Assembly: GCA_019096195.1 (NCBI GenBank)
Contig: JAGTXK010000087.1
Location: 248,001-312,000, forward strand
Reading direction: 5' to 3'
Source of the DNA: Boletus sp. NGJ
Lineage: Eukaryota > Basidiomycota > Agaricomycetes > Boletales > Boletaceae
Length of the DNA stretch: 64,000 nucleotides
A program made the translations under genes and the position numbers. This document shows positions 1 to 64,000 of this stretch, piece by piece. The notes beneath the pieces were generated by a model. It saw only the letters and a list, made by a program, of their open reading frames with translations. It was not told the origin of the DNA and made no database searches. How positions within the stretch are numbered: the first letter of the stretch is position 1; every line of letters begins with the position of its first letter.

Positions 1-1955
1 CCTCACCCCCATACCCTTGGGAAGGAAGTCGGCTGTGGTACGACCCCATCGTCGACGGCGGAAGCGGAACACCAGCCCCTGTGTAACTCGTCTCCGTCCC
101 CCCAATTGGCGTCGGAGGGCCAGTCGGCACGAACCCTGGTGGGAGCCCACTGTCAGGCAAATCCATCACTATCGTCTTGTCCGTCATGTCCACCGCCGGT
201 GTATGGTGAGGAAGTGGAATTGGCCGGTCCGCGTCTGCTGGGCTTAGCAGATGTGGTCGCGTACCTGATGACGTGGCTGCAGAGTGGTTGGACGCTGGTC
301 GCGACTGTCCACATCGCCACACATCAGTCTCGGCGCCGCGATCATGCCCAAATCACTTACCGGGGGTTGAATAGTAATATTCACCGTCCCGAATGACGAT
401 GTGCTTCCAGGCCGCGAATATTCTTTCTGATCAACAGAAAGCGATTGCGAAGCTGATCTAGCCTTCAAGCTCGCCATCTCCGCAGTCAATGGCGCAGGCA
501 TAGACACGTGAACGAAGCCAGCCTACATTCCGTGCTTCTCAGCATGTTCCCATCCTGCATCAGAATTAATCTCCATACCTCGTCCACGCGGTCCTCTTCC
601 TGTTGCTTCACGCTTCGACTCGGAGACGTACTAGCATCTTGCAAGCTTGCTACCTCGGGAATGACACTAAGACCGCTCGAACGATGCCCACGGTTGGGAA
701 CGTGGTCCGGCGCATTCAGAAGATCGAGCTCAGATGTTCGTGTAGAAGAACCCACGCTCTCCCTTGAAGACCTTCGTCGTACCTTGCGATGTGGTCGCTC
801 ACCCGAAAGATCTTGCACGAGTCTCCCAGGAGTACGTGGTTCTGGAACCATCAAAACGGGAACATCACCAGGCACAGGCACAAGGGGAATATGGGATGAA
901 GGTGAACCTGGCCTCGACGATGGTGAGCAGCCAACCGGTGTTGGAGGTGGCCGTACGAATTCATGGGGAGCCGGCAGTCGAATCATCATGGAAGCATCCG
1001 CCTCAGGAATAAATCCGTCGGGTGGGATTTCTGTATGTGGTTGCGCTGGCGAATACATCGTCGTTCGTGCCGACGCTGACCGCGCACCACTAGTTCGAGA
1101 GTACTGCGGCACATCTCGCTCACTCGAGGACGACGAGGAAGATGGAGTTGTAGGGTCACCGGATGGAGGGAACCGAATTGTTGTCGCAGTGTACGGAGGT
1201 TCACTAGCACTCTCGGGAGGGAGCTCTGGTTCTCCTCGCGACCTCCGTGCCTCGGTTTCAGACGGAGGAGAAAAGCACCCTTCCATCATCCTGTTAGCTG
1301 TTGAGCGACCGTTGATGTACCCTTGGTTGCGACCACGTAAATAACCAATGTCTTTCCCCATTTCGAGCCCCTCCTGGAGCCCCTGCTTCCTACCCTCTTC
1401 CCTAGCCATGTCAATTATCCTTTCCTCGTTTATCTTCCTGAGCTTCCTTCGCAATTGGGCAGCTTCTTCTTCGGCTTCTCTTCTGCGCCCCTCGACATCT
1501 TTGAGAATGTTCTGCGCCTTGAATATCTCTCTCTGCGCCTCCTCCAAGGCACTCTTATAGAGCTTCAATTCTTCCCTCAGCCTGGCGGCATCCGCCTGAG
1601 CAGAAATTCGCGTATCGTTGGCGTCCTTGAACCGTATCACAGCTTCCTTGATTTTGCGCTCCGCCGTATCGGCACGGTCCTGTTCGAAGGCAAGTTGTGA
1701 TGTGGTGAAAGTGAGTTGCTGCTCAAGGTCGCGCGTAGTCTCCTGTTCCTCTGCAAGCATTCGCATGAGCTCCTTTGCAGTTGGGGCGTTCCGGGGCTTC
1801 TCTCGAGGTGATCGAGATGAAGGGGTTCTGGATGATGTCGAACGCTTGCTGGAAGGCGGGGGAGAAGGCGGTAAAGACTTTTCATAGTTACTGTAGTCAT
1901 AATCAGGAGAGGCTCTGTGAAGCGGAGGAGGGCTTGAAGTCTCTGAATCGTTCAT
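1..1955 (-). CDS. Coiled-coil, disordered protein (3' end beyond the left edge)
   Basis: I do not recognise this protein. Reading from the ATG at 1955, three exons fit: 1955-579, 522-361 and 304 to the window edge. The two introns are 56 nt each, with canonical ends (GTATGG and GTAAGT donors), and the frame stays open to base 1, so the C-terminus is missing. The first ~80 residues are Ser/Pro-rich. Residues ~80-200 form a charged heptad-like coiled coil rich in Glu, Arg, Lys and Ala. A short segment rich in Gly, Arg and Asn follows. The rest is long, low-complexity Pro/Ser/Arg sequence, probably unstructured. The coiled coil suggests a scaffold or a cytoskeletal or septal component, but that is a guess from composition. 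An in-frame codon 26 residues upstream is not ATG, so 1955 is the better start. Confidence 0.75.
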
Positions 1956-2728
1956 GGTGCGTGATGTCGCCAAGTGAGTGGGACCACAGAAATGAAATGT
2001 TCGGCGTGATGTGGCGAATCCCAAGTCCAGCAATAGGAATAAGATGTATGGGATGGAAAGAAAATGCAGCTAAACCTGCGACGTGAGTAGTAGTCCAAGA
2101 CAAGAGCCTTGGTTGTTAGCCGAAAGGCCTTGAAAACCTAGTCATGAACTTGAACCGGGTCAGTGTCTGTTTGTCTAACTTGCATACAATGATACACAAA
2201 TAATCGGTTACGTTGAACAAGATGGAAACAAAGGGGACCCCAAAACGTGCTGCGTGTATTGCCTGATTTGGGTCATTTGAACAGAGTTTACGGGGTCCCG
2301 GCGTGTTTCCTGAGTCTAGAGAAGTATGTGAAGGGTTTCCCGTCGAACTACGCGATCCATTTTAATCTCATGTTTTAATCCCGGACGTTAGACCTTGGCG
2401 GTTATCTGGTCTTATCCTGCCATGTTCGAGACATAAGCGTCGCTACTCCGAGTCTATAACTGATGCGAACCCAGCTGTTTACAAAAGAGTTCTCAATCCA
2501 TGGACAATCTGCAGTTGCCATACGATCAAGCACCACTGGCAGTTCGCCTCCTTTCCCATTGTCTCTCAATGGTCCACTTCCGTCCCTCGCTCTCCCGCAC
2601 GACTAGTCACGAATTGTCAAGCACACATTGCCAGCATATTTCTATTTCCGAGGAGTTGATCTTAGTACAAGGTATGCCCCTCTCGCGCTCTTATTTCCTC
2701 ATTGCCCTCTGTTCTCATCTATCATACA
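1956..2728. other. Intergenic region, no gene seen
   Basis: This is the upstream region of the coiled-coil gene. I see no convincing coding frame or repeat here. Short open frames exist on both strands but lack splice-compatible continuations or recognisable protein character. Confidence 0.5.
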
Positions 2729-3400
2729 ATGGGGCGCCAACTACGATATGACGGGGTGAAGAAAAGGGTCACCTCGACTCGAAAAAAGCAGTACAACAAA
2801 GAAAATGACGCACCATTCCATTCAAGCTACCTCATAGCTCACCTGACATGGTCAAGGTGCTCAAGGCTGCACTTGCTCAGTCAAATCAAGCCCGACTCGG
2901 ACTAGCAACAGAGGAGCAACTTCGAGGGGTCAAGGAGTATCTCAACCAGGCGCGTGAAAGAGCAGAGCACTTCAAAAGCTCCTCTGTCTCGACTACAGAG
3001 CATCGATCAACGGACTAAAGGAGATGGCACAGAAGCAATCAGGCGCGCGGACGCGGACGCGAAACACGAACCCGACGCAAATAAGGCAGAGATGTTGCGA
3101 CTCACGGAATCGTGGAAAGTCGAAGTTTCGGAATGATCGTTGGTGATTTCTTTGACCATGCTGCTTTTTCGCGCAAGAGGATGCTCACATTCGACAAGAG
3201 GCACGCCGTGTTGGTGAAAGCCACACAGAGAAGCTGCCTCGAGAAGAACTTAAGTTATCAGACATAAGCGAGACAGCTACTGCCGCACAAGGGAAAGCCA
3301 ACGACAAGATGGCGGCCATTGCAGCCAAGGACAGTTCACTTCGGTACAACTTGTACTCGACACTCAGACACCCTCGATCACATGCAGAACGCTGATGATT
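2729..3400 (+). pseudogene. Decayed coiled-coil gene remnant
   Basis: Starting with an ATG at 2729, the stretch reads as a basic N-terminus (MGRQLRYDGVKKRV) and then several charged, Ala/Glu/Lys-rich segments. Examples are MVKVLKAALAQSNQARLG from ~2850, an Ala/Asp/Lys-rich segment ending with a stop near 3135, and a third with AQEDAHIRQEARRVGE near 3170-3330. The segments lie in different frames and I could not join all of them with introns of the size used elsewhere in the window. The simplest reading is an old coiled-coil gene broken by frame changes. A live gene with unusual introns cannot be excluded. No family was recognised. Confidence 0.3.
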
Positions 3401-5533
3401 GGATCAAGTTGTATCGCCGGCTTGGGGTCGAAAGGAAGATTCCACTCAAATCTCGCCTTAGGACCAAGGTGGATCACGTAGCTCATTTCCGAGGCGAAAA
3501 TATTCCCCGTGGTGATAAACTTGACGGAGTTTCCAGATAATGTACACTTTACATTGTGCACTGCTCCTACTATGATTAATCACGCTGGCCCATCAGCTTG
3601 GTATGCTGTGTTATTTTGTGCCCAAGCGTGGAACTTCGGCTGAAGACAGGGAGCGAGAGCTTAATTCCCGAGTTAGAGATACAGTAAGTTATATCGTCTG
3701 GTAATTGTTATGTTTCGAGTGGGCTAAAAATTTCGCAACTACCTGATTGGTAGAGGCATAGGTACAAGTCATTGTGAGGCTGATAACTTACTCCTGTAGA
3801 GTCCAATAACAAACCACCGGTTTACCGTCAACGGCGGAGATAAGCTACCTAGACGTGCCGTACTACCAATTCCAACAAGAATTTCCTAGCAAATGGAAAC
3901 TACATGCCGGCACACAAGGTAACTCGAGGACAGCTATCTGACTCTGTTTGATAAATTCCTTTACTCAGCTTCGCTGATTGGTTGAAACCTTACGCCCATT
4001 CCTCGAGCTGAACGTGTGGACATCAAGCACCGTATCACGAAGACCACTTGGAACTATAAATCAGAACCTTGGTCTATAGAAGTTCACAACGAGCTTCTGA
4101 GAAACGCCTTCTGACGGCATGCCATCTGATCTTTTCTACTGGATATGGGAGTCACCTCGTGCTGCCTGATGTTCCTGGCAGGGTGCTTCTTCCGTCTGTG
4201 GTATTATCAAATCCCTGCTTTCCGTTGCTTGTGAACAGTGAATTTTCAAGGAAGTAGTCATCCACTCGGCAAACTTTACGAGTGCAGCGGACTACCTTGG
4301 CAAGCAAGAGGCCCCCGTTGGAGCTTGTAATTTTTGGTCTGCCATGCCCCAGATGCATTCACCGAATCTGTCCTTCATGTGTGCTCATTTGTAGGCCATG
4401 ACATATCTCAGGAATGCGATGACCGGCATCAGCGCTCCGCAATTTTTTTTTAAAAAAAAGGCGGCGAGTATGTTATACTTTACTCGGCGCTAGGTCATCT
4501 ATACTCTGATCCGTTTGACAAGGACATGAATCTCATTTTTACGGGGGATTTTAGAGAGGGTTTCCCCAAAGATCTCGCAGATATGAATAATACGTTGGCC
4601 CGCTCTCGTCGCGCGGTTGTATCAGCAGCGGAGGTTATCGCAACCGTAAACAATCACGCGCTCCGTAGAACGGCGCCATCCAACGGTGTTCTCAACACAT
4701 GTGCTAGAGAATTGTACGAGGGTCTCGCAAAAGCCAGCTTCAAATCGCACCTTTGACCGTGAAACGCGGGAATTGTACCGCTTGTATTCGGACGTTCCGG
4801 AGGCTATCACTCGAGTAGGAGTCTTGCAACATGTGTTTGGCAAGTTTATGATGACGGTTGCTTTCTTCCGCAGATACCCGAACCAAAAAACTCTACCAAC
4901 GGAGATATTAATCTCCAGCGTTCTATTGAATGTTTAGTTTGCAGACGGCACGGAACTCGAAGCAGACATCGTGGCTTTAGCTACAGGAAACGTATGTGCG
5001 CTATTCATAGATTCTTACATCCAAGCATACTCCGATCATCGTCGTGACTCGTGAGCGATATTTGCGGGTCAGAGGTTACCTCAAAGGTAGGCGAGATTTG
5101 GTGAGTGGGTCGTACCGGGTGAGCATGGCGTGATTCTGGGCATGAAGGGCTGTGCTTTAGGATCGGTGAGGAGTGTTCCCATGGCTGCGCCGTAACGTAT
5201 GAGGTGATAGGTGGCTAGGAAGCCTGTCTATATCAAGAGTCCATGGTGCAACCCTTGCAATGCGTAAGTGATCGTTCCGACACTGCCCCCTGTGCACTAC
5301 GTTGACCGCCGATGGGCCAGGATTGAGGCTATGATATTAAGATCGGAAGTGGCACTCTAAAACCCCATTCAACGAATCACCTGTAACGCTCCAACTTCAC
5401 CAGTCTCACAGCCCAGTAGCCGAGATTTCGGTCGTGACATAGTTCAGGTGAAAGAATTTATTAACTCTGGAGTCTAACCCCGTGCATCCTTTGATCCGCC
5501 AGCGATCTGAACAAACTTCATAGCACCAAGTCA
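3401..5533. other. Gene-poor stretch with coding-like scraps
   Basis: No complete gene is visible. Short stretches have protein-like composition, for example the plus-strand frame at 4526-4756 (DLADMNNTLARSRRAVVSAA) and an overlapping frame at 4686-4937 containing RELYRLYSDVPEAITRVG. They are unlinked and bounded by stops. A T9A8 run lies at 4443-4459. Together with the remnant just upstream, this looks like about 3 kb of decaying sequence. Confidence 0.35.
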
Positions 5534-6134
5534 TCAATCTTCTGTGGTTGGCTGTGTGATCCCCGCTTTGTCTTGGAGTGTTGTGGCCATCAGCATCGGA
5601 AGAATTGTCAATTTCTCTTTGTTCCACTAATGTTTCAATGCCAGGGTACTTAGGGTCCAGCTGAGTAGGTTTGTAGACCAAACTTACAACGTTCTCCGTC
5701 CAGTATATATCTTGTTCAACAAGTTTTCTGACATCCTCGATAGAGTCGGCTTCATATAGTAGAACCGAGCCAACAAATTTTTTATCCGCGGGTGCAGCGT
5801 CTTGGCTCTCTGGAGTGATCAATCCACCAGCCACCTCTATGAAGCGAGGACGAGAATGAGTCAGTGATGCAACCGGCACATCTCACGTTCAGCATGACAC
5901 ACTCAAGATGCCCTGTTTGATATACTTGTTCGCAGATATGAAATGCTTGGGCCGGACAGCCATTCTCCGCGCGAGCGCCTCATCGTCCGTGTGGTCGGGA
6001 GCCCAGACCAAATATGGATGGGATGATCTTGGGACGGTTGCACAGAAACACCGCAGTTGTTGCGCACGCGTACCGAATTGGTAAAGGCGGTATCTTGACG
6101 CGCTAGTGAACGTAGCCTGGAGGACCGGCGACAT
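5534..6134 (-). CDS. YCII-domain protein, copy A
   Basis: YCII-related domain protein of 157 aa. Exons 6134-5903, 5836-5688 and 5626-5534 close as 232+149+93 nt. The introns are 66 and 61 nt. The YCII fold (a small ferredoxin-like enzyme domain of unclear substrate) is recognised by YLVWAPDHTDDEALARR, the R-x-x-H-F segment, then DAAPADKKFVGSVLLYEA and WNKEKLTILPM. It is a clear paralogue of the gene on the other strand at 6328-6800: both introns are in the same place and phase, and exon 2 is exactly 149 nt in both. This copy has an extra N-terminal ~40 residues rich in Arg, Ser and Ala with few acidic residues, which could be a mitochondrial presequence (inference). The C-terminus is also longer than in the other copy. 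The first donor is a weaker GTGTGT. Confidence 0.85.
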
Positions 6135-6327
6135 GATGGTCGAGTGGCAAAACCGTGCGCTCGCCAAATCCCCTCCGGCGCTCCTCCATTTGCCCCACAT
6201 GGGAAACCACTGAAAGTTCAAACTTGTTCACCTGCCAAATTGAGCTGGCACGATGCTTTGTCATCCGGGGCGGCGATCCGTCTTATCCCCTTGCGGCACT
6301 GGCAAATATTCGTTTCGTTTACCCACC
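6135..6327. promoter_or_regulatory. Shared divergent promoter of the YCII pair
   Basis: The 193 bp between the two start codons is the only space available for both promoters. This implies a shared bidirectional promoter. No specific binding site was recognised. Confidence 0.5.
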
Positions 6328-6800
6328 ATGGCAGAGATCCAAGAATTGGCAAAGTTCGTCGTTTGGGCTCCAGATTCCACGGATGTGGGCACCCTGGAGA
6401 AACGACTTGCCGTGCGGCCAAGTCACCTCGATAATGCACACCGATTGACCAAGGAGGGAATCCTGCGTAAGCCCAGCGCTTACGAAAAATCGTGGTCTGA
6501 TGGAGACCTGATGGAACACACAGGTGTTGGTGGAGGCGTTCTGACCGCGGGTTCTGTCAACGCAGCCCCCGCTGATCGAAAGTTCCATGGTTCATGTATC
6601 ATCATTGAGGCAGAAAGTTTAGAAGCCGCTCGTAAGCTTATCGAGGACGACATTTACTACAAGACCGGTGTGGTAAGTGTGTCCTCTCTGGTGGATGCGT
6701 GCTTGGGTGTTTATATTGATGGCATGACAAGTGGGACAAGGAAAAGTTGCAGATCCTCCCGATTGTGTTGGCGACCCCTCTGCCACCCGTGCCTTCTTAG
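6328..6800 (+). CDS. YCII-domain protein, copy B
   Basis: YCII-related protein of 118 aa. Exons 6328-6466, 6524-6672 and 6732-6800 close as 139+149+69 nt, with introns of 57 and 59 nt. I chose the ATG at 6328 because of its strong context (CACCATGG) and because it places the domain at the very N-terminus. An in-frame ATG at 6253 would add 25 residues. Domain landmarks are FVVWAPDSTDVGTLEKR, NAAPADRKFHGSCIIIEA and WDKEKLQILPIV. Proteins of this size in fungi are stand-alone YCII domains whose substrate is unknown. The identical intron positions in copy A show a duplication with inversion. This copy lacks the putative organelle presequence, so the two may act in different compartments (inference). 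Confidence 0.88.
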
Positions 6801-7515
6801 ATACCTCCATGCAGTCGGGTAATGTATGCCGTTGGTTGGAGGTCTCCTTGGTTAGTCGGATGGTGGGTGACGCAATCCCCGCGATCCATGTAGAATGTGA
6901 TCCAAGCCCCAGTCGTCATGGAACCATCCATGGTTGGCAAGGTTTGACGAAAGCGTCGCAATGCAATAGACTTTCCCTTCCCCCTTTCTCCCGGAATTCT
7001 GCCTGAATCCTCGTTGCATCAACACGTTACCTGACCCCAACATTCGGGTCCAGGGTCGGCACTTGACCCCTTTGGCGTGGACTATACTCATGCCAAATTG
7101 AACTAGGTTGGGAATCCAAAAGTTTGACAGCCTCCGTCATGACCTGCTGAGATCGCAATGCGCATTTCCACGTGGATTGTCACCGCTTCTTCTGAGAATG
7201 CAGGCTATATTTGCAAGCAAAAGCGATAAGAAAGGGTGACTAAATGAGTGGCACGCAGACGGCTCCAAGACCTCTCCAGCGAGACATGCCGAGTACTAAC
7301 AGCAGCATCACATGAGCCTCCGTTACGATAAATAAGCTGGTTTTAGTTATGCATATGAGGACGATCACGTAAATGAGATGCTCGAGTCAATGATATGCAT
7401 ATCACAATCCGCAGAAGCGAATTGATGTCTTGACAGAAAGCGCAGTATAATCGTGTGGTCCGGGTCGGGTGTTCGGCATGGAACAATCGCAGGGTTGCGT
7501 GGCATTGGCTACCCT
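6801..7515. other. Intergenic region, no gene seen
   Basis: This stretch lies between the YCII gene and the 3' end of the zinc-finger gene. No supported coding frame, repeat or RNA gene was recognised. Confidence 0.5.
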
Positions 7516-8199
7516 CTAGATCCTGGCGGGATAACTGTTTGGGACCGGGAGACCTCCAGCGCACGTCCTTTCGTGACGGGTGACCACATCAGGCCGACTA
7601 AACCGCTTGCCGCAAAAGCGACAACTTGCTGCGGCGAGAAGATGCCTGGACACGATATGGCGCGGGACGTTCATGCGCTGCATCGTCTGACCGCAGTTTT
7701 CCCACTCGCATTGGACCGTATCCCGCTCGTGCCCAATGAATCGGTGGTATACTCGTAGGTGCTCTCCCATCTCGCGGTTCCTCCCCGGAGCTAAGCCGCC
7801 GCACCGTGGGCCACCCAACCACCGGCATAGGTGGTATTGGAAGGCTGAATTCGATGGCATGGAGTCTTCTGGTGGGATGGGAGGCATTGGTGGCTGATAT
7901 GCAGCCAGTGGTTCGGAGAATATGCCTCCGAAATTCGCGGAGTTGTCAAGGGGTTGGTGTGTAGGCACGAATTGGCCGTATGTATCAGCAACAAGCCTGC
8001 TGTCGTCTGTAGCATAATAACTCGAGAACTGAGGTAGATGCGAGGTATAGATGGGATATGGGGCAACGTAGTATTCCTATGAATCATGTCCGACGATGAG
8101 CAACCCCTGAAGTCAAATAAGGAGAAAGCCTACAGCAGCCATCGGATTCATAGGGTGGAACATATGAACATTCCCATCAGGTGCCATTGTTGGCGCCAT
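7516..8199 (-). CDS. C2H2-type zinc-finger protein
   Basis: Small zinc-finger protein of 208 aa from two exons, 8199-8134 (22 codons) and 8076-7516, with a 57-nt intron. The N-terminal ~90 residues are rich in Pro, Ser, Tyr and Met and probably unstructured. The C-terminal half carries three finger-like units in a row. The first is irregular (C-x7-C followed by EHLRVYH). The second is CEWENC with a paired H-x4-H. The third is CRFCGKRFSRPD with a terminal H-x3-C, a C2HC variant. This arrangement fits a short family of Agaricomycete C2H2 proteins that I know only as uncharacterised putative transcription factors. DNA binding is inferred from the fingers. The target is unknown. Confidence 0.82.
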
Positions 8200-10556
8200 G
8201 AAGGTCCTGAAGTGATTCACATTAGTGAAAGAATATGGATTAAATTCAAAGGAACAAACGATGGCATGGGTGAAGAGCTGCGTTCGCCAACGCTGCTCAG
8301 CTCGAGATATTGAGGACTACGAGAGTATCCTAACGGACTGCTGTGGTGATCGAGTCACAAAGGAGCGCTGCCTTTATAGGTTCTCGACCGTACCGATTGA
8401 CACTTTGGGCCCTCCCGCTTAAATTACCACACAGCAGGTTCCCACTCCTGTGCAAGGGGCTGTTCTGAACGCTCGGCATCGTATGTCCGGTCAAAATCGG
8501 AACAAGGTAATTCTAGCTAGGTTTTGCGGTGAAGGAGGAAATACGACGCTGGCTGTTGAGAAGTACTAGTTGACGGTGGGAGGGAAAGGGCCCTATACCG
8601 TGTCGCGTTTGCGGGCAAAGACGAGGTCGACAAGGGTGAAAGGGTGGAAAACAAGAGGATGAGGGAGGGCCTTTTTAAAGGCTTTCGGGCCGCACTCTTA
8701 GTCGGATTGAGTTGACGCGCCGTAAAGGTCGCCATGATCCCCACACCCATTTCCATTTGGAACATGCCCGCCCGCCATCCATCAACAACTGCACGAGGCA
8801 TGATTGTATAGATCTCGTGGGTGAAGCCGCAGCATTTGTCAGGAACAGGGCTTTTGCGGCATAAGTGCGACAGCGGGTCATCCTCCCAATGAGCGGTGGT
8901 GGAGGTTGCACGATCGCGAACGGCGAACGGCCCAAAAATCCCGCGCATAATTTTTTTTCGGCCGCGCTGATGTGAGATAGATCCTTGGAAGATTCTGTCG
9001 CAAGCGAGAATGTGTAGAAAGTCAGAGTCATCCAAATTAGAAACTAGGGCGGGGGCTGCGGGTTGTAGAACGTTCGAACGGAAACGTGCGTGGCGCACAA
9101 AGAATGTTCGTCTAGAAATCGGCGAGCGAAACCGATTGGGCTGATTATCCCTGATCGTGCTCTGAACGACGAACAAACATTGAGCAGTCGTTGGTACCAA
9201 CGCACATATCATCAAAATAGGACGGATGACTTGGTGGATAGAACCACAAGTATTACAAGAGACAGTTCACGTCCAAACAGAACTGACCCAGAGTAGAATA
9301 GATGAGGAAAAACATGCAAGGCTGAAACAAAGAAAGAAGGAAACTGCACCACGGTCAAGAGATCCATTTCGGGCCGGAAGCAGGTTTACTTCATGATAAT
9401 GCAACCCCATTCATTTGTTGTATTTTATCAGGGACTCTAGCGATGCCAGTGGTGCGCTTTGGCGATGAAGCAGAACGGAGGGGAACGTGAGAAGACCACA
9501 AGCAACTGGCCACAACACTTATACGTCTCCTCAAGCGGACAGTGCTGGCCGTAATTCACATAATTCCCCGGGATGAACTGCCAACTCGCAGGCTTGGGAA
9601 TGGAAGATTCCATGTAGAATCCGAACAAGTTTTGCTCCATAAGGCAGCTCATGTCAGATATCGCGTCCGCCCTTGCAGATTGAATTGGATTGGATTGGAT
9701 ACACGTGCGATAACGTTTACTATCCAAGGTACCCGTCACATCCGAATACTTGACCTCATGGTGATTATTTACAAGGGTGTACAATATCTCCAAGATTGCA
9801 TCATACCTAGCTCGCAAGGGCAAATCTCCTCGGTCTCCCCTTTCTGACCGCTCTCGTCTTGACAGGTATGTATTTTCTCTGTCTGCTTCCTCAAGTATTA
9901 CCCGAGCCCTTGCGTCAAGCGCTCGTATCGGCTACTCGCTCCTCGGCCCCGGGGCCAGCTAAATCTCAAGCTTGATGTGACCCAGTTTATTCTCAAAGCA
10001 TACCGAAAGTCACCCAGTCCGAGGAAGTAAACACACGTAGACACATCAGGACACCCCAGATCTTGCGGCGTTCAGTTGATCAAGTGCCTCATGGAAAGTT
10101 ACCATAGAGAGCTTCCTCTCCCAAAGTGCTGGCGGCTACGAGGGAAGTATCGCATTAATCATGGGCCCTCTAGACATAAAAATTGTAAGAATTACCCAGT
10201 TTCTCTTCCGCCCAACGGTATGTCCAGGCTCAAGAAGTGGAGACATCCTTCTTCTGGTCGCGCAAGCGTATACCCTGATAGCAACTAAGTTTCAATTCTC
10301 GGCACTCGCTACCCGCCGCACTGATGAGGTGGTCACCTAAATGTCTAGCGATGTCACCGCCCGCTGTCATCGGCTTGATTCTTGGCACCGTGGAGAGCCC
10401 AGAACAAATGTTATCACAGTCCAATAACAGCAAACTTGGGTTCATGAGAATTTAATAAAACCATGTGAGTATAATTTCCCTATGTTGGCGGTGACAATCT
10501 AGGTCAGTCTGTGGAAATGTTACGTGACTATGATTGTGAGCTGGGTATTCGCAGTT
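8200..10556. other. Long intergenic region, no supported gene
   Basis: About 2.4 kb without a gene I can support. A minus-strand frame around 9437-9640 has a protein-like stretch (SWQFIPGNYVNYGQHCPLEE) and might be an exon of an unrecognised small gene, but I found no partners for it. Near 9680 there is a short tandem of the pentamer ATTGG. The rest looks non-coding. Confidence 0.4.
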
Positions 10557-13196
10557 TCACTTGACAAAGAACAGAGGTCCGTAATTCATCAAGACCGCCG
10601 AACCCGCTTCCACGTCTCGAACTGTGAAATAGGTCTAATCAAGTCTCTGAAGCACTGCCAACAACTCACTAGCGAATATTCCTATCCGATGATCCCCGTT
10701 GACCAGCTGAACTAAGGTAACAAATTAGTTTGCGTGGAAAAGGCTATGCAGGGATGTACCTCGGGCTTGACTGTTTACCCGTCTAAATCGTTCAGCGTCA
10801 GAGTGATCAATAAATCTAGAGGCGTTGCCTGCATTGGTTGAATCCAAAGAAAACGTATCGTTCAAGCCGAAGACATAGCATCGGTTGCGGTGTGTAGCAA
10901 GATCTCTGCGTGCGGAGAGAAATTTGGATCGGAACCATCGTGACAAATGAGACTTACCCTCGGCTCTCGACTGTGGGTTCGTAGGTTAACTCCCCAATGT
11001 ACTCTATGACAACAATGTTGAGTTAGACGGCTGCGGGTTACAAGGAGTGGCGCACCTGTTATCAAGTCACCTGCTTTTGCCGCTTCGGCTAAGAAGGTTC
11101 CTAGTCCCCAGCTACTCCTTTTGACCTCTAGTTCCTGCTATGCGTGAGCATGGCCTGCGCTGACTTGTCAAGAGATCACGAACTTTGCAAACTCCACGCT
11201 GGATTTGGGAATTGCGACACGAAGTGTCATCGGCTAAATTCCCAAGAAAAATATGGCGTTGAAACCAAAATGCATAAGCTTACTTACCTCTGGAAAACGA
11301 ACGGACCCGTCAATATAAAGAACTAATTGCGCGTCTAGTGACACTCACATGCATCTGCAATTTATGCACAGTTCTGGATCACATTCTCGGAGGGATTCAA
11401 CACAGGGACACCGCTCTGTTACACAGCTCCACTTTGACCTAACCCCTGAGCAACGACAGCCTTGCCATCTGCGATTGCCTATACAAGGTGGGTCCGTGCC
11501 GAAGGCGGTGAAGACAGCGGCTTACATTCTGGAGAGCAATGGCAGTTGCGTTGACAATGCGATTGGTTTTTGAAACATGGACAACGGGAGGAACTGCTAC
11601 AAGGGCCAGTATGGCGGCAAGGGTCGTTTCTAACGCGAAGCTGTGATGTAAGCGAGGGTGAAGGAAAATCGCCCAGGACATACGGTGTAAACTGTGCTGG
11701 ATTGATGTCTGAAATGAAAGGTAAGAGTCGTAAGAACCAATACAATGTCTGTATGTACCATTGAATCTGAGTATACGCTGCTGACTTTTGATATTCGCGG
11801 GTTGAGCTTCATCTGTATTACACGAGTATAATAACTTCCCGTAGTAAAACACCTGATTTCACATCAACTTATGTGCAGTCCTCGAGGGAATAAAATCACC
11901 TCATAACAAGGCTTAAGGCATAACTCTGCAAGATCACAAGGAGTCGTGTTAGGTGATATTTCAGAGATGGCTCTGAATATGTCAAGGTCAACTTCACCCC
12001 AAGAAGGGCTAGCCTAGCGCAATACAGACATAGTGTCAATGCCCAGTAGGCAACAAAACAATGGACGAACCTCCTCTATTTTGTTGCTGATAAAACATTG
12101 ATTTCGACAAGGGCTCGTTACCTCACCGAAGACGTGAGGCTGCGACTCAAGAGGCATCGGATTAGGCTCGACTGTGCGTAACCTGTGATGGGTGAAATGC
12201 GTGCATACACTGGTAAGCAATGTTGCACACCGTGAGCATTGCAGAGAGGCTCTACACAGCTTAGATTCGGACAAAAGAATGAATTCAAGGTTTTGAGGCG
12301 ATTGCGGAAGTCGCATCCTTCGGACCACGCTATAGGCGGAAAAGAATAAGACGTTGGAATGGTATTTCCGGTCCAATGCAAGCGGTCGCTTTACATGCAT
12401 TAGGCACGAAGTCGAGAAGGGGTCCGACTTTACTCACCGTCTTCGATCCGTAGAGAGTACACCATGTATGCCTGGCCGTGAGCGCAATTTGAGCGGCAAT
12501 ACATTGCAACCTTCGATTTCATCATAGGAAAGAGCATAATGGATTTGCAGTCTATACACCGCCTCGAGTACGATCACTTCCACTATGGAGCTGTTGTATG
12601 TTATCGTGTCGAACAATCATGAGACTCGTATGATGCTCACAGTCAGGGTCAAAGGCATCCTGCCACGAGAATGACCCATAGTGCCGCGTGTGGCTAATTT
12701 GATCGAACGTGTGATCATCTGCATACGGAATGAAGGCCATGTTGTCGCTATCGTCGCCCTTGAATACGCTCCGATGCAACGGAGAGCATGATTCGTACGG
12801 CGGATGGGGTTCCGCAGACGAAGATAGGTGGATGACCTCCAATTTCACTGATGAAATTTCGACAACTGCTCCATCGGGTGAATACACTTCTTGAGAGACC
12901 AGTGGCAATGGCGAGTTAGCCTCTGACGCAACAGGGCTAGGCGATGAATTGGAAGTAGTTGTCATAGAGGCCAAAGTGGGCGAGCGAAGGTTGGGATGCA
13001 AACATGACCGCCAAGTGGACGAAGGAGCAAACGAGGTAAAGGCTTGGTGACAGTGGGTAGCATTCCACATCGTGAATTCTGTCTGAACTTGGGAGAGAAC
13101 GCGTCGAACGAGCTCGGATGAAGAGATTTGTTGTTCGGACAACGTTGGCAAGACATCGTTCTGCTCGTTTGCATTCGAGTCTGTGAGGGTCTCCAT
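10557..13196 (-). CDS. Polycomb-type H3K27 methyltransferase (EZH/KMT6)
   Basis: Catalytic subunit of Polycomb repressive complex 2, which methylates histone H3 lysine 27. Fifteen exons close to 637 aa: 13196-12641, 12582-12438, 12388-12231, 12171-12071, 12013-11900, 11852-11759, 11708-11526, 11478-11349, 11289-11288, 11233-11184, 11137-11056, 11003-10958, 10905-10760, 10711-10670 and 10621-10557. Landmarks in order: FIPYADDHTFDQ and DPDLEVIVLEAVYRL (EZH N-terminal region), SFFCPNLSCVEPLCNAH, PCRNQCF, ISPNTTPCDLAELC (SANT/MCSS region), the CXC cysteines (CRHTGPCSSSSRCPCF, CHCSPECNRR, ECDPELCINC), then the SET domain (SSWGLGTFL, EYIGELTYEPTVESRG, YVFGLNDTFSLDSTN, LVNGDHRIGIFA, LMNYGP). Oddities are a 2-nt exon and RFIDHS in place of the usual RFxNHS. 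The gene shares a 127-bp divergent promoter with SLU7. I am very sure of the family. Activity is less certain because of the SET change. Confidence 0.93.
11288..11289 (-). other. Candidate 2-nt micro-exon of the EZH gene
   Basis: Between the exon ending at 11349 (phase 2) and the exon starting at 11233 (which needs phase 1), the only in-frame solution I found uses two canonical introns of 59 nt (11348-11290) and 54 nt (11287-11234), flanking the dinucleotide AG. Skipping it gives an immediate stop. Treating the span as one 115-nt intron would exceed the 46-66 nt range of the neighbouring introns. Confidence 0.6.
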
Positions 13197-13323
13197 CGCA
13201 TACACTGAAAGGAGCAGCAAATGAGCATCCGCGAGACCGCAAGACCGACTAGGTCACGTGCGACACCACACGCGGTATACTCGTATTGACCAATGACAGA
13301 GCCCAATCATCCTCTCTCATACC
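13197..13323. promoter_or_regulatory. Divergent promoter between EZH and SLU7
   Basis: Only 127 bp separate the two ATG codons, so the genes must share promoter sequence or have overlapping 5' ends. No motif was assigned. Confidence 0.5.
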
Positions 13324-15279
13324 ATGGCTTCGTCTGGTACGTTTAACTCGCTGGAATTCACTATCCCAGGTACTCAGAATTGGACGTTTCAGCCATCGGA
13401 AAGCTTTCGCGCGAGGAATTTCGTCGCCAGAAAGACCTCGATGCCGCTCGCAAGGCTGGCACTGCGCCTGCCGCACTTGACGAGGAAGGAAAACCCATCA
13501 ACCCACACATTCCTCGTACGTCTTCTATCCTTGTCCCATGTCTTGCTCGTCGTACTCAAACTACCGCCCTTTAATCCAGAATACATCTCTCAAGCACCAT
13601 GGTATCTCGATACTGGCGCTCCGTCACTGAGCCATCAGCGTCGGCCTACAGATGATCGCACTTCCGACAAGCTCGAAAACTGGTACGACCGTGGCGTACG
13701 CGCCGGTCCTGCGGCCAAAAAGTACCGCAAAGGCGCATGCGAGAACTGCGGGGCCATGACACACAAGAAGCAGGACTGTCTGGAGCGTCCTCGGAAAAAG
13801 GGCGCCAAGTTCACCAACAAAGATATTCAAGCAGACGAAATCATACAAGAAGTCGCGGCCGGCTATGACGCGAAGCGGGACCGGTGGAATGGGTATGATC
13901 CCTCTGAGCATAAAAAGATCTACGAAGAGTACGAGGTTATCGAGGCCGCTCGAAAGAAGCTGCGCGAAGAGGAGATCGATAATCAGACCACCACCGACTT
14001 GGCTGCCGTTCGGAAGGTAGCTAAGGCTGGAAAGGAGAAGAAAGGTGTAGACCCCGACTTTGGCTCTAGCGACGAGGAGGACGCAGACGACGACAAATAC
14101 GCAGACGCAGCGGATGCAGTTGGTCAGAAACTCGACACGAAGACTCGCATCACTGTTCGAAACCTGCGTATTCGAGAAGACACTGCCAAATACCTCATGA
14201 ACTTGGATCCTGAGAGTGCATACTACGATCCCAAAACTCGCTCTATGCGCGATGCCCCATTAAGGAGCGTTGCGCCCGAAGATGTATGTTGTTCTCTACT
14301 CTCTTCCTATTTGACTATAACTTGTCGAATTTAGGCCAAATTCGCTGGCGAGAACTTTTTCCGGTACAGTGGCGAAGCACCGGAAGTTCAGAAACTCCAG
14401 CTCTTTGCATGGCAAGCTACGCAACGTGGTAATGATATTCACCTGAACGCAGGTCCGACTCAAGGCCAATTTCTGCATGAAGAATACAAAGACAAGAAGG
14501 AAAAGCTTAAGGAGGTGACCAAAGATTCCATCCTTGAAAAGTACGGAGGAGAGCAGTACCTCGACAAGGCTCCCAAGGAAATCGTAGATGGTCAAACAGA
14601 AAATTACGTCGAGTACTCTCGAACAGGTCAGATTATTAAAGGAAACGAACGTGCGAAGGCACGATCAAAATATCCCGAAGATGGTGGGTTATAGTTATAT
14701 TATCTCAACTGGAGAGTCTGATACCGACTTTGCCCCTAGTTTACATCAACAATCATACTTCGGTGTGGGGCTCGTGGTACGATGTTTCGAGTGGTATTTG
14801 GGGTTATGCATGTTGCCACTCGGGCGTACATATGTCGTACTGCGCTGGCCATGCTGGCAAAGAAGCTTCGTACGCATCAACAGCTCAAGCTCTTCTCGCC
14901 TCATCTTCAGATTCGATGTCCGATCCCTCAGCACATGAAGCAGCTGCGGAGTCGAGAGGGCGTATAGAGCAGAACTACTCGAAAAAGCGTGTTGGAGAGG
15001 GCGACGTCTCCCTTGACAAAGACCGTTTAGCGGAAGCTCTGAGTGAAGAGAGGAAGCGAAAGGTGCGGGGCGGCGATGATGAAGACCGATTCAGCAAGAA
15101 AACGAAGGGGATGGAAATTAGCAGCCACGACGTCACAGAAGAGGAACTTGGTGAGTCCGATCCATGTGTTAATACGACCCACTCCAACGTTATCTGTCCA
15201 TGCAGAGGCCTACCGGATGAGTCGTCGAAACACGGAAGATCCAATGGCCAACTATGTGGACACAGAGGATCGATATTGA
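13324..15279 (+). CDS. SLU7: Pre-mRNA splicing factor SLU7
   Basis: SLU7 acts in the second catalytic step of splicing and helps choose the 3' splice site. Six exons close to 557 aa: 13324-13336, 13393-13515, 13580-14283, 14335-14683, 14740-15150 and 15206-15279. Exon 1 is only 13 nt. The N-terminus carries [20 protein letters not shown] and [14 protein letters not shown], the SLU7 signature. The CCHC zinc knuckle follows ([14 protein letters not shown], around residue 96). Then comes a charged central region with [17 protein letters not shown], and the conserved block [17 protein letters not shown]. The C-terminal part has [14 protein letters not shown] and [13 protein letters not shown]. 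The length matches the fungal family. It is divergent from EZH and convergent with nothing nearby, since the next gene reads in the same direction. Confidence 0.95.
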
Positions 15280-15426
15280 CACTTTGCTGCATTGTTATAA
15301 ACGTTTAGTATAGTACCGTCCGTTATAGCCGTTATCGACGTTGTGTATTATTTTGGTGCCGCGGTTCCCATTGTACCCGAAATTGAAACACTTTGGCACA
15401 ACATGTTGGCTTTCTAACCTTGGTCC

Positions 15427-16489
15427 ATGTTTCCTACGTCGGCTGCCCTGCTATTTGGGCTGGGCACTCGCATCGCCCTCGACAAGTTCTTTGCCAATGC
15501 CCCACACGACCCTACCACGCCCGACGCTATCGGCGACATCATCCTCCTCGGCGTCGTCCAAGGTGTCGCACTGTATTATACCCTCATGGAATTCAGCGAC
15601 TTCACGTTCGTAGTCGCGTTTGCCATCGCAGCTCGTCTCGTAGTCGAGTTCACGATGCTCCAAGACGTGACCAAGTGCGCAACGACGCTGTTGGGCGTTG
15701 CGCTCGGTGTTCTCGTCACCGACGTCCTCTCCCAACTCATCGAGGACGGCTACATCTACGACTTTAGTGGTCGGGGGGACACAGAGAGTGACTGTGAGGA
15801 GTCGGTCGTCGAGACCAAGCGTCGCAAGCGTTTGGTCAAGTTTTCGTCCACCGCTGAATATGCGGCTGTCGTCAGTCCTCACAAACCCATTCGTCCCCCT
15901 AAACAAGACCCATCGCGCAAATGGCGTACGGATTCCGTGCCTCCGTCGATCACGTCCTCGGCCGAGGATCTGGTCGATCCGCATCGGGTCATGGATCCTC
16001 TCGAGCGGGAGGTCGCCACGCTCCGTGCGCGTGCTTCGCTGGCGGACAGCGAGCGGAGGCGGTTCAAGGAGGAGAAAAAGTGGGCAGTCTCTCAGGGCAA
16101 TCTGGCGCGTGCCGCTCAGATGGGTTGGCACGTGAAAAGATACACCGCGTTGACACAGAGTTTCACGAAAGAGGCAGACGCTCGTCTGCTAGAGGGTCAG
16201 TCTATTTGAGCTTTGGGTGCTCGTGTTTTGTGGATGGCTCACTAGAAGTACAGTTACAGCAATAAAGGCAGCACGGCAGCAAGCTCTGAGCGATGCACCC
16301 CTTCCAACTCTTCAAAAATCCGAGCGGTTACAAGCAGAGAGACACACCAACCATGCGCGGGAAGCCACCGCCAGGACCTCCCGTCAGATTTTGGTTGAAC
16401 GCGACACGACAGTCAACGTCGAGACAACTCGACATCGAAGACATGGTTCTGCTAGCAATCTCAAGTCGGCCATGCGCGTGACGCGATGA
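15427..16489 (+). CDS. Small putative membrane protein
   Basis: Not recognised. Two exons, 15427-16195 and 16260-16489, close to 332 aa with a 64-nt intron (donor GTCAGT). A second acceptor 7 nt upstream, at 16253, would keep the frame apart from a two-codon difference. The N-terminal ~115 residues contain three or four hydrophobic helices (AALLFGLGTRIALDKFF, IILLGVVQGVALYYTL, FTFVVAFAIAARLVVEF, TTLLGVALGVLVTDVLS). The rest is hydrophilic. It includes a basic RRKRLVK patch and a long helical, Arg/Glu/Ala-rich tail (DPLEREVATLRARASLADSE) likely to form a coiled coil. The layout suggests an organelle or ER membrane protein with a cytosolic coiled coil. The function is unknown. Confidence 0.75.
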
Positions 16490-16818
16490 TGACGAGCAAA
16501 GACTGCAGCGCATTTGGCATTGCTTTCTTGTTATCAGCCTCTAAGATTCTCTTGAAACGATGTGTTTGGTATTGGCGTTTGCTCGATCTTGTAACATCAG
16601 ACATCTACATTCTCTTGGTGATATAGATATATCCAGTTTACAAAGAGATGGTCTGGAAATTGCAATTGAAAACGCCGTAAGGTTATACAAGGGGCATGCA
16701 AGAGTTGCCATTATGACAGATTTGTTTTGCATTACTCGGGTAAGCCGACAAATATTAAGACGGAGGGGAAGAACTTCGAGAGAGAGAGCCAAACGTGGAT
16801 ATACGATCCCAATGTTGA

Positions 16819-19800
16819 TCATCGAGATTTGCCGTTTGTTTTCATGGACGTGCTGGAAGCGGATAATGACCCATTGGTCTTTCCACCTGTAGTGGGTCGG
16901 GGCTTCTTACTAGAGCTCGCTGCATCAGATGATGGCCGAGGTGCGGCCTCCTTCATCACCATCTTCGCATGGATCTCCTCCAGCTTGGAAGCCTTGACCT
17001 TTTTGGGCCAAAATAACGTGACAAACCTGCGGGGAAACTCAGATACCTCACATCGCATTGACTGCATCCACATACGTCCAGAGATGCCGGCGCCACCGTT
17101 CTCGATCTTCTCCGGCAGCTTGCTTAGCTTGCAGCACGAGCTCGATTCGCCGGCCGATGGCAGCGAGGGAGTCCTTCAAGATGGCAACCTTGTCATCTCG
17201 AGGCATATCCTCTCCCGACAGTTTAAGTTGTTTCTGGGCAGAGGTCAACACTCGCAGTCAATTATAAGTAGTACGAAACCAACCCACCAATTGTTTCTTC
17301 ACTGGTCGCAACTCCTCCTTTGTCGCAATCTCGTCCATAGACGGACTGACCACAGTCTATCAAAAATCAAATAATAATGTCCAATGGCGATACGCACCAC
17401 TCATCGGATGATTCAGAATCCGTAAATGTAGGGGTGGGTCGCCGTTTGCGTTTCTTGGTAGAGGTATCTTCAACAGATGCGACAGCTTCGCTTTCGGCAC
17501 GTCTCTTCCGACTACTTGTGGTGGACGACGAGGCCACGAGTGTAGGGGGAGGCGTGGCCGAAGCCTTTAGCTGTCCTTTGTTCCGCAAGGAACTCTCATA
17601 CGAACGCAACTTCTCGTCATGTTCACGCAATATACCCAGGAGGAAGTCGCCTCGTCGGACGAGGTGAATTGCATTGGGAATCGGTCGCGTGGAGGAATCT
17701 TCACCTTTTTTGCCTTCTTCAAGGAAAAATTTCCCTTCTAGACCGAGCCGCGAATCCTTGGCCATGGCCTCCCAATTGCCAAAGCCGTAGAGAAAAGCGC
17801 CCACGAGCAACATAGAGTCCTCCTGAGGACCCCAGCGACCAGACCAGTTGAGAGTTGGTCTGATGTTTTCTATGGGAATAGACCAGTTGTACAGCTCCTC
17901 TGGTGTCATGTCGCCGAGAATGTTATTCAAAATACGGAGGTCACGATGTCGTGAAAGGACAGTTTCGGCATTGATATTGGCAACGTTGCGATACGCGACA
18001 AGAACCGCTTTGCTTTTCTGGGCGTTCGTCAATGTCTCTCCAGCAGCCATGCGGGTCCGTTTTAGCTGATTGTTATCCTCGACGGCTTGATTGCAAAGGT
18101 CGATGATCTCATCCGCAACATCAATGATCATGGCCTTGTGCTTGTCGACAAGCTTAGCTTCGTTGACCTTTGGGATCCTCAATACTTATATCGGGACGAA
18201 AACTTGGAACGCACGATGATATCATAACGCTGACGAATGTCACCCCATCGCTGAAGGCTGCGGATTAGCACACGGACATCACGCTCCTTTAGTTCCATCG
18301 CTTTCTGGCTTGCGGTCTTGCGTTGAGGTCCAGGGACCTTGGGTTTCTTCGGAGTCTGCGAGGTAACGGGTTGATCAACGTCCATGCCCTCGTATGAGAC
18401 AGGAGCATGTGAACGTTTGCGATCGCGCAACTCCTGAGCAACCAACTCCTCCGCTTTTCGGTCCTCCTCTTCCCGGTCGAACTTCTGCCGTTCCTCCAGG
18501 GGAATGATGTCTTCCCAACTCATGTCATTTTTGACGTCGCTCACAGCGGCAAACTGAGCAAGGAAACCTTCGCCACCGAGCGAAGCACCCCCGTCGCCGC
18601 CAGCGGCCATGGTTTCATGGTCCTCCGCCCTGTTGAGGATATCGTCGAGGTCCATTTCATCCAGCTTCTGGTTCTGTTGGGAGTCGTCCTTGTCAAACCT
18701 GTTACGCTGAGTGCCAATCGTCGAGATACAGCACTTTTGTTACTTACATCTTTTGAGCGCCATACTTGAGAACGGCGGTTAGCTCATCTTTACTCAAATT
18801 GTCCGGTTTGACGGAATCCTTGACTTTCTCGCCTTTGGAGCTGAGATGAGCCTGAGAGGTGTCCATCTGATTTATGACTGACGAAACATCATTCATTATG
18901 GCAGCGGAGATGAAAGGCTGGCAACCTACTGGCATACTCCAAGACCATTTTTTTCTTCGCTCGCTCCAAAACATCCTCTTCCATCGTGTCCTTGCTCACA
19001 AAGCGGTAGACACTGACGTGCGACTTTTGCCCTATCCTGTGGGCACGTGCCATGGCTTGCAGGTCGTTCTGTGGGTTCCAATCGCTCTACAACGAGATCA
19101 GTAAACGCCGGCGGCAGAGTCTAGGTTGCTTACATCAAATATGATGACGGTGTTGGCAGTCTCCAAGTTGATACCAAGACCACCAGCGCGTGTGGAGAGC
19201 AAGAAAGCAAAGTCTGGCGACCCCGGGCTATTAAAGTGTGCGATCGACTTTTTCCGTGCGTCCGATGCGACCATGCCATCAAGACGTTGGTGTTGGTATC
19301 CACGTAGGCTCATGTAGTCGCTCAGAATGTCAAGCATGCGGACCATCTGACTGAAAATGAGGACACGGTGGCCATCTTGTCGCAATCGCGCGAGCAACTT
19401 GTCCAATAGCACCATTTTGCCGCTATTCATAACGAGACCCTTGAGGGTCTCCTCGGAATTGTCAGTACGGTTCTCTGCACCGTCAAAGAGGAAGGGGTGA
19501 TTTGCAGCTTTCTTGAGTTCCATAGCGATATTGAGCAAGCTTATGTTGTTGTTCCCGTTGGCGCTCTTGACCAAACCTTGGAAGTTCTGTCTCGTTCATG
19601 TCAGTAATATGTGCTCTTGGGGAGTATAGGAGACTGACCTTTGTGAGGATGTTCTTGTAGAAGTGAGTCTGAAGAGCACTCATCTCCACCCGTAGGATGC
19701 GCTCGCTCTTTGTGGGTAGAGAGGTGAGCACATCCCGCTTCAAACGTCGCAGCATCAACGACTCTAATTGAATGTGAAGTTCTTTAATCTTGACTTCGTG

Positions 19801-22013
19801 ATCAGCATCATTGAGGTCAAATTCGTTGGTGAGGGCGACTGTAGGTGAAGTAAGTATGGTGGTATCAGGGTAATACGGAAAATATACGCACACTTCTCCG
19901 GCATTAGGAAGTGCATCAAGGACAAAAGCTCTGTGATCGAGTGAACCTGAGTAACGCAGCTGAATACCCCTCACTGGGAATCCGCACCTTTCACGTTGTT
20001 CTGCAAAGGGGTACCCGTGATGAGAAGCTTCGACGCAGCAGAAAACGATCGGAGTGCCTCATACAGCTGACTCTCGGAATTCTTCAGGCGATGCGCCTAT
20101 TTGGGAATGATCGTCAGCGCAAAGTAGCCTGCACCAGTTGTGAACGAACCTCGTCTACGGACAGTACCTGCCACTTAATGTCCGCCAACTCTTTCGCATC
20201 CCTGAGGGTCAGCTCATAGGTAGTGAGGAGAACGTTCATCTTCAGTCGCTTGTTTGATTGGCCGAACTCATAAGTGCGAATGACCTCACGGGCGGCTGCT
20301 GTTCCGATGTAGGTGATGACGTTCAGGTCAGGAGCCCAAGTAGCAAATTGGGATTGCCATGCGGTAATGGTCGATAAAGGAACGATGACAAGAAATGGCC
20401 CATATTGATGCATCTCGTGGAAAAGATAGGAGATAAATGAGACGGTTTGGACGGTCTGTGGAAAACTATGAGCATGATGAAATAGAGAACTGAGATTATG
20501 CTCCACCTTCCCAAGACCCATTTCATCGGCCAAAATACCATTCTCACCCTTACTCCATAGATATGCCAGCCAATTCAGACCAGTTAGCTGGAAATCTTTG
20601 AGTGCACCTCCTGTTGCCGATATATACTCCGGATCTTTTACTATCTTCTGAAATGCCGGTCGTTGATGCCGGGCGTACTGAACACTCTTATAGGGAAACT
20701 TGGCTTCCGCCTCGCGGGCCCGATAGGCCACAATCTGAGCTTTGGCTATCGGGCGGATTTCGCTTTCGTCTTCCCACGTACAATGCTCATAGTTAAGGCC
20801 AGTCCACTTGCAGAAATAGTCTGTGCCGTTGGGTACTTCTGCACTGTCACGATGTGAGACGATGCGCTCGACAGTCTTGTAAGTCTCTAGTTCCTCCTTC
20901 TCGCGTTCCTTGTCCAGTAGAAGAGCCTCGGCATCTTCTGTGGAGAGACCCGGCGCGTTAAGCTTGGCTTGATATAATTTGTAGGCTTTGATGTAGTTGT
21001 CTACGCGTTTCAGACCCTTGAAGCGCTTCAGAAACTCGTACGTTTCATCCGTGTTGTGGAGGTGGGAGAAATTCTTCCACTTGATATGGAAACGCTGTAA
21101 TCCCTTATCAGTACAACGCGAATGGGAACATGGTTTGGAACATACCACGTTACTGTACCACAAATCCTCGGGATCATTTTCATGGGCTTCATCTCTGCAA
21201 TGACTCAGGACGGCCTCGATCTCATCGTCTTCTTTAGTGAGTGAGGGGTCGACATAATAGGCCTCAACCGCCTCCTCCTCCGAGAGCATCGCAAGGTCTT
21301 GATTGTCTTCGTAATAGTTCGGAATCTTGTTTCCCCGACTAGAGACACGTATCTCGTCCCCAGACACGCGAGGCTTCTTCTTTTTCTTCGATCGCGCACC
21401 ATAATCTGAGTCTGAATCTGATGAAGCATGGCGGACGACTGCTTGGAATGATCGTCAGTGAGTACTAGAGATATGCATGACGATGCACCAACCTTTTGGC
21501 CGAGGAGCGGACGAGACCGAAGGAGCCTTCTTCTTCTTCTTTCGAGAGGCCTTCTTCTTGCCATACTCGTCATCTGCATAGGAAGCATCGTCCTCGTCCT
21601 CGTCATCCTCATCGTCGACATGGTCTTCATAGCCCTGGAAGACGATATGCGGTCAAGAACGACAGGGATGTATGATCTGAAAGGACGACATACCGAGTCT
21701 TCCGCATCCTTGGAGAGTAACAAGAATTAGGATGGAAAGGGGTGAGGAAGAGGTGACATACATAGTGTTTAAGGGCGTAGGTTGATGGACCTGCAACGGG
21801 GTTCTCTAAGATTGCAGAGGCGGTATCGTCGACATACTCTGCGTCACCCTCTGCGTCTGCATCCGGGTCTGCATCGGCGTCGGCGTCGGGATCTGGGTCA
21901 GGAGGGGGATGGATGGAGGAGGGGTGTTGGACGGGATGGTCATCGTCGGAGTCGACCTGCATGCTGTCTTCGCTGTCGTAATTTAGGTTGAGTGCGTCGG
22001 GGTTGAGCGCCAT
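16819..22013 (-). CDS. CHD1: Chromodomain helicase CHD1
   Basis: ATP-dependent nucleosome spacer of transcribed chromatin. Seventeen exons from 22013 to 16819 close to 1454 aa. All introns I placed are about 47-66 nt. Domains in order: an acidic N-terminus with Asp/Ala-Asp runs and Lys/Ser stretches (1-~150); two chromodomains, the second readable as [18 protein letters not shown]; the SNF2 motor with Walker A ([12 protein letters not shown]), the DE box (SVDEAHRLKN), [14 protein letters not shown], the helicase-C blocks [32 protein letters not shown] and ARAHRIGQ; a bridge with VLEYAIINQMDTS; the SANT-SLIDE DNA-binding region ([20 protein letters not shown]); and the C-terminal CHD1 helical domain ([35 protein letters not shown]). 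One exon is only 15 nt (21708-21694). An in-frame ATG at 22076 could extend the N-terminus by 21 residues. Confidence 0.95.
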
Positions 22014-23211
22014 GTGATGGACGGGGTGGGTGGTGGTGGTTGAGGGGAGAGAGGAGGGGAGAGAAGAGGTCGTCAAGGATGCTGTTGAGGAAAATGTTCA
22101 CACGCGTGGCCATCGCTACGGACAACGCCGGGCAAGGCCCCATCGTCACCGCTCGTGACGAACTCCGGTTCTGCCGTGCCACATTCTTTGGGCACGAAAC
22201 TCGTGAATTTGCCCATTATTTTCTATATTATTTTGGTTTCTGTATAAGGATAAACCCGAAATTGGACAGGTTTATCGACTTTGGCCACGAATCTCCCGCC
22301 ACTGTGCGACATGGTCACTGTCGGTGGTAGCCTCAGCGCGGTGAAAAATGACATTCGGCGGTACAGTACAGCTTACCGCGACAGTGGAGTGGCAGAGGGG
22401 ATCTGATGCTGGCCGCCACGCAGCTTTGGGCCCCAAACCGCGGTGGTCGCCGTCGCGTGCCTCAGCTGTGTTAGGTCTTCTTCGCTCCCACTGCAGCGTG
22501 CCCCTCTGTCGGCATGTGTTCATCAAGGGACGTTATCCAGTGGGACTCGCTGTCGCTTCTTTTGGTCCGGACGGCGTCCGCCGCGTTGCCCACCATGCTG
22601 ACGTAATCAGAGCCTCCCACGTGTCCGCCTGCTCGCTGCCTGCGACGATGAGCACCCCAACCACCGTTTCTCAGCCCTCTCTTTCTCCCTGCCCCTACCC
22701 ACCCTTCTCCACTGCCCCCAACATTGCACAACCTTGCCTTCATAACGCCCATATCTTCCATTTTCCGATACACCCCTACTCGTCTTTGTTTACTTCCAGT
22801 GCTAATGATCCTGAAGGATACACTTTGCGCCGGTGCCACTCTGTTCCTGTCCAAGCCAGGGGCCCGCATCGCAGTCGAGTTGTTGACCATTCACGGAAAG
22901 TGTTTCCGCATTTCGCTTCACGATGACTGCTGGCCCCTATCTTTCCATTTGTTGCTCTGGGAAATGGTCAGTGAAAGCAACACCCTGTAAACAACGAATT
23001 GCGACAGTATGTCTCGCGCGTTTGACCAGGAGGCTGACAGTGTATTACTCACCATGACAGTACGACGGCTGACCAGTCAGTCTCATTGCCAGCCACTTTG
23101 CCGTTAAAAACTGTCGCACCTGGATGCGAGTCCTTAGCTCAAACATCGTCTTCGACATCCATCCCTCCTCTGTTCCACCTTGTCCTTCCTTGCCTTCACA
23201 CTCTTTACATC
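22014..23211. other. Intergenic region, pyrimidine-rich 3' half
   Basis: About 1.2 kb between the CHD1 start and the secreted-protein gene. The part from ~22640 to 23210 is C/T-rich on the plus strand, as is common in fungal promoters. Open frames here are low-complexity Pro/Ser/His strings without splice support. I see no gene. Confidence 0.5.
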
Positions 23212-24457
23212 ATGCTTTCCTTCCTCTGCTTCGCCCTCTTGCTTCCGCTCAGCGTGTTGTCCCATCCATTGACTCTGGTTCATGAGGTGGGTGTCGTCGC
23301 CAGTCTCTGTCCTACTATCACAGCTAACAGATCCGATTGGATAGACCGCGTCCGTGTCCTGCCTCATCGCAGATGTCGACTATCCGAATCCCCGCGAGAC
23401 GCTGATGCTTCTTAACCACCATGCCATCGTTCCTCCTCTCGGCCTATCCAAGCGTACATTCGCTGATCTCCTCGTCTGGTGTCACGAACATGGACATTCC
23501 ACCAGCGGCATGCTTCTTGCTCGACAGAATCCGAATTGCCCTGCTGGAACGGGAAGCGGAGCGGGTGGGGATGACAATCAGGGAACAGTCAATTCCGCAT
23601 CTTCGGCCGGTGGTGGCAGTGGCTCTGAGGACGACGGTTCAGGGAATTCAACGCCATTCAACAACGGTTCAGGTTCTCAGGGGAGCGGTTCTAGTGGTGC
23701 TGTGGCGTCCTCGGTTCCCGGTAGTGGTGCCCCTGGTACCAACAACGGAGCTGTGTCATCTAGTTCAGGATCATCCGATTCCAGTTCTGGCGCTAGCTCT
23801 GGTACTGCTGCGCCGTCTTCGGGTTCTTCTGGATCAGGTACGACTGATTCAGCATCATCCGGTTCTGGTTCCGATTCTGGCACTGGCTCTGGAACTACCG
23901 CGGCATCTTCAGGTTCTTCTGGCTCAGGTACAACTGGCTCAGCATCAACTGGTTTCGGTTCTAACGCCGGCTCTGGCACTGCTGCGGTGTCTTCGGGATC
24001 TTCTGGTTCAGGTACAACTGGCTCAGCATCATCTGGTCCCGGCGCTGGTCCTGGCACAACTACTTCGTCTTCGGGTTCTTCTGGCTCGGGTACAACTGAT
24101 TCGGCATCATCTGGTTCTGGTTCTGATGCTGGCTCTGGAACTACTGAGGCGTCTTCGGGATCTTCTGGCTCCAGTCCAACTGGTTCACCGTCGTCGAGTT
24201 CTAGCGCTTCGGGGTCCTCGGCTTCCAGCGGCAGCACAAACGGTCCAGCAAGCGCAACTACAACATCTGTGACTACAACATCCGCCTCATCTGCGACTAT
24301 AACTTCCATGACATCTTTGACTACGACGACGTCTGCGACTTCAACTGCATTGGCTACCATGGCCATGGCCGCATGTCCACCGGGTCAGATAGCGACAGTT
24401 GCCGCCACTCTGCAAGTGAGTAGTTTGGCGACAGGAATCATTTGTGTAGCAGTATAG
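23212..24457 (+). CDS. Secreted Ser/Gly-repeat protein
   Basis: Two exons (23212-23286 and 23345-24457, 58-nt intron) close to 395 aa. The start gives a textbook signal peptide (MLSFLCFALLLPLSVLS) right at the N-terminus. A short folded-looking region follows (YPNPRETLMLL, KRTFADLLVWCHEHGHST) with only one or two Cys. Then a long stretch built almost only from Ser, Gly, Thr and Ala contains four to five imperfect tandem repeats. The C-terminus has a Thr/Ser-rich stalk and ends in a weakly hydrophobic tail after ACPPGQ. The composition suggests a heavily O-mannosylated cell-surface or wall protein, perhaps with a lipid anchor. No enzyme domain was recognised. The repeats are codon-diverged, not fresh duplications. 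Confidence 0.82.
23816..24187 (+). repeat. Coding tandem repeat, 26-30 codon units
   Basis: Each unit begins SSGSSGSGTT(D/G)SAS and ends with a variable Gly/Ala/Thr stretch. Successive units are 30, 28, 26 and 28 codons, followed by a partial fifth. Unit length varies by whole codons, so the frame is kept. Confidence 0.8.
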
Positions 24458-24647
24458 TGATGTGGCATGGAGTCTCGGTTGCCAGCCTTCTTTTCTGGCT
24501 TGTATATACCAACTTTCGTCCTTCATTATGTACCCCGCTTTTTTGATAACTACGATAATGCGAACAGCGTTCCACACGTGATCAATTGCATGCTTGCACA
24601 ACGACCAAGTACTCTAACTGAGGACTCAGAACTGAAAGAGCCCTACG

Positions 24648-26008
24648 ATGGACACTCACTTTACTGTTCTGCCTCTAGGTAGGTCTAAGATTTCCCCGCA
24701 ACCGAAATTCGAACAACTGGCTGGGTACCTCAGACGTGATAGATACCGTTGTATCACAACTTCCCGACGAGACACCCCATGCACCCCGTTTTCTGCGCCT
24801 TCCTCATCCTAGAACAGGTGCGTCACATCTCATCACTGAAATAGCCACCCTGAGCGTCGCGTCCAGGCATCGCGTCACTCTTCTTAGCTCATGAGCCCGT
24901 CCCCAATGAGGACGAGCCCGGTGGAAAACGGGTCTCGAAGATACTAGAGGTGCAAGCGGTGGAACCACCCAACGCGCGTTCTTGGTTTATTGGCGACGAG
25001 GTCATCTCAGGTATGTTTTGTCGAGCTCGGTCAGTTTGGGTGCCAAGTCGGTGGCAGATGGCAAGCTTCTCGTCATGACGCCTGTGGACCCGCTGTTCAT
25101 CTTGATACCTATACTTCGAGCGATTAAGCAGGTAAAGCAAGTTTTCTATGCAGGCCGTATAGAGTCTAACAACTCTGAAAGTCCGATGCCACCAACTTTC
25201 GGCCAGCAGAGGATATATTTGAAGATGCGGCGAGGCATATTGCAGAGGCATCCATGACCGATGCCGCGCAGGACACATCAATGTCTGTGTGTGTGGAAGA
25301 TATAATGAAGTTCGCTGCCCTCGAGTGTACAAAGAAGGCGATGAAGCGACTTTGTGATGTCAAAGGCAAGCCTAATGGTTCATATACAAGCCCTTTTCCT
25401 TACACGAATTGTCTTAGAGATAACAGCCGAGATAACCGTATTCCGGTACTCGTCCCAAAAACTCATACAAGAACTGAGAAAGAAGGTGGTGACGTTGTCA
25501 ACACCTCGCATCACGAACATGTCAAGGTGTTTGGTACGAAGTCTCGCCAAAGATGGACTTATGGAAGACAAAAACGAGGATCTGCTTGAGCGTGAGTGGT
25601 GATTGAGTGTGTAAATGGTGATCGGCCGAACGCAACGATACACAGTGGGAAGGACGAAATTGGCTTGCGAGTTGTTAGGACAGTACCTTCCCCATGACAT
25701 TCAGGGTCAGCTCATCGCATCATACGAGTACGTATCCGGTATGGTTTCTAGGATGATACATGCTGATGGCTAATGGCCAACTTAGCCTCACAAAACTTGA
25801 CGCGCACGTGAAAGCCCTCGCAAAAGAGCAGTCTCTGCTAGCACCGGAGAATAATGCAGTCACAAAAAAGTCAAAGGCTGGTCCTGCGACTGTTTCCGAG
25901 GGGACCAAAAAGCGAAAGAAGGGATCACAGGGGGTGGAGAAGCTCAAAAAAGCGAATGTCAATGGGATGTCCAAATTGTCGACCTTTTTCACAAAGAAGG
26001 CAGAGTAG
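24648..26008 (+). CDS. RNASEH2B: Ribonuclease H2 subunit B
   Basis: Non-catalytic subunit of the RNase H2 complex, which removes ribonucleotides from DNA and degrades RNA-DNA hybrids. Eight exons close to 331 aa: 24648-24678, 24734-24817, 24867-25010, 25058-25131, 25182-25365, 25418-25591, 25646-25727 and 25786-26008. The triple-barrel N-terminal part reads PRFLRLPHPRTG, then ARSWFIGDEVISDGKLLVMT and PVDPLFILIPIL, the hallmark of the family. The helical (Ydr279-like) part includes FRYSSQKLIQEL and LACELLGQYLPHDIQ. The C-terminus is Lys-rich and ends MSKLSTFFTKKAE, a plausible PCNA-binding PIP-like box, as in the human subunit. The intron 25366-25417 begins with GC instead of GT. Confidence 0.93.
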
Positions 26009-26336
26009 CGAGCAAGGTATACCCAGGATAGCCTAAGAGCGTCACCTGGAGACGCAATTCCAAATTGTTGTAAAAGATTGCCATCATTTGTGGGAGTCGT
26101 ACAGGATGACTTGCTGTCCCGTTCACAGCCGCACTCCATCCGCCAACTTTCGGGGCCACGTAAAGGCGGCTGTCAGACGACCTGCTGACTATACAACACT
26201 CAAATGGAATTGTCCTCAGGTTCGGGTTGCTCACGATGGCGTGATTTCGTCTCATGTGTTGTTGCACATCGGCCGCTCGTGAATCATTCAAAAGGGCTAG
26301 GACCATGAGTTCCGGTGTCGGTACATTCGCTCGGAA

Positions 26337-28385
<2,049 letters not shown>

Positions 28386-28606
28386 ACCTACACATGTTTA
28401 TGATAGATAACTTACTTGTATCTGGCGTTTCTATGGTTGGCACCGAGCATGTAACCTATAGTTGTCTGTTTCATTGACCTGTCAACGGCATCACCGAACC
28501 GCATGAACTTTGGGAGTGCGCGAATATAAATTGTTAACCGGTACGAATTCAGGGTCGGCATTTTGATTCTGTGCTCGCCTTTTTCCTACTCTCTCCAAGT
28601 TCAGCG

Positions 28607-30538
28607 ATGTTATCTCTGATCCGACGAGGGCCGCGTTCGTTCGGACGTCTGTCGAGTCCTTATCGATTATCAAGCAATACCCCTAGTCTTGCCTTGAACT
28701 TGGCTGCCACGCGCACCATGTCAGTCTACCACGGAGAATCTGCTCTTCGTCCAGAACCAGACAAGGTCCTCAAGGATATCGCAGACTATGTCCACAACTA
28801 TCAAATCACTTCAGACGTTGCGTTCGAGACTGCACGTCTCTGTCTCATTGACACCATTGGTTGTGGTCTCGAGGGGTTGCGCTTCGAAGGATGCTCGAGG
28901 CTGTTGGGACCGGTCGTCGAAGGAACCATCGTGCCAAACGGTTCGTCCCGCGCCCTGCTTGACAAAACAATCCCATTTGACTCCTCGATATAGGAACAAA
29001 GGTCCCGGGAACCAACTACCAGTTGGATCCTATCCGCGGTGCCTTCAACATTGGCACGATGATCCGATATTTGGACTTTAATGACTGCTTCCTTGCCGCA
29101 GAGTGTGAGTCCTTCTGTCCCACGCTCGAATGCTCTCCCCTTCCTCGTTCGCGCCTTTTGCTGTACTGAATGTGTATCATAGGGGGTCATCCGTCAGACA
29201 ACCTCGGCGCAATTCTTGCAGTTGCTGACCATCTCGCGCGGGAGGGTCAACCGTTGACGGTCCATGACATTCTCGAGAGCATGATCAAGGCTCACGAGAT
29301 TCAAGGCGGGCTTGCCCTCTTGAACTCATTCAACCGCGTCGGTCTCGACCACGTCGTGCTCGTCAAAGTGGCCAGCACTGCCGTCGTGTCCAAGTTGCTG
29401 TAAGGGTCTCTTCTGTTTGCTATCTATTGCCGTTGCATACACTCACATGCATCCCAGTGGACTCTCCCATGCCCAGACCCTCGACGCGGTCTCGCAGGCA
29501 TTCGTCGACGGTCAGTCGCTCCGCACGTATCGTCATGCACCTAATACTGGCCCTCGCAAATCCTGGGCTGCTGGCGATGCATGCTCGCGCGCCGTGAACC
29601 TCGCGCTCCTCGTCAAGAAGGGCGAACTTGGCCTCCCGTCCGTGCTCACCGCGAAGACCTGGGGTTTCTACGACGTCCTGCTCAAGGTACAACGTTCTCT
29701 TTGCGTTCCAATGACCTCGTTCTGACGACCACAATCGATTAGGGTAAGCCATTTGAGTTCCAGATGCCTTTCGGCTCCTACATCATGGAGAACGTCCTCT
29801 TCAAGATTTCTTATCCCGCCGAATTCCACGCTCAGACCGCCGTCGAGGCTGCGCACACCATTCACGCACAGCTCAAAGCGCTGGGGAAATCTTCGGACGA
29901 CATCAAGAGCGTGCGTATTCGTACGCAGGAAGCTGCCATTCGTATCATCGATAAGCAAGGTCCCTTGGACAACTTTGCCGACCGAGAGTACGTTTCCCCC
30001 CCTTTTTTTCATTCATCGGCGGGTCGATCTCTCATACAACGACGATTTACACACTCTAGTCACGCTATCAGCTACATGGTCGCCTACCCGCTCATCTTTG
30101 GCGAGCTCACGTCCGAGTCTTACACCGACAAGTCTGCGGCCGATCCTCGCATCGATGCGCTGCGCGCCAAGATCCACTGTGTCGAAGACAGGACGTTCTC
30201 TGTCGACTACCACGAGCCTAGCAAGCGCTCCATTGGCAACGCCCTCTCGATCGAACTGAACGACGGCAGCATACTGGACGAGGTTGTGGTTGAATATCCC
30301 GTTGGGCACAGACGCCGCCGCACAGAGGGCACACCACTCTTGATCGAGAAGTTTAAGCGACACATCTCCTACCACTATGATCTAGCTCAGCAAAACAAGT
30401 GAGTACTTTATGCTTTAGAGCCCGACTGGTCGACCGACGAATTATGGTTTTTTTAGGATATTGGATGTCGTTTCCGATGCAAACAGCCTGTTTCAGCTTC
30501 GCGTGGATCAATTTACTGACCTGTTCGTAAAGCAATAA
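28607..30538 (+). CDS. MmgE/PrpD family, likely 2-methylcitrate dehydratase
   Basis: Member of the MmgE/PrpD family. Fungal members of this length act as mitochondrial 2-methylcitrate dehydratase in the methylcitrate cycle of propionyl-CoA disposal. Seven exons close to 518 aa: 28607-28940, 28994-29104, 29183-29399, 29458-29686, 29743-29987, 30060-30398 and 30457-30538. The first ~35 residues are rich in Arg and Ser without acidic residues ([15 protein letters not shown]), a good mitochondrial presequence. Family blocks seen: [61 protein letters not shown]-type [30 protein letters not shown], and the C-terminal [17 protein letters not shown]. Intron 1 uses the rare donor GTTCGT. The substrate is assigned by family only. 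Confidence 0.92.
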
Positions 30539-30696
30539 AGTGTAGTAATACAATTCACTGGTGATGCATTGATGCTTATAATGCACATGTCGTGATCATT
30601 TCATACACAATTACAGACAGACAACGCTCCACAAAGTCCTGGAAACAGGAAACAGCCACTGAAAAATGCACAAGGTGAAATTACGATTATACTTTC

Positions 30697-33231
30697 CTAA
30701 CCTACAAGTCCACGCGTCGGCGCTTGTTCGTTCGTGGTAACAGACCCTTTGAGTTTCTTGTGCCGGGGTTTCTTTCTGTGCCCATGCTGATGTCCATTAT
30801 TCCGCTCGTGATACCCGCTGGCTTGCTCTCGAATGTTGTGCTCTTTAGTTACTGGAAGCCGAACCTTAACCGGCGAAGTATCGTGGTGGAAAGCGATAGA
30901 CGGAGCTCCTAAATTGGTCTCGAATTCAGGCAAACCGGGAACAGCGGACTTTCGCGTTACATCGACAAAAGGCACTTCAAGATAGCGTATGTGATGTTCC
31001 ATCGTTCCATCGTGATTTGATAAGACACTATCAGTCGTGACCTGGCTTTGTAACCTGGGTGGGGATACAGACGTCGAAAGCTCCAAGAGAGCGCTGTCTT
31101 CTTCAGGTACGGATGAGAGATGCCGTTGCATGGGACGCGTCGGGGGTATCGAGCGTGCATTGTGAGAAGCTCCTCGAGATAGAGTTTGCGGCGACTCTGG
31201 TGAAGGAGGTGTAGGAACAACGGACGAGTGGTAAACACCTCGGAAAGAGCCGACGGTGCTTTCGTCGGCGGAAGGCAACTGGGATAGGGAGATATTTGGT
31301 GGTGGGACTGGCTGGAGCGGCGAGAAGTGCGCGATCGGAGACAACGCTTGCAGTTGATTAATATACTTCGCTAGTGTGCTTGAGGACGAGCTTTGTCTAA
31401 GGGATGCAGTTGACTTAACATTCGGCACTAGCGGGGTCTTCGCGGGCGAAATGTTTGTGCTCTTATCGAAATTGTTGACATTACCGTGCTCATGCCCATC
31501 GTAAACATGGCGAAGATACTGCGAGGCGTTAGCACCGGATCGATATTTTTGCGAAGGGACAGGAACAGGATGCTCGGTAGAACCAACCAATTCGGGGGAA
31601 AACGTTGAACAATAAGTCAGATACGGAGAAAAATGAGAAGACCATTGAGGCGACGAGGAATTGGGCGGCGTCGGAAGAAAATTTTGTACTTGAAATTTTT
31701 GCTTCTGGAGCGCTTGCCTATACAGCTGTTGATGGCGGTATTGTTGAGCAACTTCAATCGGTGATTGTCTCGTAGCGGAGCTGACCGATTCGTTAGGACG
31801 AGGCTCAACAAAGATACGAGGGTAGAATTGTGGAAGTCCTGGGGCCACAGCGGTTGGAATGACAGGCTCGAGTCGTCCTGGGTAGCCACTGTACGAATCC
31901 ACATCGGCCAACGAGGTTCTGAGCGCCTGTCGGAGACGAGCAAGTTGCCACTCCAGAATACGGTTGTTATCGACCGAAAATACGTCTGTATCGCTCAAGA
32001 AATTATCAGGAACTCCAACACTGGTCGGCATCGATTGTTCTTCGTTCCACGGAAGCCCATTGACGATATCTTGATGGGCTTCGATGTCGGGTGAAACTTG
32101 ACTGAGAGGGCTGCGCTTGTCGTCGTGGGCTTGTCGCTGTGTGCGAGCAAAGGTTTGCTTCGCATGACTCATGTGTATGGAGGTCTGTGTTCGGGATGAC
32201 TTAGCGACTTGTTGGGCACTAGGCATCCTCTTCTTTTGTAAACGTGGAGGAACTTGACTGGGTCCGTGTGGAGGAGCATTTTGAGGATTGTCAGGGTGGG
32301 AGAGACCTTCGACGCGAAATTGGTTATGAGTCTGATCATCCGGACCCAACCCCCAGATCATTTGGGCTACATTATCAGGTTCCTCGATGATCGTTCCTTC
32401 GGCACCACTATGCCAAACATCGATACTCAAAATGTTTCACAACAGATATTGCACAACTCACGATGGACATCTAGCATATGGCAAGGATAGGGGCCCATGG
32501 AGAGCGGGTATGGGGCGGGGGGGAGAGTTCGCCCATGTGATCCAATCTGGAACGATTCGTATCATTGCGATGGGTCAGAAATCATGAATATATGCGTGTA
32601 AATTACCATCATCCTCCTCGATAAGCGGTTCTGGGGAGTACTTTCTACGCAAAAAGCCCTCTGGGAGTTGAGTACCAGCTGCGATAATGAGAAGTGACTC
32701 TGGAGAGGAGGGTGGCGAAGGAGTTTGAGGAACGTCAGAAGGCGCGCGTAAAACACGGACGCGCTCGCGGCGTCCGCTATATGACCCAAACGAGTCGCCA
32801 GCGGCAGTAGAGGGTGATTGGAAAAGTTCCGCAGACGGCTCTAATACTGGTCGAACACGATCGGGCATAGACACGACTCGTTTACCATGGTTGTGAGACA
32901 GGATGGATAAAGCTTCGCTCTTGTTTTCTGGCATCGATACGATGCGCCGGTTCACGCTTTCCGCCGCAGGACACCGAACGTGTTTACGTTTGGAAAGTCG
33001 GCGGGACACCAGCGGGGCAAGTATCGGGCTAATTGGACTTCTCGGTGCGGCGTATGCGCTGTCTGACTCGGTGGGGGATGACGCTGGAATCGAATTGGGG
33101 CGCCCGGTGTGTGCTTCCTGCGGAAGTCCACGGTGTGTCACGGGAGGTGCAGCCAGTACCACGGCGGGATCAGCATACGGAGAAGGCACGGAGTCTGTCT
33201 CTGTCTGGACGGCCCTGTCTACGTATTCCAT
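30697..33231 (-). CDS. Large disordered protein of unknown function
   Basis: Not recognised. Three exons, 33231-32607, 32546-32462 and 32407-30697, close to 806 aa with introns of 60 and 54 nt. The small middle exon was placed by phase. A nearer acceptor for the second intron (36 nt long) also keeps the frame but would be unusually short. The protein begins MEYVDRAVQTETD. It is dominated by Ser, Pro, Gln and Thr, with repeated SP and TP pairs that could be proline-directed phosphorylation sites. One short ordered-looking segment lies around residues 350-420 (NNRILEWQLARLRQALR). The C-terminus is basic and His-rich. It could be a regulator or scaffold. No domain was seen. Confidence 0.7.
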
Positions 33232-33534
33232 CAGCGAGAGGCGGAAGAAATGGGAGAAGAAGAAGATGGGGAGGGCAGGGGGCGATGAGTATTTAAGGAA
33301 GGTGAGATGGAACAAATTGAATGTCCGCTAGTAGGAATGCCGATCTTGCCGAGTCCGATTGACACGTGACGCCCATTGTCCGGGAAAAACACGGGTTGCC
33401 GAAATTGGCAAGGCGGTGCGTGATAGGACCGTTGAAGCCACTGGCGTCGTTACATCGCACTCACGCACTCCCTCGTCGCCGTCGTCGTCGTCGTCGTCGT
33501 CTACCGCCCATCGTCCATGCCATAGTCAACAGGG

Positions 33535-35415
33535 ATGATCATTTCCGACGAAGACGACACTCAGAAGATAAAGGATCCCCCCGTTGCTGTTCCCACAGTT
33601 CGTTACCCAGACCGAGCAGCGACTCGCCGTCCTTTCAGTCCTTTGCCCGACTATGAAACGTCCCAGGCATTGGCCTTTGGCGGTCTCAATGACTCGCAGG
33701 TCACTCTTTACAAACCCACACTTCGACGTCGCATCTTCGACTCCCGCATTTGGAGAGTCGCCATCATCTCCCTTGTCCTCTACATTTTCCTCACTCTCGC
33801 CATTGGCGTCCCTATCATTGTCCATGTGCGTTCTTCCCCTGCATTCAAGTCCTTTCTCCCTCACCTTTATAGCAGAAAGAATACGAGAACCAGCAGAAAT
33901 ACCCTTACAACGCGCTCACTTATGCCGCTTGGGCACCTAAAAATTCTATTTCCCCCTACCCTGACCACATCAACAACACTTCAGGTCCCAACCAGTCAGG
34001 AATATATACTTTCTGCAATAACTGGACAATGATTGAGTATTCTAATGATGCCAGTCCCCCCGTCGTCGTGGCGGCGTACGTCCTTTTATCGTTTGGCCCT
34101 ATCTTTATTGTTGACTACATTCGGTCGTTTTTTCAGGACCGAACGCTACGTTTCTCCAAACGGACAGTTCAGCATCGCTTTAAACGCATCCTGCACCAAT
34201 GATCTCAACGTTGTTCAGGGTGCCTTCTACACTGGCATCAACCCCAACCAGAGCGTTCAAGATGCTGTCTTGTCAATTATAATGCAAGCTTCCTCCCCAG
34301 ACGTTTTCAATCGGTCTTGTGCTTGCACTACCATCGCCGACAACTTCACCGATCTTTCTCTTTATGTTTGTCTTCCGAGTTCACATATCAATCGTTTCAT
34401 ACAGTTACTCACACTCTTCCAGGTTCCGGACAACCTCACTTCAGTTGATAATATCCTATACAACATTACTCTCCTGTTCCCGCAAACTACAACTCCTTCC
34501 CAGGTCAACTCCTTCGCTACGCTTCTCCCCATGTTGGATCAACGGTTCGGCTTTTTTGATGACAATGTGACCTTTCACAAAGTCTCTATCGGAGGCCCTG
34601 TCTCTCGAGTAACCGTTGATGTAAGTGATCTAGGATAGCTGGATACTGAGCTCATCTGATGTTTACCACGACAGTCTTTACAAGCCAACAGGTTACTGGT
34701 AGATACATCGCTAGAACCAGTCACAGGGACGTTCCATGCCAGGACCTCTCTCGTCATCAGCACCATCATGGCGTAAGTCCGTTCAGTAACATCCATTTTA
34801 ACCATATTCATGCCAGCATACTTGTCATTGATAGCTCCATCGTCGCTAATATTAGCTTGTACAACGACCCCGAGTCTCAGTTCCCTACTAGCCTAAATGT
34901 TCACACAGGAAATGGGTGCGTTTTATCTTCCATCTCCGGCTTTTACGTGGCTTTCAACATTGTTTCTGTGCAGCAATTTGACCGCCAACATCACTGTTCG
35001 AGCACCCAACAAAACTCCCCCGATGCGACCAAATTTTATCACGAGCCTTCGCACTTTTTCCGGCTCCTTGTCCGCCAACATCTTCCATCACCCAAGTTCT
35101 CCCCCCACGGCTATCCAACTACACGCCGTCAATGACCTTGGTCCTGCCGATGTTACTCTTGACAACCTTTTTGAGGGAGCATTTCAAGTGTCCACAAAGC
35201 AAGCATCTACATTTGTTACACAAGGAAATGCGATTGTAACAGATTATTGGGTTCCTGGGCTGGAAAGAACCTTTGAAATGGCTTTCAACTCAACAGTGGG
35301 GTTATGTGGGTGGATTGGCTGGGGAAGTATGGCGACACCATGGAATGGGTATCAGCAGGGGGAAGTAGTGATCGACTCCTCACTAGCAGACGTGACGCTA
35401 TCGTTCCTGGGGTGA
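33535..35415 (+). CDS. Single-pass membrane protein with large outer domain
   Basis: Not recognised by name. The ATG at 33535 opens an exon ending at 33825 (97 codons). It encodes a short cytosolic tail and one transmembrane helix (VAIISLVLYIFLTLAIGVPI) preceded by RRRIFDSRIWR, so the topology is N-in. Six more exons follow across short canonical introns. They encode an extracytosolic region with many Asn-x-Thr/Ser sites (NNTS, NNWT, NASC, NFTD, NLTS, NITL), strand-rich sequence and paired Cys (NRSCACTT). The last exon ends at 35415 with VIDSSLADVTLSFLG. This is the layout of Agaricomycete type II membrane proteins of unknown function. A secretory-pathway or cell-surface location is inferred from the helix and glycosylation sites. 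Confidence 0.78.
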
Positions 35416-35792
35416 TTGGTTTTCGGGGGAGGAGTGTGACAAGCGTCTTCGTTTGCTTGTTGGCTGATCTAGCGGTACACATCCAGTCTATCTGTCCCGC
35501 TGCCAGTCCAGGTATATCGCGGTGTCTTTGGCCACGATCTGGTGATCCAGTCTCGGACGACTTTCCGCTGACTGATATGCTATCCACACGCTTCGTTCTT
35601 TTGGTTCTGATTCCTTCCGAGTTCGAGGCCCGCTGGTTTGGCAATGTAACTTCAGTGCTATTTTACATTCTTTGTATGATCATAAGTTAATAGACGGACT
35701 TTCATTGCACTAGCTGGACTTCGCTGTACTTAACTGCAAATTGGAAACATGATACTCTTTGCAATTGGGCTCTTCTTGTCACGAAAACTCCG
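35416..35792. other. Convergent intergenic region
   Basis: 3' flank shared by the membrane-protein gene and SNAPC3, which converge here. No gene or clear terminator motif was seen. Confidence 0.5.
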
Positions 35793-37368
35793 TTATACAT
35801 CCTTCTCATCCTCCCATACCCTGCGATGTCTCACCAGCGGCACCGCCATCACCTGCTCCGCGTCTTCTCCCCTTGGTGGGCCCATGTTCCGCCAACATGG
35901 CGCACAGAGCAAGCAAGGACTTTCACCGAGTCGGATATCCCCTACAACCGTAAGTACTGCGGGAACTTTGGCACAGGCTTTGCAGATGTCGCCAAGGGTG
36001 GGCATGACATATACGCTGAGGGGGTAGCCAGACGGTGGATCAAGGGGGTGAGCCAACCTGTGGACCAGTCACGAATCACTCGACAGCGACGCGCAAGAAC
36101 GTTACGTGCCTGATCTGGTCAATGACAACAAAGTGCTCGCAGTTTCCTTGGTGGAGCATCCAATACGGCTGATTGATCCGGAGAGTGAGGGAGGTGAAAG
36201 GCGTTTGACTCAGCGATGTGGATGACTTGGTGATCTGCGGTCGCTTTTCTTCTGGCAACGTTTGTAGATGAGATAGGAGCCTGCTATAGCGAACAACATG
36301 TAGTGAGTCAAAGGTCCATCTCCCATGGATAGAGGGCATACTCTGCATAGTCATCGCCAGGCCTCCCAACCCCATACGCAACACCTTCGATGAGTAATAT
36401 ACATCCTTCCGTAGCACAGGCAGCAGTCTCTTCGCCTTGCTCTTCGCTTTCATATGTATATCCGACCACGTTGCCCTGGCTATCGATCACCTCGTTCGGC
36501 ATTTCGCTTGAATCACAAGGAATCACCCGAACGAAATCTGCGAGAGTCTGGGAGGACAGCACGACGTGCTGGGAGAAACGAATGAGCTGGCTATGAATCC
36601 AGGGCACGCGATTGTGCACAGTGAGCGTAACGAGAGCTTCTCGATGCGGTGAATTCCCGCCCAATGCTGAAGGGAGGGTTGAGCTGGCCCCGGCTGATTG
36701 AGAGGACGGCTGATTGCAAGTCAGCGTGCCATGTCCCGACTTCTTGATATACTTGAGCGCATTAAAGTCCGAGTGCTTGGATGCGCGCATGAAAAACGCG
36801 GATTCCTGGTTCAGTCTGTCCAGCAAGTTGCGATCAAGTCTATACGGTCGAACGCATGTCACGGGAATCGTACCGCCAGCATCGAAGAGAGATAGCTTCT
36901 AGTTTCTCCTCTAACGCGCGCACCTCTGGCTGGGCTTCCGCTGTCTCAGGATCCGGTAAATGCTTTCGTTTGCGTCCTTTCGAGGCAGGGCCGCCAGCTT
37001 GACTATGTACTGCGCTTACGGCGGCAGCATGTGTGCGATAGAGATGTGCAGAAAGCATGGAATTATTCCACACGTCCTCGACGGCAGCCTTTAGCTCGGC
37101 GACGCTGTCATGAACGTTGAGCAAAGATCAATCGTGAATTTGGACGAGACAAGCAGGGATGGGCCCTCTGGACGTACCTCCCAGAGCACTCTCCTTCTAC
37201 TGCAGCCCGTTCATCTTCTGAAAGGCTCTGCCAGCCAGCGTGATTGAGCACGTCGTTCGCCAAGGGGAAAATAAGCGAGGCGGTGTCATCAAGAAACTTG
37301 CGGATGGATATAGGCTCTGAAGGAGGGCCAAAGAAGGAGTCGTACCCTCGCATGATGTCGACGCTCAT
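35793..37368 (-). CDS. snRNA-activating complex subunit 3 (SNAPC3-like)
   Basis: Subunit of SNAPc, the general factor that binds the proximal sequence element of snRNA promoters. The conserved C-terminal half is clear: VPWIHSQLIRFSQHVVLSSQ, LPSQTLADF-type SSQTLADFVRVIPC, GCILLIEGVAYG, YAEYALYPWEMDL, then LRINQPYWMLHQGNCEHF, VVIDQIRH, LAHPLDPPSGYP, and a zinc-ribbon-like CKAC...CLLCAPCWRNMG near the end. The N-terminus starts at 37368 with MSVDIMRGYDSFFGPPSEP. At least four introns are needed. Two joins are uncertain. The one near 36860 would be only about 34 nt, and the one near 36085-36105 fits either a GTTCTT donor or a GC donor. The end at 35793 follows a charged tail. It is convergent with the membrane-protein gene. 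Confidence 0.82.
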
Positions 37369-37750
37369 AACTACAAAATTCAGGTTGACGACGGCCAAAG
37401 GCGAAAAGTGGTGGGCATCACACTCATTGAATAGACAAAGACTGGAAGAGCTGCGATGCGCTGGATTTGGACAACTACATCCTGCACCTTACTACTACGA
37501 CCACCTGCGCCGTTTTCTATCATGGGGCTTCTGACCATTGTGCACAAGAACAGGGGGAATGTCACTGCTCTTCGACCTGTACCTGGCAGTCGAGTTCCAT
37601 GTCGGCCGGCATGAATACGATGTCGTTGGAGCGTGGAGAGCTATCAATGCAGACATTGTCCTGGAGGGCGGCCAGGAGATAGACAACATAGTAAGTGACC
37701 ACCATTTACACTCCAATGAACACAATTACTAGTGAGACACACCCGCATTA
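37369..37750. other. Left flank of the transposon, unassigned coding-like frames
   Basis: Both strands carry short open, splice-flanked frames. On the plus strand, an ATG at 37559 opens about 44 codons (FDLYLAVEFHVGRHEYDVVG) and ends at a strong GTAAGT donor at 37691. The matching acceptor (ATACAG) lies just beyond the right end of the transposon, at 40918-40923. I could not identify a protein. Confidence 0.3.
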
Positions 37751-37847
37751 CAGCTGTTTGCAAATCTCTGTGGAAAACGAATTCTGAAAAGTCGCGCCTC
37801 GGAGACAGCCGGGAAGGGACCCCGGGCGCAGCTGAGTGGGTAGCCTG
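37751..37847 (+). repeat. Left terminal inverted repeat
   Basis: 97 bp, matching the reverse complement of 40819-40915 at 95 positions. It starts immediately after the TA at 37749-37750. Confidence 0.95.
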
Positions 37848-37908
37848 TGTAAGCATAGATTGCTGTAGCTACATGTTGGTTCAATTTGCCTAGTACTACC
37901 TCACTTGC

Positions 37909-39496
37909 ATGTCTGAACAACCAGCCGAGAGGCAGTATGCCTTTACTGTTGCCCTCACTGTCTACTCTGCACTCAAGCAATCATCCAAGGGCAAGAGTAC
38001 TACCAAACGACAAGAGAAGTCCCTCAAAACCAAGGAATTGCTTTTCCCACTCAACAAGGACAACTATCTTGAATTCCTTGAAAGTATTCTTGAGAAGCAC
38101 GGTCAGACTCAGTACAAGATTTCTAGCAAGCAATGGTTCTCATTCAAGTTCACTGTGGCGAAGACAAAGAGGTATCATTCCTACTAGTACAGTTGTGTGC
38201 AGGTCACCTGGCTCACAATTTTTTTAGCCAGCACACGAGTGAGGCGATGGACGTCAATAACGAGTCAGACTACAAAGAGATGGTCCAAAAAATTCATGAC
38301 ACAGCCAGTGCCAGTGACCTTGGTGTAGCAATGAAAATTTTAGTCAACATGAAGCATGTCGAGAAACTCCTGTTGCATCAAGCAAACAGCCGCTCCGGAG
38401 ACGAAGAGTCAAATATATCTGACAATAACCAAGTATTTTTTTTTTACCATAACCTGGATATTCTCTAATACATTTTCTAACAAGCCCTCACCATCCTGAT
38501 CAGCTTCAGATCTAGACATGTGCCTTGTGCAATGGCACATGAAGCTTGCAAAGATACACAAAGACAGTGATGATGGTCACCTGACATATATTGTGCCATT
38601 GGGTACCGCTATTCCGCTTACTCCAGCGATGGTGCTCAACTGGGCCTGTGCTTTGGTATAGTATCTCTGTAGATTCATGCTAAAAATATCTAATTTGTCC
38701 ATAGGAGGAAGGCCAGGCAACGTTGAACATGCCGCCTAATATCCCTTTGTTTGATGCTGCCAACAAGGCAATGTTTCTACACCCAGCATGCAAGGCACAG
38801 GCTCAGAAAGTTGCTTCACAATCCCCACCATCTCTGAGTCCAAACGTTGCGCCGGACATCAACTCACTCACATCTGTCATTCTTCTTCAGACTTTAGCCA
38901 ATCTTTCATCTGTAGCTTGTAATCCAACTACCGCCACAACGCCAACAGTTCCAGCTTCAACGACGCCCATTTGTTCTGTCCCCGAAAGATCCACCTCCCC
39001 TCCAATTCCGTCCCCTTCCCAGCTTATGCAGTTTCTCAAATATGCGGAGACAGAGCTCCATGTTGAGAACACTACTGTATTTGAGCGGAAACTTGCGGAG
39101 CAGCACATTGGCCCTGACATCCTCCCCAAAATTGATGACAGAATACTTGCTGTGGAGATTGGGATTCCGGCTAGCGATATAATCCATCTGAAAAAGGGTT
39201 CTATCGCCTGGTGGAATGGTCCTGATGCAAAGCATAAGCATAGTAACACTGATCAGAGTCAATTCAGGTCACCTACTCATCCACCTCAGAAGAGGGTCAC
39301 TTATGAGAAGAAGTACCATGATGGCAGCGACTGCCACTTCACTGGATCTCCGATGATTGCTGGGGATGACAATGGACTGAAAGACTACGATCTTTGGTAC
39401 CAGTCTACAGATCATGGGACATGGCTTCCTGTTCCAAGAGGATTCATTGTTTGTGAGGATGGTGATGACGACGCTTTAGATAGTTTCTTCAAGTAA
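37909..39496 (+). pseudogene. Accessory gene of the transposon, SAM-like C-terminal domain
   Basis: Starts 61 bp inside the left repeat. Exons: 37909 to about 38170, then from about 38228 to 38431 (ending SDNNQ before a GTATTT donor), a third from about 38483 to ~38655, and a last one from about 38706 to 39496. They read continuously except for one TGA where CGA (Arg) is expected, near 38499. The product would be about 430 aa. The N-terminal part is basic and helical (KTKELLFPLNKDNYLEFLES). The middle has YIVPLGTAIPLTPAMVLNWA. A Pro/Ser/Thr linker follows, then a helical segment (LAEQHIGPDILPKIDDRILA, VEIGIPASDIIHLKKGS) that resembles a SAM domain. The tail reads WLPVPRGFIVCEDGDDDALD. No nuclease or known transposase motif was seen. 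Its role in transposition is unknown. It may be a DNA-binding or targeting partner. Confidence 0.7.
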
Positions 39497-39540
39497 TAGA
39501 ACAATATCCGCATCGTTAGCCTTACAAACTATTTTCACTG

Positions 39541-39646
39541 TGAATTCGTTATGTCACCATGAATTTGCTATGTCACCGTGAATTTGTTATGTCGCCATGA
39601 ATTTGTTATGTTGCTGTGAATTCATTATGTTGCCGTGAATTCGTTA
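39541..39646. repeat. 19-bp minisatellite, about 5.6 copies
   Basis: Tandem units of the form TGAATTTGTTATGTCGCCA with a few substitutions per copy. It lies between the stop codons of the two convergent transposon genes. Confidence 0.9.
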
Positions 39647-39723
39647 CAACAACTATACATTCATTGTGGGAGTAATTTGCAAGGCTTTACAACTAACAAC
39701 TACAGTACTAGGTCCATTTCTCA

Positions 39724-40784
39724 CTACACGATGTAGCCTGATGCCTGAAAAAAGCCTTCTGCTTTGTCAGGAGTAATGCTCTGACAAGCATGTACAATTG
39801 TGGTCATTGAGAAGTCATCAGGGTAGCGCCAAAAGTATGCCTTGATCACTGAGAACACTTGTTCAATCGGATTATAATCGGGAGAGTAGGGGGGGAGGAA
39901 GATAAGCTTGCAAACTAGTAGTAGTTAGTACTATGTAAAGAACAACGTCACATACATATGGTGCATATCTTTAATAAGCATGCAGATCTCCTCAGTCTTA
40001 TGGATGCGGCAATTGTCCATGACGATAACACTACGGGGACCAGGATACAGGTTGGTGAAAGGCATCTGTACAAAAGATAAGTAAATACTATACATGAACT
40101 ACGAAGACGTACCACATGTTCCTTCAAAAATCTCACGAAGCGCTGACTATCAACCAGTCCTTCTATGATATCGTACACAATAATACCATCAAAAGTGATG
40201 GTGGGAAGGATTGAGAACCTTGTTCCTCGAACAAAGCATCTGCTGACACAGCAGTGGACACCCTTCCCTGACCAGCCATATTGGCAGGTGGATGTCTGCT
40301 TATCCTTGGCTGCTTCGTCAATAAAAAGAAGCATATTCAGATCCAGCACATCAGCAGCAATCTGATTCATATAGATCGCATGTGTCTCTTCGTTTCATTC
40401 TGCGGCTGCACATAAAATGACTTTATGTGTGATGGAAAGACATTGGAGTGTTCAAAGAAGATTTGAAAGTGTTACAAACTTTTGATGCTTGGCCCAAAGT
40501 TCACACTGAAGCTCATCAAGGTAGATGGTGTTGCGATTCTGGATAACAGTGGAAATGAAAGCAATGTCAGCAGAGGTGAGGAGTTGATGGCGCCCAGTTG
40601 TGAGAGAATATTTGCTCGGATTGGTGATGGTGCCATATTTCGAGTACAAAGAGAGCGTCCTGTAAACTAGCAATTTCTTGATACCTAGTATGCAGCAGAT
40701 ATCATTGACACTATGGTTGTCATTGTACAGGAGTGGGATTCGAGCTTTGACGTTGGGAGGCACGACATGGTAGGGCCCTGGCAT
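39724..40784 (-). pseudogene. DDE transposase of Tc1/mariner type, broken
   Basis: Cut-and-paste transposase. From the ATG at 40784 the N-terminus carries a helix-turn-helix (IPLLYNDNHSVNDICCILGI). Then come LDELQCELWAKHQ and a linker with LSITHK, and the catalytic domain with the three acidic residues in family context: LLFIDEAAKDK, VIVMDNCRIHKTEEI and PPYSPDYNPIEQVFS (Asp, Asp, Glu with 34-residue type spacing). The C-terminal segment AYFWRYPDDFSMTTIVHAC closes at 39724. Two in-frame TGA codons (40452-40454 and 40395-40397) fall where CGA would give the family's Arg. One short intron (GTACGT..ACAG, near 40067-40112) joins in frame. The last join near 39915-39955 is one base out of phase in my reading. 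The gene is therefore broken in this copy. Confidence 0.85.
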
Positions 40785-40818
40785 GGGAGTGCAAAACAAA
40801 TGCACTTATTCAGCTGTG

Positions 40819-40915
40819 CAGGCCACCCACTCAGCTGCGCCCGGAGTCCCTTCCCGGCTGTCTCCGAGGCGCGACTTTTCAGAATTCGTTTTCCACAGAG
40901 ATTTGCAAACAGCTG
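40819..40915 (-). repeat. Right terminal inverted repeat
   Basis: 97 bp, inverted copy of 37751-37847 with two mismatches. It is followed by the TA duplication at 40916-40917. Confidence 0.95.
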
Positions 40916-41171
40916 TAATACAGACCCAATGTGGTCTGGCCTGCAATATGGGTTCAAAACTACATTGAAGGTGCCAGACGAGGACTGGCAGCTAAGCATC
41001 TGGGGCTTTCCAGTACGAAACGCAAGTTTGTTCATATGAGTGTCTACTAGTATATAGTATCATACATTCTTCCGTTCATGGCACTCATTCCAACCTGATG
41101 TATTGATCCATTCCAGTTAGTTTGTAGACGATACATGCCATGTAAATATGCAGTTCATGTGACGAATGTGC

Positions 41172-44100
41172 CTAGCGACGACCTGATCGTGATGGAGCAG
41201 CAGTTTGTTTGAGAATCGCCTCCCTCGCCTCCTCCACAGCAGATTCCGAACCTACAATCAGTGTGAGTTTGATGCCCTAATCGAGGTAGTGTGAGGAACA
41301 TACCAATGATAACAATGATATTATTGTCTCTGCTGACAGTAATGTCTGCACTAGTCTCAGCACGCAGACGAGCCACATTGGAGCCCTTTGACCCAACGAT
41401 TCTTGGGAATACAGAACGATCAGCGAGAGTCAGGAAGCCGACATGAGTCATTGCTTCAGCCTGTTCAATGGCTGTCTTGATATCACTCTGTGCGCGCTCG
41501 AGACCAAAGGCGTCCCTTGCTTTCAGCGTCCATTCGGATTCACCTTCCTCCGCGTCCTGGTAATTAGGAACAACCTGCCAGCTTGATTCCGGGGGGTCTT
41601 CCTCCGCTTCGTCAATCCGAGCAGCAGCATTTTGCGGAGGATGGGTGGGTACCGCAGATTTTTGGGGATGAGCAGATTGGTCGACTTGTATACCATATGA
41701 TCGGAGGTTACGGAAGAAGCTCCCCTGCTGCGAGATTGCATGGTGATATTTCAAGGGTACAGACACGGCGGCGGTGAACAGCTCTACAGGGGTCGATGCG
41801 TTCTGAACCCGCGCCTGGCGAGGAGGTCAATCGCTGCAGTATCTTCATTACATCAGGTAGCATACCTTGAGTTCGCTGATTGCAGCTTCGCAAGCAGAGC
41901 GGGATCCGGAGACTTTGACGATGTCAGCGGGATCCGCATCTTTGACTTCATCTGCGTTGACAGCTTCTCCTACATGGTGGTAGGATCGAGAACCAGGAAA
42001 CTGTACTTGGACACATGTACGGGCTTGCAATTCATTCAGGTGCTGACCGCCTCTGCCAATGAGATTACGATGCTGGGCTGCTGGAATCTCGGCAGCCAGC
42101 ACTACGCGATCTCTCAGAGTAGCAGCCGTCTTCTCGAGTTCCGCCTTGATTTTGTTGACAAGAGCAGGTTCTCCACGAAGACGCACTTCCTCACTGGGCT
42201 CACCCTGCCGAGGGCTGATATCATGGTTAACTGGGGGCTGACCACCGTCAGAAATTTACTTACAACCGAACAAGTCCTGCTTGCAGCTTGGAATCGGATG
42301 GACCACCACAACGAATAATCAAGTCTTTCAAACCCTGACCACCAGCCCCAATGATGGTCCTATGGAACTTGGTCTCGATAACAAGTGATGCCAACGTTTC
42401 CTCACCGACTTGATCAGAGATTGCCAAAATAGCAGTTTTGGCAGCGCTGATGGCTTGCTTGGTTCCACGAACAGTAATGTTAGTCACAGCGTTATTGTCA
42501 TCCGTGGCCTTATCAATGTCGATCTGGGCGCCTGTGTCGTCCTTGATCTCGTTGATGCTCGCACCACCTTTACCGAGAATACGAGCAACAGCACGAGTCG
42601 GGACAGTGAACTTGAGAACGTTGTTAGACTCTTTTTCAAACTCTAGAGCATCGAGAAGTTCGGATTTAGCACCAGCTACACCCTTCTTGCCACCCTTGAC
42701 GAGAACTTCGTCAGGCCTAAGGGCTTCACGAGTCTTGTTTTCGCCGTTTTCCGAAGATCCCCGGGGGAATGTGATCTTGACCCCGTATTTCTCCTCCAGG
42801 CGAATGGCATATTTACCATTCTGGCCGATCAGGGAAGCATGGAATTGGGCAGGGATTTTGAGGGTTTCCGATGTCTCGTCTGTCTACATTGTATGTCAAT
42901 GACGTGTTGGATGTGGCAACTCCGAAGAACTAACCAATCTCTCGACCTGAGTTAAGATGCGCTTCTTGGCTTCCTCGACGTTCTCCTTACGTCCTGTGAT
43001 CTGAGCATGGCGTCAGTTCTATCCCACAACTTGTGCATAGTAACCGACCTTGAATTTGGACTTTTGGTGAAAGGGCTTCTTCTTCTTGGTACTGTCCTTC
43101 TCCTTCTCCTCAACCTCATCGTAAAGGTCCACTCTGACACCAAGTTGGTCTCGCAGCTTGTTAACACCAACTCCCTGCGCACCAACAACTCGACCGACAT
43201 ATTCCTTGTCAATCTCGAATTCTGTAGACTAAAATATTGTGCGTAGATAACACAAACAGTTTGAAGATTCTAGTTGGATTCACTTACGTAGCTGCTGACA
43301 ATAGCATCATTTTTGGCACCCTCCACGACCCGCAGGATTTCTTTGACAGCACGATCGACATCTGCGCTGACCCCACGGATCAGGATGACATCCTGACTGG
43401 ATGGATCGCCTGCCTCAGCACCGACTTTGATCAACAGGCCCATTTCTTCGCCAATGATTCTGGAGGTACCAGTCATACGATATTCACGGCTGTGAATATA
43501 TACCACTTACGCGTTGAGAGTGGCACCGTCTTTGCCAACCACTGCCTCATGCCAACGTTTCTCGACAGTTATTAGCTCGCTCCTGACATCAGCAGCATCC
43601 TTGGCCATCCTGAGCAATTCCGCAGCGACGTCATCCAGATGCTTCTCTTTCTCAACAGGCGAAGGCGAGGCCAAAGGGGAAAATGGGTCATAAACCAGGA
43701 TAACCGAAGATTGCTCCGCAGACTCGGGAGGGAAGAAAACTAAAATATTGTGAACCTCGTGGAACTGCTTCAACCTGAGTGATGTCAGAGAGACTTCTGA
43801 AAATGTGTAAGTAAGAATTCACTTTTTCGCATGTTTCCCCAAGATAACCCGGTGAATGAGCCAATCAATGCAAACCTCCCTCGTTGCGCCGATTAGTTTA
43901 CCAAGAAGTTCCGAAACTTGTCTGACGACAGCATCCACCAGCGGCTTCTCTCCGACGATATCAATGTTGAGGACTGAGGCCTGATCGATCGTCATTGCAG
44001 ATGGCGTGAAAACCGAAATACCAGGATGAGCAGCGCTGAGGGTGTTAGGGTAGTCGATGCGCGTGATGTAAGTCAAGAGTTGACGTGAAACCGCGATAGG

Positions 44101-45466
44101 ACCAGGAAGCGGGAACTCGTGGATGTACTGTGAATTCGCTTTCTCCATAACAGCACCAAGACCAGCAGAAATGTCCTCTTGCTTGCCATAGACCAAGATC
44201 TCTTCACCCTGCTCATGAGACTCCGGGACGACGACAGAGCACCGACTCTTTGCCATAATCTCCTCAAGAGCTTTCCCAACAAGGAGACGATGCTGACGCT
44301 TGGGTAGCGAGATCTTGACTGGAATGAGGGCAGACTTGAACGATTCGATGGTTCCCCTGATAATTTCGACAACACGGACGACTGCCTCGCGGTCGCCGCT
44401 GACAGTGATCTCGCGTTCCAAAGCATTCAGAGCAAGGTGGATTTCACCGCCCTGCGCGGCCTCAACGAAGAGTGCGCGGCGGGCAATGACGAAAGGAAGG
44501 ATGTGATGCGGGATGTTCTTAACGCGCTGAGTTGACCTGGAAGTCCTAGCCGAGATGATTTCGTTTAGCATCGCCTGGGCTTCGTACGCGAGAGGTTGCG
44601 GACCCGTGATTGTGATAGGAACTAGGACTTCGTCTTCCTCATCAACTGGCGCGGCAGTCCCGTTGATTGATCCATTGAGATGGTCGTTGTGTGTAACACT
44701 GTCCCTACGAGGGATATCCACTTTTACTCCAGTTTGCTCCCGCACCTGTTTCAGAGTAGCACCTGTGATGAACGATCAGGACCTCGAGTTCAATAGACAA
44801 ACAAATGGTGACCAACCCTTGGGTCCGATGATAGCTGGAATAGTGGAGGCAGGAGCAGAAAGGGTAACAGTGACCTGAAACTACGTTGCAAGGAAAGTCA
44901 CAAAGAGCTGTACGCGAACGCACCACAGGGCTCAAAAGAGCCAATAGGTTCCGTTTCGCCCTGTCAAGCTCCTTCTGAGACTCAGACTTCATGTGGAACG
45001 TGGTTTGACGTGTCCTCTGGTTGGCAGAAGCCTCGATCTTGACTTTGAATTTAAACATGACCTGTTTCATGATTTCTCCAAGTGAAGTAGGTTTGCCGTC
45101 CTTGTTCGCCGCAAGTTCGATGGCGGACAAGGTGAAGGAGTCAGAGACCAGAGGCTGAGATCGGACGGTTGCCTTGATGCGAGGACCAGAGTCGGCACCC
45201 CAGGCAGCAGACTTGGCGGGCTGGGTTGCAGAGGCGAGAGAGGGCGCAAGAGACGGGAAAGCGGACGGATCGTTAGTGTCCACCACCACGTTATTAGTGG
45301 ATGGCTTGGCTGGTGTCTCATCCTCTACCGCAGATGGGAAGGGGTCCGGCGTGCCTTCGAGTCCATGTAACTTCTAAACACAAAACTGTCTCAGCCTGGG
45401 GACACGCAATAGCAACAGCGTCCGAACCTGAAGCTCAGCAGCGCCAGGGGGGGGAGTAGCCGACAT
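41172..45466 (-). CDS. Vigilin, multi-KH RNA-binding protein
   Basis: Homologue of vigilin/Scp160, an RNA-binding protein of polysomes, ER and heterochromatin. The start at 45466 gives exon 1 (45466-45428, 13 codons, MSATPPPGAAELQ), spliced to 45373 onward. An N-terminal unstructured region includes DPSAFPSLAPSLASA. Repeated KH domains then follow. Many retain the GxxG loop: IIGPKGATLK, AVVGKDGATLN, VVGAQGVGVN, LIGQNGKYAI, ILGKGGASIN, IIGAGGQGLK, LIGRGGQHLN and IVGSKGSNVA. At least two further KH repeats have degenerate loops, as is normal for the family. About a dozen short introns interrupt the gene. The last exon ends SRSGRR at 41172. Total length is roughly 1250-1300 aa, which matches the family. 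Confidence 0.93.
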
Positions 45467-45778
45467 GTCCATGTATCTGAGAGTTGCGGGTGTCCAAAAC
45501 GCAGAACCTTTGACAGAAAATACCTGAACGTTGAGCCCGGGGACGGAACTCAACGCAATGACCGGAAAAAAAGCGAGATGATGAATGGATTTGGTAAAGC
45601 GCAGACGTGTCTTTCCCAAACCCTCGGGTAATAGACGTGCGAACATCATTCCATTTAGTTACTACTTGAAACATATCTTCCGTACCAACTTGAATACACG
45701 ACCAAGAAACATGTCTCTTACATTCACTGGCCAAGTTGCTCCATCGTCCAGTCATTGACTTTACCTTGGTGATCGGCC

Positions 45779-47231
45779 TTAGCGCACAGTCTCCAGGCCA
45801 TTCACCCGCTTTACGTCTTCTGGTGAGAGCGTGATCAACTGCATCGTGGCCAATCACGTATGTTATCCAATTGAATGGATACTCCTCACTGTGACATTGT
45901 CCTTCTGCCTCTGTGGGTCCTGACTCTTGGGAATAGTAGTGGTCCCTCTGGCGACCTGCCATGTAAAAATTACTTGTGCTGGAGTCGCATTGTACTGGGC
46001 GGCAAGTTCATTTATCATGGGGTCACCACGGACGTGGCGTAACCTGCCTGTAGCCGCATCAGCTTTTGCCGCATTCCAGTTTTTGAGGTAAACTAACCGG
46101 TGAGTGTAAGCAGTGAGGTAAATTTCTTTGCTTACAATACAATACTCCAACAGCTCAGGCTGGGCAAGGTATGAGTGTAGCATGGGAAGCACGAGTGATG
46201 GGCCTAACATGATGTGCTGTGACATACTTACGGAATAATTTTTGCCGTTGTCAACAGTTTCTCAATGCTGGAGACACGTCAGCGACACGACCTCCCCGGT
46301 TGATGGAGCACCGACTTCTTAATCAAGAAATTGCTGATGGGCCAATAGCTCTGACTTTGCCGCTGGCCAGGACTTCCTCCATGTCCGCCCAAGTTTCGTT
46401 GAAAGTCGGGCTATCGAGGACCTTGAGTGACCCGTCTGGGTTCGTCAATCTGCTGTGCAATTCATCAACTTTACGGGGGCACGCGCGGGTAGTTGTTCAC
46501 TTACGTCCACGAGTGATTGTCTGAGGCCAGTGTATCAAGTACTGTGATTCGTGTGGTGAGTGAAGAGGCTGCAGTGAGAAAAAGGTCGCAGCTGACAAGA
46601 TCGTAGTAATCCAACATGGCAGAATTCACCCAAACTTTCTTCGATTGACTCTTTGACCCGGCCCGGATGGTGCAAGCTGTGCGGTCATGAAAATTGATAA
46701 TAAATCAGTCAGAAATTTCTGAAAGGGGTCTACGTACGGAAGCTTTGTGGTTACAAAGATCTGTTCCCGAGGGATGCCGGGCTCGCGAATTACAGCACCC
46801 ACGGAACCCTCAGTTCCTTGTGATGCGTCAGTGTTCGGGCAAGAAAATGAGAGAAGCGCAACGGACCGTATCCAAGGGCAGTGTCCAAGTGTCTGTACCC
46901 GTTCTGTGGAGGGGGTTAGTTTGCGCACCCTACCAAGCATGCTGGCACGCCCGGAGAGCAGTCAGGATCTAGTTCTTGGCTTCGGTTTTTGTCTCCACGG
47001 TAAGCCCTCCCCAGCAGCCAAGGCCTACATGGAGCTAGTCTCAATATGGATTGAAGAAAGGGAACGGTGGTTACCCAGGTCGATGACGGGCATCTTGACA
47101 CCATTGTTCAATGTTATGATAGGGACGGACACTGCCTGTGGGTGGTTGAGCAGGTAACAGAGAAAGCTTTCGGGTGGTTTATCTAGGGCCACGGAAGTAG
47201 AGACGGCCTGGATGACTCCGTCGCGTGACAT
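45779..47231 (-). pseudogene. Aldo/keto reductase, probably broken
   Basis: NADPH-dependent aldo/keto reductase by sequence: VPIITLNNGVKMPVIDLG, LGCWGGLT, GYRHLDTALGYGTE, VGAVIREPGIPREQIFVTTK, HHPGRVKESIEES, LDYYDLYLIHWPQTITRG, WADMEEVLASGKVRAIG, ISNFLIKKS, LAQPELLEYC, INELAAQYNATPAQVIF, RGTTTIPKSQ, and a final exon ending at 45779. Several joins work with normal introns, but at least three points do not. An in-frame TAG at 46970-46972 stands where Trp is usual. There is a one-base slip between ESLG and LDYYDL near 46610-46630. A further slip lies before ISNF near 46345. I therefore call it a decaying gene. The catalytic Asp, Tyr, Lys and His residues lie in the conserved blocks above. An alternative is a live gene with unusual introns. 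Confidence 0.65.
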
Positions 47232-47399
47232 GACCGAGCTATTCTAATTTCTTTTCTCTGAAGTCTCGGCGAGTTCCGACGTGGGTGTCACGTGTATTGA
47301 TTTCTTTGTCACGTGACCAACAGTAGCAGTACGTGGATAAAGCGCTTAAGTTAAAGTATGAATTGACTTGAATCACTACTACAACGATCATCACAGGAA
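47232..47399. promoter_or_regulatory. Promoter region of ERO1
   Basis: 168 bp between the divergent start codons of the reductase remnant and ERO1. No specific unfolded-protein-response element was recognised with confidence. Confidence 0.35.
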
Positions 47400-49598
47400 A
47401 TGCGCCGAGCATGTCGCAGGGTTTGTCTCGCACTCGCGTTTGCCATTTCCATCTGCACAACCGTTCATGGCTCATCTTTCCTTGGTGACGCCCTCGTTCG
47501 CAAAGACCAAGTCCAGAATGTCCTGGAACACAAGCCCGTCCGCGGCGAACCCCTCTGCCAGCGTCAAGTATGTCGGCTTTGATCTGTATCTTCTTCGCGG
47601 CGTTACAACAGTATATAAATCCAGACAACAGGTCCGATTGAAACCACAACGTGTGACTATGAGACCATCGAGAGCGTCAACGAGGAACTGTACACAAACC
47701 TCCATGATCTTGTCCAGACTCCATTCTTTAGGTACTTTCAGGTAACAATGGCCCATCCCGTTCTACACAGGCCTCTTACTCAACTACTTGAATATCGAAA
47801 GGTTGACTTGTACCGGGAATGTCCTTATTGGCAAGAGAACGGCTTTTGCATGAACCGCGAGTGTGGCATCACCACAGTCGACGAGGTATGGATGTGCCTA
47901 TGCATTCAAGTTCTGTTCTTCATTCTTGTTACAGAGCGAAATACCCGAAAAGTGGAGGGCGGCTGCTCTGAGTACAATAGATCTTCCTCCCGAGGTTCAG
48001 GTATCTATCAATATTGTGGGCGCCCGCTGGTACTCACTCGAATTCCTAGCGGGTCCAGTTGCCAGGTTGCTATTACCGTGACTCTGACTTTTGTTTCCTT
48101 GATGACCTGACAGGTTAGCATCCTGCGCATTGCATTTCATGCGCTTAAACGGTTCTATGCTAGAGGGGGACTATGTTGATCTGACGCTTGTTCCCGAGCG
48201 ATATACGGGATATTCGGGACACTCTGCCCACCGCGTCTGGCGAGCGATCTATGAAGAAAATTGTTTTGGTCTCTCTGAACTGAATCTTCTCACCGGAAAA
48301 TCCGCTGCACCTGTAACTCTTCCCGACACTCTGACTGATGTCCTGCGTGAGCCTTTGGATGGTCAAGACATCGACGAAGAGTGTCTGGAGAAAAGAGTGT
48401 ACTACAAGATCATATCTGGCGCGTATTTTGACTGACCAAGCATTGTGTTCTTACTGATTTCACACAGGTCTTCATGCGTCAATCTCGACACATATATGTA
48501 CAGAGTGGCTGAATCAGTCGACTGGTGAATGGGTAAATGTGGTGCATTTAAACTAAAACTTTTCTCTTATGATTCCCTTTAGGCTCCCAATCTTGAATGT
48601 TTTGTCACCAGAGTAGCCTCCCATCCCGAGCGCCTTCAGTACATCTATTTCAACACGGTCTTACTTCTCCGTGCCGTCGCCCGCCTCGCACCTTATCTAT
48701 CCGAATACGACTACTGCTCCTTGTCAGGGAACAGCCTCGTCCCCCATCATCATTCGCCCGAATTGGAGTACGAAGTTCAGACGCTTGCGAGACTCGACAA
48801 TGTAATGAGCATTGCAATGCACGTTGGCAAATTCGACGAAGGAGTGCTTTTCCGTGGGGCGAATGCAAACGTCTGCGCTACTCACATCTAGTTATCTCGT
48901 CGCTGACCAATGCCATAGATCCTGAAGGATGAATTCAAACGGCACTTCCGCAACGTATCCCGGATCATGGACTGTATCGGTTGTGACAAATGTCGTCTGT
49001 GGGGCAAAGTTCAAACCACAGGATTGGCTACAGCCCTCAAGGTCCTATTTGAAATGGACGAAAACGCCCTCCAGTATGTTTTCCTTTCGTTCGTATGATG
49101 ATCTGTTGTAAAAACTCGTCCGGTCCATGTAGGCACAACACAAATCAGAACCTTTTGCAGCGTTCAGAAGTCGTTGCATTGATTAACACGCTCCATCGCT
49201 TTAGCGAGAGTCTGCATGCTGTCGAATACTTCCGCGAGATGTGGAAGAAGACTGGAGAGACGGATTCTGCGAGGTTGATCCGCGAGGCGGAGAGGGCCGT
49301 TGCCGTAAACGTAAGTCCGTTTTTGCCTCGGGGATTTGGTGCATAGTTGAATGATATCATCAAACCTTAGCCACGGCAAGGCTCTGACGTACAGACCACG
49401 CCGAGACAGTTCCCTGCTGCTGCTACGCACCGCCCAACATCAAACGCGTTGCAACAAAACGTCTGGACTAGACTTCAAGTGCATCTGTTCGATCTGGTGG
49501 ACAGTTGTAGACGACATACCCTTGCATATTTCGGTTTACTGTCCGAGATCTGGCAGAGGCTATCAAATGGAGTGCTCCCTCTGCGGACGGAGCTTTGA
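47400..49598 (+). CDS. ERO1: ER oxidoreductin ERO1
   Basis: Flavin oxidase of the ER that re-oxidises protein disulfide isomerase. The start at 47400 gives a signal peptide ([17 protein letters not shown]). Early exons 47400-47567, 47625-47741, 47802-47885, 47935-48000, 48059-48113, 48164-48418 and 48468-48532 join in phase. Later ones continue to 49598. Landmarks: [33 protein letters not shown] (shuttle cysteines), [51 protein letters not shown], and the active-site [19 protein letters not shown]. Next is [19 protein letters not shown]. The C-terminal tail is hydrophobic/basic. The intron 48419-48467 starts with GC (GCGCGT). The family's donor-to-acceptor cysteine pattern is intact, so it should be active. 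Confidence 0.93.
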
Positions 49599-49778
49599 CG
49601 CTCTCTTTACATCTTCGGTAATTCTGTTCCACAGGTTAGAGAATATACCCGTGGATACTTTACTTGGAACCTATATTGTTCCCATAGCTTTCGCACTTGG
49701 TTCATCTGTCACTCCAAGTCGAGTGCATTAGAATAGTCAACAAATGAAGGAACAAGATGACAAGGTCTAAAATCTAGA

Positions 49779-52579
49779 TCACAACGGAACGCCATCCATA
49801 TCATCATCAGCCATAGGTTCCCCGTCTACATCGGCATCGTCTGCTTCGGAACCACCCGCCAGGGGAATGCCGTCAACGTCCTCATCAAGGGAAACACCAT
49901 CAACGTCCTCGTTGAGGGAAACACCGTCGACGTCTTGATCAAGTGGTACACCATCGACATCCATTTCTTCGATGGGCATACCGTCCACGCCATCACCGTC
50001 TTTGTGAGCCTCTTGTGGAACAGAAGGAGCAGGTTCTTGAGCCGGTTGAAACGACTTGGCCTTGAACCGAGACGCATACGCCAATTGGGTTTCGAACGTC
50101 GCACCATCATTCTCATCTTGTTGGTCTGCTTTCAACTCCGCATGAGCGGTGCCATCAAGCCGCGCTCGAAGTTCGGTCGTAAACTCTGGTGCAAAAACAA
50201 TCCAGTCTTCCCAGATATCCACGACCGAGGTAATTTGCTTCTTAAAAGTTTCCGCGGTGATGCGGCCAGGAAAGGAATGATAGATGGTGGAAAAGTGATC
50301 AAAAACAATGCCGAGGCGTGATTGGAACTCCTGACGGAACTTCCATGCACTCGGTACTGGAGCGGCTGAATTATGGAGGATATCACAAATAAGGTGAAGG
50401 CGTGCGATCTTGCGTGGGACTGGGGTGCTGTCCACTAATAACGAAGAGATGATGATATCAGATACCTAAGGGAAGGCGGTGAGACTCAGGAGACCAGACG
50501 AAAAGTCAAATGCAGACCTCACGAGCCGCCTCGGCATGTTCCAGGCTGAACGTCATACAACGAGCAAGTTCACCTCGCTTGCCAGAAAGAGCGCGCAACA
50601 TGCCCTCGAACCTCTTCCGTGCGAATTTCCCCAACACGGTCTTTTTAGTATGCTCCTGTTCTGATTCCTCCGCGGAGTCAGTAGAATATACGGAATTGTA
50701 ACCCTGACATGAGCGTGTCAATGAAATACAGCGCGACATAGAAACGACAACGTACATCATCATCAAAGTCCGGTTCCACGATGTCGTCGCGCTCAACCAA
50801 CCCGCGGTAGAAGGCATGCCTATGGTGCTGTAATATGGATGAAAAAAAAAACCCCTCGAACGATCACCAAGCAACCCACCCTGCGTTCAGTGAGGAAAGC
50901 GTATTTTGGATTATTTCGTTCCCATTCTTTGAGATTCTCTGCGTATTTGTGGCCATGACCTTTGACCTCAGCAGCTACTGCCCGTATGAAAGTGTCTGTC
51001 ACGCCAGACTCGTCTTCCTCACGTCTCCTCAACACGCTGTGTGATTGTCGACGAGGACTCCGACTGTCATACCGTCCTGGACGACTGTATGAGCGATGCC
51101 GTCGATGTGAAGGCGATCGGCTGTAGCTGTATGAACGACTTCGTGACCGTCGGGAAGACCTGTGTGCGTGTGCGTGACCACCAGAACGGGAACGTGAACG
51201 ACGCCCGGAGGAATATGAACGACTTCTGCTCCTTCCCCTGCCATGACCTCGATCTCTGGAATGGGAGCGTGAACGGGATTGGCGAGTCGCGACTACAAAA
51301 TTGGACTGAGCTTCATACACAACGAGAGCATATAAGGAGGACTCGCACCATACAACGCCTTTGCGGCCATAGGGACGGCTTTACTCCACCCGACGCGTAA
51401 CACCGAGCCTCCCCAATCAAAACCATCCAATTCTCTCAGTGCAGCCTCTGCGTCTTTGCGTTTCATGAATGAGACAAAGCCACTGAGACCAGCATTACGA
51501 TGTCGTCTTGACGCGGTCATATCACTGCCAGGACCACTGCTGCCATCGCCACGAGGCCACATGACCTTGACCTGAGGACATGCTCTAAGTTGAGAGAGAA
51601 GGCTCGATGAAAAGTAAGGACCTACAGAGCCAACGGGTCCGTGACGAGCAAAGAATTGGCCCAAGGATTGTTCCGTAACGTTGGAAGGCAGATTGGCGAC
51701 GAAAAGATTGGACGTCTGGGGAAGCACCGCGTTAGATTTACAAAAGGACGAGCCTTGGTATGTTGCTTACCTCAGGGTCTCCTCGATCCTTACTTCCACT
51801 CTGGCCCTCGTAAGCTGAAGGGGGTTGACTGAGAACAACGATTCATAGACGCACACGAATACAAACCTGCCAAAGCAGTCACAGATCGTCCGTGGGCTAC
51901 AGATGAAGTGAGTAAGTTTTCGACGGCGTTTTGATACCTCGACTTACAAGAACGAGAATACCGTGCCTCTCGCAAGGCCTGCTCCCTAAAAACGGAGTCA
52001 GGGTAGGAAAGCATGCTACAATTCTACATACCTCTTAATTTCCTCCAAAAATGAATCCATGGCGCGCTTTCCTTTCGGTTTCGGAACACTACTCGGTGGA
52101 GAGGCCTGAAGAACCATCAGCCCATAGGGTCAAACATACGACGCCTCCTCACTTCTTCCATTTCCTCCAGCAGCGCCCTTGTTCGAGAAGAATTCTCGGT
52201 TGCACCCTTCGTAGAGGGCTGATAAATCGTTCTCGCATCTTCCGAGCCTCGAACGAAAGTTGATCCCGGCTTCTTCCTGCTCGCGTCCTCCGCCTCGAAC
52301 GCGTCTAAAAAGTCGGCATATGCTTTGGCCGCGTTTTCTTCTTCCTCTTTCTTCTTTGCCTCTGCTGCTTCTTTCTCCTTCTCCCGCCGAGACTTGCGCA
52401 CAGTCCCTTGAGCATACTGGGACAACTTTTGGTCGTCCAATGGCTTTTGCTGGTTATATGAAGCAAATTGGTGAGTACCTTGACATAAAAGAAATAGGTC
52501 CTATCCATCGCACTGGGAACGAAGGTTCTTCGTCGTCGTTGTCGAAGAACGCCGCTAACTTGGATTTCGTTTTATCCAT
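49779..52579 (-). CDS. U2 snRNP-associated SURP protein (SR140/U2SURP-like)
   Basis: Spliceosomal protein linked to the U2 snRNP. From the ATG at 52579 (MDKTKSKLAAFFDNDDEE): a Lys/Glu coiled region (KSRREKEKEAAEAKKKEEE), MDSFLEEIKRREQ, an RRM (SNLFVANLPSNVTEQSLGQF with a later GFVSFMKRKDAEAALREL), a long Arg/Ser-dipeptide stretch around 51040-51290, a SURP domain (KYAENLKEWERNNPKYAFL), and a CTD-interacting domain (RGELARCMTFSLEHAEA, KIARLHLICDILHNSAAPVP). The C-terminus is acidic with six or seven DVDG(V/I)(P/S)L repeats, also typical of this family. The RS region sits between RRM and SURP, which is an unusual place for it in the family. It is convergent with ERO1 and lies 110 bp beyond the 3' end of the PP5 gene on the same strand. 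Confidence 0.88.
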
Positions 52580-52688
52580 GAGATAGTCAGACAGTGGGAG
52601 TGAAATTGTACGGGACGGGAAAGGCGCGACACGAGTTCCCACGCTTACATATACCCCAAATCGATTACACAGCAGCCGAGATATCTTA

Positions 52689-55090
52689 CTACATCATCAA
52701 ATTAGCCAGACCTCCCGTGGCGTATGCCATCGGCTTCAAAGGTGGATGAGCTTGAGCTTCAAATTGGCGGTACTTTAGATCTCCAGCAGCGTCTATGCGG
52801 ATCTGTTTGTGCAGCATGAGAATACGAGCCAAAATCAAACACATCCGAATACGCACATATGCGCCTTTGTTCCCTACCTGATCGACGTAGTTGGGTGCGG
52901 AGAAGACCTAGAATAAGAGTGAGTATCCGCACAGTGATTTGGTGAATATAGGTTTACGGTTGTGCACAGTCCGTCATGCTCAATGGCATAACCATCTGGA
53001 ACATATTGAGCACGACAAGATCAGCGCATGATGAAGCTACATACTCTCTCGCACTTCGTGACTGCGAATGACGCCGGTAACACCATTGAGGTCGCACCAC
53101 CGTTTTGTGACATCTGGTCCGAAAGCACTACCTACACCCTGGAGCAGGCTGTGACGACGTGTGACGACAAACTAGCCCAACCACATACCCGTTTACTTGG
53201 CCCGCGCCCCGGTGTATCTTGAGGATCGGTCCAGAGCAGCTGTGGTCGCGTGAGAGAGTACACAAAAGTTTTCCTTAGAATTCATACCTCACCTATGGCC
53301 AGGCGTCTCAGCATTCGAAATCGAAGGAAGTTCCAACCAAAGACTTACACATCAATCCCTCATGCCCAGGTTGTCTTCCGATTCGCGGTATGTCTCGTAT
53401 TTCCTCTAGTGTCACACCGTCTTTGCTGAACAACCCACCATGAACGACAAAGTAACGCTTGAGCTTTTCCGGAGATAATATTGTCTTCGGGGTGATGTGT
53501 GCGGACGGCTTTGTTGCGTTGACCAGAGTTGCCAGAGGTACTATAGAACAGTCAGGTTTTCAGATGACATCTAGCCTCAAACCACGCACTCTCCGTAAAT
53601 ACATGGGCGAAAAGCTAAGTGTGGTAAACTCAGTCTCTGAAAGATTAAGCCTTGACTGCCTCACCTTGTACGTCTGTTCCCCGTGTTTGTGCTTGGCTTC
53701 TCCTTCGAATCCATACGTCCGGTTCATCTCCTTGGCTTCATGGTTGCCTCTATTGATGAACATTCGGGTAGGGCATAACCCTGACGTCCTTCAACCACTA
53801 TAGAAAGCCACGTAACTCAGTCAGTACTTACATTTATAGGCAAATGCAGTCAATATCACTTCGATAGACCAGGATCCTCTGTCAACCAGATCGCCGTTCA
53901 TCAATAAACAATGATCAGGCGAGGGCGGTCCAGTGAGCGAATACAAATGCAGCAAATCGTAGAATTGCCCTAAACGAGATGTGCGTTGGTTCACGACAAT
54001 ACAAGAGTTCAATCTCAAGACACACCGTGGACATCCCCAATGACATCGCAGGTTACTCCGTGCGCAAGATCGAGATTGACCAGGCTGTCCTCTTTCACAA
54101 ACGATGAATGGGCGCCCAGCACGATCTCCCATGCGTATCTCCGTGGCAGCTTCTTGCCTTGTTTAAACCAATCGATCATGGTTAATATGAACTCATGAGT
54201 GATTGTAAACTTTCCGTCCTCGGTCACATCTAGTTTCGGACCTGCATAGTCGCCTTCTATGTCGCAGCCACCTAGTTAATATGCGCGTCAATAGATGTGA
54301 TTGCGCAGATGAGCGCTCCGGCAGACCTTGTGCTATAATTTCTAAACAGCGCTCTACAGCATCCTTCTCCTCTTCCATCTCAATCGCCTAAAGCGTGTTC
54401 GGCATGAGTGGCAAACACCTAAACATAGATTTCACACCTTTTCAAACTCGATTTTCCGAACGAGCTTTTGAGTTGCTGTCAGCTGCGATCTGACAACATC
54501 ATTCTTTGGTTCTAGGGCGACGACTTTCTTGAAATCAGCAACCGCCAACTGAGGTTTGGCGATCTGAAGATAACACGTTGCTCGTCTGATGTGCGCAATG
54601 AACGATGTATGTCACCGTACGCGAGAACAGGGCTGACGCACCTATAGTATGCTTTTGCATACTTGGGATCGATCTCAATTGCCTTGGCTGTTCGTCATGA
54701 ATCTCGCGTGACCGGGCCGAAACGCAAGATCCACTCACATACGTCGTCGAGCGCAAATCCGTATTCCTCCAGTTTCGTTCTCGCAGCAGCCCGATTGCAC
54801 CAGAAGGTGGCATCCCTGGGATTCAGCTCGATAGCTTTGGAGTAAAGGTTGACGGCCACTGTGAAGTTACGACCTGGACATCCCATCGTCAAGCTGCTAC
54901 GGCTGATCGGACGGGAGTGCATACTTGTGAACGCTTTGTTGGCCTCTGCTTTCAGCTTTGCGGCCGCTTCCCTGTCTTGATCGGTCACGTCTCTCAGACT
55001 CAGTGTCTGTAACTCAGGCGAGGGCAGCGATGTTAGCGAGGTCGAAGCGGGTGAGGGAGGTGCCGAGGACGACGATGAAGCATCGTTCAT
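52689..55090 (-). CDS. PPT1: Serine/threonine protein phosphatase 5 (PP5/Ppt1)
   Basis: TPR-containing PPP-family phosphatase that docks on Hsp90. From the ATG at 55090: a Ser/Pro-rich start, then the TPR block ([66 protein letters not shown]), a linker helix with [20 protein letters not shown], and the phosphatase domain. Metal-binding motifs are present: [21 protein letters not shown] and [13 protein letters not shown]. Later blocks include [31 protein letters not shown]-like [31 protein letters not shown] and [17 protein letters not shown]. It ends at 52689 with [13 protein letters not shown]. Many short introns interrupt it. The first motif has Val where Thr is common (GDTHG), a mild change. 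The enzyme should be active. Confidence 0.92.
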
Positions 55091-55356
55091 GGTGTTCTGT
55101 AGATTGGTAGAGATATTACAGCGACACGAAGTCTTGCATTCAATTGCAAGATCGACTTGTCCCAATTTTTCTTTTGAGAAGGGATCATCTCACGATCGGT
55201 GGCTGTTCCGGGCCGCCCAAGCCCATAATATTACAACTTAGAAACAACTGAGCGACGAAATTATAGAGTACACTATTACTAAACACCTCGAAATCTAACA
55301 CCAAGGCGAGGGCAGATCAGCCGGAGAAATTACTCGTCGAGTAGGAGGGCCACGGC

Positions 55357-56732
55357 TCAGTTTGAGCAATTGTTGAGGTTGAAGTATTTGCCAAGAGGCG
55401 GGTTGTGTTCGTATGCGTTAATGTCCTGCATCCATCCGTTTAAAAACTGGTGCAGGCTGAATAGGATGATCAGCTATGAGGAGCTATGCTACACTCGTCG
55501 GGTACGCTCACTAGTCTAGATTGTTTTGCTCGCGGCAATTTCCGTTCCGAGCGGCAGCAGTTGCCTCGGCCTATTGGAAACGCTCAGAACGCCCGTCACC
55601 TGGCACACAGGAAACTCACGTATGTCAAACCCTTGTACCAACCATTGTAATGACCAATCGCTAGAAGGAGGTCACCATTCACGTTGTCAAGAGTCTGCGA
55701 GAAGAATTGAGCTCCTTGATGGATGTTGAAGTCCTGAAGAAATCTATAGTTAACGTACGATACTACCAACACAGAAGCACCACATACAGGGTCTTGGCAG
55801 TTGCCACTGGGTGCACCACCACATTTATCAACGGTGATTTGCATCAGACCCTGCTCACCAGCACCCCCAACGGTAGTAGGAATGCAAGAGCTCTCCTGCA
55901 TTGCGAACGATGCAAGCATAACAGCAGGGACTAGTTCCAGTGCTCAGTGACCTATCCAATTTCGAAGATACGGCAAGAACTAACCGCTGTATTGTTGTCC
56001 GTACTTCTCAAAGAGAGGGACGAAACGCTCTGCAGGCAGAGAAAGCGGATCCGGGATTATATGCAACTTGCGAGAGCTCAACGCTGACAACATCGTCGAC
56101 ATACATGAGAGGGGGAGTCCACCCTCCCGATGTCAAGCCACAGTTCAAGAAATCAATATTCCCATTGGGTCCGCTCAACGCAGTTATTTGCTCTGGAATG
56201 CATGTCAAACGCGAATGAACACAAATGATCAGCAAACGTACTAGTTGCCCCGCTCGGACCGCAGGAACCAGCTGAGACGACATTGACAAGACCGCCGACG
56301 GGGCCTGTGTTTGCCGCCGACAAACCAGAATCCGAGGAAGGCGTAGGCTGTGAAGTAATGGGGGTAGAGTTGATCACGGGTGCATGAGAGAACGTTTCGA
56401 CCAGTGCGGAAACACTGGTTGGCGCTGTGGAGAGTGACACGAATGAGACGACACTCAGGCTAGTCTAGCATAGCCCGAATTCCAATCAGCATTGAATTAC
56501 AGAGAAAATACAGCACACTCGTTCTTCTGTGACAAGAGGGACTCACCGTCGGCCTTGGTTTGCAGGTTCTGCGTACGTAGGTGTTGATATGACCTCTACT
56601 GACTGGAGAGACCGCTGGGCGCGCCGCGCGAGCATGTCTTGCCATCAAAGCGGGCCTGCCTCCGCTGGCGTGCCCCGCAACAGAAGCAGCGAGAGTGAGA
56701 AGGATGGCAAGGGGTGACGCTGCGACTTTCAT
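55357..56732 (-). CDS. Secreted lysozyme-like (SLT-type) domain protein
   Basis: The ATG at 56732 starts a signal peptide (PLAILLTLAASVAGHA). Next comes a basic, Ala/Arg-rich stretch, a Ser/Thr/Pro-rich linker (spliced from ~56440), a segment with DFLNCGLTSGGWTPPLM, and then a domain resembling the lytic transglycosylase/goose-lysozyme fold: MLASFAMQESSCIPTTVGG, EQGLMQITVDKC (the E-S-x and GLMQ pattern of SLT proteins), GAQFFSQTLDNVNGDLLLAI and GHYNGWYKGLTY. The last exons encode GNCREQNNLDYLHQFLNGW and end GKYFNLNNCSN at 55357. The end of the second-last exon and the final exon were joined by phase (TA + C). The Glu in AMQES is the likely catalytic acid. A role against bacterial or chitin-like polymers is a reasonable guess, not shown. 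Confidence 0.82.
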
Positions 56733-57775
56733 GTTCAAATCTGAATGAGTGAGATGAGTAAATGAGCGACAGGATGGGTATCCGGAAGTGAGAAAGAGAA
56801 CATAGACAAATGCTGTTTGTTCCACTGGCTGCTATGCACCCCTGCCGCCAATGAACTTACCTCGCACTTGGAATCGCGGTGTTTTGAAACCACATACCGC
56901 CGGTAGCACTGTGACGACGCCATTCTTGTGCGGACGCCCAACGGGCCCACGGCCGCCACCTTGATCTGCTCAACAAACATTAGTATCAATATGCTCTGTT
57001 CAGATCCGAGTGTTGGTCAGATATTCAGACTTGGATGAAAATTGTGAGTACAGCACAAGGCGAGAGGGAGGCAGTGATGTCTCAGCTGGACCGGGCGACC
57101 TGCAGATTGAAGTGATGGGCCCCACTTTACAAAAAAGGCGAGTTGGGTGACTGCAACAAGCATGACACCGCGAAACTAACAAGGCTGTATGTACACGGAC
57201 TTGTTACACAGCTGGAAGCGGGCATCGCCATTTGCACCTCGCCCGGTACACGGACTCAACTGCACGCCAAATGATGTGACTCAAAGGCGGCGGCGAGACG
57301 GGCGAGGGCGGTGCGACCGGTAGACCCCGTGATGCGGTGTCAGGGGACGTGCAGTGGGAGTGACTCCTCCATTTTAGAGCGCCCGAGTCAAGTGCACACA
57401 GAGTATTTAGAATTCCTCCTCCTCCCTCTCGCCAGCTCAACACCAAGACGCCCAGTAGCTCTCCTTTCCAACTTTCTCGTTGTACAGCATTCTCCTACCC
57501 AAGGAGAGTCCTATACAGCCCAAGGACGTTCTAGAGTCTTTGTAGACTTTAGACCCGTCCTTGCAACGCAACCCGCGTCGCAATGTGCCTATACACCACA
57601 GTCCGATTCGCCAACCCCATTCGTCAACCTGCCGCTGTCAAATTCGAGATCTCGCCTGTCGCTCCTATACTACTCCAAAGTTTTAATGGTCCCAGTATTG
57701 TATTCTAAATAATCCGTCCAAGCGCCCGTGTTTCTCGCCTCGCCCGCTTCTTCCCACCGATTAACCGCTCAGCCC
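56733..57775. other. Promoter and leader region of the cyclin gene
   Basis: About 1 kb without a supported gene, lying between two divergent genes. CT-rich blocks near 57410-57470 on the plus strand fit a fungal core promoter or 5' leader. Open frames here are out of frame with the cyclin or lack ATG. Confidence 0.4.
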
Positions 57776-59524
57776 ATGGTTCGACCTGCCGCCCATTCAC
57801 TGCCCCATCGGGGTTCTCCTTCAACATCGCATACAAGGGTTCGTTGGCAACCCTACCATTCTTCAGTCCAGTCTATCCCCCCTCGTTCATCGCCACTAGC
57901 TTATCTCATCACACCCGCCTCATCTACTTCCTCCGTCTCTCCTTCTCCCCCTTCTCTCCCCGAACCCGACCGTCCACGATATGCTCATCTTCCGCCACGC
58001 GAGTGCAAACTCCGCGACATCCAAAAGTCAAAATTTGCCCTCAGTCTCGTTGGTGAGCAAACTCTACTCCATGCTTGTTCGTCTATTTAGGTCTCTCCTG
58101 TGATAAAGACCAAGCCGTCAAATCCTTATGCGATATATGGCCTCAGCAAGATATACCTACCGTGTTCCTGACCTCGGGGCGCCCAATGGTCTCCCCGATG
58201 TCATCTTCGGATCATCTGCATGCCGCCCTTAACGTACTTCACTCAACTTCCCACAATGCTCAGCTGCCTTCCCCGATCTCTCCAACGACCCAGCCCACTC
58301 CGGTTATGTCGCCCGTGTCTTCGTATTCAGCCCAGTCCGTCCCCTTGCCCACAACTTCAGCGGTGCGATATCGCACCAATCAAAGGTTTCGTCCACGAAG
58401 TTCTCCGTCGCTCGCGGACTTCAGGAACTGTGCTGCAAACAGCACTATGCTATCTTGAAGCTATCCGCTCAAAGGTTCCGGATCTTGTTCGGAAAGAGAA
58501 GCTTTGCTTCTCATCTTCCTCCCCTGTGGGACCAGATAATGATCGGATATCCCAAGACGAGGTCACCATCGACTACGACACCGGTTTTGGCGGTCCAGCT
58601 CTCTCCCCCGATGTGCGACCTTCCACCAGTCTGCTCGCCACTGTCCGCGTTCATCCGATTTCGTACGAAGCCGATGCTTCGTTCTCAATGGAGCCAGGTC
58701 TCAATGCCGACAAGGTGCCGGTCCACAAGTCGAAGATAAACCCTTCTCTCCCCCCACTCCCTGCCCTCCCTTCCCCGCTTCTTTGCCCCCGTCGCACCTT
58801 CCTTGCGTCGTTGATCTTGGCGTCGAAATTCATGCAAGACCGTTGCTATTCGAACCGCGCATGGGCCAAGCTCTCTGGTCTCCCGCCGCGTGAGATTGGC
58901 CGATGCGAACGCGCGCTCGGAGAAGCTCTCGAATGGCGACTTTGGGTTGGTAAATTGCCTGCAGTGCAATCCGCCTCAGGACGTACTCTCACCAAGAGTA
59001 AGAGCGAGACGAATGTCCTTCTCTCCGGAAGTTCTCCCATGGCATACGCGGCTAGCGATATGGATGCATCGCTGCCTTTCTGCAACGTTCCTTCGCCCCC
59101 TGGTTTGAAGATTACTTCACTCAGGAGGTGTGCGACTGTACCGGCTGGGAGCCTATATTTGGAAGGCCCGCGTATAAACGGAACTGATGGCGCCAGCCCA
59201 ACAGCTTACAGCTCCAGTCCGTCGACCCCGGGACTCAGCTATTCTCCAACCCCGACGGAATCGTCCCTTGGCGATCGTACCGTACAAATGGCCACCTTCA
59301 TGGACGTATCTACACCGCCGCCCGGTCAGTTCGCCACCTTCATTGGTGCGCAGAACGACAAGGTGCTGGCGACATTGCCCGTATCATCGAATGGCTTATA
59401 CGTGTACACGGGTTCGCAAGATATCGCGTTGCCCTCTCTTCCGCAAAGGATCGACTCGCAATATTTCGTGTCTCATGGTGTTGTTCCCCCCAATAGCGTA
59501 TGGATGTTCAATGACGATGCTTGA
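57776..59524 (+). CDS. Pho80/Pcl-type cyclin
   Basis: Partner of a Pho85-like cyclin-dependent kinase. The first ATG (57776) opens a Ser/Pro-rich N-terminus with ECKLRDIQKSKFALSL. A short intron near 58050-58090 leads to GLSCDKDQAVKSLCDIWPQQ. The cyclin core then starts in another frame, IAPIKGFVHEVLRRSRTSG and ALCYLEAIRSKVP, which needs a second intron. Acceptors at about 58332 or 58363 both fit. The core is split by a ~90-residue acidic/Ser insertion before PRRTFLASLILASKFMQDRC, AWAKLSGLPPREIGRCERAL and LEWRLWVGK. This insertion inside the cyclin box is typical of basidiomycete Pcl proteins. The C-terminus is Ser/Pro-rich and ends VWMFNDDA. Phosphate or stress signalling is inferred from the family. 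Confidence 0.85.
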
Positions 59525-60166
59525 CCGCGCGCCTTGTACCACAATCTCCAACATGCGATTCCTCAGTGTCTCTTGTAAATATCTTTTTTAAGTTTGCTTT
59601 CTATCATCTTACCTGCTTGCCTTGTATGTGTATCTCGTGACGAGGCGGTGGTTGAAGGAGCGGCGTTAGCAATGTCTCTGAACTTTTTTTTCTCTTCTGT
59701 AAAATGTACTGCCTGCCATACCCAATAGACTTTTGCTTTTCAGCATTCGTGGTCGGCCGATGTGCGTGCTAGAAGCTTCAGATTCTCCCGAAATAGTCAG
59801 TGTGAAGTCTGACGCATAGTTTATGTAACTTTGATGTCTCGCACAGGCTGTACCCATGCTTGCACCTCGTTGAAAGAGGTTGACGATGAAACCAGCAACG
59901 ACGTCGGCGCCAGCGTGGGTAGGGCGATCACAAACAATCAAGGCACTGCATTCTACGACATACACGTAGTAACACGTATAAACGTAACGGTTCCATACTT
60001 TTCGCAACGGTGGGAAGCCGTCAGCATAGTGAAGATAGACCAGGTGGAAAGAGTCCGCGGAGACGGTGGCAAAGACAAGACAAAAAAAGCGTAGATCCGG
60101 AAAGTGAACGAGATCATAGCTTGCTGGCACCCAGGGCTGTGACAGGTACCGTTTCGTCGTTTCGTC

Positions 60167-60199
<33 letters not shown>

Positions 60200-60236
60200 G
60201 TGACGACAAAAGGATACAGAGAATGAAACATCACGA
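59525..60236. other. Intergenic region with a 29-A run
   Basis: Shared 3' flank of the cyclin gene and the small minus-strand gene. The only marked feature is a run of 29 A at 60167-60195. Otherwise no gene was seen. Confidence 0.6.
60167..60195 (+). repeat. Homopolymer of 29 A
   Basis: Uninterrupted A run 41 bp beyond the stop codon of the 60237-60967 gene. On that gene's sense strand it is poly(T), so it is not a reverse-transcribed poly(A) tail of that gene. Confidence 0.95.
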
Positions 60237-60967
60237 TCAGTCGTTGAAGAACTCGAGAGGGTAGTCTTCAGTTTGAACTGCCCGCCAGAGATGTGGGTGC
60301 CCGTCAGCATCTCGTTTGCCCTCCACATGCAGGATGGAATGGAACGTAACGTCCTCTTCGCCCTATCAGGATAAAGTGAATGCGTGGGACCAGATGGTCA
60401 GGAATGAAGGCTGGTCGCACTTACCCTGTTGGGAGGGTCGTGGATTCTGCGGAATGGACGAAATGTCACAAAGAGAATAGAGAAAAAGGAAATACGGCGT
60501 TAAGTCATCATTTTACGAACACGACCGAAAGCACCGACACCGATTGGCAGACGCCCGTATGTTGGTAGACATGCAGGAGGCAGGCAGCGGCCGATAAGAA
60601 GCTGGTCCACGCACCTGACGTGAATGTACCCTCGTCCCAACGCATCGTTCACAGCTGGAATCCTGATTTTCCCTAGGATGATGGTGCCATAGCTCACTAA
60701 CCCGCTGCGTACTTGAACGAGATCTTGCTCGATCGCAAAATGTGTGAGCTCCGCGTCACTGAGACCAACTGCGCGGGACCACATTTTCGGTTCGTGCTTG
60801 TCCCACTGATGGCGAGATTGAACGATTTCATGCTTGATCTGGTGTAAGACGTGATTGAACGCTTCGATGGCGTTTGGGTGTGGTGAGTGAGGAGCGTTCA
60901 GATTGACTTCCTCCGCTGAAGCTGTTGTGTCGCTGAGGTAAATAGACGTCCAAAGTTCATAATCCAT
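60237..60967 (-). CDS. Small unrecognised soluble protein
   Basis: Not recognised. The ATG at 60967 opens a 115-codon stretch (MDYELWTSIYLSDTTASAEE, FNHVLHQIKHEIVQSRHQWD, GTIILGKIRIPAVNDALGRG) ending near 60617 at a GTGCGT donor. A tiny exon (RIHDPPNR) around 60430-60450 and a final exon from about 60362 (EEDVTFHSILHVEGKRDADG) finish at 60237. No signal peptide or membrane helix is present. The pattern of conserved-looking strands followed by IHVRIHDPPN suggests a compact beta-rich domain of about 165 aa. The exon joins are phase-consistent. The first intron (about 167 nt) is longer than usual for the window. Confidence 0.65.
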
Positions 60968-62507
60968 TCAACCAACCCATTGTGAAATGAGTCTACGTGG
61001 ACGTTGAGGTGGAGTAGCCAACAAATCTTATCAGGTTATGTAAACCTGACTACTCGGTTCAGAAATAAAGGTTAATGAACGTCAACAATAACCTTGAAAC
61101 TTCTCCGTGTTTCAAGATTTCATGCCCCGAAGTCTCTTTTCAAAAAAAGACGTGACAAGTCAACTTAAACCAACGAATAAATGTCACTTTTCTCAAGGGC
61201 GAAATGTCAGCGCGCTACGGCACTGTCGATAACGTTGGCTCGGGGTCGTCTGGGTCCGCAGCAGCTTGCTCGTCGTCGTACCACGATTCCATTTTTTAGA
61301 AGCGATTCCCCGGTCGGGGAATAACTGGGCAGTGTTCGATTATCTAGATCAAATTGTTGAACAGGCACATGCCACTACACTTAAACTATACGCCAGTCTA
61401 CGTCGATGGCGGCAGGCCAACCTTTCCCGGTTATTTCCTATTGGTGGCCTGCTCCACGACAACGCCCGTGCGCACCTTTTACGTCCTGAAAACGAAACAA
61501 TAGAAATACACACACACAGAGGACGGGCGGGGGTGTCATGGATCGTATCCTATTTGGAGATAGAAGGCCACCTGAACTCACGCATCTGCGGCGCAAACCC
61601 TATTTGTTCACCAATCTCCGAGGTTGTTTGAGAACGGAAACGGACCTGTAAATAAATTCCGACGAATTATTGACATGATTTGGATTGTTGATCAGTCGTG
61701 TCGCTGAGCGACGCCACTGTCAACATGTCGAGAAGCTCTATTCAATATGTCTGATGACCGTTATTCTATTTATGTATGCCATGCAATATCCAAACGGACA
61801 GTGTGGGCTGTGCCACGAGACGGGAAGCATGAGGATGCTTACTGGCTGACGGCGCATCAGGAAGCACCGGGAGTAGATCGCAATGCCTTAACCAGGCAAT
61901 CATTCTCCAGGGACCGCTGCGCAATATTGATCTGTTCCAACCAGTTTGATTGAAGTGCACGCCATGGACCGCCTGATACTGCTGTAGGTTTAGGGCGGAG
62001 ATACCGATACATCGACCTGGATGCCTTGGGCATGAGCGCCGTAATGCATTGCTGGCATCCATTCACTGACCCTCACTGCAAACACGTCAACATAACGCGA
62101 ACATCCAAAGAGGACCTGATTGCGTACAAGATCGCATTGATCAGAACAGCTCCAAGGGTTCAGATTCCGAGAATGCCCGTCCCCGTTCAGGTTCGCGGGT
62201 CCCCCTAGCTTGTGCTTTATTTTTTTTGGTTCACCAATTTGCCCTAGTTTGATCCACAGCCTCCGTCAAAGGTTCTTTTAGTTTAGTCATCGATAGCATC
62301 ATGAGTTGACTGTCCAAACAATAAAAACACCTTGTTTTCCAGGCACCAGGCGGGATTGAGAGTAAGACTAGACACATTCAAAGGTTTTTCCCAAGCTGAC
62401 ACAAAGCCTCACCACTTAGTCCTGGCACCTACCAGTGATGAGATTACATACACATACACACACGTCGCAACGAGGTCCTGGAGTAAAGGTTGTACTTGGT
62501 CATAGAA
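60968..62507. other. Gene-free stretch, possible old coding scraps
   Basis: No supported gene. Plus-strand frames around 61310-61630 (LHDNARAHLLRPENETIEIH) and 61747-61950 have weak protein character but no start, splice or family support. Short CA-rich runs lie near 61509 and 62450. Confidence 0.4.
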
Positions 62508-64000
62508 TCAGGAAAAGTTCAGCTGCAGATCTTTCATGACCGAGCGCCAGTCGGCCCATCTGGCAATCCTTGATCCAGCCGTTTCCAGACCTGCATGATA
62601 AGAGCGACACGTGAACACCAGCTGTCAACCTAACGAGATACGACCGCACCTGGATAACTAGTTGTTCCGGGGTTTGTATTTCATAGCAACCTCGTAGTAA
62701 TACGGCGGTCAGTTTATACCATAAGCGAGATACGAAATAAATGCATGTGCGGAGCAGTCACGAATGCACACCTGAATGATTGAAATAATTCTCCGACTCG
62801 AGCACGGTTCCTGCCATATGCGCACTGACAGGCAGTTAGTATGACAGGCCATATCAAACTGCGTAATAAACAGCAATGTGAGAAGGAGATTATTATCGTC
62901 ATTAAAATGTAAAACGTACTCTACCCCCATGCTACTGGATGTATGCTCGAAACACAGGGGTCAGATCGCATCGCAGCAGGACTAGACTAATCGAACTGTC
63001 GGAGCAACCTGACGAACGTCGCGCAGGAGAAGAATCTGCGCGGGAAACGCCATGCGATCAGGTTCTATTCAAAAGGAAGCGATACGCACCTGTGCAGCTT
63101 TCTGATACGCAAGGTTGCCTGTATGTACATGTCGCGGAGTGAGCTATCGCGCGGATCTGCCCAAGTCTCCAACAAATTATACAATTCGAAGGTGATGTCC
63201 GCGCTTGAACTCTCACTCCCTGGTTCTATGACTTCCGTTATCTTGCTTCCGCCCTCAAGGGCCTGTGAGACGAAACTGACCCACCTATGAAATCATTGAC
63301 ATCGATCAGCGCAGAAGTTGATCATAGACGTACTCGTGTACAAGTACAGGTGTGGGCATGAGGGAAATTTCGAAGCCTTGATCGAAGTATGAAACGGCTC
63401 CCTCACCATTGTCCAGCCTATAGAGATCATTAATTGCCTCGATTTCCAGGGTGCAGACTTCGTGTCTTGCTACCAATCGCTGAATCCCGACAGCCAGCTC
63501 CCTTCCGGAAGAAACGCAGCCTTCATTGACCATGAACATGAGTCGATCGGAAAACAGTGACAATCACTACCTTACCGCGAGGATCTCCAACAGTAGAGGT
63601 GTCATCCGTTGTCCCCGTCTGAAAATGAGACCCACGCGAGAGCAGTGCTGACGGTCCTCCTCGGATATTGAGTAGGGTCCTTGCTAAATCCATGTTCTCC
63701 ACCCAATTCTGGCCCCGAGAATATCTACCCGGCCCTCATTAGCGATGGAGTGGCTCATAATTCGATTTGCTGGAACTTACGTCTATCAACGAAGTAGACA
63801 TGCGTACTGCCAAACACGCATCGCTTTGAGTCCATACAGGCCCTCGCAAGTAGCGATTTGGACTTTATTCGATAGGTCCTGAGCATGTTCGCAGCCGCGT
63901 CACACTTGATCGGGACAACAAGCATGACTGATGAATCGCCGCGACTCCCAAAAGCGCGTTGCGCATAGCCTCAGCCGACGTCTCTGTTCCTCGCGACCGA
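62508..64000 (-). pseudogene. Fungal-specific transcription factor domain gene, partial and decaying
   Basis: The 5' part lies beyond the right edge. In order, the minus strand reads WVENMDLARTLLNIRGGPSA, a join (phase 1, GTAAGG donor) to GCVSSGRELAVGIQRLVARH and INDLYRLDNGEGAVSYF, a join to WVSFVSQALEGGSKI and LYNLLETWADPRDSSLRDMY, then NLAYQKAAQILLLRDV, EIQTPEQLVIQ, VWKRLDQG and ARWADWRSVMKDLQLNFS, ending at 62508. This order is that of the Fungal_trans_2 domain (the regulatory region of Zn2Cys6 factors). At two places, near 63135 and near 62570, the conserved sequence continues in another frame and I can place no intron. The gene is probably broken. The DNA-binding part is not in the window. 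Confidence 0.55.

Follow-up and report, generated by a model that had tools for sequence, protein, structure and literature searches.

A decayed Tc1/mariner-type element in Boletus sp. NGJ with a convergent, long-maintained second gene

The window analyzed here is a stretch of 64,000 nt from Boletus sp. NGJ (contig JAGTXK010000087.1), in which positions 37751-40915 are occupied by a two-gene element of 3,165 bp. The element is bounded by inverted arms of 101 nt (37747-37847 and 40819-40919) that are 98% complementary; setting aside the TA dinucleotides and the bases beyond them leaves a terminal inverted repeat of 97 nt, in agreement with the 97-bp inverted ends described in the initial annotation. 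Between the repeats lie a plus-strand gene, referred to here as P2, and a minus-strand transposase gene, arranged convergently with their 3′ ends facing each other and their start codons close to the repeats, at 61 nt for P2 (left repeat) and 34 nt for the transposase. A tandem array between the two 3′ ends is possibly a protein-binding site, or a product of chance. The window copy is dead: P2 contains one in-frame stop and the transposase two, and neither gene is open. In an adjoining minus-strand open reading frame (window 41155-41826), one stretch resembles what we take to be a KH domain motif. The coordinates of the element are summarized in Table 1.

Table 1. Features of the two-gene element in the window
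Feature	Position	Strand	Basis or remark
TA target-site duplication, left	37749..37750		T at 37748 precedes; duplication seen at relatives' empty sites
Left terminal inverted repeat, 97 nt	37751..37847	+	Arm comparison
P2 exon 1, basic N-terminal part	37909..38171	+	Spliced alignment; conserved in relatives
P2 exon 2	38228..38432	+	Spliced alignment
P2 exon 3, in-frame stop at 38497-38499 in window copy	38485..38655	+	Spliced alignment
P2 exon 4 including stop codon; SAM-like segment about 39040-39200	38705..39496	+	Spliced alignment and profile match
19-bp tandem array, 5.6 copies	39540..39646		Between 3′ ends of P2 and transposase genes
Transposase gene (DDE_3)	39724..40784	-	Start 40784, stop 39724-39726, introns 40112-40066 and about 39951-39907
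Right terminal inverted repeat	40819..40915	-	Arm comparison
TA target-site duplication, right	40916..40917		A follows

The minus-strand gene encodes a DDE transposase, as had been proposed: the window protein, with its stops entered as X, matches DDE_3 at E = 2.1e-24, and all four family members compared match this domain as well. The spacing between the second aspartate and the glutamate is 35 residues in the related copy L009 when read by eye (DD35E), the window model being uncertain at the intron concerned. Matches of the N-terminus to helix-turn-helix families are weak (HTH_28, E = 0.092; HTH_23, E = 0.025 in one of four members). The two in-frame stops, located from the frame ends, lie at 40452-40454 and 40395-40397, in a stretch that relatives read through, and the donor site of the second intron listed in Table 1 looks damaged when the window sequence is read by eye. 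A 76-nt intron suggested by the spliced alignment was rejected, since L030 reads through the segment without a gap, making it coding sequence that holds two stops. The DDE_3 domain, TA duplication, terminal inverted repeats and a spacing within DD34-36E place the element in Tc1/mariner; the single-gene state that is usual for the group, but does not define it, is broken by the convergent P2.

P2 was modeled by spliced alignment as four exons and 476 codons, so that the convergent orientation, three introns and position 61 nt inside the left repeat given in the initial annotation all stand, while its estimate of about 430 codons does not. The introns measure 56, 52 and 49 nt, and their phases (2, 0 and 0) recur in the long P2 copies; because the three introns recur in relatives, the second gene is not a chance reading frame. 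In the case of L011, L013, L022 and L024, the aligner placed a fourth gap of 38-39 nt in P2. Every long P2 copy modeled has at least one stop. The predicted protein consists of a basic N-terminal region, a linker rich in proline, serine and threonine, and a SAM-like C-terminal segment; the basic character noted earlier for the N-terminus is evident in the window copy, whose first 90 residues comprise 16 lysines and arginines against 8 aspartates and glutamates.

To characterize the C-terminal segment, a profile built from 12 copies was compared with PDB sequences, the best match being the SHD2 domain of SLA1 (3idw, E = 9.1e-5) and the next lying at 0.27; with a profile of the whole of P2, 3idw was the sole match (E = 0.011). 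The SAM-like C-terminus proposed in the initial annotation is in this way backed by a sequence profile, which supports a putative SHD2-type SAM domain. About 50-55 residues align, the rest of P2 having no SLA1 match, and the hhalign probability of 95.9 for the P2 C-terminus against SHD2 concerns the same 55 residues already matched and is non-independent. SAM_2 of Pfam was found in one of the 12 C-terminal members at E = 0.057, below the Pfam cut-off, and the unrelated MptE-like family came ahead of it, also in one of 12, at E = 0.0052. AlphaFold, given the single window sequence as input, modeled the C-terminus with a mean pLDDT of 33.5. SLA1 is an endocytic adaptor, and its SHD2 is described as a SAM fold that tends toward a helical polymer (PMC9499636, consulted in part). 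By analogy, P2 may multimerize through its SAM domain in the cell.

The N-terminal 150 residues have no reliable relative in profile, Pfam and Foldseek comparisons. For exon 1, the AlphaFold model (again from the single window sequence) has a mean pLDDT of 56.0 and a strand-strand-helix-strand-strand order, for which Foldseek returned nothing below E = 1.9. A PB1 or beta-grasp fold was considered for this region on a PB1 match in one of eight members (E = 0.13). A Cut8 match in exon 1 (E = 0.0039) was dropped, being missing from the list for the eight N-terminal members, and the two unrelated families returned by NCBIfam for P2, in one member each (best E = 0.0044), were taken as noise. On viral contigs, neither P2 nor the transposase found relatives with the one search tool used.

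The element is repetitive: the genome that holds it (32.8 Mb, 141 contigs) contains at least 82 matches to its DNA, at 65-100% identity, a figure that includes cross-matches of one repeat to the other. To define the relationship between the two genes, 56 fetched loci, chosen for matching the element, P2 or the transposase, were scanned together with the window using profiles of both proteins; matches with E up to 1e-5 and gaps under 5 kb were joined into clusters across 48 loci (L001-L048), and the eight empty-site loci gave no match. Outside the locus set lie element fragments on C23, C97, C100, C1:42851 and C44:390966 and remote transposase matches on C89 and C65:426492. The 43 clusters obtained contain both genes in 31 cases, P2 alone in five and the transposase alone in seven. 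By majority strand, 30 of the 31 pairs are convergent; the exception, C114:489885, has absorbed an adjoining transposase fragment, and the pair that properly belongs to it, in L004, has the convergent arrangement. Two of the 31 (C141 and C38:23393) retain just 43-48 residues of P2. Several clusters have the look of segmental duplicates (C79 twice, C71 twice, C59/C127), which puts the number of independent insertions below 31. The two genes stay together across a family that diverges down to about 35-45% amino-acid identity.

Most of the unpaired P2 clusters appear to be parts of broken elements, and four of the five look like pieces of interrupted copies. C114:22706, with P2 up to position 342, complements C114:3850, which has P2 363-469 and the transposase; C126:53136 (P2 only) and C126:77936 (transposase only) have end flanks in common with the pair at C114:849856; and C127:121243 and C92:78561 complement partners on their own contigs, C127:132485 and C92:69362. 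The last of the five, C89:11170, corresponds to the palindromic remnant L028 (C89:11026-14703), in which both arms carry P2 exon 1 and the inverted flanks are identical; an assembly effect could account for this. Besides C126:77936, the transposase is found alone in C35 and C50, apparently duplicates of each other, in C91, and in three clusters that belong to remote families (C45, C82 and C127:158355). Among the 51 matches to P2 exon 4 in the genome, a set restricted to the best candidates, no free-standing host gene was recognized. Repeat arrays resembling GGATTA and CATAGT surround copies L003, L017, L018, L023 and L028.

Insertion was studied at the ends of the copies and at empty sites. 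Each of the 14 elements that retain both ends has its TA in the context T|TA|A, one of these elements being the palindromic remnant L028. The joined flanks of 12 insertions were searched in the same genome and paralogous empty sites could be read for four: L013 (L049), L009 (L051-L054), L025 (L055, L056) and L011 (L050), each with a single TA, which confirms for the family the TA duplications noted in the window; the search returned no empty site for the window insertion itself. The whole left flank was matched for L009 only, the left-hand match for L013, L025 and L011 being 20-37 nt. The empty sequence is TTAA for L013, L009 and L025 (L056) and TTAT for L011; a deletion falls at the junction in L055 and immediately next to it in L051 and L052. 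Empty sites and flanks taken together therefore indicate that insertion by the family duplicates TA, with T|TA|A as the preferred context.

Differences between close copies are dominated by transitions, mostly C to T or G to A relative to the majority base, with transition-to-transversion counts of 187:20 in L004 and 63:1 in the window copy, and CpG observed/expected ratios range from 0.15 to 0.53 in the six copies compared. This decay looks methylation-driven or RIP-like. Because it adds mostly transitions, selection was measured with transversions only, as the ratio of transversions at codon position 2 to those at 4-fold degenerate sites. In 16 between-subfamily pairs, which share copies and are not independent, the ratio for P2 is 0.25-0.55, with a bootstrap upper bound below 1 in 15 and the pair L011-L012 as the exception (0.30-1.22). 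The corresponding values for the transposase are 0.10-0.79, from 16 pairs that are likewise not independent, the upper bound falling below 1 in 15; L033 and L029, lacking most or all of the transposase, are poor material for this comparison. Within subfamilies, the P2 ratios of 2.28 (0.41-3.49) and 1.46 (0.64-5.00) have intervals that span 1 and are compatible with neutrality, while the transposase gives 0.61 (0.00-1.68) in one pair and has no 4-fold transversion in the other. P2 was thus under purifying selection between subfamilies, with none detectable within them, and selection therefore acted on both proteins as long as the family was mobile and ceased once copies died. Distances between copies run parallel in P2 and the transposase (r = 0.81, 0 of 2000 permutations, 12 copies), which fits genes inherited together. 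The window element is best read as a decayed copy of a two-gene Tc1/mariner family that would once have been autonomous.

Linkage and selection bear directly on why P2 is present. The initial annotation suggested that the partner is kept inside the element, and the 31 two-gene clusters and the purifying selection on P2 bear this out in one genome. P2 was long maintained by selection, and a partner kept until the copies decayed probably, for that reason, helps or controls the movement of the element. We give middling credence to the proposal that P2 is an accessory protein encoded by the element, multimerizing through its SAM domain and aiding the assembly, targeting or control of transposition. 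The transposase, with its weakly helix-turn-helix-like N-terminus and its DDE_3 domain, would cut the element and paste it at TA within T|TA|A; P2 would multimerize via its C-terminal SHD2-type SAM domain, and the multimer would bring the transposase together with the element ends (or the target) in a single complex, or control the activity of that complex. A SAM domain fits regulation or escape from silencing as well as it fits assembly.

The alternative that survives best, although we think it rather unlikely, is that P2 regulates the element instead of helping the reaction, acting as a SAM-polymerizing repressor or copy-number control at promoters that the element carries near its repeats. 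Transcription regulators such as TEL and Yan are described as having SAM domains that polymerize to control transcription (PMC9499636, consulted in part). Both start codons, at 61 and 34 nt, are close to the repeats, and the basic N-terminus of P2 could bind DNA, but Pfam searches found no DNA-binding family in P2, and losses of a self-limiting gene should be frequent, whereas 31 clusters retain the pair against seven with the transposase only. It is improbable, in our judgment, that P2 is an anti-silencing factor shielding the element from host silencing or C-to-T mutation, a role for which the VANC proteins of Mutator-like elements are a precedent: the heavy C/T and G/A transitions and CpG loss imply that such pressure existed in the host lineage, yet the copies decayed nonetheless, and Pfam searches recovered no family of this kind in P2. 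We rate it as equally improbable that P2 helps in a different way, for instance by bringing the transposase into the nucleus, as with the second protein of PIF/Harbinger; two-gene DNA transposons that encode a partner protein are an established solution and the P2 N-terminus is basic, but no Myb-like domain was found in P2 by Pfam. The idea that P2 was picked up from the host by chance and carried as a passenger, which the usual one-gene state of Tc1/mariner would favor, is highly implausible and is rejected within this genome, where both genes occur together in 31 of the 43 clusters, none of the 51 best-candidate matches to P2 exon 4 was recognized as a free-standing host gene, and purifying selection extends across subfamilies whose P2 differs from that of the window copy at 35-48% of its residues.

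Tc1/mariner elements serve as the textbook example of a one-gene transposon, normally carrying the transposase alone, and are thought to be widespread because they need little else. A lineage with a selected partner could show what such elements gain from a second protein, and whether a polymerizing SAM domain can serve transposition; partner genes of this type may also be present in fungal gene catalogs, taken for uncharacterized proteins of the host. With ordinary members of the IS630-Tc1-mariner superfamily, the Boletus element has the DDE_3 domain, terminal inverted repeats and TA duplication in common, and it differs in its selected convergent second gene and its length of about 3.1 kb, against 1.64 kb for an ordinary Tc1-type element nested in L025. 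PIF/Harbinger transposons are cut-and-paste elements that combine a transposase with a Myb-like partner protein and have a 3-bp target-site duplication; their transposase superfamily and duplication are different from the DDE_3 and TA of the Boletus element.

Parallels are also provided by TBE and Tec of ciliates, which are Tc1/mariner elements with more than one open reading frame: TBE has three, one of them for a zinc-finger protein, and a signature of purifying selection is reported for them, while Tec also has three, one for a site-specific recombinase, and repeats of about 700 bp (PMC7325037, consulted in part). Although multi-ORF like the Boletus element, they reside in another kind of host, the section of PMC7325037 devoted to them names no SAM-like partner, and Pfam searches matched P2 to neither a zinc-finger nor a recombinase family. 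Among mushrooms, MarorTcMar-18 of Marasmius oreades is a similarly long mariner-type family (3,972 bp) with a shorter relative seen inserting; in the parts of PMC9674265 consulted no second gene is described for it, and the comparison is by description only. A literature search, with subscription journals mostly and Repbase wholly outside its coverage, recognized no fungal two-gene Tc1/mariner element, and an unnamed Repbase entry may exist. Multi-ORF Tc1/mariner elements are known from ciliates, and the fungal form with a SAM-like partner was seen in the one genome studied.

Within this genome, remote Tc1/mariner relatives, 23-29% identical over most of the transposase with one stretch of L039 reaching 41%, also have a convergent second gene, at L039 (1893-5474), L044 (1202-5585) and L043 (2333-4703). 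L043 and L044 have a second gene in common, with a selection ratio of 0.47 (0.29-0.81) over 245 codons, and a third remnant of it lies on C117 (L059/L060), where no transposase was found in the stretch examined; L039 has a second gene of its own. Inverted repeats lie outside both genes in L039 and L044, with an outer TTACAG common to the two; none were found around L043, which is near a contig end. In hhalign comparisons of P2 with the second gene of L043/L044 and that of L039, neither the putatively SAM-like ends nor the N-terminus stood out from shuffled columns (an equally high score was reached by 14, 5 and 51 of 100 nulls), and a short middle motif alone did so (score 16.7 over 13 columns, probability 4.5, equaled by 0 of 100 nulls). 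Homology of P2 to these second genes is unproven. It is conceivable, though we consider it a long shot, that two-gene Tc1/mariner elements form a standing class here, whose transposases fall into at least three deep lineages (the P2 family, L039 and L043/L044) and whose partners would derive from one ancient gene with a SAM-like end, building a polymeric transposition complex and confining insertion to T|TA|A. The 1.64-kb Tc1-type element within L025 (1819-3457) has recognizable transposase frames alone. Many of the 150 DDE_3 matches scored in this genome have open frames of 350 residues, and other Tc1-type families may have been recently active.
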